Source: Brachyspira hampsonii (GTDB taxonomy: Bacteria; Spirochaetota; Brachyspiria; Brachyspirales; Brachyspiraceae). Taken from it: a DNA stretch of 64,000 nucleotides. Where the stretch lies: the NCBI RefSeq assembly GCF_002214805.1, contig NZ_CP019914.1, positions 310,001-374,000 of the forward strand, in the 5' to 3' direction. Below are positions 1 through 64,000 of the stretch, piece by piece. Under the pieces are notes generated by a model. It made no database searches. It was not told the origin of the DNA and saw only the letters and a list, made by a program, of their open reading frames with translations. Made by a program: the position numbers and the translations under genes. The first letter of the stretch is position 1. Every line of letters begins with the position of its first letter.

Positions 1-1049
1 AATATTTTATAAACTTTCTTATCAACTGATTTTATTTCTATAGAATGTACCTTTGAAAACTCTTTTATAAAATTATCTATCAAAAGCGGTATATCTTCCC
101 TTCTCTCTCTAAGAGGAGGCATTTCTATTTTTATAACATTAAGTCTGTAATATAAATCCTCTCTAAACTTACCCTCTTTTATCTCCTCTGATAATTTTTT
201 ATTTGTAGCAGCAATTACTCTAATATCAACTTCAATAGGAGTATTAGAACCTACCCTTTCTATAACTCTTTCCTCTAATACCCTCAATAATTTAACTTGT
301 ACAATCTGATTAATCTCACCTATTTCATCTAAAAATATAGTGCCTTTATTAGCCGCTTCAAATCTACCGATTTTTCTGTCAATAGCCCCTGTAAAAGAAC
401 CCTTTTCATGTCCGAATAATTCGCTTTCCAAAACACCCTCTGAAAGTGCCGCACAGTTTACGGTTATATAAGGCTGTTTAGCTCTGTCTGATATTTTATG
501 AATTGCATTAGCAACTAATTCCTTACCTGTTCCGCTCTCGCCTTCTATCAATACAGTAGCTTTAGTTCTTGCCACCTGCTTTACTGCCTCATAAACTTTT
601 AATATCTTAGGACTATGCCCTATCATACCGTAAAAACTTTCATGATAATCCACTCTGCTTTCAAGAGTTTCATTAGTTTTCTTAATATTTTTACTTTCTA
701 AAGCCCTAGCTATGATAAGAAGCATTTTATCAAGATTAAAAGGCTTTGTCATAAAATCATAAGCACCAAGCCTCATCATCTCAACTGCGGTTTCAACATT
801 TCCATGCCCCGTTAATACTATAACAGGTATATGCTTATCAAAATCTAAAATATCTTTTAAAAATTCTTCTCCTGTTTTTTCAGGCATTTTTAAATCAGTT
901 ATAACTAAATCTATACCGCCCTTATAAACAATTTCTATACCCTTCTCACCGTTTTCAGCTGTTACAACTTCATAACCTTCAAATTCTAATGATTTTTTAA
1001 TACCATCTCTTATATTTTTCTCATCATCTATTACTAATATCTTAGGCAT
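1..1049 (-). CDS. Sigma-54-dependent response regulator, NtrC family (C-terminus cut by window start)
   Basis: My translation of the minus strand from the ATG at 1049 gives a receiver domain (acidic pair DD at residues 8-9, phosphoacceptor D52 in the motif TDLKMP) followed by an AAA+ sigma-54 activator domain. That domain shows Walker A GESGTGKE, the sigma-54 contact loop in the variant form GSFTGA, and Walker B-type FLDEIGE. About 349 residues are present; the end of the AAA+ domain and the expected Fis-type DNA-binding domain lie outside the window. The gene starts 3 nt after the histidine kinase stop codon, so the two form a two-component operon. Its targets cannot be told from the sequence. 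Confidence 0.95.
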   Translation of the reverse strand, partial: MPKILVIDDEKNIRDGIKKSLEFEGYEVVTAENGEKGIEIVYKGGIDLVITDLKMPEKTGEEFLKDILDFDKHIPVIVLTGHGNVETAVEMMRLGAYDFMTKPFNLDKMLLIIARALESKNIKKTNETLESRVDYHESFYGMIGHSPKILKVYEAVKQVARTKATVLIEGESGTGKELVANAIHKISDRAKQPYITVNCAALSEGVLESELFGHEKGSFTGAIDRKIGRFEAANKGTIFLDEIGEINQIVQVKLLRVLEERVIERVGSNTPIEVDIRVIAATNKKLSEEIKEGKFREDLYYRLNVIKIEMPPLRERREDIPLLIDNFIKEFSKVHSIEIKSVDKKVYKI

Positions 1050-1052
1050 AAT

Positions 1053-2234
1053 TTATAAATCCGTTTTTAAAAATTTTTGATTTTCCTGCTGTAAAGGCAG
1101 CTTTATAATAAACTCACTCCCCTTCCCATATTCGCTTTCTATAGTTACATTTCCATTATGTGCTTCTATTATGCGAACTACATTTGTAAGTCCGAGTCCT
1201 GTACCATGTCTTTTAGTGGTAAAATAAGGCTCAAATATTTTTCCAAGATCTTCTTCTTTTATTCCAATACCAGTGTCTTTTATGCTTATTACCGCATAAT
1301 TATCAATAGTTTTAAGCTTTATAAAAATCTCTTTTTTCTTATCATCTGCATTATCACCCATAGCATCTATAGCATTTTGTATTATGTTAATTAAAGACTG
1401 CTTTATGTATTTCTCATCTAATTTTAATATGAGATTATCTTTATCAAATTTTATATCAATATTAACATTATTTTTTTCTATTTCATACTTTAAAAAAGCA
1501 ACTGTAGATAAAATAACTTCATTAATATTCACATCCTCAATATTAATCTCCAATTTTCGTACAGAAAACAAAAATGAATTAATAGTCTCTTCAAGTCTGC
1601 CTATCTCTTCTTTAATAATATCAGAATACTCTTTAAAATCCTTATAGCATTGGCATTCATTATCCATATTCTTTTTTATTATCTTATCTATAAGCTGTAC
1701 ATATATAGAAATAGAACCAAGAGGATTTTTTATTTCATGAGCAACTCCTGCGGCAAGTGTTGTAAGAGAAGCTAATTGTTCTGCTCTTTTAAGTTTCTGC
1801 GTACTCTCATAAGTTTTAGTTATATCCGATGCTTTTATAAGAGTACCTATAATTCTTCCGCTGTCTCCTATAGGAAGTATATCAATTTGAAGTATTCTTT
1901 CATTATCATTATCTTTTAATAATTTAGTTTCGCTGTCATTATTATTGATAAGCTCAAATATAGTTTTTAATATATCATTAGAATTAATATATTTTGAAAT
2001 AAGTTTACCCTCAGCATTTCTGGGTATTGAAAATAGAAAGCATGCCTTTTTATTAATTCCTTGTATAATAAATCTATTATCTATTGCTATTATACCCTCT
2101 TCAAGATTCTCTATAATAACATTCTGAGAATACAAAAGAGTAGATAATCTTTGAATAACATTCTTTTTTTCATTATCAGAAACTTTATCGAAATTCTGCA
2201 AAATTTTATCAACAAATTGATTAGTTCTATTCAT
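1053..2234 (-). CDS. Soluble PAS-domain sensor histidine kinase (NtrB/AtoS type)
   Basis: 393 residues with no membrane segment, so a cytoplasmic sensor. A PAS-like region (about 35-140) precedes the dimerisation/phosphotransfer domain, where H166 sits in the motif AHEIKNPLG. The C-terminal HATPase domain has the N box (QNAIDAMG), the G1 box DTGIGI, the F box FEPYFTTK and the G2 box GTGLGL. It probably phosphorylates D52 of the sigma-54 activator encoded 3 nt downstream. The input signal is unknown; the lack of transmembrane segments favours an internal metabolic cue. It lies 50 nt downstream of tldE and may be partly co-transcribed with that operon. Confidence 0.93.
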   Translation of the reverse strand: MNRTNQFVDKILQNFDKVSDNEKKNVIQRLSTLLYSQNVIIENLEEGIIAIDNRFIIQGINKKACFLFSIPRNAEGKLISKYINSNDILKTIFELINNNDSETKLLKDNDNERILQIDILPIGDSGRIIGTLIKASDITKTYESTQKLKRAEQLASLTTLAAGVAHEIKNPLGSISIYVQLIDKIIKKNMDNECQCYKDFKEYSDIIKEEIGRLEETINSFLFSVRKLEINIEDVNINEVILSTVAFLKYEIEKNNVNIDIKFDKDNLILKLDEKYIKQSLINIIQNAIDAMGDNADDKKKEIFIKLKTIDNYAVISIKDTGIGIKEEDLGKIFEPYFTTKRHGTGLGLTNVVRIIEAHNGNVTIESEYGKGSEFIIKLPLQQENQKFLKTDL

Positions 2235-2284
2235 TTTATAGAGTATATTAAAAATAAAAAAAACTTCAATACTATAAATTAAAA

Positions 2285-3649
2285 TTATGAAGCAAATGAC
2301 AGTTCTTTAATCAAAGCACTAGGTGCATATATAGATGAATGATTATAATCCGTATCATTGGCAAGCATCTCTACATTGCTCAAAAGCTCTAATATATTGC
2401 CTGAAACAATGAAAGGACTTGCCGTATAAGATAATTTACCATTTTCTATTTTTATGCCTTCGGCCTGTAAAGAAAAATCTCCGCTTATAGCATTAACTCC
2501 TGCATGAGTTCCTGTCAAAGAATTAACTAATACTCCATTTTGAATTTGAGAAATAAGTTCTTCCTGAGTATTATTGCCATTCTCCAAAATAAAATTATGA
2601 CATGATATTCCTATTGAAGTTTTAAATCCTCTTGAAGCATGAGAAGTTGTTTTTACTCCGTCTTTCTTAGCGGTATAATTATTGTATAAATAACTATTTA
2701 AAACCCCGTTAGTTATTATATTTAAATCCTTAGTTTTAGAGCCTTCTCCGTCAAAATTTGTATTTGCCAAACCTCTCTCATACAAAGGAATATCTTTAAT
2801 ATTTATAATATCGCTTGCTATTTTTTGATTTAATTTACCCTGAAGAAGAGATAGTTTTTTCTGAACTGCCTCAGAAGAAAATAAGCCTAAATAAGAACCT
2901 ATAATTGTTCTCATAGCTTTATTTGTAAATACAGTTTTATATTTTCCGCTTTCTATAGGTTTTGCAGATAATTTGTTTACTGCATTATCAACTATATTCT
3001 TTGCAAAAACATCAATATCAAAAACAGTATTCATTGAATAATAAACATCAAAAAAAGTTTTTACTGTATTGCTTTCCTTCGCTATTACTTCGCCGTAGTA
3101 TGATATACTGTTTTTCTTCTCTTCTTTACATATACCATTACTATTTATTATACATTTAGTAAAATTATATCTTGCTAATCCTGCAGAAGGAACATTAACA
3201 ATTCTATTATCTATAGAATATAATTTATCTTCTATAGATAATGAAATTTCTTTAAGTTTATCATTGGATAAATTAACTATATCATTATTAATCATATCAT
3301 AACTTTTTTCATCTTCATCTTTATCTATAAGTTTATTATATTCTTTTTCAGAATCAGCATACTGCAATGAAGTTTTTGCATTATTAATAAGAGCATCTAT
3401 ATTTATATTAGAACTTATCTTCTCTGTAAAACTTATTCCAACTTTTCCATCTTTAATCAATCTTAATCCTATACCTCCGGATTCGGCATAGGTATATTTG
3501 TCTAAATCTTTTTCTCTTACGGAAAACTCTTCTTCTCCGCTTACTGACATATAAATTTCTATTTCATCAATATCTTTTGCCTTATTTTTTATATCATTAT
3601 ATATTTCTTTTATTCTATCCATTCTATTCATAAAACTATTTTCTGACAT
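2285..3649 (-). CDS. tldE: TldE/PmbA-family metalloprotease-like subunit
   Basis: 454 residues of the PmbA/TldE family. Like family members, it lacks the zinc-binding HExxxH motif present in its partner TldD. In characterised systems TldD and TldE form a heterodimeric protease that processes peptides such as microcins and degrades unfolded small proteins; TldE shapes the chamber. The start codon directly follows the tldD stop with no spacer, and the ribosome binding site is formed by the last sense codons of tldD (GGA GGA AGA TAA ATG). This implies translational coupling and roughly equal amounts of the two subunits. Confidence 0.93.
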   Translation of the reverse strand: MSENSFMNRMDRIKEIYNDIKNKAKDIDEIEIYMSVSGEEEFSVREKDLDKYTYAESGGIGLRLIKDGKVGISFTEKISSNINIDALINNAKTSLQYADSEKEYNKLIDKDEDEKSYDMINNDIVNLSNDKLKEISLSIEDKLYSIDNRIVNVPSAGLARYNFTKCIINSNGICKEEKKNSISYYGEVIAKESNTVKTFFDVYYSMNTVFDIDVFAKNIVDNAVNKLSAKPIESGKYKTVFTNKAMRTIIGSYLGLFSSEAVQKKLSLLQGKLNQKIASDIINIKDIPLYERGLANTNFDGEGSKTKDLNIITNGVLNSYLYNNYTAKKDGVKTTSHASRGFKTSIGISCHNFILENGNNTQEELISQIQNGVLVNSLTGTHAGVNAISGDFSLQAEGIKIENGKLSYTASPFIVSGNILELLSNVEMLANDTDYNHSSIYAPSALIKELSFAS

Positions 3650-5038
3650 TTATCTTCCTCCCACAGTAAGCTCTTTAACTTTAATAGCCGGCTGTCCCAC
3701 AGTAGTAGGCACAGATCCTGAAATACTTCCGCATATACCATCAGCTAATTCTAAATTTGATGAAACAGCTTCTATATTCATAAGAGTTTCGTCTCCTCGT
3801 CCTATAAGCGTAGCACCTCTTACGGCTTCAGTAATTTTACCATTCTCTATCAAATAACCTTCAGAAACAGCAAAGTTATAATCTGTTGTAGCAGGATCCA
3901 CTGAACCGCCGCCCATTTTTTTAGCATAAAGTCCATACTCTATTCCTGATATAAGCTCATCAAAACTCGAATTACCTTTATCTATAAATGTATTTCTCAT
4001 TCTTGAAGTAGGAGGATATTTATAATTTTCCCTCCTAGCACTTCCTGTTATTTTCTGATTCATCTTCATAGAACCAAGCTCATCAACCAAATAGCTTTTT
4101 AATATACCTTTCTCTATTAAAACTGTTCTTTGTGCCTCATTACCTTCATCATCAATATTGTAGCTGCCCCAAGCATTTTTTATAGTTCCGTCATCTACTG
4201 CGGTAACAACATCTGAAGCAATTTTCTCACCTAATTTATTGCAGAATACGCTGGCATTATCAGCAACAGATGTAGCCTCTAAAGCATGTCCGCAAGCCTC
4301 ATGGAATATTACACCGCCGAATGCATTATCTATTACAACAGGATATTTTCCGGATTTAGGATATTTAGAATTAAGCATCTTTATAGCAGAATTTGCTATT
4401 TCTACTGCCATATCTTCCAAATTAATATCCTTTATAACTTGAAATCCGTCTAATGCTCCTTTTGTTCTGCGGGCTGTCTGAGTGTTTGCTCCGTCGCTAG
4501 CCATAGCCATCATAACAAGTCTTATATATGTTTGAGAATCTTCTTTTAATATTCCATTGCTTGCACATACTAAAATATTTCTTTGCTTTTCTGAGTACAT
4601 CGCATTCACTTGTTTTATTTTATCTGATACTCCTCTTGATGTTTTATCCAAATATGAAAGCACTTCTATCTTTTCATTGAAATTTACATCGAAAGGATTT
4701 ATATGCAATGGGTGATTATCTTTTTCTTTTGACTGAATAAAGTCTTTAACTATATACTTCTTATCATTTACAATAGAAGAAGCCGATTTTGCCAAATTAA
4801 TTAAACTGTCATTACTTGTATCATTAGAATACAAATATATTGTTTTTTTATTAACTATAATCCTTAATCCGACACCATAATTGTTTCCAAGACTCATATC
4901 ATCAACTTTTGAATCTAAATAACTTATTGAATTGACTTTAGTATCTTCAAAAAATAAATCAGCATAATCTCCGCCATTTTTTAAAGCCTCTTCCAACACC
5001 GTATGCAAAAAATTTTCATCAAAATTAAAATATTTCAT
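3650..5038 (-). CDS. tldD: TldD zinc metalloprotease
   Basis: 462 residues, normal length for TldD. The catalytic zinc motif HEACGH is at residues 246-251 (HExxxH). Conserved C-terminal segments include GGGSVDPATTDYNF and a glycine-rich end. TldD works as a heterodimer with TldE, which is encoded immediately downstream. The start abuts the stop of the upstream flavoprotein gene, whose final codons supply the Shine-Dalgarno sequence (AAAGGAGAATAAATG), so all three genes look like one coupled operon. The physiological peptide substrate cannot be inferred here; no microcin-like precursor gene is visible nearby. Confidence 0.95.
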   Translation of the reverse strand: MKYFNFDENFLHTVLEEALKNGGDYADLFFEDTKVNSISYLDSKVDDMSLGNNYGVGLRIIVNKKTIYLYSNDTSNDSLINLAKSASSIVNDKKYIVKDFIQSKEKDNHPLHINPFDVNFNEKIEVLSYLDKTSRGVSDKIKQVNAMYSEKQRNILVCASNGILKEDSQTYIRLVMMAMASDGANTQTARRTKGALDGFQVIKDINLEDMAVEIANSAIKMLNSKYPKSGKYPVVIDNAFGGVIFHEACGHALEATSVADNASVFCNKLGEKIASDVVTAVDDGTIKNAWGSYNIDDEGNEAQRTVLIEKGILKSYLVDELGSMKMNQKITGSARRENYKYPPTSRMRNTFIDKGNSSFDELISGIEYGLYAKKMGGGSVDPATTDYNFAVSEGYLIENGKITEAVRGATLIGRGDETLMNIEAVSSNLELADGICGSISGSVPTTVGQPAIKVKELTVGGR

Positions 5039-5533
5039 TTATTCTCCTTTATTGATTACTAGCTCTATAGCCTCTTTTCCTGTCATATATTCTATTTGAA
5101 GCTCTAGAATATAAAAAGCATCGTACTCTTTATCAATTATATTATTCCTGTTTAATTCACTATCATTGGGATAATATTTCATTGCAAGTTTTTCAATAGC
5201 TTTTCTTTTTTTATTATCATATTCAATTATAAAAGCTTTACCAAAAATAATAACACTTCTATAATAAGTTGTATATTCTTTAGGTTTTATATCATCTTTT
5301 TCTATGACGCAAAAAGAAACTTTATTATTATTTTTTAAAGCATCTAATTTATATCCGCTTTTAGCTATATGAAAAAATATTTTATTATCATCATATACAT
5401 AACTTAAAGGAACAGCATAAGGATAATCATCATCTCCTGATACAGCTAATACTCCGGAACTGCATTTTTCTAATATTGAAATGCTTTGTGAATTTGATAA
5501 TAACTGATTTTTCCTTCTCATCTCTCTAAACAT
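5039..5533 (-). CDS. Pyridoxamine 5'-phosphate oxidase-like flavoprotein (NimA family)
   Basis: Split-barrel FMN-binding protein resembling nitroimidazole-resistance (Nim) and PNPOx-like proteins: MRRKNQLLS at the start, then YPYAVPLSYVYDDN, FHIAKSGYKLDALK and FCVIEKDD. The longest open frame begins at 5569, but its first 12 codons form a hydrophobic stretch that does not fit the family. I prefer the ATG at 5533; the ATG at 5524 (MRRKN) is also possible. It is the first gene of the operon with tldD and tldE. Members bind FMN or haem and may reduce nitro compounds or simply scavenge; the substrate is unknown. Confidence 0.85.
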   Translation of the reverse strand: MFREMRRKNQLLSNSQSISILEKCSSGVLAVSGDDDYPYAVPLSYVYDDNKIFFHIAKSGYKLDALKNNNKVSFCVIEKDDIKPKEYTTYYRSVIIFGKAFIIEYDNKKRKAIEKLAMKYYPNDSELNRNNIIDKEYDAFYILELQIEYMTGKEAIELVINKGE

Positions 5534-5570
5534 ACTCAATATTATATATATTAATAAAAAAATAATCAAA

Positions 5571-5604
5571 TTGACAAGTATTTTATTATCATATAATATA
5601 TAAT
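5571..5604 (+). promoter_or_regulatory. Predicted sigma-70 promoter for yjbQ
   Basis: A perfect TTGACA at 5571-5576 is followed by TATAAT at 5592-5597 (15-nt spacer). The overlapping AT repeat also offers TAATAT with a 17-nt spacer. It lies about 30-60 nt before the yjbQ start, in the divergent gap to the nim-like gene. Confidence 0.5.
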
Positions 5605-5628
5605 ATAAACAATAAAAAGGATATTATA

Positions 5629-6024
5629 ATGCATACCATTAATGTAAAAACTAAAGCAAGATTCGATATAATTGATATTACAAGCGAAGTTCAAAAATGC
5701 GTATATGATGAAAATATAGAAAACGGAATAGCTGTTATATTTGTACCGCATACAACTGCAGCTGTCGGAATAAATGAAAATGCTGATCCTGATGTTATTT
5801 TTGATATGAAGAATGCTTTTAATAAATTAGTACCTCAGCATGACAATTATGAACATAGTGAAGGTAATTCACAGGCTCATGTATTATCATCTTTAGTGGC
5901 TCCTAGTTTAACTGTAATAATAGAAAATAAAAAAATAGTATTGGGTACTTGGCAGGATATATACTTTTTTGAATTTGACGGAGCAAGAAACAGAAAAGTA
6001 TATGTGCAGATTATATCAAAATAA
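5629..6024 (+). CDS. yjbQ: YjbQ/UPF0047 family protein (secondary thiamine-phosphate synthase-like)
   Basis: 131 residues, the usual family length. Signature stretches are FVPHTTAAVGINENADPDV, PQHDNYEHSEGNSQAH and LGTWQDIYFFEFDGARNR; the conserved histidines and acidic residues are those expected at the family's metal site. The E. coli homologue has weak thiamine-phosphate synthase activity, but the real role remains unsettled. The start is set by a good ribosome binding site (AAAAGGATATTATAATG). The gene is monocistronic between a divergent operon and galM. Confidence 0.92.
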   Translation: MHTINVKTKARFDIIDITSEVQKCVYDENIENGIAVIFVPHTTAAVGINENADPDVIFDMKNAFNKLVPQHDNYEHSEGNSQAHVLSSLVAPSLTVIIENKKIVLGTWQDIYFFEFDGARNRKVYVQIISK

Positions 6025-6192
6025 AAAATACATAATACTATATATTTTATTCATCTCTAGTATTTTGGGATTTACTAGTAAAAAATTTTCTTTTTATAAA
6101 TTTAGCAATTGAACCAATTAGCTCTATTATTATTCACATATTTACTCCATAAGTTTAAATATTTACTTTATAGTATATAAATATAAAAGAAA

Positions 6193-6220
6193 TTGTCAAT
6201 ATACCATATATATGTATAAT
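6193..6220 (+). promoter_or_regulatory. Predicted promoter for galM
   Basis: TTGTCA at 6193-6198, a 16-nt spacer ending in TATG, and a perfect TATAAT at 6215-6220 (extended -10 form). It is about 80 nt upstream of the chosen galM start. The rest of the 281-bp gap between yjbQ and galM is plain AT-rich sequence apart from a small hairpin (CTAGTA/TACTAG, 6057-6078). Confidence 0.55.
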
Positions 6221-6305
6221 TAAATAGTTGATTTTGAAAATATTTTATATAAAAAAAATAAAAATGATGTATAATATAAAAATAAATTATTATAAGGATA
6301 TTATT

Positions 6306-7310
6306 ATGTTCAAATCAAAAAAAGAAGATTTTGGAAAAAATTCTTATATCTACACATTAGAAAATAATAATGGATTAAAAGTAAAATTGGCAGAAGTAGG
6401 AGCAACTATAACAGGAATATTCTTCAAAGATAAAGATGGAAAAGAAGTAGAAGTGGCATTTGGTTCTGACGATATAGAGTTTTATACTGATAAGGCTAAA
6501 AACGGACATATGGGAGCTACTGTAGGAAGAGTTGCAGGAAGAACTATCGGATCTAAATTTACAATAGATGATAAAGAATATAATATAACCCCAAATAAAG
6601 CCCCAGATCATACTCATGGAGGAATTAACGGACTTTCATATGTAATGTACAAATCCATACAGAAAAAAGACAATGAAGTATTATTTTCTTATGTATCTAA
6701 AGACGGCGAAGAGGGATATCCGGGAAACCTTAATTTAATAGTAAAATACAGCATTACAGATGAAAATGAAATAATAATAGACTACATTGCAACTACTGAT
6801 AAAGCAACTCCTTTAAATATAATGAATCATTCATATTTTAATTTAAATGGAGGAGGAAATATTAAAGATCATGAAATATTTATAGATGCAAAATATTATC
6901 TCGCTGATGAAAATGGTATAACTTCAGGAGAAATATTAAAAACCAAAAATACTCCTTATGATTTCACTTCATTAAAAAAAGTTGATGAAATAATAAAGGC
7001 AAAAGACGGATGTGATAATTGCTTTATTTTTGATGATAATAATATAAATAAACAAAGAGTAAAAATATTATCAAGAAAAACAAATATAGCTTTGGAAGTA
7101 TTTACTACTCAGCCTTCTGTATTATTCTATACAGCTAATTATTTGAATAACTTAAAAGTAAGAAATCAAATATTAAATAAACATGAAGCATTTTGTTTAG
7201 AAACTCAATATTTATCATGTTCTTTGAACTTTAATCATTTCCCAAGTATTATACTTTATCCTGACAGAGAATATAATCATAGAACAATATATAAATTTAG
7301 TTTAATATAA
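6306..7310 (+). CDS. galM: Aldose 1-epimerase (galactose mutarotase)
   Basis: 334 residues from the ATG at 6306. An in-frame ATG at 6228 exists, but its 26 extra residues are not family-like, whereas 6306 has a proper ribosome binding site (ATAAGGATATTATTATG). Galactose mutarotase motifs are clear: the substrate and catalytic histidines in DHTHGGINGLS and NIMNHSYFNLNGGG, and the catalytic glutamate in FCLETQYLS near the C-terminus. It interconverts the alpha and beta anomers of aldohexoses in the cytoplasm, feeding sugar catabolism. No other Leloir pathway gene is adjacent. A bidirectional terminator follows directly. Confidence 0.95.
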   Translation: MFKSKKEDFGKNSYIYTLENNNGLKVKLAEVGATITGIFFKDKDGKEVEVAFGSDDIEFYTDKAKNGHMGATVGRVAGRTIGSKFTIDDKEYNITPNKAPDHTHGGINGLSYVMYKSIQKKDNEVLFSYVSKDGEEGYPGNLNLIVKYSITDENEIIIDYIATTDKATPLNIMNHSYFNLNGGGNIKDHEIFIDAKYYLADENGITSGEILKTKNTPYDFTSLKKVDEIIKAKDGCDNCFIFDDNNINKQRVKILSRKTNIALEVFTTQPSVLFYTANYLNNLKVRNQILNKHEAFCLETQYLSCSLNFNHFPSIILYPDREYNHRTIYKFSLI

Positions 7311-7315
7311 TAAAA

Positions 7316-7349
7316 AATGAGGGCAATATAAAAAAATAAAGCCCTCATT
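7316..7349. terminator. Bidirectional rho-independent terminator (galM / outer membrane protein operon)
   Basis: Perfect 9-bp stem AATGAGGGC (7316-7324) / GCCCTCATT (7341-7349) with a 16-nt loop. A T-rich tract follows on plus and an A-run precedes, so it can serve both convergent genes. Confidence 0.85.
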
Positions 7350-7364
7350 ATTTTTTATAAACAA

Positions 7365-8042
7365 TTATCTATTTAAGAAATAAAGTCCCAACTGAAAACC
7401 TATATCAAATGAAGCTAAAGAATCCTGATTAATTGTAAAATCTTTGAATATTCCATTTTTATCTATATCAATCGGGAAATCATAATTAGCATATACTCCG
7501 AATGACATCATAAATTTCCTGCTGAATCTAACAAGAAAATCCGCAGAAACTCTTATATATGGTATATATGAAGCAGTAAAAGCATCCTTTATATCCCCAA
7601 AATCTAATGAATATCTATCCCTGCTGAATTCAACTCCCTCTTTAGAATATTGTAAATGTAATGGTATTTTAATTCCTCCGCCTGCCCCTATAGAAAAGAA
7701 ACCTATATTAAATCTAGGAAATAATCCTATAGATAAACTTCCGAAATTATAATTTTCTAATACCCTTTTACCATTTATATTATATTTAATTTCATATCTA
7801 TCCTTACTGTATCCTATATCAAATAGTAAAACTGCAGATAACAAATCATCGTATCCCCAAAATATTCCGGGCTGCAAAGAAAAAGAATTATCAAAATCCC
7901 TGAAATCTGATGTAAATACTTTGCTTCTGTCAGTAGTGGCACTGCTTCCTCCAACACGGCCTATAAAACCAACCACAAAATCGGCAGAATAAAGAGCATT
8001 AAAAGATAATAATAAAACTAATAGTATAAAAATTCTTTTCAT
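7365..8042 (-). CDS. Small outer membrane beta-barrel-like protein, paralogue 1
   Basis: 225 residues with a Sec signal peptide (MKRIFILLVLLLSFNALYSA, cleavage predicted after YSA). The mature part alternates hydrophobic and polar residues, is rich in Gly, Tyr and Phe, and has short turns, as in 8-10-stranded barrels. It is clearly paralogous to the upstream gene: both share FRDFD, NGKRV-EN and IGAGGG-KIP in the same order. The ribosome binding site (TAGGAGTTATTATG) overlaps the upstream stop codon, so the two are co-translated. The function is unknown; no enzymatic motif is seen. Confidence 0.85.
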   Translation of the reverse strand: MKRIFILLVLLLSFNALYSADFVVGFIGRVGGSSATTDRSKVFTSDFRDFDNSFSLQPGIFWGYDDLLSAVLLFDIGYSKDRYEIKYNINGKRVLENYNFGSLSIGLFPRFNIGFFSIGAGGGIKIPLHLQYSKEGVEFSRDRYSLDFGDIKDAFTASYIPYIRVSADFLVRFSRKFMMSFGVYANYDFPIDIDKNGIFKDFTINQDSLASFDIGFQLGLYFLNR

Positions 8043-8050
8043 AATAACTC

Positions 8051-8734
8051 CTAATAATCTCTGTCAAAATTAATATTAAGATAATATCCAAATTGAATTC
8101 CTATATCAAAAGCACTTATAGAATCTTTATTAACAAATACATCGCTCATATAATTATTATGCTGGAAGTACAGAGGAAAATCATAATTAGCATATACTCC
8201 AATAAGTAAATAATTAAATATAGTAAAATCAATAGAAAATCTTAGATATGGTATAACGGCACTTTCAAATATATCATTCAAATCACCGAAAGAAAATCTA
8301 TACCTTCCTCCAATATTATATCCGTTCACCCTATATGTAGCCATTCCCGGAATTTTAGCACCTCCGCCTGCTCCTATTGATAAAAATGCAAAATTAAATC
8401 TTGCATATCCTCCTATCAAAAAACTATCAAATTGATAATTTTCCGTTACCCTCTTTCCATTTATAGTATATCTGAAATCATAAGAATCATGATAATATCC
8501 TAAATCAAGAAGTACGGAAAAAGACATAGAAGATCCTATATCCTGATTAATACCTATTGAAAATGAAAATCCTGTGTCAAAATCTCTGAAACCAGATGGA
8601 AATATTTTTGATGCATTTGTATTAGCTCCGCTTAAACCAAACTGACTTATAAATCCAACTGATAAATTTACCGCTTTTAAGTTAAAAGATATAACAAGAA
8701 TCAAAATAATTGTTAAAAATACTCTATTTTTCAA
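8051..8734 (-). CDS. Small outer membrane beta-barrel-like protein, paralogue 2 (TTG start)
   Basis: About 228 residues. The longest open frame starts at an ATG at 8761 without a ribosome binding site. The TTG at 8734 is preceded by GGAGATAAA and yields a clean signal peptide (MKNRVFLTIILILVISFN, then LKA), so I choose it. The mature protein shares the block order of its downstream paralogue (FRDFDTGFSFSIG, YTINGKRVTENYQF, LSIGAGGGAKIPG). It is probably an outer membrane barrel of unknown role, in an operon with the next gene 8 nt downstream. Confidence 0.82.
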   Translation of the reverse strand: MKNRVFLTIILILVISFNLKAVNLSVGFISQFGLSGANTNASKIFPSGFRDFDTGFSFSIGINQDIGSSMSFSVLLDLGYYHDSYDFRYTINGKRVTENYQFDSFLIGGYARFNFAFLSIGAGGGAKIPGMATYRVNGYNIGGRYRFSFGDLNDIFESAVIPYLRFSIDFTIFNYLLIGVYANYDFPLYFQHNNYMSDVFVNKDSISAFDIGIQFGYYLNINFDRDY

Positions 8735-8781
8735 TTTATCTCCTATTGTACTATCATACATATATATAGTATAGCAAAATA

Positions 8782-9951
8782 TTATATAAAGTCAATAAAC
8801 ATAAATATAATAAAAAAGATTATATATATATAATTGTATAAAAATATGAATTTTATGTACTTTTTCATAATAGAAACTAATATATTATATAAACAATTTA
8901 TAATAAATGCTATATTTAACATAATAAAATAACTGTACAAAAATTTATTGTAAACTATATATAATAAAAATAATGAAAATATAATTCCAAATGCATTTGA
9001 AATTATATATATATAATATTCTAATTTGTTATGTTCTTTATCTATTCTGAACAAAAAAATATTAAACATAAAAAATATCATAAATAAAAAATATGATAAT
9101 AATAAAAACTTAAAATAATTATTATTAATGAAATCGTATTTAAAAGTTAATACTATAATTAAAATTGATGATGCGGATATAAAAGGTGTAATAACTCTTG
9201 AAACACTTATAGACAATTTGGTATTAAGCATTTTATTATACAGAATATACGAAAAATAAATTACACAAGAATTTAATACTGCAAAAATAGATAAAATCAT
9301 TTTCAAATTTTTCATATCATTTCTTATTAAAAATCTAAAAATTCTCTTAGCATCTATTCTATCATTGAAATATAATACTGCCGCTATAGAAAATATTATT
9401 AATAAAATTATAAATAGTATTAATAAACTCCATATTATAATCTCAGCAATCATAGTATAAAAATCATATAAATCAGAAAATTTTTTTATGTCGTATCTGA
9501 TAAATGATAAACCGGCAATAAAAAGCATAATTAAATTCGCTGATATAATATTTATTATTAGATTAATAAACAAGTATAAATTTTGAAACGGAGTAATTAA
9601 TATCTCATAACGAAGTTTATATAAATAAAAAGCCGTTAAAAAAATAAGAATAAAAGAGATTAATATAGCTCTAACACTAATAGGATTAAGCACAAAAAGA
9701 AATAAAAATATAAAAAATGATAAAGGAATTAAAAAAGAAAAGAATATCCTTATATTGTAAATAAAACCTTCTGATGCAATAGTTTCTAATGTTTCTAAAT
9801 TAGTATTAGAATTTAATTGAGGAATATTAATATTTAATATATAAGTAACATATATTGCCGAAATAAGCAGTATAAAAACAACACCTATAACAATATTAAA
9901 ATTCCTAATTATATTTTTATAAGCAGCAGTATTTATATTATCATTATTCAC
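8782..9951 (-). CDS. Polytopic membrane protein of unknown function
   Basis: 389 residues made up mostly of hydrophobic segments (about 9-10 predicted membrane spans), with few charged loops. I recognise no family motif. The start is GTG at 9951, only 2 nt after the stop of the large lipoprotein gene upstream, so the two are very likely translated from one message and may work together in the envelope. Composition is extremely AT-biased (Ile, Phe, Leu, Tyr, Asn), as expected for a membrane protein in this genome. Confidence 0.8.
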   Translation of the reverse strand: MNNDNINTAAYKNIIRNFNIVIGVVFILLISAIYVTYILNINIPQLNSNTNLETLETIASEGFIYNIRIFFSFLIPLSFFIFLFLFVLNPISVRAILISFILIFLTAFYLYKLRYEILITPFQNLYLFINLIINIISANLIMLFIAGLSFIRYDIKKFSDLYDFYTMIAEIIIWSLLILFIILLIIFSIAAVLYFNDRIDAKRIFRFLIRNDMKNLKMILSIFAVLNSCVIYFSYILYNKMLNTKLSISVSRVITPFISASSILIIVLTFKYDFINNNYFKFLLLSYFLFMIFFMFNIFLFRIDKEHNKLEYYIYIISNAFGIIFSLFLLYIVYNKFLYSYFIMLNIAFIINCLYNILVSIMKKYIKFIFLYNYIYIIFFIIFMFIDFI

Positions 9952-9953
9952 TA

Positions 9954-11894
9954 TTATTTATCTATACCCAATATTTTCATCATTTCACTTTCTATCTCTA
10001 ATACATCTCCGTACTTATCCTGAATCGACTTCATATCTGAGCGTCTTTTTTCTAAAAGCTCATCTTGTTTATCTTTATCTAACCCTTGAGCCTCTTTATA
10101 ATATCCATAGCTTATAAGTTTATCTGCCATTCTTAAAGTTTTATCTGATACTATAGCTCTATCAGAATCACTTTCTGCTTTGTACATATCAAAACTAGCA
10201 TCCGTTTTCAAAACTCCGTCAGGAACACCATTAATAATCTTTCCTTTCCAAACCAATCTAGGTTCATACTTATATGTTTTGTATGTAAACTCATATACAT
10301 TTACAACACCATTCTCTGCAAATATATCCTGTGCAGTATTTGCTAATGGATCTATAAGAAGTATTTTATTTTTACCGTCTTCTAAGTACATTCTTTGAAT
10401 ATTATTAAGTCCCTGCTTGCTGCTTCCATTTATAGATTTTCCAATAGTGCTTTCTAAATTCAATTCTAAATCATCTTTTAAAAGCAAAGTATATGAAGCT
10501 ATGCCGCTCCTTTCACCTGAATGTTCATAAGTTCCTCTAACCATTATTTCATCTTTTCCGTCATTGTTTATATCGCATAGGAAAAACTCAGGATTATATA
10601 TTGGAAAAGAGAGTATATCATCTAAATATTCAATATATTTATCTTTGATAAATTTACCATCTAATATGAATTGAGAATTTGAAGCTATATTTTTTAAATC
10701 AGCTGTCTTAATAGCAGATATTTTAGCACTCTCTAATTTTGAATCGTCTCCAAGATGGAAGTTAAATATTTCTCCTATTTCATAATCAGCATATTTAATA
10801 TTATCAATAAACATAGGATTTAAATAATATATACTCTTAAGTTTATTTCCTTTGATTGAATAAATAAATGTATTTTTATTAAACTCTAAAAAATATAAAT
10901 CTGCAAAATCTTCATATTTCTTATCCAAAGAAGGATTATATGTATAATAAAAATTTTCATAATACACAGGAGAAATCATTTTATCCCTGCTTAAAGTTTT
11001 TCCTGTATAAGTTCTAATATACTTGTCTATTATATTTGTATTTACTATATCTTTTGCCGATGTAAAATATGATATATTAGAAGTATTATTATATATCACA
11101 GAAGATAAATTATAATTATTTTCATTATAAATATCCAAGTATCCGGTATCTTTTGATATGTCGCTTAAAAAACCATTTTCATAAGCATCAGCAATCAGTT
11201 TTTCTGCTCCTAAATCAGAAGGTGCTTCTATTATATAATTTATTAATTTCATTTTATTTGAATAGATATTATTTACATTATTGCCCTCTCCTACAATACC
11301 AATCATCATATCTATATTTGTAGCACCCAATTTCTTCCACTCTTTTAAATAACTTTGAATATCATGAAAGTTATATAATGAATCTGCAGCAAAATGTGAT
11401 AAAAATAAAGCTAAATAAATATCAGCATCTTTATTTTTTATGCTAAAAAGAAGTTCTCTAGCCTTTTTCAAAGCTAAATTTTGTTCAACATAATTATATT
11501 CAGATGCATAAGAAAAAACTGAGTTATCATCATGTACACTATCACTATAACGATTATGGTATGTATTTGATATATAATCTATAGCATACTTCTTTATATC
11601 ATTGTCTCCTACAAGTTTTCTATTAAGGAAATCTTTATTTCTATTTATAATATTGCTGTAATTCGGATCCTGATAATAACTAAGCAAAGCATTGCTGAAA
11701 GCTTCTTTATCAACCCTGATTGATTTATAAACATATTTCATATCGAAAAAATCATTGGAATAATTATTACTTTGCAGGCTATTTGTATTTATATCATTAG
11801 TATTTAAATTATTATCCGCATTTTCATTTTTACTGCAGCTTGAAAATATTGATGCATAAATCAATATAGCAATATAAATTATTTTCTTAAACAT
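9954..11894 (-). CDS. Large lipoprotein of unknown function
   Basis: 646 residues from the ATG at 11894, which has GGGGGAATT as ribosome binding site; an in-frame ATG at 11912 lacks one. The N-terminus is a type II signal peptide with lipobox FSSC (lipidated Cys20), followed by an Asn-rich linker and a long alpha/beta body. Near residues 440-470 it carries CDINNDGKDEIMVRG, resembling the calcium-binding D-x-N-D-G loops of FG-GAP or dockerin-like repeats. No catalytic signature is recognised. It is coupled to the membrane protein gene 2 nt downstream. It is probably anchored in the outer or inner membrane facing the periplasm. Confidence 0.8.
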   Translation of the reverse strand: MFKKIIYIAILIYASIFSSCSKNENADNNLNTNDINTNSLQSNNYSNDFFDMKYVYKSIRVDKEAFSNALLSYYQDPNYSNIINRNKDFLNRKLVGDNDIKKYAIDYISNTYHNRYSDSVHDDNSVFSYASEYNYVEQNLALKKARELLFSIKNKDADIYLALFLSHFAADSLYNFHDIQSYLKEWKKLGATNIDMMIGIVGEGNNVNNIYSNKMKLINYIIEAPSDLGAEKLIADAYENGFLSDISKDTGYLDIYNENNYNLSSVIYNNTSNISYFTSAKDIVNTNIIDKYIRTYTGKTLSRDKMISPVYYENFYYTYNPSLDKKYEDFADLYFLEFNKNTFIYSIKGNKLKSIYYLNPMFIDNIKYADYEIGEIFNFHLGDDSKLESAKISAIKTADLKNIASNSQFILDGKFIKDKYIEYLDDILSFPIYNPEFFLCDINNDGKDEIMVRGTYEHSGERSGIASYTLLLKDDLELNLESTIGKSINGSSKQGLNNIQRMYLEDGKNKILLIDPLANTAQDIFAENGVVNVYEFTYKTYKYEPRLVWKGKIINGVPDGVLKTDASFDMYKAESDSDRAIVSDKTLRMADKLISYGYYKEAQGLDKDKQDELLEKRRSDMKSIQDKYGDVLEIESEMMKILGIDK

Positions 11895-12017
11895 AATTCC
11901 CCCATAATCCATTCCAATAAAATATGTTTACTTTTTGTATATTATATATAAAATATCTTTTTTTACAAGCACTATAATTAGTACTACTTTTCATACAAAC
12001 AAAATAAAAAATTCTAA

Positions 12018-12045
12018 TTGACTTTTTATTTTATATTTATACAAT
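12018..12045 (+). promoter_or_regulatory. Predicted promoter for the HAD phosphatase gene
   Basis: TTGACT at 12018-12023, a 16-nt spacer and TACAAT at 12040-12045. It lies in the 300-bp divergent gap 11895-12194, which otherwise holds AT-rich sequence with no recognisable gene. The leader to the start codon would be about 140 nt. Confidence 0.4.
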
Positions 12046-12194
12046 TCATGTGTTAAAATAAATAATAATTATATAAACTAATATTACAAAGTATAAAAAT
12101 AAGTTTAATTAAGAATAAAATTGTCAGAATCATAAAAATTAAATAAATATATATTAATCTGGCAATTAAAAATAAATAAGAGAGAGAGGAATCT

Positions 12195-12965
12195 ATGATT
12201 AGTATAATATCAGATATGGACGGAGTTATATACAGAGGAAATAATTTAATAGAAGGTGCTGAAGATTTTATAAAAATGCTGTTGTATAGGAATGTGCCAT
12301 TTCTATTTTTAACAAACAATGCTGAACAAACTCCAAGAGATTTAAAAAGAAAATTAGAGTCATTGGGTGTAAATGGATTAGATGAAAAACATTTTTTTAC
12401 CGCTGCACAGGCAACAGCTATATTCTTACAAAGACAGCTTGCAAACGGCACTGCTTATGTTATAGGCACAGGCGGACTTGTAAGCGAATTATATAATGTG
12501 GGATATAGTATAAATGATGTTAATCCTGATTATGTAGTAGTTGGTAAAACTAATGCTTTCAATTTTGATATGCTTCAAAAGGCTGTGCATCTTATCAATA
12601 AAGGTGCTAAGTTTATAGGATGCAATCCTGATATAGTAGATCCTGCTCCGAATGGTGAATTGATACCGGCAGTAGGACCTATACTTTCTGCAATAGAAAC
12701 CGCTACAGGTAAAAAACCTTATATAGTAGGTAAGCCAAACCCTATTATGATGTCTATTGCTAAAAATCAAATAAATGCTCATAGTGAAAATACGCTTATG
12801 GTAGGCGACAGAATGGATACGGATATACTTGGCGGACTTGGGGCAGGTATGAAAACTGCTCTTGTACTTTCAGGAGTTACTACAAAAACAATGGCAGAAG
12901 ATTTTCCATACAGACCAAATTATATATTTAATTCAGTAGCTGAAATAGATATAGACAAATTTTAA
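12195..12965 (+). CDS. HAD-superfamily (IIA, NagD-like) phosphatase
   Basis: 256 residues. Motif I SDMDGV places the catalytic aspartates at D7 and D9; motif II is LTNN, motif III is in VGKPNP, and motif IV is MVGDRMDTDILGG. The type IIA cap lies between motifs II and III. Relatives include NagD (nucleotide phosphatase), phosphoglycolate and 4-nitrophenyl phosphatases; the substrate cannot be chosen from the sequence. The ribosome binding site is GAGAGAGGAATCTATG. A terminator hairpin follows, so it is probably transcribed alone. Confidence 0.92.
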   Translation: MISIISDMDGVIYRGNNLIEGAEDFIKMLLYRNVPFLFLTNNAEQTPRDLKRKLESLGVNGLDEKHFFTAAQATAIFLQRQLANGTAYVIGTGGLVSELYNVGYSINDVNPDYVVVGKTNAFNFDMLQKAVHLINKGAKFIGCNPDIVDPAPNGELIPAVGPILSAIETATGKKPYIVGKPNPIMMSIAKNQINAHSENTLMVGDRMDTDILGGLGAGMKTALVLSGVTTKTMAEDFPYRPNYIFNSVAEIDIDKF

Positions 12966-13009
12966 TTTACAAATAATATTTTAGATATATAATAATAATA
13001 GTAGATATT

Positions 13010-13042
13010 AAAGCTGTTTAATTTTATTAGGCAGCTTTTTTA
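13010..13042 (+). terminator. Rho-independent terminator after the HAD phosphatase gene
   Basis: Stem AAAGCTG (13010-13016) / CAGCTTT (13032-13038) followed by a run of T. It lies 45 nt after the stop codon and before the transporter gene at 13081. Confidence 0.75.
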
Positions 13043-13080
13043 TATATTAAAAATTTATTTATATAAAATAGGAATTATAT

Positions 13081-14217
13081 ATGTCTAATTTACTATTTAT
13101 TATAATGACTCTTTTATGGCTTTCATTGTATGTTTATATACCATATCAGGTTACATATTTATCTTCTATTAATATAAATACATCAATGATAGGAATAATT
13201 ATAGGAGTTTACGGTGCTGCACAGATGTTTCTAAAATTTCCTTTCGGACTTCTTAATGATTATATAGGAAAATGTAGGTCGCTCATAATATTAGCAGGAT
13301 TTTTAACTTCGCTTGGAGGACTAATAAGATTATTAAATACAAATCAGTACGGATTTTTAATAGGAGGAACTTTATGCGGAATATCTGCATCCATTTGGAC
13401 TGTATTTATGGTTTTATATGCTTCGTATTTTAATAAAAATGAAGAATACAAAGCTACAAGTAAAGCATTAGTTGCAAGTGTTCTTGGTATGTTTATTGCT
13501 TTCTTAATAGCGGCTATTTTCTATGATAAACTTGGAATGAAATTTATCCTTCTTGTAAGTACTGTATCTGGAGCATTGGTATCATTATTAGGATTATTTT
13601 TAAAAGACAATGAACATAGTAAAAAATTATCAATAAAAGGATTATTATCCGTAATAAAAAATAAAAGATTAATAGTATTCTCTCTGCTTGCTATAGTAAT
13701 GCAGGGAGTACAAATGTCTGCTGTAATTTCTTTTACTTTAAATAGAATAAAGGAATTAGGCGGAACAGATAATAATGTTGGAATGGCATCAATAGTGAGT
13801 ATGTTCTTTGCTATAGTAGGAGCTTTTGTACCAAGCAAAATAAAAAATGAAAATAATATAAGAAAATATATACCTATATCATTTGTAATTATGGCTTTGT
13901 ACTGTATTATAGTTATATCAGTAAATAATGTATTTATTGTAATTGCTTCTCAGATTTTGGGAGGATTTTCTTCAGGAATCCTAGCATCATTACTTACAAG
14001 CGAATCAATAAAAGAAATAGATATTGAAAAGAAATCATCAGCAATGGGATTTTTTCAATCTACATATTCATTTGGTATTTTTATATTTCCTATAATAACA
14101 GGAAAACTAATAGATATATATTCTATAAATATTGCTTATATTGTACTTACTTTAATTTCTTTATTATCAGCTGTAATTTCTATTATCTATTATAGTACAA
14201 ATAAACATGAAAAATAA
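13081..14217 (+). CDS. Major facilitator superfamily transporter
   Basis: 378 residues with about 12 hydrophobic spans. The MFS A-like motif GLLNDYIGKCRSL lies between spans 2 and 3 (residues about 56-68), and a central loop separates the two six-helix halves. The short N-terminus enters the first span directly. It is a proton-coupled or uniport carrier of the inner membrane; the sequence does not show the substrate. It sits 65 nt upstream of a second, unrelated transporter (EamA family), possibly in one transcript. Confidence 0.88.
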   Translation: MSNLLFIIMTLLWLSLYVYIPYQVTYLSSININTSMIGIIIGVYGAAQMFLKFPFGLLNDYIGKCRSLIILAGFLTSLGGLIRLLNTNQYGFLIGGTLCGISASIWTVFMVLYASYFNKNEEYKATSKALVASVLGMFIAFLIAAIFYDKLGMKFILLVSTVSGALVSLLGLFLKDNEHSKKLSIKGLLSVIKNKRLIVFSLLAIVMQGVQMSAVISFTLNRIKELGGTDNNVGMASIVSMFFAIVGAFVPSKIKNENNIRKYIPISFVIMALYCIIVISVNNVFIVIASQILGGFSSGILASLLTSESIKEIDIEKKSSAMGFFQSTYSFGIFIFPIITGKLIDIYSINIAYIVLTLISLLSAVISIIYYSTNKHEK

Positions 14218-14282
14218 TAAAAAATAATTGCAAAAAATAAAATTTATAATAGTATAATTGCATTAAATTTTATGGATTTTTT

Positions 14283-15200
14283 ATGTCAGAGAATAATAAA
14301 GCAAATAATAATTCAGGTTATATCCTCGCAATACTAGCAGTAATTATATGGAGCGGTAATTTTGTAGCTGCCAGATTTCTTGTACATTTCACCCCCATAG
14401 AAATTTCTTTTTACAGATGGTTAGTAACTTTTATAGTATTAACTCCTTTCTGTATAAAAAAATTGATAAAAAGTATAAAATATATAAAAGGAAGATGGAT
14501 TAAAGTTATAATAATATCCGTACTTGGAATAACAGTATTTAATACTTTTGTATATTTAGCGGCACATACAAGTAATGCTGCCAATATGTCATTACTAGCA
14601 ACATTATCTCCTATTGTAATGGCGATAATAAGCAGAATAATATGGAAAACTAAATTAACTTTAAATCAAAAGTTAGGACTTCTTATAGTCATAATTGGTG
14701 TTGTAATACTAATAACTAAAGGAAGCATAGAAGTTCTTGTGAATCTAAAATTTGCTATTGGGGATTTATATATGCTGTTTGCTGTTATACTATTTGCAGT
14801 TTACACATTAACATTAAAAATAAGACCTAAAGAAGTTTCACAGTCAACATTTTTTTATCTTATGGTAATAATAGGACTTATACCGCTTGCAATAGGAATG
14901 CTGTTTACATATACTTCAAATAATATGCATACTCTTGATATGGAATCTGCCCTAATACTTATATATGTTGGTGTCTTTCCATCAGCTTTGGGATTTATAT
15001 TATGGAATATGGCTGTTGCTAAAATAGGTGCTATAAAGGGAGGTATAATATACGATTCAATACCTTTCTTCTCATCTTTGGAAGCAGTTATATTTTTGCA
15101 TGAAAATATATTAATATCTCAAATAATAGGCGGCATATTAATACTATCAGGTATAATATATAGTTCTATAGGGGATAAAATAAAAAAAGAAAGTAAGTAA
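14283..15200 (+). CDS. EamA/DMT-family permease
   Basis: 305 residues, ten predicted membrane spans in two homologous EamA halves (about 13-145 and 160-295). Typical segments are AVIIWSGNFVAARFLV at the first helix, GVVILITKG at the end of the first half and PFFSSLEAVIFLHE in the second. Family members export amino acids and related metabolites; the substrate is unknown. It follows the MFS gene on the same strand. The gene it converges on (DUF2147 protein, minus strand) ends 36 nt away, with a small hairpin (TAGCT/AGCTA at 15213-15230) between them. Confidence 0.9.
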   Translation: MSENNKANNNSGYILAILAVIIWSGNFVAARFLVHFTPIEISFYRWLVTFIVLTPFCIKKLIKSIKYIKGRWIKVIIISVLGITVFNTFVYLAAHTSNAANMSLLATLSPIVMAIISRIIWKTKLTLNQKLGLLIVIIGVVILITKGSIEVLVNLKFAIGDLYMLFAVILFAVYTLTLKIRPKEVSQSTFFYLMVIIGLIPLAIGMLFTYTSNNMHTLDMESALILIYVGVFPSALGFILWNMAVAKIGAIKGGIIYDSIPFFSSLEAVIFLHENILISQIIGGILILSGIIYSSIGDKIKKESK

Positions 15201-15235
15201 ACCCAATAAAAATAGCTCATACTATAGCTAAAATA

Positions 15236-15745
15236 TTAATTAAGTTTTCTTAATTCAGACCTTTTAAGAGGTTTAAATCTAGATTTTTCAGCATCAGGCA
15301 CCCTAGTCCATTTCATAGATTTGCCTAATATTCCAGCCTTATCTATAGAACCTCTTAAAATAAGTTTTCCTTCTTTATCTATAGACATTTTTCCATTATA
15401 TGTTTTTCCATCATAAGGATTGTATATTTTACCATCATTCCATTCATTCTTATTAAAAGATAATCCCATAATATATACTAAGCCTTTCAATGGTAGTTTT
15501 CTTAATTCAGGATTCGGATTTTTTTCATCTAAACTTTCAGGTCCGTTATATGGTTCTTTATATGCAAAAGAATATCCGTAATATTTTCCATTTTCCTCAT
15601 ATATCTCAACAACAGGAATTCTGCCTAAAGAATCTTTTTCAGCATACCATAATCCCACTACATCATTCGCCTTAACATTCTGAGCATTCAATGATAATAC
15701 TAAAAAAGTAAATACTACTGCAATAAATAAAATTTTTTTCTTCAT
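15236..15745 (-). CDS. DUF2147 secreted protein, copy 1
   Basis: 169 residues with a Sec signal peptide (MKKKILFIAVVFTFLVLSLNA). The mature part is a DUF2147 domain: VVGLWYAEKDSLGR, VVEIYEENGKYYGY, LKGLVYIMGLSF, KIYNPYDGKTYNGKM and a C-terminal KWTRV. DUF2147 is a small beta-rich, probably lipocalin-like fold of unknown function found in exported proteins. A paralogue lies at 16980-17480, with an outer membrane protein gene between. The stop is close to the convergent transporter gene. Confidence 0.88.
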   Translation of the reverse strand: MKKKILFIAVVFTFLVLSLNAQNVKANDVVGLWYAEKDSLGRIPVVEIYEENGKYYGYSFAYKEPYNGPESLDEKNPNPELRKLPLKGLVYIMGLSFNKNEWNDGKIYNPYDGKTYNGKMSIDKEGKLILRGSIDKAGILGKSMKWTRVPDAEKSRFKPLKRSELRKLN

Positions 15746-15828
15746 AATTTACCCTAATCTATTAAACAATATTACTTTATTATAAAACATAAGTTTTTAT
15801 TTTTAGTAAAATATTTATAATTGTTATT

Positions 15829-16722
15829 TTAATAAAATTTCCATTCTATCCCAGCATCAAGATGTATAGTAAATTTATATTGAGCATGCTTCTCAATAAG
15901 CCAAGTACCAATTTTAGTGCTGACAAATGGAGAAAGACTAGGCACACTATTTAATGCTTTCTTATATGAATAAGCGGCAAACAAACCAACCCTATATAAA
16001 TCCTTACTAGAAAGCATTTGTTCTATTGTTGTGTTAATAGCAAAAGACATACCCCATTCTTTCATACTGTATCCCAATTTTATATCATGATTAAAATACA
16101 TATCTTCTGCTTTTACCACTATAGATTCTCTAGCCAAATAAATATAATCATCTTTATCAATTCCAAAAGCTCTTATATAATTTATATAAGGAGTATATAT
16201 TAAAGCTATTAATCCCTCCCCTGCCGATCCTCCTATTGTAATAGTAGGTGCCACTTGAAAATATATAGTATTGCCTCCTACATATTGAGGCTTTTTAGTC
16301 ATAGGATTAAGTCCTGTAAATGGAGGAAGAGCATGATTAAACTCCTTTGTACTTCCATCAACTAATACAGGTTTTCCAGCATCAGCAAGTCCTGCTTCAT
16401 AAGTAAACTTGAATAATACTTTTAATGCTATTAGAGGCTGAAATTCAACATAAGCTGAAGTTCTTGAAAAACTGCTTAACTCCTGTTCTATCCCTGCAAG
16501 AATATATGAATCATTAAAAAAGAAATTATTCATCTCCCTAAATAAAGCCTTTTTATAAAATAATTGCCCTTGATATAAAGCCCCGAAATGATTCCATCTT
16601 CCTAAAAAGTGATTTGAGAAATACCAGCCTTCGTCTGAATATCTTTTAGAATCTGCATTTTCTTGTGCTGATAATGGTATGCTCATAATTATAACAGATA
16701 TTATTATAAATATTTTTTTCAT
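15829..16722 (-). CDS. Outer membrane beta-barrel-like protein
   Basis: 297 residues with a Sec signal peptide (MKKIFIIISVIIMSIPLSA). The mature protein is rich in Tyr, Phe and Gly, with alternating strands and a C-terminal aromatic residue (EWKFY), as in outer membrane barrels that end in a Phe/Tyr strand. It contains GGSAGEGLIALIYTP and repeated aromatic girdle-like residues. I do not recognise a named family. It lies between the two DUF2147 genes on the same strand, which suggests an envelope-related group. Confidence 0.75.
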   Translation of the reverse strand: MKKIFIIISVIIMSIPLSAQENADSKRYSDEGWYFSNHFLGRWNHFGALYQGQLFYKKALFREMNNFFFNDSYILAGIEQELSSFSRTSAYVEFQPLIALKVLFKFTYEAGLADAGKPVLVDGSTKEFNHALPPFTGLNPMTKKPQYVGGNTIYFQVAPTITIGGSAGEGLIALIYTPYINYIRAFGIDKDDYIYLARESIVVKAEDMYFNHDIKLGYSMKEWGMSFAINTTIEQMLSSKDLYRVGLFAAYSYKKALNSVPSLSPFVSTKIGTWLIEKHAQYKFTIHLDAGIEWKFY

Positions 16723-16914
16723 AACTTTCCTTAAATATTATTAAATAAAATTTTATTATTGTATAGTAATTAATTATTATATAATAATTACAATATGCAT
16801 CGATTATAGTAAACATGCTTATAAATATATAAAAAGATTATATATACAAATAATTTAATTCTGCGATTATAAAGATAATATTTTTTGTTTATTATTTTAA
16901 TATATAAAATAAGC

Positions 16915-16941
16915 AGGGTTTTGCCAAATAAACAAAACCCT
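16915..16941 (-). terminator. Terminator hairpin after DUF2147 copy 2
   Basis: Perfect 9-bp stem AGGGTTTTG (16915-16923) / CAAAACCCT (16933-16941). On minus it lies 38 nt beyond the stop of the DUF2147 gene and is followed by a T-rich tract. Confidence 0.65.
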
Positions 16942-16979
16942 AGCAATAAACATAAAAATATAATTAGTGTAAGTATTTA

Positions 16980-17480
16980 TCAATTTAGTTTTCTAAGTTC
17001 GCTTTTGTTCAGCGGTTTGTATTTAGATGCATCGCTGCTTGGTAATTTTTGCCATACTATATTTTTACCAAAAATTCCTGCTCCGTCAGCACTAGCTCTT
17101 ATTTTTATTTCTGTACCATTATCTGATAAAGTTACTTTGGCATGATAAGTTTTACCGTCATCAGGATTGTATATTTTACCATTTTTCCATTCCCCATTAA
17201 CAAACTCTAAATCATATAAATAAACGAGTCCTTTTAAAGGTAAGTTTCTTAACTCTTTTTTTGGATTATTAACATCGTTTACTATATCATTTGAATTTTT
17301 ATAAGCAAATGAATAAGCATAATATTTGTTATTTTCTTTATATATTTCAACAACTGAAACTCTATTTTGAGAATCTGCCTGACTGTACCATAAACCTGTT
17401 ATATCATCAGCATTCTGAGCAAAGGCTAATACATTAAACAAAAATGTAAAAATTAATATTGTAATTATTTTATTTTTCAT
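16980..17480 (-). CDS. DUF2147 secreted protein, copy 2
   Basis: 166 residues with a Sec signal peptide (MKNKIITILIFTFLFNVLAFA). It is collinear with copy 1: ITGLWYSQADSQNR, VVEIYKENNKYYAYSFAYK, LPLKGLVYLYDLEF, KIYNPDDGKTYHAKV and the shared C-terminal LNKSELRKLN. The two probably arose by duplication, and the outer membrane protein gene now sits between them. Function is unknown. The ribosome binding site is AAAAGGAGAATTTAATG. Confidence 0.88.
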   Translation of the reverse strand: MKNKIITILIFTFLFNVLAFAQNADDITGLWYSQADSQNRVSVVEIYKENNKYYAYSFAYKNSNDIVNDVNNPKKELRNLPLKGLVYLYDLEFVNGEWKNGKIYNPDDGKTYHAKVTLSDNGTEIKIRASADGAGIFGKNIVWQKLPSSDASKYKPLNKSELRKLN

Positions 17481-17560
17481 TAAATTCTCCTTTTTTAGTG
17501 ATTTTGGTATAAGTGATAAACTAATATATTAGTCTATCACTTCACTCAAACATATTTTTG

Positions 17561-19189
17561 TTACTTAAACAAATTAATTAAGGCTGGTATCCATTGATAA
17601 GCTGTACCTATAGCAGCTCCAACAACACCGCATAATAAAAATCTAAGCACTATATAAGGTTTTAATGGGAATAATATATTGCGTGCTGCCAAATATCCGC
17701 TTAATAAAGCACCAGTGAAGCCTCCGCCGGGGAAGTTCCAAGCACTAGCAAAATGTAAGTTTTTAACTGTAGGCGATACCCTTACGCATCTGCTTTTTTT
17801 CAAGTAAGTATCCTGTACAAATCCGTAAGGAGTACCGTCTGGGGTTTTTATGTATCTCTTAATTGTTTTAGGAGTAGCTACTTCATAATACTCTATATTA
17901 TCTCTAAATCCCGGATAATGCTGTTCTGCTCTGTCAATTAATTTTTCAGCCATCTCCTTTTTTCTTGCTTTATATTCTTCATCGCTCAAATCTTTCCATT
18001 CGTCTAAGAATGAAGGTCCTGTAAGTACGGCAAATGAGCGGTTATCGCCCTCCTCTACAAGTCCGCTGTCTATTGCTGAATAGTCTACAAATACAAAGTT
18101 CCTATCTTCCACTGGTATATGTCTTTGTCCTTTGGCATCTTCTTTGAAATTTGTATTTAAAGTTTTTTCTGTAGTTATAAAAGTAGAGTATGCATTATTA
18201 GGATAAAGCTCTGAGAATTTTTTCTTAAATATTATGTAAACTGTATAAAGTGATACTGAGTTTTTAAATTTCTTTATTCTCTTATCTTCATATCCTTTAG
18301 GTAATAATTCATCATAAACTATTTGAGGAGCTGCATTTGCTATTACATAATCAGCATTAACTGTAATTTCCTCTTTTGCTCTTTTATCATAATAAGTTAC
18401 TCCCTCAGCAATATTTCCTTTTACATTTATTTTCTTAACTTCTGAAGAAACTTTTATCTCCCCTCCGTTTTCTTTTATTATATCAGCTAAAGCATTTGAT
18501 AAGTTCTGACTGCCTCCTTTAATAAAATAAGCAGAGTTATAATAAGCACCCTGAGCACAAGCATGATAATACCAAGTAAACTCATATGGGTTTTGGTGAT
18601 AGTAAGTAATATTTATATTCAATATTCTTTTTAACTTATCACTTTTTATTATAGAATCCAAAACATCTCCAGTATTTTTCTGCTTAAACAATTGATATAA
18701 AATCATAGGAAGTGTTGTTACTGGAAAGAAGAAATAATCCCAAAACTTCAAGTCATAAGGTACTCTTCTTATCATATACATCATTCTTGAAAGTCCGGAA
18801 AAATATTTTTTTATGCCCTCTTTCTCCTCTGGAAACTCCTTCTCTAAAGTATTTATAGCATTCTCATAACCTTCAGGTATAACCAAATCTGTAGATTCTG
18901 TTTTTATTCTCCAAGTTTGAGGAAGCTGTACCAAATTGACTCTGTCATAAAGTCCTAATTTGCTGAATATTACATGCTTCATCTCTCTATTTTTTTTAGC
19001 CATATCCAATTCATGAAGCCCTACTTCAAATTTTACATTTTTTCTTTTGTATCCTGTAGCACATCCGCCAACTATATTATGGCTTTCTAATACAAGAACT
19101 TTTTTTCCTTGTTTTGCTAAATAGGCTCCTGAAGTTAATCCTCCTAAACCAGAACCTATTATTACTATATCATATTTATTGTTAGTCAT
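17561..19189 (-). CDS. FAD-dependent oxidoreductase, CrtI/phytoene-desaturase-like
   Basis: About 542 residues from the ATG at 19189. The frame stays open to 19288, but the good ribosome binding site (AAAGGAG at 19199-19205) has proper spacing only for 19189, and the dinucleotide fold begins right there (YDIVIIGSGLGGLTSGAYLA). A second FAD motif, VLESHNIVGGCATGY, follows at about residue 33. The C-terminus has GGGFTGALLSGYLAARN, closing the FAD site, and one hydrophobic segment. Relatives are carotenoid isomerases/desaturases and the RetSat group. No carotenoid genes are nearby, so the substrate is uncertain. Confidence 0.88.
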   Translation of the reverse strand: MTNNKYDIVIIGSGLGGLTSGAYLAKQGKKVLVLESHNIVGGCATGYKRKNVKFEVGLHELDMAKKNREMKHVIFSKLGLYDRVNLVQLPQTWRIKTESTDLVIPEGYENAINTLEKEFPEEKEGIKKYFSGLSRMMYMIRRVPYDLKFWDYFFFPVTTLPMILYQLFKQKNTGDVLDSIIKSDKLKRILNINITYYHQNPYEFTWYYHACAQGAYYNSAYFIKGGSQNLSNALADIIKENGGEIKVSSEVKKINVKGNIAEGVTYYDKRAKEEITVNADYVIANAAPQIVYDELLPKGYEDKRIKKFKNSVSLYTVYIIFKKKFSELYPNNAYSTFITTEKTLNTNFKEDAKGQRHIPVEDRNFVFVDYSAIDSGLVEEGDNRSFAVLTGPSFLDEWKDLSDEEYKARKKEMAEKLIDRAEQHYPGFRDNIEYYEVATPKTIKRYIKTPDGTPYGFVQDTYLKKSRCVRVSPTVKNLHFASAWNFPGGGFTGALLSGYLAARNILFPLKPYIVLRFLLCGVVGAAIGTAYQWIPALINLFK

Positions 19190-19555
19190 ATTCATAATCT
19201 CCTTTGATAAATTATATTTATCTTTCATAAGCATTTTTGTTTGTTTTTGCTTATATATTAATAATAATATAAAAAACAAAAAACACAAGCATTTTTTACA
19301 AAAAATGCGTATATATAGTTCCTTTTTTTGAGAAATTTAAGATTTTTTTACAATTTTGTATTACATGTATGATAAATTTAAAATGTTTATTTGTTATTTT
19401 AGAATAAATTATAATGATGCACTCTATATTATAAAACTAATAATATTAAATAATAATCAATAAAAACAACATTTACACTTTTTATAATCAAAAATTTTAC
19501 ATTTTTTGTAAATACACTATAATAAAAATATATAAAAAATAAAGCGAATAAACAA
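19190..19555. promoter_or_regulatory. Divergent control region with repeated TTTACA/TGTAA sites
   Basis: 366 bp with no gene. It holds a perfect palindrome (9-bp arms GCATTTTTT/AAAAAATGC, 19289-19308) in the leader of the FAD oxidoreductase. A second dyad, TTTAC/GTAAA (19496-19512), overlaps the -35 of a rightward promoter. The 13-mer TTTACAAAAAATG occurs at the first site on plus and at the second on minus. These could be operators for the HTH protein encoded just downstream; that is inference. Confidence 0.4.
19496..19523 (+). promoter_or_regulatory. Predicted promoter of the HTH/OLD-like operon
   Basis: TTTACA at 19496-19501, a 16-nt spacer and a perfect TATAAT at 19518-19523, about 33 nt before the start codon. 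The -35 lies inside a TTTAC/GTAAA dyad. Confidence 0.5.
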
Positions 19556-20056
19556 ATGGAAAAGAAACTATTAAGAGAAAAAATAAAAGAGCTTGATATT
19601 AGAATAATGGACTTAGCCAAATATATGCAAATGTCAAGACCTACAATTTATAAATATATAGAAATGTACGAAACTGGACATCGTAATGAAATAGAATCAA
19701 AAGTTTTAAGTGTTTTTGAATATATTGATAATAATAAAAATATAGGAAAGACTAATGTTATAAAGTTTATATTAGAGAATATATCAAAAATAGAAGAAAA
19801 TATCAGCGAAACAGAAAAGAGAAAAATACAAATAAGAAATTTATTAAAGCATCAAAATAGAACAAAAGAAGATTTTATATATCTTATTTCAGAAGATAAT
19901 TTCTTTGACCCTATTTTAGATTATTTGATAAAATGCAGAAATATAGCTGATAAAAAAATCACAGAAGAAGAATATGAGTTTATAAAGCCTTTAGAAGAAC
20001 TGTATAAAACTCAAGGCTTTAAAATAAAAATAAATAAAAAAAGGAGCAGTAAATGA
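19556..20056 (+). CDS. Small HTH protein overlapping the OLD-like gene
   Basis: 166 residues. The N-terminal 50 residues look like a helix-turn-helix (LDIRIMDLAKYMQMSRPTIYKYIEMYE, positions about 13-39). The rest is charged and helical (KIEENISETEKRKIQIR and onward) and matches nothing I recognise. The last four bases ATGA are shared with the start of the ATPase/TOPRIM gene, so the two are translationally coupled. Plausible roles are a repressor of the operon or an antitoxin-like partner; the dyads around its promoter favour autoregulation. No strong ribosome binding site is visible. The context resembles two-gene phage-defence modules, but the function is not proven. Confidence 0.7.
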   Translation: MEKKLLREKIKELDIRIMDLAKYMQMSRPTIYKYIEMYETGHRNEIESKVLSVFEYIDNNKNIGKTNVIKFILENISKIEENISETEKRKIQIRNLLKHQNRTKEDFIYLISEDNFFDPILDYLIKCRNIADKKITEEEYEFIKPLEELYKTQGFKIKINKKRSSK

Positions 20057-21695
20057 GTAGGAGATTTATAAAAATCCAAAACTATAGAAATATAGGAGTT
20101 ACAAAAGACTTGGAAGAATACCAAACACTTTATTTAAATAACACTTTGAATAAAGACGAAATGGGTGAACTTATAATACTTATAGGCGAAAACAATGTTG
20201 GTAAATCAAATATATTAGATGCTGTTAAAGTAATAAGATCTACAGAAAATGTTAAAAGTATAAATTTTCAAAATGATATTCCATACTTTATGGACTATGA
20301 AGATACAAAACCTAAAATAAAACTTATTTATATTGATGAAAACGAAAGCCCAGAGATAGAATATTTTTTAGATGAAAATTTAAATGTTAATTATAATTCT
20401 AATTTAGAAAAAGATATAATAAAAGAAAAATATAACATTAACTTTATACCTAATATTCTTTATTACAAAGAAGGAGAGGTTAAAGACAGCGATTTAATTC
20501 AACACCATTATCCATTAAAAATTCTAAATTTTTTAATGCATTATTCAAAGCTATAGGGAAAAATATCAGCACTATAGAAACAGCTTATGAAAAAGCCAAA
20601 AAAGCTCCCGGATATAAAAATCAATATCAAAACACAATAAATCATAATCTTAAAGATATAGTAAGCAAAAAATTTAATGAATTATACTTTCAGGATTTGA
20701 ACACTCAGGAATATAATTTCTATATCACTTTAGAAAAAGATCAAATATATTTATCTATGGAAAAAAATAGAAATATCATTTTATTAGAGCAGCAGTCTGT
20801 AGGCTTCAAATGGTTTTTTAATTTCTTCTTTAATTTTTTATACTCTAATGAATTAAATCCAGGAGATATAGTTTTAATGGATGAGCCTGAAATACATTTA
20901 TCAATACCGGGCAGAAGAGATTTAAGAAATTTCATTAAAAACTTTGCTAGAAATCATGGCGTAACATTTATAACTACTACTCATAATCCTTCATTTATAG
21001 ATGTTGATTATTTAGATGAGCTTAGAATTGTAAAATTCAAAAAAGATAAAATAGGCGTCGAAATACAGAATGATTTTTCTGCTATAGGTGAAGATGAAGT
21101 TGATACATTAAATGAAATAGTAGATAGTTTCGGAGTGCTTCATAGAGATATAATAACTAATCCTAATAATAAAGTAATATTTGTTGAAGGGCTTATGGAT
21201 TATAATTATCTTACAGCTTTCAAGAAATTAAAAGAAGCAAAAGAAAATAACAAAATGAATTTAGTATTTCTTCCTATTCATGGACTTGGAAAAGATGATA
21301 AGGAGATGAACAATAAATTAAAACAGTTGGTACAGTTTAGGGAGGCTGTTATATTGACAGACAGCGATGAGAGAGCTAATTTATTCAAAAAAGCTTCGGA
21401 ATCAAATACTTTAATGAAAGAGAGATTAACAGTATTTCAATTAAAAGAAGCAGATCAATCTTTCAAACAAATAGAAAGCCTATTCAGCGATAATGACAAA
21501 GAAAAATATAAGGAAATGATACAAAATAAAAGCGGAAGCCTTTCTTCATTATTCAAAAATAATATTCTTAAAAGAGAATTAGATGAAGAAACTATAAATA
21601 ATTTTAATAAACTTCTTGACTATTTAAGCGAAATGATATTAACAGTTAATAAAAATAACGGCAAAAAAAATCAAGAAGCGAATCAAAATTCTTAA
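20053..21695 (+). pseudogene. OLD-like ABC ATPase/TOPRIM nuclease, interrupted by one frameshift
   Basis: Two frames together form one protein. The first (20053-20556) has Walker A GENNVGKSN at about residue 50 and stops at TAG. The second continues the same protein: my reading in its frame is open from about 20530 (FNALFKAIGKN...), through Walker B (IVLMDEPEIHL), the H-loop THNPSF and a TOPRIM domain with VEGLMDYNYL and LTDSDE. Adding one base in the A5 run (20517-20521) or T6 run (20529-20534) restores 547 residues, normal for class 1 OLD proteins. Such ATP-dependent nucleases act in phage defence. It may be a true pseudogene, slippage-controlled, or a sequencing error. A TTG at 20697 could restart the TOPRIM part alone. 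Confidence 0.82.
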
Positions 21696-21721
21696 ATACA
21701 AACAATTAAAACTTAAACAAT

Positions 21722-21757
21722 AAAAAAGGGACTGTTTATTACAGCACTTTTTTTAAT
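21722..21757 (+). terminator. Possible terminator after the OLD-like gene
   Basis: An imperfect hairpin (AAAAAGGGACTG / CAGCACTTTTTTT) lies about 30 nt after the stop codon and ends in a T-run. The stem has mismatches, so confidence is moderate. Confidence 0.5.
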
Positions 21758-21764
21758 TATATAT

Positions 21765-21885
21765 TAGACTTGTTTCAAAACTATTTTTATTTATAATTGC
21801 TGGGACTAGCCATGCGAAGTTACAAATTTTAAATACTATTTAAAATATTATCAATAATTATTAAAATAGTTTTGACGCAAGTCTA
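21765..21885. repeat. Inverted-repeat element, copy A (121 bp)
   Basis: The 23-bp ends (21765-21787 and 21863-21885) are inverted repeats with two mismatches; the shared end sequence is TAGACTTGTTTCAAAACT. The interior has a small GC-richer patch (TGGGACTAGCCATGCGAAG) resembling the core of the larger copy at 62530-62802. There is no coding capacity, so it looks like a miniature, non-autonomous element or a dispersed structured repeat. Confidence 0.75.
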
Positions 21886-21950
21886 TTGATATTTTATTCA
21901 AATAATTTATTATGTTTGCAATTAAATTTTTTTTTATATAAGGACTTTTT

Positions 21951-23018
21951 ATGAATGATGTTTTAAATTTAATGAAAGATTTAACTAATGCATTCGGACC
22001 TTCTGGTTTTGAAGATGATGTTATAGAAGTTATAAGAAAAAATACAGCATTTATAGACAGTGAAAGAGATTCTATTAATAATCTATATTTGGGATTAAAC
22101 AAAATAGATAAAAATAAACCTATAGTTGGTTTGGATTGTCATATAGATGAAATAGGATTTATGGCAGAACATATTAATGATAATGGTACTATATCTTTTA
22201 TACCATTAGGAGGCTGGCATATACCTAATATAGTGTCAAACTCTGTAGTAATAAAATCTTCAAGCGGAGAATATGTTAAAGGAGTAATAGGTTCAAAACC
22301 TCCTCATTTTATGACTGACGAAGATAAAAGAAAACTTCCTTCACTTCATGATATGTATATTGATGTGGGCACTAGAAGTAAAAAGGAGTCTGAAGAAGTA
22401 TTCGGCATACAAATAGGAGATCCTATAGTACCTGATGTTGATTTCAGATATGATGAAAGGACAAAAAGTATATGTGCTAAAGCAATAGACAACAGAGTTG
22501 GAGCTTTATGTGTAATAGAAACTTTAAAAGCTTTAAAAGATGAAAAATTAGATGTTAATTTGGTTGGAATGATGACCGCTCAGGAAGAAGTAGGAACTAG
22601 AGGAGCTGCTGTGGCTTCTAATAAAGTAAAGCCTGATTTGGTTATAGTATTTGAAGGCTCTCCTGCTGACGACACATTCTATTATGGAGATAGAGCTCAT
22701 GGTGCTATAGGAAGAGGCTCTCAGCTTAGAATAATTGACGGCGGTATGATAACTAATCCTAGACTAAATAAATACACAATAGAAATAGCTAAAAAAAATA
22801 ATATATCCCATCAAGTTATTGTACGAGAAAAAGGTTCTACTAACGGAGCTGTTTATCATAAAACTAATTTAGGTTCTCCAAGTGTAGTATTGGGAGTAGC
22901 GACTAGATATGCACATAGTCATTACTGCTATGCTTCTTATGATGATATAACTGCTTCTATAGAAATAGCAAAAGCATTGATAAAAACTTTAAACAAAGAA
23001 AAGATAAAAGAATTTTAA
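21951..23018 (+). CDS. M42-family metallopeptidase (glutamyl aminopeptidase/endoglucanase-like)
   Basis: 355 residues. Binuclear metal-site segments are visible in order: LDCHIDEIGFMAE (His), AIDNRVGALCV (Asp), TAQEEVGTRGAAV (catalytic Glu pair), FEGSPADD and the late HSHYCYA. M42 enzymes form large self-compartmentalised tetrahedral assemblies that trim peptides in the cytoplasm. The start follows ATAAGGACTTTTTATG. A strong terminator ends the gene. It is unrelated to its neighbours and sits right after the inverted-repeat element. Confidence 0.93.
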   Translation: MNDVLNLMKDLTNAFGPSGFEDDVIEVIRKNTAFIDSERDSINNLYLGLNKIDKNKPIVGLDCHIDEIGFMAEHINDNGTISFIPLGGWHIPNIVSNSVVIKSSSGEYVKGVIGSKPPHFMTDEDKRKLPSLHDMYIDVGTRSKKESEEVFGIQIGDPIVPDVDFRYDERTKSICAKAIDNRVGALCVIETLKALKDEKLDVNLVGMMTAQEEVGTRGAAVASNKVKPDLVIVFEGSPADDTFYYGDRAHGAIGRGSQLRIIDGGMITNPRLNKYTIEIAKKNNISHQVIVREKGSTNGAVYHKTNLGSPSVVLGVATRYAHSHYCYASYDDITASIEIAKALIKTLNKEKIKEF

Positions 23019-23040
23019 TAAAAGCTAATTAAATAATAAA

Positions 23041-23077
23041 ATGATACTATGTTATAAAAAACATGGTATCATTTTTT
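23041..23077 (+). terminator. Rho-independent terminator after the M42 peptidase gene
   Basis: 13-bp stem ATGATACTATGTT / AACATGGTATCAT (one mismatch, 23041-23072) followed by a T-run, 22 nt past the stop. The rest of the gap to 23265 is AT-rich and shows nothing else. Confidence 0.88.
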
Positions 23078-23265
23078 ATATAGACTAAAAATTTTTAAAA
23101 TCAATAACTTTTTATTATATTTAAGAATTCCATAATTTTATATGATAGCTAAAAAATATTATACACTAATAAGATACTATACTTTTTAAAAATACAAAAT
23201 GTAAAAATCAAATTCATCATAAAAAATACAATATCAAGTTATTCAATTTTTATAATAAAAAATAA

Positions 23266-24267
23266 TTATATAGATATGATTATTTTTCCTTCAATACCTC
23301 CTTTAGATATAGTTTTAATAGCTTCTTCTGTATTGTCAATACTAAATACCTTAGTAAATATTTTAGGCTTTATATTTTTCTTTTCCACAATTTTTGTAAT
23401 TTCTTTAAGCTGTTCACCGTCAGCCCTTACAAACATAAATCTATACTCTTTCCCTTCTTTCATAGCTTTTTTATCATATTTAGAACCAGCAAAAGAAAAT
23501 AAAACTCTTTTTAAAAAAGGAAATTTATTATCTTCAGCAAATTTTTTATTAGGGCTAGTTCTCAAACTCAAAATACGACCGCCTTTCTTTAATACTGATA
23601 ACTCTTTATCAAACTCTTTTGCCCCAAGCGTATCAATAACATAATCAACATTTGAAACTGCTTCCCAATAATTTTCTTTACGATAATCTATATATTTATC
23701 AGTACCCAAACTCACAAAATGCTCTTTAACTCTATCATTACCAGAAACTATAACATTAAGACCTAAATATTTGGCAATTGGAACTGCCATCTCTCCGAAA
23801 CTTCCGGAACCTCCTGTTATTAAAACAGTTTCGCCGGATTTAGCTTCTAATTCTTCTTTAAATGCCTGATAAGCTGTAAGTGCTGTAAGAGGTATTGCTG
23901 CTGCAGAAGAAAAATCACAATTATTAGGCATAAGAGATAAAAACTTACTGTCTACTGCCGCATAATCAGCAAAAGCACCTATTTTTTCTATAGGCATACG
24001 AGTATAAACTTTATCTCCAATCTTAAAATCTTTTACATTTTTTCCTATCTTTTCAACTACTCCTGAAAACTCATTGCCCAATGTAAGAGGCATTTTATAA
24101 TCCTGTATAAGTCTCACACTGCCTGTTAAGATTAATATTTCAAGCGGATTTACTGCCGCAGCCTTTACCTTGACCAAGACTTCATCATCAGAAATTTCAG
24201 GAATTGGAATATCTCGTACGATTATATTAATATCCTTTGAATATTTATTAATTTGTGCTGCTTTCAT
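23266..24267 (-). CDS. Medium-chain dehydrogenase/reductase, quinone-oxidoreductase-like
   Basis: 333 residues of the NADP-dependent MDR family. The N-terminal GroES-like domain has VKVKAAAVNPLEIL and LGNEFSGVVEKIGKNV. The Rossmann domain has ETVLITGGSGSFGEMAVPIAK at about 145-165, in a GGxGxxG arrangement. The zinc-binding cysteines of alcohol dehydrogenases are absent, consistent with the zinc-free quinone oxidoreductase/enoyl reductase branch. It is a cytoplasmic enzyme reducing quinones or activated alkenes; the substrate is unknown. It is transcribed alone. Confidence 0.9.
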   Translation of the reverse strand: MKAAQINKYSKDINIIVRDIPIPEISDDEVLVKVKAAAVNPLEILILTGSVRLIQDYKMPLTLGNEFSGVVEKIGKNVKDFKIGDKVYTRMPIEKIGAFADYAAVDSKFLSLMPNNCDFSSAAAIPLTALTAYQAFKEELEAKSGETVLITGGSGSFGEMAVPIAKYLGLNVIVSGNDRVKEHFVSLGTDKYIDYRKENYWEAVSNVDYVIDTLGAKEFDKELSVLKKGGRILSLRTSPNKKFAEDNKFPFLKRVLFSFAGSKYDKKAMKEGKEYRFMFVRADGEQLKEITKIVEKKNIKPKIFTKVFSIDNTEEAIKTISKGGIEGKIIISI

Positions 24268-24497
24268 AATGTCTCCATTTTTTGTAATATAAAATTTTTA
24301 TAATATGATACTTTAGATAAAAATTAATCTAAAAATACTAGAATTATCTTATGATAAATTTTAAAATTTATATTTTATTATTTTATAAAATACGCATGTA
24401 CTTTTATAAAACAAATATATTTAATATACAATAAGATTTTAAAATTTAAAAATTTTTATTGTTATTTTTACAAAAAAAATTATACTTAATTTTGTAT

Positions 24498-24524
24498 ATT
24501 ATATCTGAAGCAGTACTTTGTCAA
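24498..24524 (-). promoter_or_regulatory. Predicted minus-strand promoter in the gap 24268-24650
   Basis: On minus, TTGACA (24519-24524), a 15-nt spacer and TATAAT (24498-24503) face the quinone-oxidoreductase-like gene, with a leader of about 230 nt. The remainder of this 383-bp gap is AT-rich sequence without a gene or clear hairpin. Confidence 0.4.
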
Positions 24525-24650
24525 TAATGTCATACTCCCATAAACAACATTTTATAAAGTACAAATAGATTTATACTTCTATAAAAAACCAAAGTTTATA
24601 TCTTGAAAAAATTCATATTGAAAAAATATGATTGTTTAGCATATATATAT

Positions 24651-25079
24651 TCATTTTTTTACTATATTTCTAAACTTTGAAACATCAAACATTCTTGTGG
24701 TTTTGCTTTTTTCCAAAGAAGCTCGTATTATAAGCATGTCCGCATCAAGTAAATTATCATAAACATAATCTGGTTTTAAAACTATAGAACTTAATCTGTC
24801 TTCACTCGCTTTGCATTCTAAATTATCAGGCAAATCATTATCAAATCTAAAAAATGTTTTATGTTCAGCAAATACAAAATCTTTACTATTCCAATCTATT
24901 ATTACTTCTTTGCTTTTATTTTCTTTATTAACTTTTACAATTAAATATGTATCCTCGCTCCAAGATGATAATTTGTATGCTAATAGTCTATAAATATAGT
25001 AATTATCATTTTCTAAAACTTCCCAATCGCATTGCTTTATTTGATATACATTAGGATCCATTATATCTTTATCATCCAT
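24651..25079 (-). CDS. Hypothetical protein (142 residues)
   Basis: A soluble protein with no signal peptide or membrane span and no motif I recognise. It is rich in Asp, Lys and Tyr, with mixed alpha/beta character (YLIVKVNKENKSKEV, MLIIRASLEKSKT). The ribosome binding site is strong (TTTTGGAGGTTTTTTATG), which supports it as a real gene. It lies 66 nt downstream of the sialidase-fold gene on the same strand and may be co-transcribed. No function is proposed. Confidence 0.72.
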   Translation of the reverse strand: MDDKDIMDPNVYQIKQCDWEVLENDNYYIYRLLAYKLSSWSEDTYLIVKVNKENKSKEVIIDWNSKDFVFAEHKTFFRFDNDLPDNLECKASEDRLSSIVLKPDYVYDNLLDADMLIIRASLEKSKTTRMFDVSKFRNIVKK

Positions 25080-25145
25080 AAAAAACCTCCAAAAACACTA
25101 TTAATATTTATTATTATATAGTTATATTTACTTTATACTATACTT

Positions 25146-26270
25146 TTAATTTAAAGTAAACCTTTTCAAATATATTTTTCTTATTTTATTTTTATCTTTA
25201 TAACCATAATAAACACATGATATAATACCATCATTCTCAGCACACCAAGGATATCCGCAATCTGTACTTTTCATAGAAGAATCTATTATTATCTCTTCAT
25301 TTAAGGCTTTATAATTAATTTTTTCTATATCAAATATATCGTTAGGATTATCAAGCAAAACAGCTCTTATACCGTAAGGCTTTAATCTGTATCCATAAGT
25401 AAGAAGCAATTTTCCATTACTTAAAATTAGAGGATTTAAAGGATAGCCTTTTATATTAGTGAATATTGGGCTTGAAAAAGTTTTGCCATTATCTTTTGAA
25501 TAACTTATAGATGTAAGTCCGTACTCATTATCAATATGGGTTCTTATAAATGCTATTATATTATTTTTATAATTTAAAAGAGAAGGCTCAACATATTCTA
25601 TTTTTGATTTTTTTCCATTTATTTTTTTATAATCAGTTTCGGATAAAAAAGTTTTAATCTTCCAATTAAGCAAATCTTTACTAGAAATAATAAGGCATTG
25701 ATATTTTGAATTATTTTTATTTATATTTTTTTTATAAGCATATATTGGAGCAAGTATTTCGTTACTATTTAATTTACACATACTGCCTCTAATTGCAAAG
25801 TTTTTCATTATAGTATTATCATTATTTATATTTATAATATAAGGCTTTGAAAAAGTTTTTCCATTATCATAGCTTATGCATACTCCTATTCCAGAAAGTA
25901 ATGCTATAGTGCCGTCATATTCTATAAAAGTATAATCTCTAAATAATTCTTTTTCATTTATAGGGTGAAATGTATATCTAAAATAGTATGCCATTATAGT
26001 TTTATCATCTATTCTAAAAAGCTGTGCATCCTGTTTGGCAGCTTCATCATCTTGAGCAAATTCAAATACTTTATCTACCATATTTTTATTAACAAAAGCA
26101 AGCATTGATTTGCTTAATGAATGAAGATGAGAATAATGTTTTTTTATTTTTGGTGCTAGTCTAAAACTTATTAAGAATTTATCATTTTCAAGTTTAATAA
26201 TGCTTGGAAAAGCTGGGTATAGATTTTTATCCTCAAAAATTATAGTTTCATCTAAAATATTTATTTTCAT
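25146..26270 (-). CDS. Sialidase/neuraminidase-fold protein (cytoplasmic form)
   Basis: 374 residues with Asp-box (BNR) repeats of the six-bladed sialidase propeller: SYDNGKTFSKP at about 131 and SKDNGKTFSSP further on (S-x-D-x-G-x-T-F pattern), plus CGYPWCAENDG near the C-terminus. No signal peptide or anchor is seen, unlike most secreted sialidases, so it would act inside the cell or is not a true sialidase. Related folds include glycosyl hydrolases of other families and inverting epimerases. The substrate is unresolved. It sits downstream of an outer membrane protein gene but is separated by a terminator. Confidence 0.8.
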   Translation of the reverse strand: MKINILDETIIFEDKNLYPAFPSIIKLENDKFLISFRLAPKIKKHYSHLHSLSKSMLAFVNKNMVDKVFEFAQDDEAAKQDAQLFRIDDKTIMAYYFRYTFHPINEKELFRDYTFIEYDGTIALLSGIGVCISYDNGKTFSKPYIININNDNTIMKNFAIRGSMCKLNSNEILAPIYAYKKNINKNNSKYQCLIISSKDLLNWKIKTFLSETDYKKINGKKSKIEYVEPSLLNYKNNIIAFIRTHIDNEYGLTSISYSKDNGKTFSSPIFTNIKGYPLNPLILSNGKLLLTYGYRLKPYGIRAVLLDNPNDIFDIEKINYKALNEEIIIDSSMKSTDCGYPWCAENDGIISCVYYGYKDKNKIRKIYLKRFTLN

Positions 26271-26314
26271 AATAAAGCCTTAAAGTTATATACATTAATT
26301 TTCGGTATAAAAAA

Positions 26315-26350
26315 AGCCTGCATATACAAAAATATATACAGGCTAAAAAA
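26315..26350 (-). terminator. Rho-independent terminator between the outer membrane protein and sialidase-fold genes
   Basis: Stem AGCCTGCATATA / TATATACAGGCT (26315-26344, one mismatch), with A/T runs on both sides. On minus, TTTTTT follows the stem 22 nt after the outer membrane protein stop. Confidence 0.8.
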
Positions 26351-26365
26351 TATATAAACTGTAAA

Positions 26366-27136
26366 TTAAAATCTTAATGTTATACCTATTCTAGGCAAAA
26401 ATAAAGCTCTTATATTAGCAAAAGGCTCATATTGCTTAAAGCTTGAAAGATGAGATATTTCAAATAATGAAGAAGTCCAAGGTGCAACATAGTAGCCTAT
26501 ATCAAATAATGAAATATCTATACCAACCTGTACAGGCCAATTAGCTCCTGTTTTAGGGAAGAGCTGTATTCTCCATCCAAGCTCAACCGACATATAGAAA
26601 CCGCCATGTGAATATATATCAGGAAGTCCTCCTTCTTTCAATGCATTACCGCTTATAGAAAGTGCTGTACCTCCGAATCTTGGAGATAAGAAAAATCCGA
26701 ATGGTGCTTTTCTCCAAAAGAAAAATTTAACATTTAAAGACCATGGTACTGTACTGAAGCTGACATTATATTTGTCCATTTTTATTTCTCCAACCGAAAA
26801 ACCAATATCAAGACCAACTGTCATAAAATCAAGAGGAGCAAAATCATAACTGAATCCTAATCCGAAAGCATAATGCTTAAGTTTTGTATCAATATAATCT
26901 CCTACATTACCTCCTGCAAAATTATTTATTAAGTCATGGAACATAGGCTCCATTACACCAACACCTATATCAAATAAACCTGCATACAAAGTAGGTCCGA
27001 AGTTAATACCGAATAAACTTCTGCCATGCATATAATCTAAAAATGCATTTCCTGTAGGTTCTCCTATATTTTGAGAAAATAATGATGAAGTACTTATAGT
27101 AAAAATAAGCATTAACAATGAAATAAACTTTTTCAT
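26366..27136 (-). CDS. Outer membrane beta-barrel-like protein
   Basis: 256 residues with a Sec signal peptide (MKKFISLLMLIFTISTSSLFS, then QN). The mature sequence is Gly- and aromatic-rich with alternating strands (FGINFGPTLYAGLFDIGVG, FMTVGLDIGFSVGEI, ALFLPRIGITLRF) and ends in Phe, the usual outer membrane barrel terminus recognised by BamA. No known family can be named. It is transcribed alone, ending at the terminator at 26315-26350. Confidence 0.8.
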   Translation of the reverse strand: MKKFISLLMLIFTISTSSLFSQNIGEPTGNAFLDYMHGRSLFGINFGPTLYAGLFDIGVGVMEPMFHDLINNFAGGNVGDYIDTKLKHYAFGLGFSYDFAPLDFMTVGLDIGFSVGEIKMDKYNVSFSTVPWSLNVKFFFWRKAPFGFFLSPRFGGTALSISGNALKEGGLPDIYSHGGFYMSVELGWRIQLFPKTGANWPVQVGIDISLFDIGYYVAPWTSSLFEISHLSSFKQYEPFANIRALFLPRIGITLRF

Positions 27137-27318
27137 AAGAAGATCTCCATTAATAAAATTACATAGTGCGATAATATATTAAATTATAAAAAAGTCAATA
27201 ATACATATTATCTAAAATATAAAAATCATGATATAAACATCAAAAAAATTAAATTATATTTGCATAAATTATAAATATCTAATACATTTTACTAATAAAA
27301 TATTTTTAGGATGCTTTT

Positions 27319-28554
27319 ATGAATAGAAAAAATAGAAGAAATATAAATACAAAAAGAAGAAAAAAATATCATAAAAAGAATATAAAAGAAAGCAAAATAA
27401 AAAACTTACGGGAAAATATTACAAATAAAGCTAAAGAATATATAAATGATGAAAATATAAAAAAGATTAAAGATTCAGCCGAAAAAGGATTAAAAAAAGC
27501 CAAAGATTTTACATACGATAATATAGATAAATTTCAAAAATATATTGATGAAAAAGATATAAAAGGAAAAGTAAAAAATATTACAAATGCTGGTATCGAT
27601 AAAATAAAAGAGCATTCAAAAAAGAAATATATGACTAGATTTTTAAAATTTATTCATAGATATTATATATTAACTTTTTTAATTCTTTTTATAATATCAA
27701 TTTTAGTATTTAGAAATATATACATCACTCATAATCAAAAAATAGAAAACTCACTTAATTATTCAATTACAAATTTTGCTCCATCATTAAATAATATTAT
27801 AATAGCAAAAGAAGATTATTATACAAACTATATTATAAGGACAATATCAAGCAATAAAACTATAACGAATAATATAATACTAAAAAGCACATCTTTAGAC
27901 AATTTAGAAACATCATTAAAAAATATTTTGGATAATTATAATATAATGCTTCAAACTTCAATAAATGAAACTGTAAAATCTTATAATAATCTTATAAATT
28001 TCTGGTTTGCATTTTTAACTGTAATAATAATAGTATTTATATTTATAACATTAGTAATAAATAATAATATATTAAAAAAATCTAAAATAAAAATGAAATC
28101 TTTTAATAACAGCTATAATAAAAAGGTAAAAGAAATAAAAATGCATATTAAAAACTTTGAAAAATTAAAAAAAGAAAATGACAAAACTATAGAAATAAAT
28201 AAACTTTATAACTTAGCAAATACTTTGTTTGATTTAAAAGACTATAATAATTCAATTTACTATTATGATAGAGTTATAAAATTAGATAATAATTTTATTT
28301 ATGCACTTTATAACAAGGCAGTATCATACTATTACATTAATGACTATAATAAATGTGCAGATGATTTTATAGATTTATACAATAGAGAAAGTTCAATAAA
28401 AGCCCTAGTGCTAAAAAATATTATAGAACTTGCAAATAAAAATATAGAAAAAGCAATTCAATTTTTCCGAAATGAAAATATAGACTATGAATCATTACAG
28501 CAAAATAAAGAAAAGCAGTCGATATTTGATAGGATAAGAAATATCTTATCTTAA
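27319..28554 (+). CDS. Membrane protein with basic N-terminal domain and C-terminal TPR repeats
   Basis: 411 residues. The first 110 are very basic and helical, with Lys/Asn-rich amphipathic repeats (NITNKAKEYINDENIKKIKD), then a span at about 112-132, an extracytoplasmic domain of about 95 residues, a second span at about 228-250, a coiled-coil-like linker and two TPR-type units near 290-360 (LYNLANTLFDLKDYNNSIYYYDR and the next). The basic N-terminus and the TPR region would both be cytoplasmic. It is probably a protein-protein scaffold; no specific role is recognised. Confidence 0.78.
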   Translation: MNRKNRRNINTKRRKKYHKKNIKESKIKNLRENITNKAKEYINDENIKKIKDSAEKGLKKAKDFTYDNIDKFQKYIDEKDIKGKVKNITNAGIDKIKEHSKKKYMTRFLKFIHRYYILTFLILFIISILVFRNIYITHNQKIENSLNYSITNFAPSLNNIIIAKEDYYTNYIIRTISSNKTITNNIILKSTSLDNLETSLKNILDNYNIMLQTSINETVKSYNNLINFWFAFLTVIIIVFIFITLVINNNILKKSKIKMKSFNNSYNKKVKEIKMHIKNFEKLKKENDKTIEINKLYNLANTLFDLKDYNNSIYYYDRVIKLDNNFIYALYNKAVSYYYINDYNKCADDFIDLYNRESSIKALVLKNIIELANKNIEKAIQFFRNENIDYESLQQNKEKQSIFDRIRNILS

Positions 28555-28579
28555 TAATAATTTTATAATAAGTTAATAA

Positions 28580-29257
28580 TTATTTAAAAATATCATTGGT
28601 GGCATCATACCAAAATACGAAATCTAGATACTCCATAGGAATTTTTTCGCTTTTTGAATATTCAACTAGATTTGATTCGCAGCTTAGATAATTATTTTTT
28701 GTAAGGCTTGTTTTAGGAGTCATACCTTCAGGCAATATACTTAACTTATCCATTACACGCATTATATGTCTGTCAAGTATAGCGATTTTTTGTCCGAACC
28801 CTATATTTCTAAGAAAATGACTAGCCTCTTTAAGTCCATATCCTTTAACTTCTTTGGCAAGCTCATTTCTTAATTCTACCATACTGTCATTTTTTAAAGC
28901 TTCATTGATTCTGTCTTTTAATACAAACTTTTCATTAGGAAAATAAATCTTTCTGGCAAGCACTATATTTTCAGCCTTCATATTATGAAATCTTACATGC
29001 TTTATTAATATATTAGCTACTTTTTCAGCACTTCCTTTAAAAAGCAGATTATTATTATATAAATCAATTATAGCAGCCGCCCCGCTTCTAGCCTTTGTCT
29101 GAGGAGTACATATACAAAATGCAAGTTCAGCAAAAAGTCTTTTATCATTATCTCTTTTAAAAACCCTCTCAAAATATTCAAGTCTTCTTTTCATTCTCTC
29201 ATGAAGAATTTTATCTTTGTATATTCCCATTAAATGTTTAGCATATTCCTTATCCAT
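28580..29257 (-). CDS. ogg: 8-oxoguanine DNA glycosylase/AP lyase (Ogg2-like)
   Basis: 225 residues of the HhH-GPD superfamily. The helix-hairpin-helix segment KGYGLKEASHFLRNIGF contains the candidate catalytic lysine, and the conserved aspartate follows in IAILDRHIMR. The short length and lack of a [4Fe-4S] cysteine cluster at the C-terminus fit archaeal/bacterial Ogg2 proteins rather than endonuclease III. It removes 8-oxoguanine from DNA and nicks the abasic site. It is monocistronic and converges on the TPR gene, 25 nt apart. Confidence 0.88.
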   Translation of the reverse strand: MDKEYAKHLMGIYKDKILHERMKRRLEYFERVFKRDNDKRLFAELAFCICTPQTKARSGAAAIIDLYNNNLLFKGSAEKVANILIKHVRFHNMKAENIVLARKIYFPNEKFVLKDRINEALKNDSMVELRNELAKEVKGYGLKEASHFLRNIGFGQKIAILDRHIMRVMDKLSILPEGMTPKTSLTKNNYLSCESNLVEYSKSEKIPMEYLDFVFWYDATNDIFK

Positions 29258-29398
29258 AATCAGTCCCTATATTGAAGTATATAAAATTACTATGTATGAT
29301 ACTATTATATAAATTAAATTTCAATATATAAAATATTCTTTATTAATAATACCAATAATATTTAATATATGCAGTATAATATATAATTCTATAGTTAA

Positions 29399-29473
29399 AA
29401 TAGTTTTGAAACAGCTATATTGATTAATTGATATATTTGATTTATAATATAAAAATACAGTTTCAAAATTATT
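29399..29473. repeat. Probable inverted-repeat element, copy C (about 75 bp)
   Basis: ATAGTTTTGAAAC at the left and GTTTCAAAATTAT at the right form an imperfect inverted repeat with the same TTTTGAAAC end sequence as the elements at 21765-21885 and 62530-62802. It lacks the outer CAAGTCTA part and the GC-rich core, so it may be a degraded or minimal copy. It lies in the 243-bp gap between the divergent ogg and sbcD-like genes. Confidence 0.45.
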
Positions 29474-29500
29474 ATATATACTAAAAAGAGAAATTTTATT

Positions 29501-30571
29501 ATGCCTAAATTATTAATATCAAGCGATTTGCATCTTAGTATTCAGGAAAAAGAATATTCTCTTTCTGTGCTGGATGAGATTATAGAATATGCAAAAAACT
29601 ATGATGCTTTAATGCTTCTAGGAGATACTTTTAATACTTTTGAAGATTTGCAAGGATTAAAAGATGTGTTCTCAACAAAAATAGAAGACTACCAAAAAGA
29701 TGTATACTTACTTAAAGGCAATCATGAGAATTTAAAATCAAAAGGTATAACATTAAATAAATTAAAATTCCCAGACAATGTTATAGTGATAGAAGATATA
29801 AGTTTTTTTAATATTGATAACTTGGATATTATAGCACTTCCCTACAGTGAAAAATATATTATAGATAATGATACAAATAAAAAAATAGAAAACCTCAATG
29901 CTGACAACAGAATAGTAATAGCACATGGAATAGTAGAAGGAACATTATGGGCTATAGAAGAAAATGAAGAATCAGCAAGCATACCAATAGATATAATAAA
30001 AAGAATAGATCCTAATATTGCAGTAGTAGGACATATTCATAAACAAATGGAAGTTAATATTGAAAATATAGAAATAATATATACAGGTTCTGCAAGAGTT
30101 TGGAGAAGAACTAAATCAGAAATGGGCATAAGAAGATGTTTAGCTATTGATACTGAAAATAATTCAATAAAAAAAACATTTATAAATATCAAAAATGCCG
30201 GAGTACATAGGGTGTATGAAAGCAATATTTATAATATATCGAATTTAGAACAAAAAGCCTCTGAATGGGGTATAAATGATATTATAGATATTAATATCTA
30301 CGGAATAGCTGAAGATGAAAATGAGCTTGAAGAGAAGATAAATAATATAAAAAATAAATATTCAAAATATGTAAGAGACTTTAATATAAAAACTTCGGAT
30401 ATATTTTTACTTGAAAATGCCTATAATGAAAGCATTATAAAAGAGTTTTTAGCTATAGCAGATGAATATGAATTTAATACTAATAATGAAGAAGATTTAG
30501 AAATAGTTGAAATCGCAAAAAGAATAGGCATAGAAAAACTATATACTGCATTACAAAATAATAAAAGATAA
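29501..30571 (+). CDS. sbcD: SbcD/Mre11-like metallophosphoesterase
   Basis: 356 residues of the calcineurin-like phosphoesterase family: SSDLHLS (motif I), LLGDTFN (II), LKGNHEN (III), IAHGIVEG (IV) and VVGHIHKQ (V) provide the dinuclear metal ligands. The C-terminal part is the capping region. With the P-loop protein encoded 24 nt downstream it would form an Mre11-Rad50-type (SbcCD or YhaO-YhaN-like) complex that processes DNA ends and hairpins. The symbol is by family; the YhaO branch is equally possible. Confidence 0.87.
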   Translation: MPKLLISSDLHLSIQEKEYSLSVLDEIIEYAKNYDALMLLGDTFNTFEDLQGLKDVFSTKIEDYQKDVYLLKGNHENLKSKGITLNKLKFPDNVIVIEDISFFNIDNLDIIALPYSEKYIIDNDTNKKIENLNADNRIVIAHGIVEGTLWAIEENEESASIPIDIIKRIDPNIAVVGHIHKQMEVNIENIEIIYTGSARVWRRTKSEMGIRRCLAIDTENNSIKKTFINIKNAGVHRVYESNIYNISNLEQKASEWGINDIIDINIYGIAEDENELEEKINNIKNKYSKYVRDFNIKTSDIFLLENAYNESIIKEFLAIADEYEFNTNNEEDLEIVEIAKRIGIEKLYTALQNNKR

Positions 30572-30595
30572 TAATTAAAAATATGGAAAATAAAA

Positions 30596-32755
30596 ATGAT
30601 ATTAAATTTAAATAAATTCGGAAAGTTTAAAAATAAATCTTTTGAAATATCAGATAATCTCACATTGTTTTACGGAGAAAACGAATCAGGAAAAACTACT
30701 ATATTTGATTCCTTGATGTTATTATTTTCAGAAAACAAAAAAACTTCATCATTCGCCAAACAAATAAAATTGAGATACGGAGATAATATAGATATTAATA
30801 CAGAACCTGAAATAGATGAAAATATAAAACTTCACCCTCAGTCCTATAATAATTTATATTCTATAAGACAAAGCGAAATAATATTTGAAATGTCCGACAG
30901 TAAAAAAGATTCTAAGGATTGGGAAAGCGAGATAAAGAAAAAATTATTTGCTTCAGATATAGATGTTGGAAAAATAATATCAGAAGTAAAAGCTGAATAT
31001 TCAGGAAAATCCCAAAATGCAATACCGGCACAATTAAAAAATACAAAATATAGAAATGAAGAAATAGATGAAGAACTTAATAATTTATACAGCAAGGCTA
31101 ACACAGAAGTTAATAAAAAAGATAAATTAAAGGAACTTGATGAATTATTAAAAGAAAGCAGCAATATATTAAAAGAAAAAATTGATAATTATAATAAATT
31201 AAATGCATTAAGAGAAGAAAAAAATAAAGCAAAAGAAAAAAATAATTTATTAAATATCAATACAATGATACATGAATTTAATAAAAAGGATAAATTCATA
31301 AATGAAAATATATACCTGCAGAAAGATCATTCAAAAACAATTAATGAACTAAGCGGAAAAATAGATGAAGGTGAAAATAAGATATCATATTTAAAAGGAA
31401 AAATAGAATCTCTTCAAAAATCTTCAGAAGAAAAAAATAAAACAGATTATCAAAGCATAATGATAAGAATAGATAAAGCAATAAAAAAAATAGATGCCTT
31501 AAAAGAAAAAAATAATAAAATACCAAAGATAGTATTTTTGGCTGCTGTTGTTTTAATATCAGCATTACTTAGTTTATATTTTAAAAACCCATATTGGTTT
31601 TTAATCATACTTCCTTCTATACCATTTTTACTTATAAAAGAAGGAAAAAATGACAAGTTTATAAACGATATATTAGATTCACTTCCGGAACTTGATATAA
31701 AAAGTGATAATTTGGAGCTGTCAGATTTAAAAGATATGCTGTTAAAAGAATTGGCTAAAATAGAATTGATACTTGAAGAAAATGACGATGAAGAATTAGA
31801 AAATTATAAAAAAGAATTAGAGGAAGCAGCTGTCAATTTAGAAAATCATCATAATGAATTAAATAATTTCTTTGATAAGCTCAATGTAAAAAATAAAGAA
31901 AATTACTGTGAAATAAAAAGCAATTTTGATAATGTATATAAAAGCACTGAAGAATTATTTAAAAAATTAATGATAGAAGCAAAAAAATTCGGCTTTAAAG
32001 ATATAAAAACTTTAGAAGCTAATTGCAGCAGAATATTAAAAGAGCTTGATGAAAATGGAATCAATCCTGATGATTTTAATGAAATGGAAATGAAAGCATT
32101 AGAAAATAAATTAAGAGAGCTTGAAATAGAAATTAATTCTATAAAAGAAAATATGAACAAAGTCATGTCTAATGCATCATATATTCAAGGAGAGCTTAAC
32201 AGCAGCGATGATGTGCATAAAAAGATAATAAACCTTGAAAGTGAGTTTGCAGAAAATAATGAAGAGATAAAAAATTTAAACAAGAGAAAAAAAGCATTAG
32301 AACTTCTTGAAAATATGCTCTCAAAAATAAATAAAAAAAATGACGATATATTTAATTCTCTTTCAAATGATGCAGAGCTTTTATACAATCATATAACAGG
32401 AAAAAATTTATCTGATGATGTAATTTCAATGTCAGGATTCGATAAAAATAAAATAATGGTAAAAGATAAGAATAATGAAATGAGAAATGTGGAATTATTA
32501 TCTTCAGCAACAAAAGATGCCGTTTATATAGCTATGCGTCTTTCTATACTTTCAAAAATACATGAAAAAGGAAGATTAATATTATTAGATGACCCTTTTA
32601 TAACTTTTGATAATAATAGAACAAAAGAAGCATTATCATTTATAAGAGAATATTCAAAAAAATATAATATTCCTATAGCAATATTTACAAAAGATATATT
32701 TATAAGAGATATTATGAAAAATTATGAAGAAGCTATTATACATGAATTATCTTAA
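30596..32755 (+). CDS. sbcC: SbcC/Rad50-like ATPase (YhaN type)
   Basis: 719 residues. Walker A GENESGKTT is at residues 27-35, a long coiled coil runs from about 150 to 590 and is broken near 300-345 by a hydrophobic segment (VFLAAVVLISALL and YWFLIILPSIPFL), and the C-terminal half-site has LILLDDPFITFD. Canonical SbcC is about 1,000 residues with a Cys zinc hook; here the hook is absent and hydrophobic helices sit at the coiled-coil apex, as in YhaN-type proteins, which suggests membrane anchoring. It partners the phosphoesterase upstream. Confidence 0.87.
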   Translation: MILNLNKFGKFKNKSFEISDNLTLFYGENESGKTTIFDSLMLLFSENKKTSSFAKQIKLRYGDNIDINTEPEIDENIKLHPQSYNNLYSIRQSEIIFEMSDSKKDSKDWESEIKKKLFASDIDVGKIISEVKAEYSGKSQNAIPAQLKNTKYRNEEIDEELNNLYSKANTEVNKKDKLKELDELLKESSNILKEKIDNYNKLNALREEKNKAKEKNNLLNINTMIHEFNKKDKFINENIYLQKDHSKTINELSGKIDEGENKISYLKGKIESLQKSSEEKNKTDYQSIMIRIDKAIKKIDALKEKNNKIPKIVFLAAVVLISALLSLYFKNPYWFLIILPSIPFLLIKEGKNDKFINDILDSLPELDIKSDNLELSDLKDMLLKELAKIELILEENDDEELENYKKELEEAAVNLENHHNELNNFFDKLNVKNKENYCEIKSNFDNVYKSTEELFKKLMIEAKKFGFKDIKTLEANCSRILKELDENGINPDDFNEMEMKALENKLRELEIEINSIKENMNKVMSNASYIQGELNSSDDVHKKIINLESEFAENNEEIKNLNKRKKALELLENMLSKINKKNDDIFNSLSNDAELLYNHITGKNLSDDVISMSGFDKNKIMVKDKNNEMRNVELLSSATKDAVYIAMRLSILSKIHEKGRLILLDDPFITFDNNRTKEALSFIREYSKKYNIPIAIFTKDIFIRDIMKNYEEAIIHELS

Positions 32756-32842
32756 TATATTTATTATCTTTAATAATATTGTATTTTTATCAATTTCTTT
32801 ATAAAATATAGATTATAATATTATACAAATATTGGCGGAATT

Positions 32843-33940
32843 ATGAAAAAAATAGGCGTATATATAGACTTAGAAAATGTATCGCATTTAAGCTATGAAG
32901 TTAATTTTGAGCAAATGCTTAATAATATATTTTTATTTTATAAGAATAATTTAAAAGACAAAGAAATAGTTTATTCTATAAAAAAGGCTTACGGAGATGC
33001 AAAATCTATAAAAAAATATTCTAAAAAACTAAGAGATATGCATATTGATATTATTTATTCTGTACCTGTTAATAAAGCAAAAAACATGGCTGATATGATA
33101 TCATCAATAGATGCATTTGAAGATTTTGTAATAGACAAAAAAATAGATATAGTAATATTTGTAAGCAGAGATGTTGATTATACTGTGGTTATGGATAAAC
33201 TTTCAAGATACGGTGCTATTGTTGGAATAGTTACAGTATTTGATAATGCTAAAAGAAATATATTTAAAAGCTCATGCAGTCATATATTTAAAATTGAAGA
33301 TTATAAATCAGCAGAAAAACATGAAAATGAATCTAAAAAAGAAGAAAATAATATAGATAAAATAGAATTTTTAAACTTCTTTTATAACAGAGTATTGGAA
33401 ATATACAATATACAAAATACACAAACTGTAAAAATTTCAATATCAGATATATGCAACAAAATCAATGAAGACTTTAATCTTGAAAAAGGTAAAAGTGCAA
33501 TAGAACAAACACAATTCAAAAAAATTAAAAATGTTCTTAAATATCTAAATAATAATGGAATAGAAACAGAAATAAATAATGATGATTTTTATATTAATGA
33601 AGTAAACATATTCAAAAATATAATGTCTAAAATTTTAAATCTAAGCAGCTCTGAAATAAGCGAAAAAAATTTCATATTGGCATTCAGAGAAATAGTTTCT
33701 AATTATGAAGAAAATGCTGTTATCTCTCTTGCTAATACAATGAATGAAATTAATAAAAAATTCAAAATAGGAAATAATTCAAGTGCCGTAAAAAATACAA
33801 GATTTAAAAAACCAAGCAAATTTATAGAGCATATAATTAAAAAAGATATTCCTATTGAACTTACTAATAAGGGAAACGCTTTTATAATGAAAGATAAAAA
33901 CAAAGTTTTGGAAATACTAGAAAATATAGGTAACGAATAG
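32843..33940 (+). CDS. NYN-domain (LabA-like PIN-fold) ribonuclease with two C-terminal HTH-like repeats
   Basis: 365 residues. The N-terminal NYN domain (about 1-155) has YIDLENV (D9), ADMISSIDAFED and FVSRDVDYTVVMDKL, giving the acidic cluster of a PIN-like metal-dependent nuclease. The C-terminal half contains two copies of one unit: ISISDICNKINEDFNLEKG... and ISLANTMNEINKKFKIGNN..., each ending in a QFKKIKN/RFKKPSK-like helix. They resemble OST-HTH/LOTUS-type RNA-binding modules, but that assignment is tentative. The gene is 25 nt upstream of tyrA. The RNA target is unknown. Confidence 0.83.
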   Translation: MKKIGVYIDLENVSHLSYEVNFEQMLNNIFLFYKNNLKDKEIVYSIKKAYGDAKSIKKYSKKLRDMHIDIIYSVPVNKAKNMADMISSIDAFEDFVIDKKIDIVIFVSRDVDYTVVMDKLSRYGAIVGIVTVFDNAKRNIFKSSCSHIFKIEDYKSAEKHENESKKEENNIDKIEFLNFFYNRVLEIYNIQNTQTVKISISDICNKINEDFNLEKGKSAIEQTQFKKIKNVLKYLNNNGIETEINNDDFYINEVNIFKNIMSKILNLSSSEISEKNFILAFREIVSNYEENAVISLANTMNEINKKFKIGNNSSAVKNTRFKKPSKFIEHIIKKDIPIELTNKGNAFIMKDKNKVLEILENIGNE

Positions 33941-33964
33941 AAAAAATAATACAGGGGGTGAAAT

Positions 33965-34813
33965 ATGTCAAATATAACAGTTATCGGAATGGGATTAATG
34001 GGAGGCTCTTTAATAAAAGCATTAAAACTAAGCAATCAAAATTATAATATATACGCCATAGATACAAATAAAGAAAATATAGAATCAGCTTTAAAATACG
34101 GATATATTGAAAAAGGATATTTTAATTATGATAATATAAAAGATCTTATTGAATTATCCGACATCATTATGATATGTACACTTCCTTCAATAGCAATAGA
34201 TATTATTGGTAAATATAAACATTTAATTGATAATAAAAAAATACTTTCAGATTTCTGCGGAGTAAAGACTGATATTTTTAATAATACAAAAGATAAAAAA
34301 TATATAGGGCTTCATACTATGGCAGGAAAAGAAAAGGGAGGATATATCAACTCCTCTGAAACTATATTCAAAAATTCAAATGCTATAATAGTGAATAATG
34401 GAAATGCAGATGAAAGTGATATAAAAATAATAGAAAAACTTTCAAAAGATATAGGCTGTTCTAAAGTTATAAGATCAACAGCTCAAAAACACGATGAAAT
34501 GATAGCTTTTACAAGTCAGCTTATGCATATAATAGCATGCGGTATTGTTAATCATGATCATTTTTTATCTTCGCTTGGTTTTGAGGGAAACAGCTTGGGA
34601 GATCATACAAGAGTAGGTACAATAGATTCTAATATGTGGAGCGAATTATTTTTATACAACAGCGACTATCTATATGATGCTTTAGATAAGTATATAAAAT
34701 GCCTAAATGATTTTAAATATGCATTAAAAGATAAAAACAGAAATGAGTTAAAAAAATTAATGGATAATTCAAATACAATAAAAAATGAATGGATTGAAAG
34801 AAAGAAAAAATAA
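33965..34813 (+). CDS. tyrA: Prephenate dehydrogenase
   Basis: 282 residues. The NAD-binding motif GMGLMGGSL lies at the N-terminus (G8, G10, G13), followed by DTNKENIESA at the end of beta2. GLHTMAGKEKGGYINSS contains the substrate-binding histidine region typical of TyrA, and HDEMIAFTSQLMHIIA the helix of the dimerisation domain. It oxidatively decarboxylates prephenate to 4-hydroxyphenylpyruvate in tyrosine synthesis. No ACT domain or fused chorismate mutase is present, so it is a monofunctional enzyme. The ribosome binding site is CAGGGGGTGAAATATG. Confidence 0.92.
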   Translation: MSNITVIGMGLMGGSLIKALKLSNQNYNIYAIDTNKENIESALKYGYIEKGYFNYDNIKDLIELSDIIMICTLPSIAIDIIGKYKHLIDNKKILSDFCGVKTDIFNNTKDKKYIGLHTMAGKEKGGYINSSETIFKNSNAIIVNNGNADESDIKIIEKLSKDIGCSKVIRSTAQKHDEMIAFTSQLMHIIACGIVNHDHFLSSLGFEGNSLGDHTRVGTIDSNMWSELFLYNSDYLYDALDKYIKCLNDFKYALKDKNRNELKKLMDNSNTIKNEWIERKKK

Positions 34814-34823
34814 GATTAATTAT

Positions 34824-34848
34824 ATGCCCCCCTGAAAGCAGGAGGCAT
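34824..34848. other. GC-rich hairpin after tyrA
   Basis: ATGCCCCCCTG and CAGGAGGCAT can pair (9 pairs with an internal mismatch/bulge) around an AAAG loop. It stands out in this AT-rich gap. No T-run follows on plus, so it is not a classic terminator; it may protect the tyrA mRNA 3' end. Confidence 0.5.
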
Positions 34849-34912
34849 AAAAATAAATGCTTTCTTAATAATAAAACCATATATTTAAAAATATGTAAAA
34901 ATATATTACTAT

Positions 34913-34940
34913 TTGACATTATAAATAATATTGCTATAAT
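34913..34940 (+). promoter_or_regulatory. Strong predicted promoter for the RNase R gene
   Basis: Perfect TTGACA (34913-34918) and perfect TATAAT (34935-34940) with a 16-nt spacer, about 52 nt before the start codon. Confidence 0.7.
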
Positions 34941-34992
34941 AAAATAATATTATTTATGTAATAATATTAATAACTGCCGCGGATAATAAAAA

Positions 34993-36981
34993 ATGAAAGT
35001 TATAAAATTTCTGAAAAGAATCAATAAAGAAAAAGAATTAGATATATCAGAATACAAAAATAGATATGTAGAAACTAAAAAAGATAAACTTAAGTTTGAT
35101 AAAATGCTTCAAAAGTCCGTTTCTATGGGACTAGTAATGAAAAAATCTAATATACTAAAACTTACCAATGAGGGAAAAATATATCTAGAAAAAGAATCAA
35201 GAAAAGCATCTGAAAAAGTAAATAATATATCAGAAAGCAAAAGAGACAGAAGAAATGCTAAAAATAATAGAGAAAAAGGAAATAAAAAAACAAGCATACC
35301 AAAACCAGAAATAAAAATGGATATTAGCAATGCCAAGAAAGATGCTGAGATAATAGCAAAAGCGTATAATGTACCTACAGATTTTCCAAAAAAATGTTTG
35401 GAAGAGGCTAAACTATTACCAGACAGTATGGAAAATGTAGAATTAGAATTTGACAGAATAGATTTAAGAGATATAAAAACTGTAACTATAGACGGAGCAG
35501 ACTCAAAAGATTTTGATGATGCCATAAGTATAGAAAAATTAAATGACGGATATAAATTAGGCATTCATATTGCTGATGTAAGTCATTTTGTAGTAATGGG
35601 AAGTGCTTTAGACAGGGAAGCTAGAAAAAGAGGAAACAGTGTTTATTTAATAGATACAGTTTATCCAATGTTTCCGCATGAACTTTCAAACGGTATATGT
35701 TCTTTAAATGAAGGTGTAAGCAGATTCACTATGACTGTATTCGTAACAATAGATAATATAGGAAATGTTAAAGAAAGTACTTTTCATAAAAGTGTTATAA
35801 AATCAAGCAGAAGATTAACTTACGATTATGCCCAAGATGTTTTGGACGGCATAGAGCAAGATGAAGATTGGCTTATAGAATTATTAAAAAATGCTGATGA
35901 TGTAAAAAAAATACTTCTTCAAAAGAGAATAGAAAACGGAAGTATAGAGTTCAACCTTAATGAAACTCAAATAATATTGGATAAAGGCGGTAATCCTAAA
36001 GACTTTTTTATTAGCGAGAGAAAAGAAACTCATAAGATAATAGAAGAATTAATGCTTATTGCCAACTGCGAAGTAGCTAAAAGATTAAAAAATATAAAAG
36101 GTTCTATTTATAGAGTGCATGACAGTCCTGACATAGAAAAGCTCGATACTTTCACAAGAATAGCATTTAATAGAGGATACAAATTAACTAAAGATGCAGA
36201 CGGTAATTTGGATTTTCATTCATTTATAGAATCTATAATGGGAAAGCCGGACGAAAAATTACTTCTTACCCTACTCCTTCGTTCCATGAAACAGGCTGTA
36301 TACGATGTTAATAATATAGGGCATTTCGGACTTGGTTTTGAATACTACACCCATTTTACTTCGCCTATAAGAAGATATACTGACCTGCTTACTCATAGAC
36401 TTTTAAAATTTTCATTAGAAGGTATAAATAATTTAAAACCAACTATGCAGCAGTTTTATATCAATTCTGCACAGTGGTGTTCAAAAACAGAGAGAGTTGC
36501 AGTTGAATGCGAGAGAAGTTTAACTAAAGTAAAAGCTGCAAGATTTATGAAAGATAAGATAGGAAATGAATATAACGGAATAATAAGCGGTATTACAAAC
36601 TTCGGAATATTCGTAGAAATAGAAGACAGAGGAATAGAAGGCTTAATAAGATATGCTGTATTAAAATCGCGTTACAGATACGATGAAAATGAACAGGCAG
36701 CATATAGCGAAGAAGATGCTAAATGGTACACATTGGGTGACAGAATAAGAATAGTAGTTTATAAGGTTGATATTAAAGAATTATTCATTGACTTTATACC
36801 TGCAAGCGAGTTTGATAATAGTTTTGATGACAGAGATATAATAGACAGCAGAGATTTCTTAAATAAGAAAAAAAACAAAAAAGAAATATATTCAAGAAAA
36901 TCTCATAAATCATCTAAAGATAGAAAAAGAGGTTCAAAAGATAGAAGAGATAGAAAAAAGAAATCAAAAAAGAGAAGATAA
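34993..36981 (+). CDS. rnr: Ribonuclease R (RNB-family 3'-5' exoribonuclease)
   Basis: 662 residues. The N-terminal part has a winged-helix-like region and a basic linker (about 75-100). The RNB catalytic domain begins with GADSKDFDDAISIE, whose aspartates bind magnesium, and includes YYTHFTSPIRRYTDLLTHR. An S1 RNA-binding domain follows (YNGIISGITNFGIFVEIED), and the protein ends in a strongly Lys/Arg/Ser-rich tail that should bind RNA. It degrades structured RNA 3' to 5', as in mRNA and rRNA quality control. It is shorter than E. coli RNase R (813 residues), mainly at the cold-shock domains. Confidence 0.94.
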   Translation: MKVIKFLKRINKEKELDISEYKNRYVETKKDKLKFDKMLQKSVSMGLVMKKSNILKLTNEGKIYLEKESRKASEKVNNISESKRDRRNAKNNREKGNKKTSIPKPEIKMDISNAKKDAEIIAKAYNVPTDFPKKCLEEAKLLPDSMENVELEFDRIDLRDIKTVTIDGADSKDFDDAISIEKLNDGYKLGIHIADVSHFVVMGSALDREARKRGNSVYLIDTVYPMFPHELSNGICSLNEGVSRFTMTVFVTIDNIGNVKESTFHKSVIKSSRRLTYDYAQDVLDGIEQDEDWLIELLKNADDVKKILLQKRIENGSIEFNLNETQIILDKGGNPKDFFISERKETHKIIEELMLIANCEVAKRLKNIKGSIYRVHDSPDIEKLDTFTRIAFNRGYKLTKDADGNLDFHSFIESIMGKPDEKLLLTLLLRSMKQAVYDVNNIGHFGLGFEYYTHFTSPIRRYTDLLTHRLLKFSLEGINNLKPTMQQFYINSAQWCSKTERVAVECERSLTKVKAARFMKDKIGNEYNGIISGITNFGIFVEIEDRGIEGLIRYAVLKSRYRYDENEQAAYSEEDAKWYTLGDRIRIVVYKVDIKELFIDFIPASEFDNSFDDRDIIDSRDFLNKKKNKKEIYSRKSHKSSKDRKRGSKDRRDRKKKSKKRR

Positions 36982-37000
36982 TATTTAATTAATTAATATA

Positions 37001-37035
37001 AAAGGCTTTCTTAAATATAATAAGTTAAGCCTTTT
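37001..37035. terminator. Bidirectional terminator between rnr and yqeB
   Basis: 8-bp stem AAAGGCTT (37001-37008) / AAGCCTTT (37027-37034) with a T-run on plus and an A-run on the other side, between convergent genes. Confidence 0.75.
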
Positions 37036-37862
37036 TATTTATTATATAAATACATCATAGCAGTAAGCACCGCACCGCCCAAATTTCTAGCCTTATCAGA
37101 AATGGTAAAGCAATTATTATATTCAGATTTTCTAGGGTCAATATCAGCTATTTTTAATCCCTTATGCACTTTAAAACCATCTCTTATAATGCCTCTCAAA
37201 AGTCCGTCAAAAGCAGCAAGCACTTCTATTTTTTCATTGTTATTTTTTATGTATGCTATAACTTCTTTTTCTTTAACAAAATCGCCTATGTTTTTTATGT
37301 TTTCAATAATACCGTCAGCACTTGCATGTATTACCCTTTCAGCTTCTTTTCCACCTATATTGCCAGGTATTCCTGTATTGGGTATTGCCTCGCCTTTGGT
37401 ATATATTCTTCCAAGATTATGACCACGCATAGTCTCTATAACAATGTCAACATCATTTCCAGCAGTAAATCCGGGACCTAATGCTATAGTATATTTTGCC
37501 ATAGATTTATTAGTACCAAGATTTTTTTTGGCTATTATAGCATCAATTAAAAATTCCGGCTTTACATAATTTAATATTCCACAATTAGGATCTATAAGAA
37601 TAGGTATCTTATTATAATTTCTATCTGTAACTATATTAAGAGCTTCTTCATAGCTTTTTACTAATATGCCTTTAATATCTTCAACTATGCTTTCACCATC
37701 ATAAACAGCTTCAGATAAGGCAACCTTTCTTCTAATTGAAGAGGGGTATTGTGTTTCTAATAATATAATCTTGAAATGAGCCTTATATAAAGAATACACA
37801 ATACCTGTAGCTAAATCTCCAGCCCCTCTTATAATTACAAGTTCATCATTAAATAAACTCAT
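37035..37862 (-). CDS. yqeB: Selenium-dependent molybdenum hydroxylase maturation protein YqeB
   Basis: 275 residues of the YqeB/EF2563 family, marked by IIRGAGDLATGIVYSLYKA at the N-terminus, ALGPGFTAGNDVDIVIETMRGHNLGR in the middle and ISDKARNLGGAVLTAMM at the end. This family occurs with SelD and selenium-dependent molybdenum hydroxylases and is thought to help make or insert the labile selenium of the molybdenum cofactor. It starts 6 nt after the xdh stop with no clear ribosome binding site, so translation is probably coupled to xdh. It is the last gene of the leftward purine arm. Confidence 0.9.
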   Translation of the reverse strand: MSLFNDELVIIRGAGDLATGIVYSLYKAHFKIILLETQYPSSIRRKVALSEAVYDGESIVEDIKGILVKSYEEALNIVTDRNYNKIPILIDPNCGILNYVKPEFLIDAIIAKKNLGTNKSMAKYTIALGPGFTAGNDVDIVIETMRGHNLGRIYTKGEAIPNTGIPGNIGGKEAERVIHASADGIIENIKNIGDFVKEKEVIAYIKNNNEKIEVLAAFDGLLRGIIRDGFKVHKGLKIADIDPRKSEYNNCFTISDKARNLGGAVLTAMMYLYNK

Positions 37863-37868
37863 AATAAA

Positions 37869-40442
37869 TTATTTTGAATAAGGAGTATTTTTAAGCGGAA
37901 GTTCTGTCTGGAACTCACCGTTAAATTTGTAATATGCTAAAGCAACAGCAGGAGCAGTAGGTATACTAGAAATCTCACCTATACCTGTAGCACCATAACC
38001 ATAAGGCACACCGGGTTTTTCTATAATAATAGATTCAACATCCGGTGTTTTATCAGCTCTGAATAATCCTAAAGTACCAAATTTTACTTTAGGTACACAA
38101 TTTTCAAGCGGGAATTTTTCTGTAAGTGCATATCCCAAAGACATTACAACACCGCCTTCAATCTGACCTTCCAAAGCTATAGGGTTAATAGCCTTTCCTA
38201 TATCATGAGCTGCAACAATCTTTTGTATGGTACCATCATCATTAAGCAGGCAAACTTGAGTAGCATAACTATAAGCAACATGCGAAATAGGATGAGGTTT
38301 ATCAACACCCATTTTATCAGTTATAGTAAGCCATTCGCCGTAATATTCTTTTCCTTCTAAATCTTTTAAAGTTTTTCCTTTATCAAGCTCTTTTTTAAGA
38401 TCCTCACAAGCCCTTTTACAAGCCTCACCTGTTATAAGAGTTTGTCTTGAGCCTGAAGTAGTACCAGAATCCGGAGAAGTTGCTGTATTAGGCTGATGAA
38501 CTATTATCTCATCATCATTCAAATCAAGAGTCTCTCCTGCTATTTGATAAAGTACAGTAGCAATCCCCTGCCCTATACAAGAAGCTGCAGAATATACATG
38601 CACTTTTTCATCTTCTACAACCAAACGAACTCTTCCTGTATCTGGAAGACCAACACCTACACCAGAGTTTTTCAAAGCACAGGCTATCCCCACATTTTTA
38701 TTATTATAATATATATCTTTAACAGCCTCTAATGTTTCCACAAGACCTGTAGCTTCATCGGCTATTTGATAGTTAGGAAGAACCTGACCAGGGCGTATAG
38801 CATTTCTATATCTTATCTCCCAAGGATCTAATCCGCACATTTCAGCAAGCAGGTTTATATTCATTTCAGTAGCAAAACAAGACTGTGGCACTCCAAATCC
38901 TCTGAAAGGTCCAGTAGGAGGATTATTAGTATAGAAAGATTTACCGTCTATATCTATAACCTGATAATTATAAGGACCAGCAGCATGAGTACAAGCTCTT
39001 TGAAGTACTGGACCAGATAAGGAAGCATAAGCACCAGCATCAGTAATTAAAGTAGCTTTCATAGCAGTAAGTATACCATTTTCATCGCAGGCGGTAGTCA
39101 TGTCTATACTCATAGGGTGGCGTTTTGGGTGCCAATTAATACTTTCCTGTCTTGTAAGTTTGAACTTAACAGGTCTTTTTGTTCTATATGCCATTATTGC
39201 CGCATAATGCTGAACACTCATATCCTCTTTACCGCCGAAACCTCCGCCTACATATTTATTTTCTACTACAACCTTGTCAGGCTCTATACCCAAAGCCATA
39301 GAAACTTCTCTTTTTGTATCATATACACTTTGATCACTTGAATATATAAAAATTCCATCTTCATTGAAAGGCATAGCAATAGCAACTTCAGCTTCCATAA
39401 AGGCATGCTCTGTCCAAGGAAGTTCATAATGCCTTGTAACTTTATATTTTGATTTTGCTATTACCTCATCAGCATTTCCTTTAACTAATCTTTCATGAGT
39501 AAGTAAATTGCTTTCTCTATCTTCATGAACTAAAGGAGCATCTGCTTTCATAGCCTCTTCTGGATTTCTAACCAAAGGAAGTTCTTCATATTCTACTTTT
39601 ACTAAATCTCTTGCTTTTTTGGCAGTAGCTTCATCTTCTGCAACTATTAAAGCTAAGCCGTCAGCAATAAATCTTGTAATCTCACCCTCACCTATAAGTA
39701 CATCCCAATCATGGAAAATATGTCCTATTTTTTTAGCTCCCGGTAAATCTTTAGCAGTAATAACATCAACTACACCTTTTAAAGCTTTTGCTTCACTTAT
39801 ATCTATTTTTAATATTTTGGCTCTAGGATATTTAGTTCTAACTGCAACACCATAAAGCATTCCATCTATTTCAACATCGTCGCAGTATTCACCTGTACCT
39901 AAAGCTTTTTCTTTAGCATCTACTCTGGCAATATTTCTATCGCCTAATTTTACCTTTCCTTTATACTCTTTAACATCAATATTTTCTCTTATCATCTTAG
40001 CTGCTAATTCTATAGCATCAATGATTTTTTTGTATCCTGTACATCTGCAAATATTATTTTTTATAGCAGCAACTATTTCAAGCCTAGTAGGATTATTATT
40101 TTTATCTATCAAGCCTTTAGCAGATATAACCATACCCGGTATACAGAATCCGCATTGAACAGCACCAGCAACTGCAAAAGCATAAGAATATACATCTTTT
40201 TCTCTTTGAGTAAATCCCTCTATAGTCTGAACACTTTTACCCTGAAGTCTTCCTATAGTTTGTATACATGCTTTAGTTGGTTTTCCATCTATCAAAACAG
40301 TACAAGTTCCGCAAGCTCCTTCAGAACAGCCGTCTTTCACAGACTTGCACTTGCAGTCATTTCTAAGAACATCCATTAATTTTCTATCTGAGTCAAAACT
40401 CATTTCTTTGCCGTTAATAATAATCTTGACATTCTCTCCCAT
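37869..40442 (-). CDS. xdh: Selenium-dependent xanthine dehydrogenase
   Basis: 857 residues with two [2Fe-2S] sites at the N-terminus (C39, C44, C47, C59; then C97, C100 and the CRCTGYKK segment) joined directly to the molybdopterin-binding domains. Molybdenum-site signatures are VGGGFGGKEDMSVQ, GPFRGFGVPQ and, near the end, GYGATGIGEISS with the conserved glutamate. No FAD domain is present, the hallmark of the fused selenium-dependent xanthine dehydrogenase family found with ygfK and ssnA. It hydroxylates purines such as xanthine or hypoxanthine. Electrons probably pass to YgfK or another carrier. The ribosome binding site is GGAGGTATCTAATATG. Confidence 0.92.
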   Translation of the reverse strand: MGENVKIIINGKEMSFDSDRKLMDVLRNDCKCKSVKDGCSEGACGTCTVLIDGKPTKACIQTIGRLQGKSVQTIEGFTQREKDVYSYAFAVAGAVQCGFCIPGMVISAKGLIDKNNNPTRLEIVAAIKNNICRCTGYKKIIDAIELAAKMIRENIDVKEYKGKVKLGDRNIARVDAKEKALGTGEYCDDVEIDGMLYGVAVRTKYPRAKILKIDISEAKALKGVVDVITAKDLPGAKKIGHIFHDWDVLIGEGEITRFIADGLALIVAEDEATAKKARDLVKVEYEELPLVRNPEEAMKADAPLVHEDRESNLLTHERLVKGNADEVIAKSKYKVTRHYELPWTEHAFMEAEVAIAMPFNEDGIFIYSSDQSVYDTKREVSMALGIEPDKVVVENKYVGGGFGGKEDMSVQHYAAIMAYRTKRPVKFKLTRQESINWHPKRHPMSIDMTTACDENGILTAMKATLITDAGAYASLSGPVLQRACTHAAGPYNYQVIDIDGKSFYTNNPPTGPFRGFGVPQSCFATEMNINLLAEMCGLDPWEIRYRNAIRPGQVLPNYQIADEATGLVETLEAVKDIYYNNKNVGIACALKNSGVGVGLPDTGRVRLVVEDEKVHVYSAASCIGQGIATVLYQIAGETLDLNDDEIIVHQPNTATSPDSGTTSGSRQTLITGEACKRACEDLKKELDKGKTLKDLEGKEYYGEWLTITDKMGVDKPHPISHVAYSYATQVCLLNDDGTIQKIVAAHDIGKAINPIALEGQIEGGVVMSLGYALTEKFPLENCVPKVKFGTLGLFRADKTPDVESIIIEKPGVPYGYGATGIGEISSIPTAPAVALAYYKFNGEFQTELPLKNTPYSK

Positions 40443-40543
40443 ATTAGATACCTCCTATTAATTTTTAATAAAAACAAACATAACAAGGGGAATAATATAT
40501 ATCTCCCACTTGCTATGCTATATAATAATTAATATAAAGTCAA

Positions 40544-43513
40544 TTATTTTAATATTAAATATTTATAATTATTAAATACACTGTCTACTATAGTGTAAAC
40601 ACCATTTTTATTTCCGCCAACTTTATAAGATTCTTCTTTTCCATCTATTCTAAGTTTAGCATTGCCTTCTTTATCTAAGAATAAGAAACCGTCATTCTTA
40701 GAGTTTGTCATATCATCTGCAGTAGCAAATAATGTAAACTTATCTTTATAAGGAGCAGAACTATAAGGACAGAATGTTTCGCAGTTTCCGCATTCATTAC
40801 ACATATAATCAACATGTATAATTTGAGATATCTTAGCATGTCCGTCAACTTTAACTGATATATTCGCTCTGTTAGGACAAACTTCAGCACAGCTTTCACA
40901 TATATAGTCGCAAGTTAAACATCTATTAGCTTCAGGTTCTTTTGATACTTCTTTCAAATTACCTTTTTTGCTGTAAGAAATCTCTTCAGTAGAAACAGAA
41001 GGCAAATCAGGAGCAACTGCTTTTCCTAATATAGCTTCAGAAAGAACTTTGGCATCTCTTATAGCCTCAACTATAGTAGCAGCTCCGTAAAGTCCGTCTC
41101 CAGCTATATAAACATTTTTGAGAGATGATTCATTATTAGCATTGCATTTTGGTCTTCCTCTGTCATCAACTTCTATACCGTTAGATTTATAGAACTCTGA
41201 TTCAATCTGCTCGCCTATAGAAGCTATAACTGTACTTGCAGGAACTTCTACTGTTTCATTAGTTTCAACAACATTTCTTCTTCCTTTTTCATCGTAATCT
41301 GATAATTCCATTTTCTTACATAAAAGTTTTCCGTTTTCTATTTTTACAGGTGCAAGTAATTCCATAAACTCAACGCCGTCTTCCAAAGCCTCTTTAAGCT
41401 CTTCTTCTAAAGCAGGCATATATCTTTTAGTTCTTCTATAAACTAGTCTTACATTTTTTACACCTTTATTTTTCTTAGCAGCACGGGCAGCATCCATAGC
41501 AGTATTACCGCCTCCTATAACTACTACATCTTCTCCTAAATTAACATTTCCGTTAGTTTTATTGAACTCTTCTAAGAATTTAAGTGTATTTATAGATTCT
41601 CCAGCCTCAAGTTTCAAAGGCATGTTTTTATGAGCACCTATACAAACAACAGTATAATCATAATTTTTAGCAAACTCTTTTATATCTTTTATCTCTTTTC
41701 CAAGTTCAAATTTTACGCCCATTTGCTTGCATAAACTCACATCATTTCCAATCTCTTCAGCTGATATTCTGAAATTTGGTATAATATTAGCAACAACTCC
41801 GCCAGCTTTTTCTCTCTTATCAAATACTGTAACTTCTACTCCAGCACGAGCTAAGAAGAATGCAGCAGAAAGTCCTGCAGGTCCTGCACCTATAATACCA
41901 GCTTTTTTTCCTATAGGAGCAGCAGGTTTTAAAGTAGATATAACATTTTTATAACCAGCTCTGGCAGCCTCTAATTTGCATGCTCTTATACTTACAGGCT
42001 CTTCATAGAATTGTCTAGTACAAGTATCCATACAAGTATGAGGACATAATATACCTGTAGCAAAAGGCATAGCATTTTTTTCTATAATAACTTTGAAAGA
42101 TTCATCATATTTACCTTCAGCATTAAGTCTTATATATGTTGTAAGGTCTTGATGTATAGGGCAAGTTTCCATACAAGGTGCAGTATAACAGTCTACCAAA
42201 GGTACTTTTTTCTTAATTTTTCTGCTTGCAAGAGGTTTAATCGGTTTTGTATGATGTTTATCTTTTTTGCTTGCCTCAACTATTTTTTCAGCTTTAGCAA
42301 CATCCACTTTTGTAAATGGTTTATATTCTTTAAGATTTTTAGCTATTTGTTCTGTTCTTTGATAACCGCCTGTTTTTAATAAAGTAGTAGCAATAGTTAC
42401 AGGCCAAATTCCTGCATCTATAACATCATTAATATTGAAATAATCGCATCCGCCAGAATATGATATTCTTAAATTTCCGTCAAAATCTTTACTCAATCTT
42501 GAAGCTACTGTCATAGAAAGAGGGAATAATGATTTACCAGACATATACATCTCTTCAGAAGGAAGCTCTTTCTGCTTAACATCTACAGGGAATGTATTAG
42601 TGATTTTTACTCCGAATAAAAGAGAGTTATCAGAAGCTAATTTCTGAAGTCTTTGAAGCATTGGAACTGCATCGCTGTACTGTAAATCATCTTTAAAGTG
42701 AAAATCGGTAAATGATATATAGTCATAACCCATATCATCTAATGTTTTTCTTGCATAATCATAGCCTAAAAGTGTAGGATTACATTTAACAAAGGTATTC
42801 AATTTTTTTTCTGTGATTAAATAAGAAGCGATTTTTTCTATTTCAGTAGGAGGACATCCATGAAGAGTAGACAAAGTAACGGAATTACATACATCAGTAT
42901 TAATTTTATCAATATCTTCTTTTTTGAAATTTTTGAATCTGTCAATATTATCATTAAGCCACTTTATACATTCTTTGAATATAGGAGTATTAGAAGCATC
43001 TTTTAATCCTTCAATAAACTTATCAATCTTTTCTAGTTTAATACCTTCATAATCATAACCAACAGACATATTAAACTGAAAACCATCCATATCTCCTAAA
43101 TCCCATTCTTTAGATATAACTTTTAAAGCCACCCAAGCCTTAACATACTCATCAAAAGCCTGAGGTACATAAAGCTCTGTTGACCATTCGCAGTTATAAC
43201 ATTCATCATTAGCAGCTATACAAGGCTTAGCAACACATTTGCTTAATTCTTCACCGTCCATTTTCTGCACTGTTTTAAGCTCAAAAAATCTGCTTCCGGT
43301 ATAGTATGCAGCTATTATGTTCTGTGCTAACTGAGTATGAGGTCCTGCTGCAGGTCCTATCGGTGTTTCTAATTTTCTTCCAAAAATTTCATAATATTTA
43401 GATTTATCAGCTTTAAAAGCTCTTGAAATACCAAATACTTTACCTGTCTTTTTCTCTTCCAAAACCCAATTCATAAGATTTCCAAAAGGAATGGGTGTCA
43501 TTACATCGCTCAT
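40544..43513 (-). CDS. ygfK: YgfK, large iron-sulfur flavoprotein (annotated as putative selenate reductase subunit)
   Basis: 989 residues. The N-terminal half resembles the dihydroorotate/dihydropyrimidine dehydrogenase barrel (GRKLETPIGPAAGPHTQLAQ, LSTLHGCPPTEIE). The middle is a GltD-like segment with cysteines CMETCPIHQ, the FAD motif GAGPAGLSAAFFLARAG and the NAD(P) motif VVIGGGNTAMDAAR. The C-terminus carries ferredoxin-type cysteines in CESCAEVCPN and CNECGNCETFCPY. Genetic work on anaerobic purine degraders implicates this family in the pathway, despite the selenate reductase name. It is part of the leftward operon between ssnA and xdh, with spacers of about 100 nt. Confidence 0.92.
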   Translation of the reverse strand: MSDVMTPIPFGNLMNWVLEEKKTGKVFGISRAFKADKSKYYEIFGRKLETPIGPAAGPHTQLAQNIIAAYYTGSRFFELKTVQKMDGEELSKCVAKPCIAANDECYNCEWSTELYVPQAFDEYVKAWVALKVISKEWDLGDMDGFQFNMSVGYDYEGIKLEKIDKFIEGLKDASNTPIFKECIKWLNDNIDRFKNFKKEDIDKINTDVCNSVTLSTLHGCPPTEIEKIASYLITEKKLNTFVKCNPTLLGYDYARKTLDDMGYDYISFTDFHFKDDLQYSDAVPMLQRLQKLASDNSLLFGVKITNTFPVDVKQKELPSEEMYMSGKSLFPLSMTVASRLSKDFDGNLRISYSGGCDYFNINDVIDAGIWPVTIATTLLKTGGYQRTEQIAKNLKEYKPFTKVDVAKAEKIVEASKKDKHHTKPIKPLASRKIKKKVPLVDCYTAPCMETCPIHQDLTTYIRLNAEGKYDESFKVIIEKNAMPFATGILCPHTCMDTCTRQFYEEPVSIRACKLEAARAGYKNVISTLKPAAPIGKKAGIIGAGPAGLSAAFFLARAGVEVTVFDKREKAGGVVANIIPNFRISAEEIGNDVSLCKQMGVKFELGKEIKDIKEFAKNYDYTVVCIGAHKNMPLKLEAGESINTLKFLEEFNKTNGNVNLGEDVVVIGGGNTAMDAARAAKKNKGVKNVRLVYRRTKRYMPALEEELKEALEDGVEFMELLAPVKIENGKLLCKKMELSDYDEKGRRNVVETNETVEVPASTVIASIGEQIESEFYKSNGIEVDDRGRPKCNANNESSLKNVYIAGDGLYGAATIVEAIRDAKVLSEAILGKAVAPDLPSVSTEEISYSKKGNLKEVSKEPEANRCLTCDYICESCAEVCPNRANISVKVDGHAKISQIIHVDYMCNECGNCETFCPYSSAPYKDKFTLFATADDMTNSKNDGFLFLDKEGNAKLRIDGKEESYKVGGNKNGVYTIVDSVFNNYKYLILK

Positions 43514-43561
43514 ATATTATTCCTCCAATTAATTATTACTGTTTATCAAAACATTAAAGAA

Positions 43562-43587
43562 TTCTATATAAAATTAATTATATAGAA
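43562..43587. other. Perfect palindrome between ssnA and ygfK
   Basis: TTCTATATAA, a 6-nt AATTAA centre, then TTATATAGAA: perfect 10-bp arms in the 97-bp gap. It could be an operator or an mRNA hairpin tuning ssnA against ygfK. It has no strong T-tail on minus. Confidence 0.5.
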
Positions 43588-43610
43588 CTCACAAATGTTA
43601 ATTTATTATT

Positions 43611-44942
43611 TTATTTATTAATCTGTTTCCAAAGTTTATCAGATTCTTCTCTTATTTTAGCATAAGCAGCTTCTTCATCTATTTTTGTAAGTTTTCTGTC
43701 TCTCATTAATACTTCTCCGTTACAAACAGTAGTATTAACATGTCCGCCGTTCATACCGAATAATATATGTCCGTTAATATTTTTATCGCTTAATTCTGTA
43801 TAGTTTTTATAGTCCATTATAATAACATCAGCAGCAGCTCCTTCTTTTAATACGCCTAGAGGAGTTTCAAAAGAACGGTTAGCTATTTTAGCATTATTTT
43901 CAAAAAGCATTTGAGGTATTTCACCCCAAGCAGCATTAGGATTGCAAAGACTATGTTTATGAAGTACATTAGCTACTTTGTATGATTCTGTCATATCATG
44001 AGTATATCCGTCAGTACCTAAACCTGTTAATATACCCTTTTTCATTAACTCCATAGTAGGAGGACAACCGCAGGCATTACCCATATTGGATTCCGGATTA
44101 TGAGAAGTCATAGTATCAGTATCTTTTATTAAATCCATTTCATGAGGATTAATATATATACAGTGAACAAGTATAGTTTTTGGACCTAAAACCTTGAAAT
44201 CATGAAGCCTGTCAACTATTCTTTTTCCATGATCTTTAAGACAAGCATGTAAATCTTCTATACCTTCTGCAACATGTATATGACAGCCTATGCCTTCAGG
44301 TAAATCTTTCATACATGCTTCCATAGTTTTATCAGAAATAGTAAAAGAAGCATGCATACCCATCATACCTTTAATCATATCGCTTTTATCAGCCATAGCA
44401 TGCTTAATAAAGTCAAGATTTTCTTTAACAGAAGCCTTAGATTTTGCCTCTCCATCCCTATCAGAAACCTCATAGCAAAGACAAGAACGAACACCCATAA
44501 TTTTAGATGCCTCTTCTATAGCAAATAAAGAACCTTCAATATGCCCGAAACTAGCATGATGGTCAAATACAGTAGTAACTCCATTTTTAATAGATTCTAT
44601 ATATGTTGCCATAGCACTTTGTTTTGTTTGCTCTAAAGTAAGATTTCTATCTATAGTCCACCACATTCCGTCTAATATTTCTAAAAAGCCTTTAGGATTA
44701 TAGCCATTTATACTAAAACCTCTAGCCATAGCAGAGTAAATATGTTCATGTACATTTATAAATGCAGGCATGATTATTCCGCCTTTAGCATCTATATATT
44801 CAGCATCTTTATATTTAACCTTCAAATCCGAAGTTTTTCCCACTTCTTTTATTAATCTTCCATCGCAAAGAACAGCTCCATCCTCTATAAATGGTTTATT
44901 AGAATCTCTTGTAATTAATTTTCCTCCGCCTATTAATAGCAT
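43611..44942 (-). CDS. ssnA: SsnA-family amidohydrolase
   Basis: 443 residues of the metal-dependent amidohydrolase superfamily. The first metal ligands are in NVHEHIYSA, later ones in CHIHVAEG and LVHCIYINP, and the catalytic aspartate in TGLGTDGYTHDM. The C-terminus holds the typical composite beta domain (GAAADVIIMDY). SsnA is found with ygfK and selenium-dependent xanthine dehydrogenase and is required for anaerobic purine use in gut bacteria; it probably hydrolyses a ring C-N bond of a purine-derived intermediate. It is the first gene of the leftward arm, with AGGAGG at 44948-44953. Confidence 0.92.
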   Translation of the reverse strand: MLLIGGGKLITRDSNKPFIEDGAVLCDGRLIKEVGKTSDLKVKYKDAEYIDAKGGIIMPAFINVHEHIYSAMARGFSINGYNPKGFLEILDGMWWTIDRNLTLEQTKQSAMATYIESIKNGVTTVFDHHASFGHIEGSLFAIEEASKIMGVRSCLCYEVSDRDGEAKSKASVKENLDFIKHAMADKSDMIKGMMGMHASFTISDKTMEACMKDLPEGIGCHIHVAEGIEDLHACLKDHGKRIVDRLHDFKVLGPKTILVHCIYINPHEMDLIKDTDTMTSHNPESNMGNACGCPPTMELMKKGILTGLGTDGYTHDMTESYKVANVLHKHSLCNPNAAWGEIPQMLFENNAKIANRSFETPLGVLKEGAAADVIIMDYKNYTELSDKNINGHILFGMNGGHVNTTVCNGEVLMRDRKLTKIDEEAAYAKIREESDKLWKQINK

Positions 44943-44989
44943 AAATGCCTCCTAAAATTATATTCTAGTAATTTTATATACATTTTAAT

Positions 44990-45017
44990 AGGATATTAAA
45001 AAAAGTGTATTTGTCAA
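44990..45017 (-). promoter_or_regulatory. Predicted promoter of the leftward purine arm (ssnA)
   Basis: On minus, a perfect TTGACA (45012-45017), a 16-nt spacer and TATCCT (44990-44995), about 50 nt before ssnA. It is back-to-back with the regulator promoter. Confidence 0.5.
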
Positions 45018-45034
45018 CGAATTTTCAAAAAAAA

Positions 45035-45060
45035 TTTAGATTTTTTCTTGAAAATCTAAA
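45035..45060. promoter_or_regulatory. Perfect palindromic operator candidate
   Basis: TTTAGATTTT, six bases, then AAAATCTAAA: perfect 10-bp arms midway between the divergent ssnA and regulator genes. It overlaps the -35 of the rightward promoter (45048-45053) and sits 18 nt behind the leftward -35. It is a good candidate binding site for the YheO-type regulator encoded next door. Confidence 0.55.
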
Positions 45061-45076
45061 AAAAAATTAGTATACT
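45048..45076 (+). promoter_or_regulatory. Predicted promoter of the rightward purine arm
   Basis: TTGAAA (45048-45053), an optimal 17-nt spacer and TATACT (45071-45076), about 40 nt before the regulator gene. Confidence 0.6.
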
Positions 45077-45115
45077 ATAGGCATATTAAATGGTTAGATA
45101 ATTAGCCATTAAGGA

Positions 45116-45784
45116 ATGTTTTTGTATTTTATGGAATCTAATATAATACTTGAAACTTTAATAAATGTAGCACATGGTATAGCAAGACAATTCGGAAATA
45201 ACTGCGAAGTGTGTATACATGAATTAAAAGAAGATGATTTAGATCATACAATTATTTTTATCATTAATGGAGGCATTACAGGAAGACAAGTAGGAGAAGG
45301 AGCCTCAAATGTTGTAATAAATACTATAGAAAAACTTAAAAAAGGAGAACCTATAGTAGATCATTTATCTTATCTTACAAAATCATCAAATGGAAAAATA
45401 TTGAAATCTTCAACAGTTTTTATAAAGGATATGAATGGCAAATACAGATATATACTATCTATAAACTTTGATATAACTAATTTTATGCCATTTAAAAGCG
45501 ATTTAGAGAATTTCTTGAACACAGAAGATAAATCAAAATTGGAAGAAATACCAAACAGTGCTCAGGAACTTATGGAGAAATTAATAATCAAAAGCGAAGA
45601 ATTGGTAGGAAAACCTGCTTCTATAATGAATAAAAATGAAAAAATAAAGGCTATAAAATTTTTAAATGATTCCGGAGTATTTTTAATAACAAAATCTGGA
45701 GATAAAGTATCAAATCATTTTGGAATAAGTAAATTCACTCTATATAATTATATAGATTCAAAAAAGGAGGATATAAATGAGTGA
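45116..45784 (+). CDS. YheO/DauR-type PAS-HTH transcriptional regulator
   Basis: About 217-222 residues. The N-terminal YheO PAS-like domain (about 10-120) shows ILETLINVAHGIARQFGNNCEVCIHE and ITGRQVGEGASN. The C-terminal HTH (about 170-220) shows KIKAIKFLNDSGVFLI and KVSNHFGISKFTLYNYID. The start is uncertain: AAGGA abuts the ATG at 45116, suits the TTG at 45122 best (6 nt), and is 15 nt from the ATG at 45131 (MESNIILE). It overlaps diaminopropionate ammonia-lyase by 8 nt and is the probable controller of the whole purine block, sensing a pathway compound. Confidence 0.9.
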   Translation: MFLYFMESNIILETLINVAHGIARQFGNNCEVCIHELKEDDLDHTIIFIINGGITGRQVGEGASNVVINTIEKLKKGEPIVDHLSYLTKSSNGKILKSSTVFIKDMNGKYRYILSINFDITNFMPFKSDLENFLNTEDKSKLEEIPNSAQELMEKLIIKSEELVGKPASIMNKNEKIKAIKFLNDSGVFLITKSGDKVSNHFGISKFTLYNYIDSKKEDINE

Positions 45785-46970
45785 ACTCAAATGGGCTGAA
45801 AATAAGATGCCTAAAACAGATGATAAAAATTTACCAATAATGTCTATTGAGGAAGTAAAAAAAGCAAAAGCATTTCATCAAAGTTTCCCTCAATACACAC
45901 AAACACCATTGGCTGATTTAAAAGAAATGGCTCAATATTTAGGATTAAAAACAGTAAAAGTAAAAGATGAATCATACAGATTCGGTCTTAATGCTTTTAA
46001 AGTATTAGGCGGTTCTTATTCTATGGCTAGATATATAGCTCAGAAAATGGGAAAAGATGTAAGCGAATTTCCTTATGATGTATTAACTTCAAAAAAATTA
46101 AAAGATGAATTCGGTCAGGCTACATTCTTCTCAGCTACAGACGGTAACCATGGAAGAGGTGTTGCCTGGGCTGCAAATAAATTAGGACAAAAATCTGTTA
46201 TATTTATGCCTAAAGGCTCAACTGAAACTAGATTAAAAAACATTCAGGCAGAAGGTGCCACTGCTACAATAGAAGAATACAACTATGATGAATGTGTTAG
46301 AAAAGCTGCTGCAGAAGCTGCTAAAGTGCCTAACGGCGTAGTTGTACAGGATACTGCTTGGGAAGGCTATGAAGAAATACCTGCTTGGATTATGCAAGGT
46401 TACGGAACTATGGCATTAGAAGCTGATGAGCAATTCGGAGAAAGACCTACACATGTATTCGTACAGGCTGGAGTAGGATCTTTAGCTGGTGCTATGGTTG
46501 GATATTTCTCTAACAAATACAAAGATAATCCTCCTGTAATGGTTATAGTAGAAGCTGAAGCTGCTGCTTGTTTATATAAAGGTGCTGAAGCTGGAGACGG
46601 TAAAATAAGAATAGTAGAAGGTGATTTAAATACTATTATGGCTGGACTTGCATGCGGTGAGCCTAATATCACTTCTTGGGATATACTTAAAAATCATGCT
46701 AACTGCTTTATAGCTGCTGAAGATATAGTTGCTGCAAGAGGAATGAGAATGCTTGCTGCTCCATTAAAAGGAGACCCTCAGGTTGTATCAGGTGAATCTG
46801 GTGCTGCTCCTTTCGGTGCTTTGGCTACTATTATGCTTAAAGATGAATATGCTGAATTGAGAAAAAAATTAAAACTTGATTCCAATTCTAAAGTATTATT
46901 ATTCAGCACAGAAGGCGATACTGATCCTATAAGATGGAAAAATATAGTTTGGGAAGCTAAAGAAAGATAA
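45777..46970 (+). CDS. dpaL: Diaminopropionate ammonia-lyase
   Basis: 397 residues of the fold-type II PLP enzymes (YgeX). The PLP lysine K75 lies in RFGLNAFKVLGGSYS; the phosphate-binding and substrate segments are SATDGNHGRGVAWAA and VFVQAGVGSLAGAMVGY. It converts 2,3-diaminopropionate to pyruvate and two ammonia. In the anaerobic purine pathway this is the late step that turns the ring-derived C3 diamine into central metabolites. The AGGAGG ribosome binding site lies inside the regulator gene, giving tight coupling. Confidence 0.95.
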   Translation: MSELKWAENKMPKTDDKNLPIMSIEEVKKAKAFHQSFPQYTQTPLADLKEMAQYLGLKTVKVKDESYRFGLNAFKVLGGSYSMARYIAQKMGKDVSEFPYDVLTSKKLKDEFGQATFFSATDGNHGRGVAWAANKLGQKSVIFMPKGSTETRLKNIQAEGATATIEEYNYDECVRKAAAEAAKVPNGVVVQDTAWEGYEEIPAWIMQGYGTMALEADEQFGERPTHVFVQAGVGSLAGAMVGYFSNKYKDNPPVMVIVEAEAAACLYKGAEAGDGKIRIVEGDLNTIMAGLACGEPNITSWDILKNHANCFIAAEDIVAARGMRMLAAPLKGDPQVVSGESGAAPFGALATIMLKDEYAELRKKLKLDSNSKVLLFSTEGDTDPIRWKNIVWEAKER

Positions 46971-47032
46971 TAAAGTTTAATTAGAATAATAAAGAAATTT
47001 AAAATTATAAATTTTTTAGGAGAATAAAAACA

Positions 47033-48367
47033 ATGAGTGCTATTTCAAAAGAACAATTCGAACAAATAAAAGCAAAAGCAGAAGGCTATAAAGCTGATAT
47101 GACTAAATTCTTAAGAGATTTAATTAGAATTCCTAGTGAATCTTGCGAAGAAAAAGGCGTAATAGAAAGAATAGCTGAAGAGATGAAAAAAGTAGGATTC
47201 GACAAAGTAGATATAGATCCTATGGGTAATGTTTTAGGTTATATGGGTACTGGCAAAACTTTAATAGGTATTGATGCTCATATAGATACAGTTGGTGTAG
47301 GAAATAAAGATAACTGGAATTTCGATCCTTATGAAGGTTATGAAAATGATGTAGAAATTGGAGGAAGAGGAACTTCTGACCAAGAAGGCGGTATAGTTTC
47401 TGGTGTTTACGGTGCTAAAATAATGAAAGATTTAGGTCTTTTAAATGACAAATATCAAGTTGTTGTTGTTGGTACTGTACAGGAAGAAGACTGCGACGGA
47501 TTATGCTGGGAATACATTTGCAAAAAAAGTAATATCAAACCTGAATTCGTAATTTCTACTGAACCTACTGACGGCGGTATTTATAGAGGTCAAAGAGGAA
47601 GAATGGAAATAAGAGTTGATGTTAAAGGTATTTCATGCCATGGTTCTGCTCCGGAAAGAGGAGATAATGCTATTTATAAAATGGCTGATATACTTCAAGA
47701 CATCAGAAGCCTTAACGAAAATGATGCTAAAGATTCTACAGAGATCAAAGGCTTAGTAAAAATGTTAGAGGAAAAATATAATCCTCAATATAAAGAAGCT
47801 AATTTCTTAGGAAGAGGTACTGTAACAGTTTCTCAAATATTCTATACTTCTCCAAGCAGATGTGCTGTTGCTGACTCTTGTTCTATTTCTTTAGACAGAA
47901 GAATGACAGCAGGCGAAACTTGGGAAAGCTGCTTAGAAGAAATTAGAAATCTTCCTAATGTAAAAAAATATGGTGCTGAAGTATCTATGTACAATTATGA
48001 CAGACCATCTTGGACAGGTTTAGTTTATCCAATAGAATGCTACTTCCCTACTTGGGTAATTCCAGAAGATCATGCTGTAACTAAAGCTTTAGAAGAAGCA
48101 TACAAAGGCTTATATGGTACAGAAGAAAGATTAGGACCTACTCCTGAAATAGAAAAAGAAAGAAAAGCTCGTCCTCTTACTGATAAATGGACTTTCTCTA
48201 CTAACGGCGTATCTATTATGGGAAGAAACGGAATACCTTGTATAGGTTTCGGACCTGGTGCTGAAGCTCAGGCTCATGCTCCTAATGAAAAAACTTGGAA
48301 ACAAGATTTAGTAAACTGTGCTGCTTTATATGCTGCTGTACCTACTATCTATTGTGCAAATAAGTAA
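47033..48367 (+). CDS. ygeY: YgeY-family M20 metallohydrolase (selenium metabolism-linked)
   Basis: 444 residues of the M20 peptidase/deacylase superfamily. Metal-site segments are [40 protein letters not shown] (catalytic Glu pair) and STEPTDGG. The dimerisation domain includes [19 protein letters not shown]. YgeY belongs to the conserved ygeW-ygeX-ygeY set and probably hydrolyses an amide or ureido bond in a purine-ring-derived intermediate to release diaminopropionate. The ribosome binding site is TTAGGAGAATAAAAACAATG. It sits 62 nt after dpaL and is in the same operon. Confidence 0.94.
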
Positions 48368-48419
48368 TTTATTACATTATAAAAAAATAAATTTAAATAA
48401 ATAAAAAAGGATGAAAAAT

Positions 48420-49610
48420 ATGGGTATACAAAAATACATTTCAAAATTAGACAGCCTTGAATTTGGCAAAATGTATCAAAATGATTTCTTCTTAACTTGG
48501 GACAAAACTTTTGATGAATTACAAGCAGTTTGGACTGTTGCTGATGCTTTAAGATTCTTAAGAGAAACTAACACTTCTACTAAAGTATTTGATTCTGGTT
48601 TAGGTATTTCTTTATTCAGAGATAATTCTACTAGAACTCGCTTCTCTTTTGCTTCTGCTTGTAACCTTTTAGGTTTAGAAGTTCAGGACTTAGATGAAGG
48701 TAAAAGCCAAATAGCTCATGGTGAAACAGTTAGAGAAACTGCAAATATGGTATCATTCATGGCTGATGTTATAGGTATCAGAGACGATATGTACATTGGT
48801 AAAGGTCATGAATACATGAAAGAAGTTTCTGCTTCTGTAAGACAAGGATACAATGACGGAATATTAGAACAAATTCCTACTTTGGTAAACTTACAATGCG
48901 ATAGAGACCATCCAACACAAATGATGGCTGACTCACTACACTTTATCCATGAATTAGGTGGATTAGAAAACCTTAAAGGTAAAAAAGTTGCTATGACTTG
49001 GGCTTATTCTCCTTCTTACGGTAAACCTCTTTCTGTACCTCAAGGTGCTGCTGGTTTATTCACTAGATTAGGAATGGATGTTGCTTTAGCTTATCCAAAA
49101 GGTTATGAACTTATGCCTGAAGTTGAAGCTATTGCTAAGAAAAATGCTGAAGCTGCCGGTGTTAAATTGACTATCACTAACAATATGGACGAAGCATTTG
49201 AAGATGCTGATGTTGTTTATCCTAAATCTTGGGCTCCTTTTGCTGCTATGCAGGAAAGAACTGAGCTTTATGGTAAAGGAGACACTGACGGTATTAAAGC
49301 TCTTGAAAAAAGATTATTAGAACAAAATGCTAATTATAAAGATTGGTGCTGTACTGAAGAAAAAATGAAAAAAACTAAAGACGGAAAAGCATTATACTTA
49401 CACTGCTTGCCTGCTGATATTAATGATGTTAGCTGTAAAGACGGAGAAGTTGCTGCTTCTGTATTTGACAGATATAGAGTTCCTCTTTACAAACAAGCTA
49501 GCTACAAACCTTATGTTATAGCTGCTATGATCTTCTTATCTAAATTTAAAGACCCTCAAGCTATATTAAGCAAATTAGCTTCTGATAAAAAACCAAGAAT
49601 ATTTGGATAA
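48420..49610 (+). CDS. ygeW: YgeW knotted carbamoyltransferase
   Basis: 396 residues from the ATG at 48420. The in-frame ATG at 48411 directly abuts the ribosome binding site AAAAGG and is unlikely. The carbamoyl-phosphate loop reads FRDNSTRTRFSFASA, the second-substrate region includes CDRDHPTQMMAD, and the C-terminus has the HCLPAD motif of the transcarbamylase family. YgeW proteins are knotted transcarbamylases whose acceptor was long unknown. The context implies phosphorolysis of a ureido compound from purine breakdown to carbamoyl phosphate, used by the carbamate kinase encoded next. A terminator follows. Confidence 0.94.
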   Translation: MGIQKYISKLDSLEFGKMYQNDFFLTWDKTFDELQAVWTVADALRFLRETNTSTKVFDSGLGISLFRDNSTRTRFSFASACNLLGLEVQDLDEGKSQIAHGETVRETANMVSFMADVIGIRDDMYIGKGHEYMKEVSASVRQGYNDGILEQIPTLVNLQCDRDHPTQMMADSLHFIHELGGLENLKGKKVAMTWAYSPSYGKPLSVPQGAAGLFTRLGMDVALAYPKGYELMPEVEAIAKKNAEAAGVKLTITNNMDEAFEDADVVYPKSWAPFAAMQERTELYGKGDTDGIKALEKRLLEQNANYKDWCCTEEKMKKTKDGKALYLHCLPADINDVSCKDGEVAASVFDRYRVPLYKQASYKPYVIAAMIFLSKFKDPQAILSKLASDKKPRIFG

Positions 49611-49624
49611 TATAAGTAATAAAG

Positions 49625-49664
49625 ATGGTAAGCATCTATAAGATATATAGTGCTTACCATTTTA
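49625..49664 (+). terminator. Rho-independent terminator after ygeW
   Basis: Perfect 10-bp stem ATGGTAAGCA (49625-49634) / TGCTTACCAT (49651-49660) followed by TTTTAT. It may attenuate expression of the downstream carbamate kinase and permease genes. Confidence 0.82.
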
Positions 49665-49737
49665 TATCTATTATATTGTGAAAAAAAGCACTTTTTACAA
49701 TATAAAAAGAATTTAATTTTTGATTTAGGATATAAAA

Positions 49738-50679
49738 ATGGAAAATAAAAAAAGAATAGTTATTGCATTAGGAGGTAATGCTTTAGGAGATACACTTGCT
49801 GAACAGATGGAAGCTGTAAAAATAACTGCTAAAAATATAGTAGATTTGGTAGAAAACGGCTGTGAAGTAATTGTCGCTCATGGTAATGGTCCTCAAGTTG
49901 GTTTTATAAATAATGCTATGAATGAATATACTGCACATCATAAAACAGGAAATGATATACCTCTTTCTGTTTGTGTTGCTATGAGTCAGGCTTATATTGG
50001 ATATGATTTACAAAATGCTATTATGGAAGAGTTCTCTAACAGAAAAATAACAGTTCCGCCTATAGCTACATTAATTACACAAGTAGTAGTTGATGAAAAT
50101 GATCCTGCTTTTAAAAATCCTACTAAACCTATAGGTCAATTTATGACTAAAGAAGAAGGAGAAGCCAAATCTAAAGAATTAGGCTGGATAGTTAAAGAAG
50201 ATGCAGGAAGAGGATACAGAAGAGTGGTTGCTTCTCCAAAACCTGTTGCAATTGCAGAGAGTACTGCTATAAAAGCTATGCTTAATGAAAAAGCATTAGT
50301 TATATGCTGCGGCGGAGGCGGTATACCTGTAATAAGAATAGGAAATCACTTAAAAGGTATGGCTGCTGTTATAGATAAAGACTTTGCTGCGTCTGTACTT
50401 GCTAAAGAACTTCATGCTGATATGCTTATAATATTAACTGCTGTAGAAAAAGTTGCTGTTAATTTTGGTAAGCCGGATGTTAAATGGCTTGATTCTATGA
50501 CTTTAGAAGAGGCTAAAAAATATTGCGATGATGGTCAGTTTGCTCCGGGATCTATGCTTCCTAAAGTTCAGGCTTGTATGCAGTTTGTAGAAGCCACTGG
50601 AAAAGAAGCCATGATAACATTACTTGAAAAAGCTAAAGATGCTATCAATGGAAAAACAGGTACTAGAATAATAAAATAA
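49738..50679 (+). CDS. arcC: Carbamate kinase
   Basis: 313 residues of the amino acid kinase family. Key segments: ALGGNALGD at the N-terminus, VAHGNGPQVGF, DAGRGYRRVVASPKP, ICCGGGGIPVIR and AAVIDKDFAASVLA. It transfers the phosphate of carbamoyl phosphate to ADP, yielding ATP, ammonia and CO2. Next to the ygeW transcarbamylase it is the energy-conserving step of the purine pathway, corresponding to YqeA in E. coli. The ribosome binding site is AGGATATAAAAATG. It sits after the ygeW terminator. Confidence 0.96.
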   Translation: MENKKRIVIALGGNALGDTLAEQMEAVKITAKNIVDLVENGCEVIVAHGNGPQVGFINNAMNEYTAHHKTGNDIPLSVCVAMSQAYIGYDLQNAIMEEFSNRKITVPPIATLITQVVVDENDPAFKNPTKPIGQFMTKEEGEAKSKELGWIVKEDAGRGYRRVVASPKPVAIAESTAIKAMLNEKALVICCGGGGIPVIRIGNHLKGMAAVIDKDFAASVLAKELHADMLIILTAVEKVAVNFGKPDVKWLDSMTLEEAKKYCDDGQFAPGSMLPKVQACMQFVEATGKEAMITLLEKAKDAINGKTGTRIIK

Positions 50680-50758
50680 TATTTTTTATAAAAACTTAGA
50701 ATATATTGATTATACTATAGATATAATAAAATAATATTTTAAGGAGGATAAGATCTTT

Positions 50759-52114
50759 ATGTGTATTAACAAAACAAACAAATCTAATACAGATTTGGTA
50801 TATCAGCTTGAAGGTCGTCCTAGTGTAGCCGTTGCTCTGCCTTTGGGTATGCAGCATGTAATGGCAATGTTTACTTCTAACCTAGCTCCTATATTAATCA
50901 TTGCAGGAGCCTGCGGTTTATCAGGAGCTGACACTGTTGTAATGGTACAATGTGCTATGTTCGTATCAGGACTTACAACATTTATTCAGCTCTACCCTAT
51001 TAAAATTGGCAAGAATAGACAAATTGGAGCTAACTTACCTATAGTTATGGGTACTTCTTTTGCTTTTGTTCCTACTGCTCAGACTGTTGCTTCTATGGGT
51101 GGGATAGGGTTAGTATTAGGCGGAGCTATGGTTGGAAGTTTAACTGAAGTTATTATGGGATTTTTCTACAAATATATACGCAAATTTTTCCCACCTTTGG
51201 TTGTAGGATGTACTCTTGTAACTATTGGAGTTAGCTTGCTTGGTGTAGGCGTTGATTATTTTGCTGGAGGTGTGGGTTCTCCTGATTACGGATCTCCTAA
51301 AAATTTAGTTCTTGGATTTTTATCTCTATTTATCATTATTATACTTCAAAAATTTGGAAAAGGAATTATTAAAAATTCGGCTATATTAATAGGTCTTATA
51401 ATTGGGTATATAGTTTCTGCTTTCTTAGGAATGGTTAATACTCAGGCTATAGCAGAAGCATCATGGTTTAGACTTCCCATACCTATGCATTTTAAATTAG
51501 AATTTTCTTTTTCAGCAATATTAAGTTTTGCTGTTCTTTATATCACTTCAGGTTTGGAAACTATAGGAAATACTTCTGGAATCACAATTGCAGGATTTGA
51601 CAGAGAAGCTACAGAAAAAGAAACTTCAGGTGCTATACTAGCAGATGCATTAGGTTCTACTACAGCAGCATTCTTTAACTGTCTTCCAAATACTGCTTTC
51701 GGACAAAATGCTGGTATAGTATCTATGACTAAAGTTGTTAATAAATTCTGTATAGCAACAGGTGCTTTTGTATTAATGTTATGCGGTTTCTTCCCTAAAT
51801 TGGGTGCTATATTCTCAGCTATACCTAGTTCTGTATTAGGAGGTTCCATAATTACAGTATTTGCTATGATATTAATTAACGGTATAAAAATGATAGCAAA
51901 AGCTGGTTTCAGTGAACGCAATATAATAGTAATGGGAATAACATTTGCTTTAGGTCTTGGTCTTGCAAATCATCAAAATGCAATAGCTCAGCTTCCTGAA
52001 TTTATAAAATTTATATTTCATGATACTGTATCTGCAACATGCATTATATCTATCTTGGCAAATCTTATATTCCCTGATGATAAAGTAAGCAAGCCAGAGG
52101 ATTATAATGCTTAA
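50759..52114 (+). CDS. NCS2-family nucleobase permease, copy 1
   Basis: 451 residues, about 14 membrane segments including the two half-helices of the NCS2 (UraA/UapA) fold. Diagnostic segments are LPLGMQHVMAMFTS in TM1 (the QH motif), TSGLETIGNTSG (family signature region with the substrate-binding Glu) and NTAFGQNAGIVSMTKVV. It imports xanthine, uric acid or other purines with protons or sodium. The gene lies between carbamate kinase and the molybdenum hydroxylase genes, so the substrate is probably a purine. The ribosome binding site is AAGGAGG, 11 nt before ATG. Confidence 0.93.
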   Translation: MCINKTNKSNTDLVYQLEGRPSVAVALPLGMQHVMAMFTSNLAPILIIAGACGLSGADTVVMVQCAMFVSGLTTFIQLYPIKIGKNRQIGANLPIVMGTSFAFVPTAQTVASMGGIGLVLGGAMVGSLTEVIMGFFYKYIRKFFPPLVVGCTLVTIGVSLLGVGVDYFAGGVGSPDYGSPKNLVLGFLSLFIIIILQKFGKGIIKNSAILIGLIIGYIVSAFLGMVNTQAIAEASWFRLPIPMHFKLEFSFSAILSFAVLYITSGLETIGNTSGITIAGFDREATEKETSGAILADALGSTTAAFFNCLPNTAFGQNAGIVSMTKVVNKFCIATGAFVLMLCGFFPKLGAIFSAIPSSVLGGSIITVFAMILINGIKMIAKAGFSERNIIVMGITFALGLGLANHQNAIAQLPEFIKFIFHDTVSATCIISILANLIFPDDKVSKPEDYNA

Positions 52115-52155
52115 ATTGATGTTTAGGTTTAAAGTATATAAAGGATATATAAAAA

Positions 52156-54291
52156 ATGGAAACTTTTATTAAAGAATTAAAAAATTCTGTATCAAGAGTA
52201 GATGCTTTTGATAAGATAACAGGAAGAACTAAGTATTTAAACGATATTGATTTCGGAAAAGAAGTCCTGCATGCAAAGATTGTTTATTCTACAAAGGCAA
52301 GGGCTAAGATATTAAAAATAAATATTCCTGAACTTCCTGAAGGTTATTCCGTAATAGATTATAGAGATGTTCCGGGTAAAAATGCAGCCACTATGATTAT
52401 ATCTGATTGGCGTCCTTTTGCTGATGATAATGTTAGATACATTGGAGAGACAATACTCCTTATTGTAGGTCCTGACAAAAATGTAGTATATGATATAGCA
52501 GAAAAAGTTACAATAGAATATCAGGATTTAGAGCCTGTATTGAATATAGATGATTCTAAGAAATTATTAGGCGGTCCCATATACGGAGATGATAATATAT
52601 TTGTTTCATTTAAAGCTGGATATGGAGATGTTGATGAAGCATTTAAAAAAGCTAAAACTATAATAGAGGAAACTTATTATACCCCATATCAGGAACATTT
52701 ATATATGGAAGTTAATGGGACTGTAGGTGTTTGGGAAAATGACGGCGTAACTTTATATTCATCTACACAATGTCCTTACTATGTGCAAAAAGCGGTTGCT
52801 CCTGTTCTTGGTGTTGAAGACTCAAAGGTAAGAGTAATATCCCCTACTATAGGCGGAGGATTCGGAGGAAAAGAACATTATCCTGACATACTATCTGCCG
52901 CTGTTGCAGTTGCCGTGCATAAACTTAAAAAAACAGTTAAACTTATATTAGACAGACAATTTGATATGGCTTATAGTGTAAAAAGACAGCCTGCTCAAAT
53001 CACAACTAAAATTGCTCTTGATGAAAACAACAATATTACTGCACTTGATATAATTTCGGATATGGATGCAGGTGCTTATGAGTCAAGTTCCAGAGTTATT
53101 ATGCAAAGATGTACTTATACCGCTGCTAATGTATATCATTTTCCTAATGTGAGAGTTTTGGGAAGATTGTACTGCACTAATAATGTACCTAGCTGTGCAT
53201 TTAGAGGATTCGGCGGACCTCAGGCTATATTTGCTATAGAAAGAACTATGGATAATATAGCAAAAAAAATAGGCATTGATCCTATAGAACTTAAAAGAAA
53301 ATACTTTGTAAAACAAAATGATCCTACAATAACAGGCGGTATATTCCATGATAATATAATACTTCCTCAAATGCTTGATTTAGCCTTAAAAGAATCTAAT
53401 TATGAAGAAAAAAGAAAAAAATATAAAGATGATATGTACAGAGGAATAGGAATATCATGCTTTTTGCATGGATGTGCTTTTACAGGAAGCGGTGAAAGAG
53501 ATATAATTAAAGCTAAATTAAAGTTAAAGAAAAAAGGAAGTAAAGTAACAATACTAACATCAAATACAGAAATAGGTCAGGGACTTCATACCACATTTAG
53601 AAAAATAGCCGCTTATAATTTGCAAATACCATTGGAAAATATAGATATATCTGTGTATGATACTAATATAATACCAAATACAGGTCCTACAGTGGCTTCT
53701 CGTTCTGTTATGATAGTTGGATATTTAATACAGGAAGCATGTAAAAAATTAAGAGACAGATGGAATGAATCTGAAGAAATAGAAATAATAGAAGACTATA
53801 AACACCCTGCACATTTAATAGATTGGGATACCTCTGCTTTAAGAGGAGATGCCTACCCTACTTATGGGCTTGGAATAAATGTTGTTGAAGTTGAAATTGA
53901 TAAAGTTACATTAGAAGTAAAAATAGTAGGTGTTTGGGCGGTATTTGACTGTGGATATGCTATAGATGAAAAAATAGTGGAAGGTCAAATAAAAGGCGGT
54001 GTTGCTCAGGCACTTGGATGGGGGGCTTTAGAAAACATAGTAAATAAAGACGGAAAATTCTTACAGGTAAAAATGTCTGATTATATGATACCGACTTCTT
54101 TGGATTTGCCTGAAATTAAAACATATATTATGAATGAGCCTTATCAATATGGTCCTTCTGGTGCTAAGGGAGTAGGAGAAATTACTTTTGACGGAGCGGC
54201 AAGTGCTTATGCATCTGCTATGGAAAATGCTTTGAATTATCATTTTACAAAAATACCTATTCTACCTGAAAACATAGCGGAGGTGATATAA
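52156..54291 (+). CDS. xdhA: Molybdenum-binding subunit of a three-subunit xanthine dehydrogenase-type hydroxylase
   Basis: 711 residues, slightly short for the family. It begins with SVSRVDAFDKITGRTKYLND. Cofactor motifs are IGGGFGGKEHYPD, AFRGFGGPQA and, near the end, SGAKGVGEITFDGAAS with the catalytic glutamate. Unlike the fused enzyme at 37869-40442, the [2Fe-2S] and FAD parts are separate genes downstream. The stop overlaps the next start (TAATG). The substrate is probably a purine (xanthine, hypoxanthine or a relative). Whether it also needs the selenium ligand cannot be seen from the sequence. Confidence 0.92.
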   Translation: METFIKELKNSVSRVDAFDKITGRTKYLNDIDFGKEVLHAKIVYSTKARAKILKINIPELPEGYSVIDYRDVPGKNAATMIISDWRPFADDNVRYIGETILLIVGPDKNVVYDIAEKVTIEYQDLEPVLNIDDSKKLLGGPIYGDDNIFVSFKAGYGDVDEAFKKAKTIIEETYYTPYQEHLYMEVNGTVGVWENDGVTLYSSTQCPYYVQKAVAPVLGVEDSKVRVISPTIGGGFGGKEHYPDILSAAVAVAVHKLKKTVKLILDRQFDMAYSVKRQPAQITTKIALDENNNITALDIISDMDAGAYESSSRVIMQRCTYTAANVYHFPNVRVLGRLYCTNNVPSCAFRGFGGPQAIFAIERTMDNIAKKIGIDPIELKRKYFVKQNDPTITGGIFHDNIILPQMLDLALKESNYEEKRKKYKDDMYRGIGISCFLHGCAFTGSGERDIIKAKLKLKKKGSKVTILTSNTEIGQGLHTTFRKIAAYNLQIPLENIDISVYDTNIIPNTGPTVASRSVMIVGYLIQEACKKLRDRWNESEEIEIIEDYKHPAHLIDWDTSALRGDAYPTYGLGINVVEVEIDKVTLEVKIVGVWAVFDCGYAIDEKIVEGQIKGGVAQALGWGALENIVNKDGKFLQVKMSDYMIPTSLDLPEIKTYIMNEPYQYGPSGAKGVGEITFDGAASAYASAMENALNYHFTKIPILPENIAEVI

Positions 54292-54779
54292 TGCCTATAA
54301 AATTTAAAGTAAATGGAAATGAAATTAATACAGAATTAGATCCTTTAACTAGATTAATAGATTTTATAAGAGATGAATTAAAACTTACAGGTACCAAAGA
54401 AGGATGCGGCGAAGGAGAATGCGGAGCTTGTGCTGTACTTATGAATGGAAAAGTTGTCAATTCATGTTTAATACCTATAATTTTATGCGAAGGAAAAGAA
54501 ATTATAACGATAGAAAAATACACTGAAACAGAAAAAGGAAAAATAGTAACAAAAGCCTTTATGGATGAAGGTGCTGTACAATGCGGTTTTTGTACTCCAG
54601 GAATGATAATGTCATCTGAAACTATTTTAAATGATACTAAAGGAAAACCTACAGAATACCAAGTAAGAAAAGGATTATCAGGAAATCTATGCAGATGCAC
54701 TGGATATGATCATATAGTAAGTGCTGTATTAAGAGCTTCTGATATAGCTTTTAAGGAGGGTAAAAATTTATGGCAGTAA
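54291..54779 (+). CDS. xdhC: [2Fe-2S] subunit of the molybdenum hydroxylase
   Basis: 162 residues. The plant-type cluster motif GCGEGECGACAVLMNGKV plus Cys in NSCL is at about residues 42-65; the second, alpha-helical cluster is CGFCTPGM and NLCRCTGYDH at about 100-145. It relays electrons from the molybdenum site to the FAD subunit. The start shares one base with the upstream stop behind a strong GGAGGTGAT, and the 3' end overlaps the FAD subunit gene by 10 nt, so all three subunits are coupled. Confidence 0.95.
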   Translation: MPIKFKVNGNEINTELDPLTRLIDFIRDELKLTGTKEGCGEGECGACAVLMNGKVVNSCLIPIILCEGKEIITIEKYTETEKGKIVTKAFMDEGAVQCGFCTPGMIMSSETILNDTKGKPTEYQVRKGLSGNLCRCTGYDHIVSAVLRASDIAFKEGKNLWQ

Positions 54780-55615
54780 CTTTAAAAGCCAAAAATATTA
54801 ATGAAGCATTAGATTTCAGAACCTCAAATGATTCTGTGATTTTTGCAGGCGGTACTGATTTGATGGTAGAGCATTTAAGAGGAAGTAATTTAATAGCTAA
54901 ATTTAATAAGCCTATATTATTTATAAATGATATAGATGAATTAAAAGGCATAAAAGAAGATGAAAATAATATTATCATAGGAGCATTAACTACATTCGAT
55001 GAAATTATTAAATCTCCTTTAACACCTCAGGTATTAAAAGAAAGTGCCTCAGGAATAGCAGGTCCTCCTATTAGAAATATTGCTACTATAGGAGGAAATA
55101 TATGCAATGCCTCCCCTTCTGCAGACAGTTTACCTTCTTTATATGCTATGGATGCAGTTTTAATATTAAAAAGCAAAAACTCAAAAAGAGAAGTAAAAAT
55201 AAAAGATTTTATTACCGGAGTAAGCAAAACAATATTAAAGAATGATGAAATACTTACTCATATCATAATACCAAAGAAAGATTATAAGTATTCCTTTTAT
55301 AGAAAAATAGGAACTAGAAAAGCCAATGCATTATCTAAACTTGCTGTATGTACATTAGTTTGCAAAGAAAATGATAAGTACCGATTTAAAATAAGTTTTT
55401 GTACATTAGGTGTTACGATTACAAGAGATGAAAGTATAGAGGAAAAATATATTGTTTCAGATATAAAAGAATGGAAGAACAATATTAAATCTATACAGGA
55501 AGCATATTCCTCAATTATGAATCCTAGAAATAGTGCTAGGTCAACTGCTTTGTATAGAAAAAAATGTGCTTTAAATTTAATAAAGTATTTTATAGAGGAT
55601 ATCTGTATAAAATAG
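54770..55615 (+). CDS. xdhB: FAD-binding subunit of the molybdenum hydroxylase
   Basis: 281 residues of the CO-dehydrogenase/xanthine-dehydrogenase FAD family. FAD-binding motifs are VIFAGGTDLMVEH and ATIGGNICNASPSADS; a C-terminal CutM-type domain follows with FYRKIGTRKANALSK. It passes electrons to NAD or another acceptor and completes the Mo/[2Fe-2S]/FAD complex. The AAGGAGG ribosome binding site lies inside the [2Fe-2S] gene. Subunit order here is Mo, FeS, FAD, unlike the A-B-C order of E. coli. Confidence 0.93.
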   Translation: MAVTLKAKNINEALDFRTSNDSVIFAGGTDLMVEHLRGSNLIAKFNKPILFINDIDELKGIKEDENNIIIGALTTFDEIIKSPLTPQVLKESASGIAGPPIRNIATIGGNICNASPSADSLPSLYAMDAVLILKSKNSKREVKIKDFITGVSKTILKNDEILTHIIIPKKDYKYSFYRKIGTRKANALSKLAVCTLVCKENDKYRFKISFCTLGVTITRDESIEEKYIVSDIKEWKNNIKSIQEAYSSIMNPRNSARSTALYRKKCALNLIKYFIEDICIK

Positions 55616-55659
55616 TTTATTAATTTAAATAAAAACAATTTAATAAATGGAGAAGAATT

Positions 55660-57042
55660 ATGAGTACGAATGAAAAAACTCAAAATGCTTTGTTTGAATA
55701 CGAAGCTGTTCCAAAGATGTCGCAGGCTTTTCCGCTAGCTATTCAGCATGTAGTTGCTATGATTGTAGGCTGTGTAACTCCTGCTCTTATAGTATCATCT
55801 GCTGCAGGACTTAAAAGCGGAAGTCCGGAACAAATACTATTAGTCCAATCTTCTTTAGTATTTGCCGCCATTTCTACAATAATAATGGTTTTCCCTATAC
55901 CTATCACTAAAAATTATCATATAGGTGCCAGACTTCCTATGATTATTGGTGTTAGTTTTGCTTATGTATCTACTATGCAGTCTATAGCAAGAGGTCCTGA
56001 AGGTACAGGTCTTGGAGTAAGAGGTTTAGCTATTATATTTGGTGCTCAGGTAGTAGGAGGCATAGTTGCCGTTATATTCGGACTTGCTGTTGAAAAAATA
56101 AGAAAATTATTCCCTCCTCTAATTGCCGGTACTGTTGTATTTACTGTTGGACTTTCTTTATATCCTACTGCTGTTAGATATATGGCTGGAGGAAGTACAT
56201 TATATAGCATAAACGGAGAAGTTGTTCCTTTTGGTTCTTGGCAGTATTGGGCTGTTGCTTTCATCACTCTTATAGCTGTTATTATATTCAATCAATTCAC
56301 TAAAGGCTTTTTAAAACTAGCTTCTATACTTATGGGTTTAATTATTGGATATATAGCGGCATTTTTCTTTGGAATGATTAATTTTACTAGCGTTGTTAAT
56401 GCCGGTATTTTCCAAGCTCCAAAATTACTTCCTTTTGGTATAGAGTTCGATCCTTCTGCTGCAATAGCTATAGCTCTTTTATTTGCTGTAAACTCAGTTC
56501 AGGCTATAGGAGACTTCTCTGCTACTACTTCAGGAGGTATGGGAAGAATGCCTACTGATAAAGAGTTAAAATGCGGTATTACTGCTTACGGTCTTACTAA
56601 TATATTATCTTCTATGTTCGGATGCTTACCTACTGCTACTTACAGTCAGAATGTTGGTATAGTTGCTACTACTAAAGTTATTAACAGAATAGTATTTTTA
56701 ATTGCTGCTATTATAATATTAGTTGCCGGACTATTCCCTAAATTCTCTGCTTTACTTACTACTATACCTTCATGTGTACTTGGCGGAGCTACTATAATGG
56801 TATTTGCTTCTATAGCTATGACAGGTATAAAATTAGTATTCACTGAAAATATGGGTCCTAGAAATACATTGATAGTAGGTCTTGCTGTTGCTTTAGGTAT
56901 GGGTACTGTTCAAGTTGGAGGTGCTTTAGATACTTTCCCTGCTTGGGCTAAAACTGTATTTGGAAGCAGTCCTGTTGTTATAGCTACTTGTGTTGCTATT
57001 ATACTTAATGTTGTTCTTCCTAAAGAAGAAGCTAAAAAATAA
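55660..57042 (+). CDS. NCS2-family purine permease, copy 2
   Basis: 460 residues of the same fold as copy 1 but clearly different in sequence. TM1 has PLAIQHVVAMIVGCVTPALI (QH motif), and the signature region is AVNSVQAIGDFSATTSGG, closer to the xanthine/urate branch (Q-x-x-GDFSA). It ends at a strong terminator. Two permeases in one operon suggest division between substrates such as urate and xanthine, or between high and low affinity. Confidence 0.94.
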   Translation: MSTNEKTQNALFEYEAVPKMSQAFPLAIQHVVAMIVGCVTPALIVSSAAGLKSGSPEQILLVQSSLVFAAISTIIMVFPIPITKNYHIGARLPMIIGVSFAYVSTMQSIARGPEGTGLGVRGLAIIFGAQVVGGIVAVIFGLAVEKIRKLFPPLIAGTVVFTVGLSLYPTAVRYMAGGSTLYSINGEVVPFGSWQYWAVAFITLIAVIIFNQFTKGFLKLASILMGLIIGYIAAFFFGMINFTSVVNAGIFQAPKLLPFGIEFDPSAAIAIALLFAVNSVQAIGDFSATTSGGMGRMPTDKELKCGITAYGLTNILSSMFGCLPTATYSQNVGIVATTKVINRIVFLIAAIIILVAGLFPKFSALLTTIPSCVLGGATIMVFASIAMTGIKLVFTENMGPRNTLIVGLAVALGMGTVQVGGALDTFPAWAKTVFGSSPVVIATCVAIILNVVLPKEEAKK

Positions 57043-57063
57043 TTAAAAATATTTTCTATATAT

Positions 57064-57095
57064 AAAAGCATAAGTTATTTATAACTTATGCTTTT
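57064..57095. terminator. Strong bidirectional terminator closing the purine operon
   Basis: Perfect 15-bp stem AAAAGCATAAGTTAT (57064-57078) / ATAACTTATGCTTTT (57081-57095), loop TT as written; T-run on plus and A-run on minus. It separates the permease gene from the convergent yqeC-mocA gene. Confidence 0.9.
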
Positions 57096-57117
57096 TCTTA
57101 TATTAATTAAATATACT

Positions 57118-58296
57118 TTAAACTAAATCTTCTCTAGTATCTATATCTTTTAATTTATTTTTATCTATAGTATAAAAGAAACAATCCTCAATATTTTTTT
57201 TTATAATTTTCAATGCTCCGCTGTCATACTCTAAGTTTAAAATATCATTAATATATTTTGATGAGAATACTGCCGGGTTTGAAAAATTCTCTCCTGTAAA
57301 CATAGCTCCTATATTCTTATGACTATAGTAAAAATATTTAAGCATATTAAAAATATCATTACTTTCTAAAACAGGCATATCGCATACAAAAAAAGCAAAT
57401 GAATCAGCTTTTAGTTTTAAAGCCTCATTAATGCCGAGTTTGATAGAAGCACTTATACCTTCATTATAATTGTAATTATAAAAAGCATAATAATCTTTAT
57501 TTTCAAATTTTTTATTTATTATATCATCGTATATGCTTACAACTATTACAGAAGTTTCTATATTTTTTAGCTTTTCATCTTCTTTAAATAATTTTCTTAC
57601 ATCTGATATTTTGTTAATAGTGTTTTCAAATAATGTTTTATTATTAAGAGATTTGAATTTATGAATTAACTTATTACCATTGAAACGCTCGCTTTTACCA
57701 GATGCTAATATAATGAAAGCGGTTTTTTTATATGTAATAGTATTGTTATTCGTAAAATCATTTAAATATAGTTTTATATCACTGCATTTAAGTTTATTAA
57801 TATAATATTTATCTGCAATATATTTGATAGTTTCTAAATCCACTATACTTTCACTGTCTATTTCACTGCATAAATTATATCTGAAACAAACCTCTTTAAA
57901 TTTTCTGCCTAAACTATGAAGCCCCATAATGATAACTATTTGGTATATTCTCCCATAAAGAAACTTTGGTATAATAGGCTCTTCATCATTTGGTATTTTT
58001 ATTGGATAATACTTTGCCCCATCAGCCTCTATCAAAATAATATCCGCATATTTAATTGCATTCTCTAATTGTTCATATCCTACATACATTAGTTTTTTTT
58101 CATCATACTCTTTTCCTAATACAATAATATTCTCATTATCAAAAGAATGAGCATCAATAGTTTCAGTATATTTTTCAGGTTTAAAAATTTTTGCTGTAGT
58201 TGTGATTACTACCTTTTTATCTTTATAACTTTCTGATAATTTTTTTATATATGAGGTTTTACCGCCGCCGCCGCATACAATAATAATTTTTGACAT
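57118..58296 (-). CDS. YqeC-MocA fusion: selenium/molybdenum cofactor maturation protein
   Basis: 392 residues in two domains. Residues 1 to about 187 are YqeC-like with the P-loop-type VCGGGGKTSYIKKL and VITTTAKIF, then LIEADGAKYYPIK. From about 190 a MocA/MobA-type nucleotidyltransferase begins with FIILASGKSERFNGNKL and has FFVCDMPVLESNDI with its metal-binding Asp. In E. coli these are separate genes (yqeC, ygfJ/mocA). MocA attaches CMP to molybdopterin for hydroxylases; YqeC is linked to their selenium form. The fusion ties both steps together. It starts 2 nt after the trkH stop. Confidence 0.88.
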   Translation of the reverse strand: MSKIIIVCGGGGKTSYIKKLSESYKDKKVVITTTAKIFKPEKYTETIDAHSFDNENIIVLGKEYDEKKLMYVGYEQLENAIKYADIILIEADGAKYYPIKIPNDEEPIIPKFLYGRIYQIVIIMGLHSLGRKFKEVCFRYNLCSEIDSESIVDLETIKYIADKYYINKLKCSDIKLYLNDFTNNNTITYKKTAFIILASGKSERFNGNKLIHKFKSLNNKTLFENTINKISDVRKLFKEDEKLKNIETSVIVVSIYDDIINKKFENKDYYAFYNYNYNEGISASIKLGINEALKLKADSFAFFVCDMPVLESNDIFNMLKYFYYSHKNIGAMFTGENFSNPAVFSSKYINDILNLEYDSGALKIIKKNIEDCFFYTIDKNKLKDIDTREDLV

Positions 58297-58298
58297 AA

Positions 58299-60056
58299 TC
58301 AGCCTATAGTTACTTCGCCTGTAGGTAAATCTATTATACCATATTTACCTTTATTAATAGAACCTATACTCATAAATAAAGTAAGATATCCAACGCGTCC
58401 TATAAACATTAATAATATAAGTATTAATTTGCTCCATATTGTAACTGTTGGAGTTATACCTAAAGAAAGACCTACTGTACTTATAGCGGATATCGCCTCA
58501 AAAAGTATAGGCATCATACTATTTGATTTTTCTATATAAAACATAATAAACGAAGCAAGTACAGAAATAGCTATTGCAAGAGTAACTATAGCAACAGATT
58601 TATTAACTGTATCATCTTTTATCTTTCTGCCATTAACTACAATATATGGTCTGTTAAAAACTGCAGCAATTACTGAAAATATAAAAACAAATAATGTAGT
58701 AGTTTTTACTCCGCCGCCTGTACTGTTTGGAGAAGCACCTACAAACATTAAAAATATAACAACTCCTATAGTAACACTGCTCATAGAGTTGTATGCAATA
58801 GTTTCAAAACCCGCTGTTCTTGGACTTACACTTTGAAATAATGAAACTAATATTTTCTCTTTTAAAGGAAGATCTTTGAGCGAATTTGAATATTCATTGA
58901 AAAATATAAAAGCACTTCCTAATATTATCAAAATAACACTTGTGTATATAACTATTCTAGCCTGAACATCAAATACATATCTTTTTCCTTTTACTTTATT
59001 TACTATAGCCCTAGTAACAGTAAGCATAACAGGATATCCTATACCTCCTAGCGTAATAAGAAGCATAATGCTAACATTAACTACAACATTTGCTGAATAC
59101 TGATGAAGATTATCAGTATAAAGTGAAAATCCGGCATTACAAAAGGCACTTATAGAGTGAAATACAGAAGAAAATATTCGCATTCCTAATCTGTCATTAG
59201 TATCCATAACAGTAAACAAAGAAACAGCACCCAATAATTCTATAAAAAAAGTAGATAAAAAGATCACCTTTATAGTGGATCTTATAATATCTTTATTTTG
59301 AGTATTAAACATCTCTAAAGTTCTCACCCTATCCTGCACACTGCCTTTACTCACAGAAAATAAAAGCACTATTGCCGATATAGACATAATACCAAGTCCG
59401 CCTATTTGAATAAGAGTTATTAATACAATCTGTCCGAACAAAGTAAACTCTTTTGAAATATCTATAACACTAAGCCCCGTAACGCATACGGCACTAGTTG
59501 CAGTAAATAAAGCATCAACAAATGATAATTTACCTGTTACTGTACTTAAAGGTAAATATAAAAGCAAACTTCCTAATGTTATAACAAATACAAATGAAGC
59601 TATAATCATCTGATATAATGTAAACTTAGAATATGAAAGCCTAAGCCAATTTATAACTATAATTAAAAAGAAAAGTATAGAACCTGCTATAGTCCATATT
59701 ATTCTGCTGGAATATACATCATAATATTTTCTGCTGAAAAAATTAAGAAGCAAAAGTCCTACAAGCTGAATAATAGGAACTACTATATAAAGTTTTCTAG
59801 GTGCTATTCTTATTTGATCTGCAAGTATAAATACAAAACATATTGTAATAATATTGATAATTTTATCATAATTATAAATATAAAAATTATAAATACTAAT
59901 TTGTCTTACCTGCATTAAAAGTACAAATATTGCAAATATTGAACCTGCTATTGCTACTAAATTTGATATTCTCCTTAAGAATTCATCTATAGACTGAATT
60001 ACGGTTTGATTCGGATTATTTTGATTATTAATCTTATTATTAAAAATATTTTTCAT
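58299..60056 (-). CDS. trkH: TrkH/KtrB-type potassium uptake channel subunit
   Basis: 585 residues, strongly hydrophobic. It has four repeated M1-P-M2 units with selectivity-filter loops, for example ATSAVCVTGLS, SISAFCNAGFS, SVSPRTAGFET and AISAISTVGLS, each centred on a conserved Gly. Two extra N-terminal helices precede them. This forms the ion-translocating part of a Trk/Ktr system; the TrkA/KtrA nucleotide-binding partner is not in this window. The stop is 2 nt from the yqeC-mocA start, an unexpected operon partner. Confidence 0.93.
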   Translation of the reverse strand: MKNIFNNKINNQNNPNQTVIQSIDEFLRRISNLVAIAGSIFAIFVLLMQVRQISIYNFYIYNYDKIINIITICFVFILADQIRIAPRKLYIVVPIIQLVGLLLLNFFSRKYYDVYSSRIIWTIAGSILFFLIIVINWLRLSYSKFTLYQMIIASFVFVITLGSLLLYLPLSTVTGKLSFVDALFTATSAVCVTGLSVIDISKEFTLFGQIVLITLIQIGGLGIMSISAIVLLFSVSKGSVQDRVRTLEMFNTQNKDIIRSTIKVIFLSTFFIELLGAVSLFTVMDTNDRLGMRIFSSVFHSISAFCNAGFSLYTDNLHQYSANVVVNVSIMLLITLGGIGYPVMLTVTRAIVNKVKGKRYVFDVQARIVIYTSVILIILGSAFIFFNEYSNSLKDLPLKEKILVSLFQSVSPRTAGFETIAYNSMSSVTIGVVIFLMFVGASPNSTGGGVKTTTLFVFIFSVIAAVFNRPYIVVNGRKIKDDTVNKSVAIVTLAIAISVLASFIMFYIEKSNSMMPILFEAISAISTVGLSLGITPTVTIWSKLILILLMFIGRVGYLTLFMSIGSINKGKYGIIDLPTGEVTIG

Positions 60057-60144
60057 ATCTAATAGTTACTCTTATTATATAGTTATACTATTTTAATATA
60101 TAATAGCTTACATGTAAATATACAATTTTATTTTTTATATATAT

Positions 60145-61272
60145 TTAAGCATGTCTATTAATATCAAAATCACCTCTCATACCTGTAAGAATATAGCCGA
60201 TTTCCTCCATATTTTTTCTAAGACTTTCAACACCCTCTGCAGACTCAGTGCCTGTAGCTATCTTATCATTATACAATAAATATTTTTTTCTAACATCCAT
60301 AGGCGATAAATTAGGCATAACAACATTAGAACCATGAAGTATTCCCATTTCTCTTCCTCCTTCTTTTATAGTTCCTAATGCTGTAGTAGCTGGTATCAAT
60401 GCTAAAGGAAAAATTAAACGAAGTATACTTATAAGTATTAAAGTAAGTTCTAATTCGCCTTTTTTTTCATTGGCAAAAGGAGTATCCTTATGCGGCAAAA
60501 ATGGTCCTATACCTATCATCTCTGGTTTTATCTCCTGCATAAAGACCAAATCAGCTGCAATATTTTCTAAAGTCTGATACGGACTTCCAACCATTATCCC
60601 TGTTCCTGTTTGATATCCTAACTTTTTTAAATTTCTTAAGCATTCTTTTCTATTATCCAAACTCATATCTGTTGGGTGAAGTTTTGAATAATGAGTATTA
60701 TCCGAAGTTTCATGCCTCAATAAAAATCTATTAGCTCCTTTTTCTTTTAATATTTTATAATACTCTTCTTCTTTCTCACCTATTGATAATGTTAATGCAC
60801 AGTCTGGAAATTTAGTTTTAATTGCCTCTACTATATCAGACATTATATTTATATTATAATAAGGATCTTCTCCGCCTTGTAAAACAAAAGTTCTAAACCC
60901 TATATCATAACCAAGTTCGCAGCATGATAAAATATCTTCTTTATTTAATCTGTAGCGTTCAGAATTTTTATTGCTCTTTCTTATTCCGCAGTATATACAG
61001 TCATTTTTGCAGTAATTGGTAAACTCTATAAGACCTCTCATAAAAACATACTTTCCGAATATTTTATCCGCCTTTTCCCTAGCTTTTAGCCTAAGATATT
61101 CTTTTAAATCTTTTATGCTTTCTTCTTCTTTTTGAGTTAATTGTTTTTTATTGATATTATTATCGTATTCAAAAGATGATAATAACACTAAAGCATCATC
61201 ATGTGATAATCTCTCTTCTTTATCTATTTTTTTAATAATTTCTTTCGCCTTGTTTATATCAATCAAATTCAT
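60145..61272 (-). CDS. hydE: [FeFe]-hydrogenase maturase HydE (radical SAM)
   Basis: 375 residues. The radical SAM motif is C88-x3-C92-x2-C95 in NYCKNDCIYCGIRKSN; RFVLQGGEDPY-type sequence follows (here TFVLQGGEDPYY). It belongs to the HydE/BioB/PylB group and provides part of the hydrogenase H-cluster (an organometallic iron intermediate made from the HydG product). The annotated ATG is only 2 nt from AAAGGA, and an in-frame TTG two codons later has better spacing. It follows hydF by 14 nt, in one operon. Confidence 0.94.
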   Translation of the reverse strand: MNLIDINKAKEIIKKIDKEERLSHDDALVLLSSFEYDNNINKKQLTQKEEESIKDLKEYLRLKAREKADKIFGKYVFMRGLIEFTNYCKNDCIYCGIRKSNKNSERYRLNKEDILSCCELGYDIGFRTFVLQGGEDPYYNINIMSDIVEAIKTKFPDCALTLSIGEKEEEYYKILKEKGANRFLLRHETSDNTHYSKLHPTDMSLDNRKECLRNLKKLGYQTGTGIMVGSPYQTLENIAADLVFMQEIKPEMIGIGPFLPHKDTPFANEKKGELELTLILISILRLIFPLALIPATTALGTIKEGGREMGILHGSNVVMPNLSPMDVRKKYLLYNDKIATGTESAEGVESLRKNMEEIGYILTGMRGDFDINRHA

Positions 61273-61286
61273 ATTCCTTTATTGTT

Positions 61287-62471
61287 CTATATATATTTCA
61301 CACCATTAATTTTAGCTATAGTCATGCCATAATTTGTTATAGGTACATTCTGCTCTTCGCATATTCTTATTCTATTTAATATATGCTTTCTAGTACCCAT
61401 ACACCCTCCGCAATGTATTACCAAATCATATTTTGATAAATCATCTGGAAAATCATTACCTGCTGCATAATCAATATCAAAATCAAAACCAAATTTCTTT
61501 TTTAAAAGATTAGGTATTTTTATTCTTCCAATATCTCCTTCTAAAGGAACATGAGTACAGCTTTCTGCAATTAAAAGTTTGCTTTCTTTAGTAAGATTGT
61601 CTATGAAGTCAGCACCTCTTTTATATACTTCTTCATTCCCTTTGTATCTTGCAAAAAGTACTGAAAATGAAGTTAAAAGGCTTTCCTCTGGTTTTAATTT
61701 TTCTACTTCTTTGAAAACCTGCGAATCTGTTATTATAACTTTAGGAGGCTTGCTTAATGCTTTAAGAGCTTTTTCAAACTTATCAAAAGTAGAAGCCATA
61801 ATCACAGCTTTATTGTCTAAAATATCTCTTATAGTCTGCACTTGAGGAAGTATAAGACGACCTTTAGGTGCCTGAATATCCTGAGGCATAACCAGCATTA
61901 CAATATCATCTTCTTTAATTATATGTCCTGTTATACTAATCTCTTCTATTTTTGGAATTGATGATTTTATAGCTTCTATCAGATTTTCAATATTAATTCT
62001 ATTGTTTGCACTAATTGAAATAACTTCTAAATCAAATATTTCTTTTATATTATTTTCTATATTTTTATAGTTATCGTTTAAATCTATTTTGTTTAATACA
62101 GCTATAACAGGTATCTCCAAAGCAGCAATCTCATTTTTCCATTTTAATTCAAGCAAATAATCATTATTAATAAAAGAAGCATCAAATACAAGCAAAGCAA
62201 TATCAGCAGATTCCATAATCTTTCTAGTTTTATGTATTCTTAAAGCTCCAAGCTCACCCTCATCATCAAAACCAGCCGTATCAACTATAGCACAAGCTCC
62301 TATACCATTTATCTCTATAGCCTTTTTAACAGGGTCTGTAGTAGTTCCTGCAGTATCCGAAACTATTGCTACATCTTGATTTGCAATTGCATTTATGATG
62401 CTTGATTTACCTGCGTTTCTTCTTCCAAATATTGCAATATGTGTTCTGTTTGAATTTGGTGTAGTATTCAT
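61287..62471 (-). CDS. hydF: [FeFe]-hydrogenase maturation GTPase HydF
   Basis: 394 residues. The N-terminal GTPase domain has GRRNAGKSSI (G1), DTAGFDDEG (G3) and VLNKIDLND (G4). After the dimerisation domain comes the [4Fe-4S] ligand set: C-T-H in ESCTHVPLEGD and H-C-x2-C in VIHCGGCMG, matching the CxH...HCxxC pattern of HydF. It is the scaffold on which the H-cluster 2Fe unit is assembled and transferred to the hydrogenase. It is upstream of hydE in the same operon and separated from hydG by the repeat element. Confidence 0.95.
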   Translation of the reverse strand: MNTTPNSNRTHIAIFGRRNAGKSSIINAIANQDVAIVSDTAGTTTDPVKKAIEINGIGACAIVDTAGFDDEGELGALRIHKTRKIMESADIALLVFDASFINNDYLLELKWKNEIAALEIPVIAVLNKIDLNDNYKNIENNIKEIFDLEVISISANNRINIENLIEAIKSSIPKIEEISITGHIIKEDDIVMLVMPQDIQAPKGRLILPQVQTIRDILDNKAVIMASTFDKFEKALKALSKPPKVIITDSQVFKEVEKLKPEESLLTSFSVLFARYKGNEEVYKRGADFIDNLTKESKLLIAESCTHVPLEGDIGRIKIPNLLKKKFGFDFDIDYAAGNDFPDDLSKYDLVIHCGGCMGTRKHILNRIRICEEQNVPITNYGMTIAKINGVKYI

Positions 62472-62529
62472 TTTTTATTCCATTTATTTATATTATAATT
62501 AATAACATTAAAAAATTTATTTTATATAT

Positions 62530-62802
62530 TAGACTTGTTTCAAAACTCAATTTCTTTATATTTATAATTTTTAATTTAATATTTTTTTAATTATAGTTGG
62601 GGCTTTGCTGCGAAGCACACAGTCGTGCCAAACCCCACTTCTTTTGGTGCCCCAAAGAAGCAGGCACAGACCGCAGTCGCAAAGGACTGCATGTTTATAT
62701 ACTAAAATAATAATTTATACAACATGTAAAACATAATATTTGTAATTTTAAAATTAAACAATTTCATATTTAATGTTGTCAAGTAGTTTTGAAACAAGTC
62801 TA
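62530..62802. repeat. Inverted-repeat element with structured GC-rich core, copy B (273 bp)
   Basis: Perfect 18-bp terminal inverted repeats: TAGACTTGTTTCAAAACT at 62530-62547 and its complement at 62785-62802. The AT-rich flanks enclose a GC-rich core (62599-62692) with four hairpins: GGGG/CCCC (62599-62636) enclosing GCAC/GTGC (62615-62628), CTTCTTT/AAAGAAG (62638-62660) and GCAGTC/GACTGC (62673-62690). No open frame of note. It shares its ends and part of its core with 21765-21885. It accounts for most of the 469-bp gap between hydG and hydF. Confidence 0.82.
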
Positions 62803-62828
62803 TTTTATAAATATAACAAATAAAAATA

Positions 62829-62873
62829 CACCGAGCAAATAAAATCATATTTTTTATATTTTTCTGCTCGGTG
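62829..62873 (-). terminator. Terminator after hydG
   Basis: Perfect 9-bp GC-rich stem CACCGAGCA (62829-62837) / TGCTCGGTG (62865-62873) with an AT-rich 27-nt loop and, on minus, TATTTTTATTT downstream. It sits 68 nt past the hydG stop. Confidence 0.75.
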
Positions 62874-62940
62874 AAATAAGTATCTCATAAAATTAAATCA
62901 ATAATTTATACCTAAACATATAAAATCAATTATATACAAA

Positions 62941-64000
62941 TTAAAATTTAAAATCTCTTCTTCCTTCATCTATGCCTTTTAAAGCATCAACCAATCTTAA
63001 TTTTACCTTTTCATTAGGTACTCTCTCAATTTCATTTTCCATAACTTTATCTATAGATTTTCTAGTTTCTTCTTTGGCATAATCGTTTTCATATTCTTTT
63101 AAAGTTATTATAGCATTAGCCTGACAGAAATTTTTTATTTGTCCACTCTTAGCAAAAGCCATAAATCTGTCTCCTGTTCTTCCTTCTATATAGCAGGCAG
63201 TACAGAAACTAGGTAAATAACCAATATCAGAAAGCCATTTAATAATATCATCAAGTGAACGGTTATCAGATATTTCAAACTGTTTTGAATTCTCCTCTTC
63301 TTCTTCAACATATCCTCCAACACTAGTTCTTGAGCCTCCGCTTATTTGAGAAACTCCAACCTCTAATGCCTCCTCTCTTGATTTTTGACTCTCTCTTGTA
63401 GAAACTATTATTCCAGTATAAGGAACAGCGATTCTTAAAACAGCAACTATTTTTTTGAATAAACTATCAACTATAGCATTAGGGAAACTTTTAACATCAA
63501 CATCATCAGCAGGTCTTATTCTAGGCACGCTTATAGTATGAGGTCCGCAGCCAAAAGTATCTTCTAAGTGCTTAGCATGATAAAGCATAGCAGTAAAATC
63601 ATATTTATAATCATAAAGACCAAATAATACGCCTATACCCACATCGTCAATACCGCCTTCCATAGCTCTGTCCATTGCCTCAGTATGATATTCATAATTG
63701 CTTTTAGGACCGCTTGGGTGAACTTTCTCATAAGTAGGTTTATGATAAGTCTCTTGGAATAATACATAAGTACCAATTCCTGCATCTTTTAACTTTTTAT
63801 AATTTTCAACTGTAGTAGCCGCAATATTAACATTAACTCTTCTAATAGCACCATTTTTATGCTTAATGCTATATATTGTTTTTATAGATTCAAGTAAGTA
63901 TTCCATACTAGCATAGTCTGGGTCTTCACCTGTTTCTAAAGCAAGTCTTTTATGTCCCATATCCTGCAATGCTATAACTTCTGCTCTAATTTCATCCTGA
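62941..64000 (-). CDS. hydG: [FeFe]-hydrogenase maturase HydG (tyrosine lyase), 5' end outside the window
   Basis: About 353 C-terminal residues are present; the frame is open to the window edge, so the radical SAM CxxxCxxC motif lies outside. Visible segments include LALETGEDPDYASMEYLLE, VLFQETYHKPTYEKVHPSGPK and SQISGGSRTSVGGY. The second cluster motif is C-x2-C-x22-C in FCTACYIEGRTGDRF through NFCQANA, which binds the auxiliary [4Fe-4S] cluster with the dangler iron. HydG splits tyrosine into CO and cyanide for the H-cluster. A terminator and the repeat element separate it from hydF. Confidence 0.96.
   Translation of the reverse strand, partial: QDEIRAEVIALQDMGHKRLALETGEDPDYASMEYLLESIKTIYSIKHKNGAIRRVNVNIAATTVENYKKLKDAGIGTYVLFQETYHKPTYEKVHPSGPKSNYEYHTEAMDRAMEGGIDDVGIGVLFGLYDYKYDFTAMLYHAKHLEDTFGCGPHTISVPRIRPADDVDVKSFPNAIVDSLFKKIVAVLRIAVPYTGIIVSTRESQKSREEALEVGVSQISGGSRTSVGGYVEEEEENSKQFEISDNRSLDDIIKWLSDIGYLPSFCTACYIEGRTGDRFMAFAKSGQIKNFCQANAIITLKEYENDYAKEETRKSIDKVMENEIERVPNEKVKLRLVDALKGIDEGRRDFKF

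What the first reader, a model, noticed from the sequence alone, without database searches (positions are those of the whole stretch)
19496..21695. Two-gene HTH + OLD-like ATPase/TOPRIM module, candidate phage-defence system
An HTH protein overlaps (ATGA) a gene with an ABC ATPase (GENNVGKSN, LMDEPEIHL, THNPSF) and a TOPRIM domain (VEGLMDYNYL, LTDSDE). OLD-family proteins are established anti-phage nucleases, and classes paired with helicases (Gabija) or reverse transcriptases (retrons) are known. A small HTH partner translated in lock-step with a single-chain OLD is not a pairing I can match to a named system. The 166-residue partner has an unrecognised 110-residue C-terminal region that could be a sensor or antitoxin. 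That it is a defence system is inference from the domains.
Basis: partly seen in the sequence, partly recalled or inferred. Interest (0 to 1): 0.62.

Follow-up and report, generated by a model that had tools for sequence, protein, structure and literature searches.

The report
Self-regulated OLD nuclease operon, broken here
In gut spirochaetes of the genus Brachyspira, a small DNA-binding protein sits in front of an ATP-driven nuclease of the anti-phage OLD family and very probably shuts off their shared promoter through a row of repeated operator sites; the copy in this window has lost its working nuclease.

Summary
The two genes are real. A 166-aa HTH gene (19556-20056) overlaps by ATGA an OLD-type ABC-ATPase/TOPRIM gene. 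In this genome the OLD gene is a pseudogene: compared with the 657-aa orthologue of B. innocens it lacks 124 codons in frame and its frame breaks near 20,500.

OLD genes occur at 28 places in 21 of 26 Brachyspira genomes. The HTH gene occurs in 13 genomes (12 complete), always directly before an OLD gene, while at least 13 OLD copies have no HTH gene of their own. The HTH is therefore an optional add-on, not an obligatory partner or antitoxin.

New here: all 12 complete HTH genes carry 2-3 copies of TTTACA-N5-TGTAAA, 24 bp apart, over the operon's promoter. No HTH-less genome has the array. Half-sites are 35/36 identical between modules whose HTH proteins are 55% identical. Where the HTH is absent at an otherwise collinear site, two operators are absent too and the third is degenerate.

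Best reading: an autorepressor controlling a Class-1-like OLD nuclease, probably for phage defence. Defence itself is inference. It works like RptR, BrxR and CapW, but the HTH family is seen only in Brachyspira.

The parts
19472..19488 (+). operator-like site 1 (TTTACACTTTTTATAAT), decayed at 2 positions
   Evidence: 24 bp before site 2, as in the other genomes
19496..19512 (+). operator-like site 2 (TTTACATTTTTTGTAAA, exact palindromic half-sites), covering the -35 hexamer
19496..19523 (+). predicted promoter: TTTACA, 16 nt, TATAAT; best match in the region (11 of 12)
19556..20056 (+). HTH regulator gene, 166 aa, intact; N-terminal HTH (about 1-60), helical C-terminal region without a known family
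   Evidence: dN/dS 0.09 against the G002 orthologue
20053..20556 (+). OLD gene, 5' piece (Walker A GENNVGKSN); reads through a 372-bp in-frame deletion at about 20410-20419, then leaves frame near 20,500
20504..21695 (+). OLD gene, 3' piece in the other frame: rest of the ATPase (signature region, Walker B LMDEPEIHL, H-loop THNPSF) and TOPRIM (VEGLMD, LTDSDE)
   Evidence: 95% identical to the intact orthologue
19370..21884 (.). insert relative to empty sites in three relatives, between an amine-oxidase/desaturase-like gene (17561-19288, -) and an M42 aminopeptidase gene (21951-23018, +); left edge uncertain (19349-19389)
21765..21886 (.). about 120-bp imperfect inverted repeat at the right edge of the insert, ends repeated elsewhere in the genome; probably a separate small repeat element

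Best explanation
An autoregulated operon. The HTH protein binds as a dimer to 17-bp palindromes (TTTACA-N5-TGTAAA) repeated every 24 bp over the promoter, one covering the -35 hexamer, and so represses itself and the OLD gene translated with it. The OLD protein is an ABC ATPase with an inserted variable region and a two-metal TOPRIM nuclease. It most likely acts as an anti-phage effector whose ATPase part keeps the nuclease off until infection; the HTH adds a second, transcriptional lock. Some lineages have dropped the lock and express OLD from the same promoter. In the window's strain the HTH and promoter survive but the nuclease gene is dead. Shown: gene order, pairing, array and its co-loss with the HTH, catalytic residues, pseudogene. 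Inferred: repression, dimer binding, nuclease activity, phage defence, any inducing signal.
For: Operator array: 12 of 12 genomes with a full HTH gene have it just upstream of that gene, 0 of 14 others, with one stray weak match. Half-sites are 35/36 identical between family A and B modules against 5-6/14 for the inter-site spacers. Site 3 carries TTGACA with TATAAT or a variant downstream. Two relatives (G007, G015) share the flanks of G025 but lack the HTH ORF and two operator units, and their third site is degenerate. The HTH is under purifying selection. In OLD: G50 K51, D401 E402, E503-x3-D507, D561-x-D563 and E599 are invariant in 24 sequences, matching the Ts OLD metal ligands E377/D381/D431/D433/E480 (PMC7049728). 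The TOPRIM part aligns with retron Eco2 (Z 7.5, 162 residues). The variable region (residues about 101-275) has 0.2-0.3 mean pairwise identity in most of its 25-residue blocks (0.19-0.45) against 0.6-0.8 in the catalytic parts.
Against: No DNA binding, expression or phage data exist. The array is physically linked to the HTH gene, so co-occurrence alone partly reflects shared descent. The HTH could be an activator: site 3 covers the -35, but sites 1-2 lie upstream. No defence genes sit nearby. The 20 family B proteins carry Gln instead of the H-loop His, so ATPase chemistry may differ. The AF2 models are only moderate (mean pLDDT 67 and 61).
Confidence: 0.66

Rival explanations
1. Toxin-antitoxin pair: the HTH protein is an antitoxin that binds and neutralises a toxic OLD protein and also autoregulates.
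For: Gene order, overlap and autoregulation resemble type II toxin-antitoxin operons; AAA_21 is described in Pfam as a putative AbiEii toxin.
Against: At least 13 OLD copies have no HTH gene of their own and most are full length. HTH gain or loss needs at least 5-6 changes on the OLD tree. An obligate antitoxin could not be lost so freely.
Confidence: 0.13
2. The OLD protein serves DNA repair or cell-cycle functions rather than phage defence, with the HTH as its regulator.
For: An archaeal OLD, Cran1, is essential for cell-cycle progression (PMC12796447). The neighbours here are metabolic genes, not defence genes.
Against: Five of 26 genomes lack it, it sits at several different sites with clean empty sites in relatives, and several copies are broken. 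That is not housekeeping behaviour.
Confidence: 0.12
3. The HTH protein senses infection or DNA stress through its C-terminal region and actively triggers OLD expression (activator or induced derepression).
For: Conserved C-terminal block EDNFFDPILDYL in all 12 proteins; three operators allow cooperative, switch-like control.
Against: The C-terminal region has no recognised domain and no ligand is known. The best operator covers the -35, which favours repression.
Confidence: 0.25
4. The window's split OLD gene is made whole by programmed -1 frameshifting and is functional.
For: A slippery-looking A AAT TTT heptamer lies at 20526-20532.
Against: The conserved downstream frame already starts near 20,504, before the heptamer. 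Orthologues are unsplit, and a further 372 bp are missing.
Confidence: 0.02

Closest known systems
Class 1 OLD nucleases (P2 Old, Thermus scotoductus OLD, E. coli YbjD)
   Same: Single chain with ABC ATPase plus C-terminal TOPRIM; same metal-ligand pattern; not in defence islands; no helicase or reverse transcriptase beside it (PMC10568477, PMC7049728, PMC13261556).
   Different: About 620-734 aa against 525 for Ts OLD and 552 for YbjD; a long fast-evolving insert; in 12 genomes preceded by a linked HTH regulator with an operator array; family B has Gln in the H-loop.
RptR-controlled restriction-modification island (PMC12255303)
   Different: RptR reads a 6-bp palindrome in 9-bp repeats over the -10 and controls Type I R-M; here 17-bp palindromes every 24 bp over the -35, and an OLD nuclease. 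No sequence comparison of the two proteins was made.
BrxR / CapW WYL repressors of BREX and CBASS (PMC9122589, PMC9122601, PMC9122588)
   Same: A transcription factor upstream that restrains an immune operon.
   Different: They are HTH-WYL proteins; no WYL match in this HTH.
PARIS (AriA/AriB; Class 4 OLD)
   Same: OLD-type ATPase plus TOPRIM effector; the PADLOC AriA profile is the best padloc hit.
   Different: PARIS has two separate genes; here one chain with no DUF4435 match. The AriA profiles have nearly the lengths of the general Pfam AAA_15/AAA_21 models and are not specific.

Membership tests
OLD family (ABC ATPase + TOPRIM) | N-terminal ABC ATPase with Walker A/B | tested here: met
   AAA_15 3.2e-17 over residues 5-440 of the intact orthologue; G50K51 and D401E402 invariant
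OLD family (ABC ATPase + TOPRIM) | C-terminal TOPRIM with E-x3-D/E, D-x-D and (S/T)-x-E metal ligands | tested here: met
   E503/D507, D561/D563, E599 invariant; 597 is T in 18 of 24 but not in family A; retron Eco2 TOPRIM match
OLD family (ABC ATPase + TOPRIM) | nuclease activity | not testable with these tools
   needs protein
Class 1 OLD | stand-alone gene, not in a conserved multi-gene system | tested here: inconclusive
   true for about 13 OLD-only loci; 12 genomes have a conserved HTH partner
Class 2 OLD / Gabija | UvrD-like helicase gene immediately downstream | tested here: not met
   next genes are M42 peptidase, rhodanese, 5'-nucleotidase, nucleotidyltransferase
Class 3 OLD / retron | reverse transcriptase and ncRNA beside it | tested here: not met
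   no RT seen in the immediate neighbours scanned (ORF lists by eye); no Rfam match in 19000-22300
Class 4 OLD / PARIS | separate ariA and ariB (DUF4435) genes | tested here: not met
   single chain in all intact copies; no DUF4435 match up to E 0.1
Type II toxin-antitoxin pair | antitoxin always accompanies the toxin | tested here: not met
   OLD intact without HTH at many loci
Autorepressed defence operon (RptR/BrxR/CapW-like mode) | regulator gene first in operon, palindromic sites over its own promoter | tested here: met
Autorepressed defence operon (RptR/BrxR/CapW-like mode) | binding and repression shown | not testable with these tools
   needs gel shift and reporter

The most novel reading that the evidence does not exclude
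A previously undescribed regulated form of stand-alone OLD immunity. A Brachyspira-specific HTH family with an unrecognised C-terminal sensor region derepresses an OLD nuclease on infection through a three-site operator switch, and lineages repeatedly lose or gain this lock.
Probability: 0.25. Interest if true: 0.6.

Novelty: new variant of a known kind. Interest (0 to 1): 0.4.

Why it matters
Stand-alone OLD nucleases are the least understood OLD class, and dedicated regulators are not part of their description in the papers read here (PMC10568477, PMC13261556). Brachyspira offers natural with/without-regulator pairs at one collinear site, so the cost of an unregulated OLD nuclease and the role of the regulator can be tested directly. 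No paper in the searched library combined Brachyspira with the OLD family, and only three papers that mention Brachyspira once each turned up with phage and defense systems.

Tried and rejected
Homologues in phages, plasmids and IMG/VR: none for the HTH; for OLD only two Helicobacter phage records (35.6% over 39% of the protein; the record I opened has its OLD split into several ORFs) and distant plasmid ATPases. The genome-contig scan found only Brachyspira; phyla outside Spirochaetota were otherwise not searched. Foldseek with the HTH model gave nothing significant: the best hits, DdrO, CylR2, Aca1 and a controller protein, have E above 2, so its class is not settled. Foldseek/VIA with the OLD model gives many ABC ATPases (SMC, Rad50, PtuA, retron effectors) and does not decide the OLD class. 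The G015 weak HTH match is an MjaI-like restriction enzyme next to a methylase, by eye. Programmed frameshifting rejected.

Full report
Observation. The HTH ORF 19556-20056 and the OLD-like ORF from 20053 overlap by ATGA. The OLD gene is split in this genome. DNA alignment with G018, G017 and G002 shows 372 bp missing in frame at about 20410-20419 (size against G018) and a frame break near 20,500. Intact orthologues of 649-660 aa exist. The coding frame conserved in orthologues resumes before the slippery-looking heptamer, so this is decay, not programmed frameshifting.

The OLD protein. The intact orthologue matches AAA_15/AAA_21 end to end and is joined to a TOPRIM domain. Across 24 Brachyspira sequences Walker A and B, E503-x3-D507, D561-x-D563 and E599 are invariant. 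These correspond to the metal A and B ligands of Ts OLD (E377, D381, D431, D433, E480; PMC7049728). Two subfamilies exist. Family A (the window, G018, G017, G002, G022) keeps the H-loop His; family B, 20 of the 24 sequences, has Gln there. Residues about 101-275, an insert in the ATPase, have 0.2-0.3 mean pairwise identity in most blocks (0.19-0.45) while the ATPase core and TOPRIM have 0.6-0.8. The window's deletion removes most of that insert. Structure searches place the model among ABC ATPases including PtuA, AriA and Ts OLD, and the C-terminal part on the retron Eco2 TOPRIM.

Distribution. OLD genes are found at 28 places in 21 of 26 Brachyspira genomes, and strongly in only one other genome of 296 Spirochaetota. 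The HTH is found in 13 of 26 (12 complete, one truncated in G017) and in no other spirochaete with credible similarity. All 12 complete HTH genes are directly followed by an OLD gene (gap -3 to 195 bp). At least 13 OLD copies have no HTH gene of their own; a further one is the second OLD gene of a tandem behind one HTH (G008), and one sits at a contig end. On the OLD tree the HTH label needs at least 5-6 changes. The loci lie at several different intergenic sites. Three relatives have an empty site where the window has the module. The neighbours scanned are metabolic or cell-envelope genes, plus one PIN-domain gene, not a defence island.

The operator array. Upstream of the HTH genes lie 2-3 copies of TTTACA-N5-TGTAAA at 24-bp spacing (25 bp once); in three-site arrays the last contains TTGACA with TATAAT or a variant downstream. 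A search of all 26 genomes found the array just upstream of the HTH gene in all 12 genomes with a complete HTH gene and in none of the other 14, with a single stray weak match. Comparing modules whose HTH proteins are 55% identical, half-sites agree at 35/36 positions but the inter-site spacers only at 5-6/14. G025 (with HTH) and G007/G015 (without) share one site and its flanks; the latter lack nearly the whole HTH ORF and two operator units, and retain the -10 with a degenerate third site. The window has two units left, one with two substitutions, and the best promoter of the region (TTTACA-16-TATAAT) overlaps the other. The HTH gene is under purifying selection against G002 (dN/dS 0.09).

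Mechanism. The simplest account is that the HTH dimer occupies the array and blocks RNA polymerase, keeping an OLD effector low until needed. Binding, repression and any inducing signal are inferred. The account works like RptR, BrxR and CapW control of defence operons, with an HTH family that matches no Pfam or NCBIfam model at its threshold and no PHROG or PADLOC model convincingly. That OLD defends against phage is inferred from its family (PMC10568477), patchy distribution, site changes, a fast-evolving insert and repeated decay. It is not shown.

Verdict. The antitoxin idea is disfavoured. What is new is an autoregulated Class-1-like OLD operon with a clear, testable operator array, represented in this window by a dead nuclease gene. 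Novelty is claimed only against the families and papers searched here.

Noticed in passing
window 21765-21886: About 120-bp imperfect inverted repeat (fold z-score -5.7) whose ends resemble 28 other places in the genome; its right end coincides with the right edge of the insert, so it may be a small non-autonomous repeat element.
   Followed up: partly
L053 2107-6563 (G008): One HTH gene followed by two different OLD genes in tandem.
   Followed up: no
L063 7344-9377 (G000:C1:2557343-2559373): The window's own genome has a second, intact family B OLD gene without HTH or operator array.
   Followed up: partly
L048, L049, L050, L054, L055, L065, L067: Many OLD loci in the genus lie next to a rhodanese-like gene although the wider surroundings differ.
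   Followed up: no
L075 3964-5873 (Helicobacter phage Pt11438A_1): A relative of the OLD protein, split into several ORFs, in a Helicobacter pylori phage record; closest match seen outside Brachyspira.
   Followed up: partly
L072 7214-9069 (G015): MjaI-like restriction enzyme next to a DNA methylase, recognised by eye.
   Followed up: no
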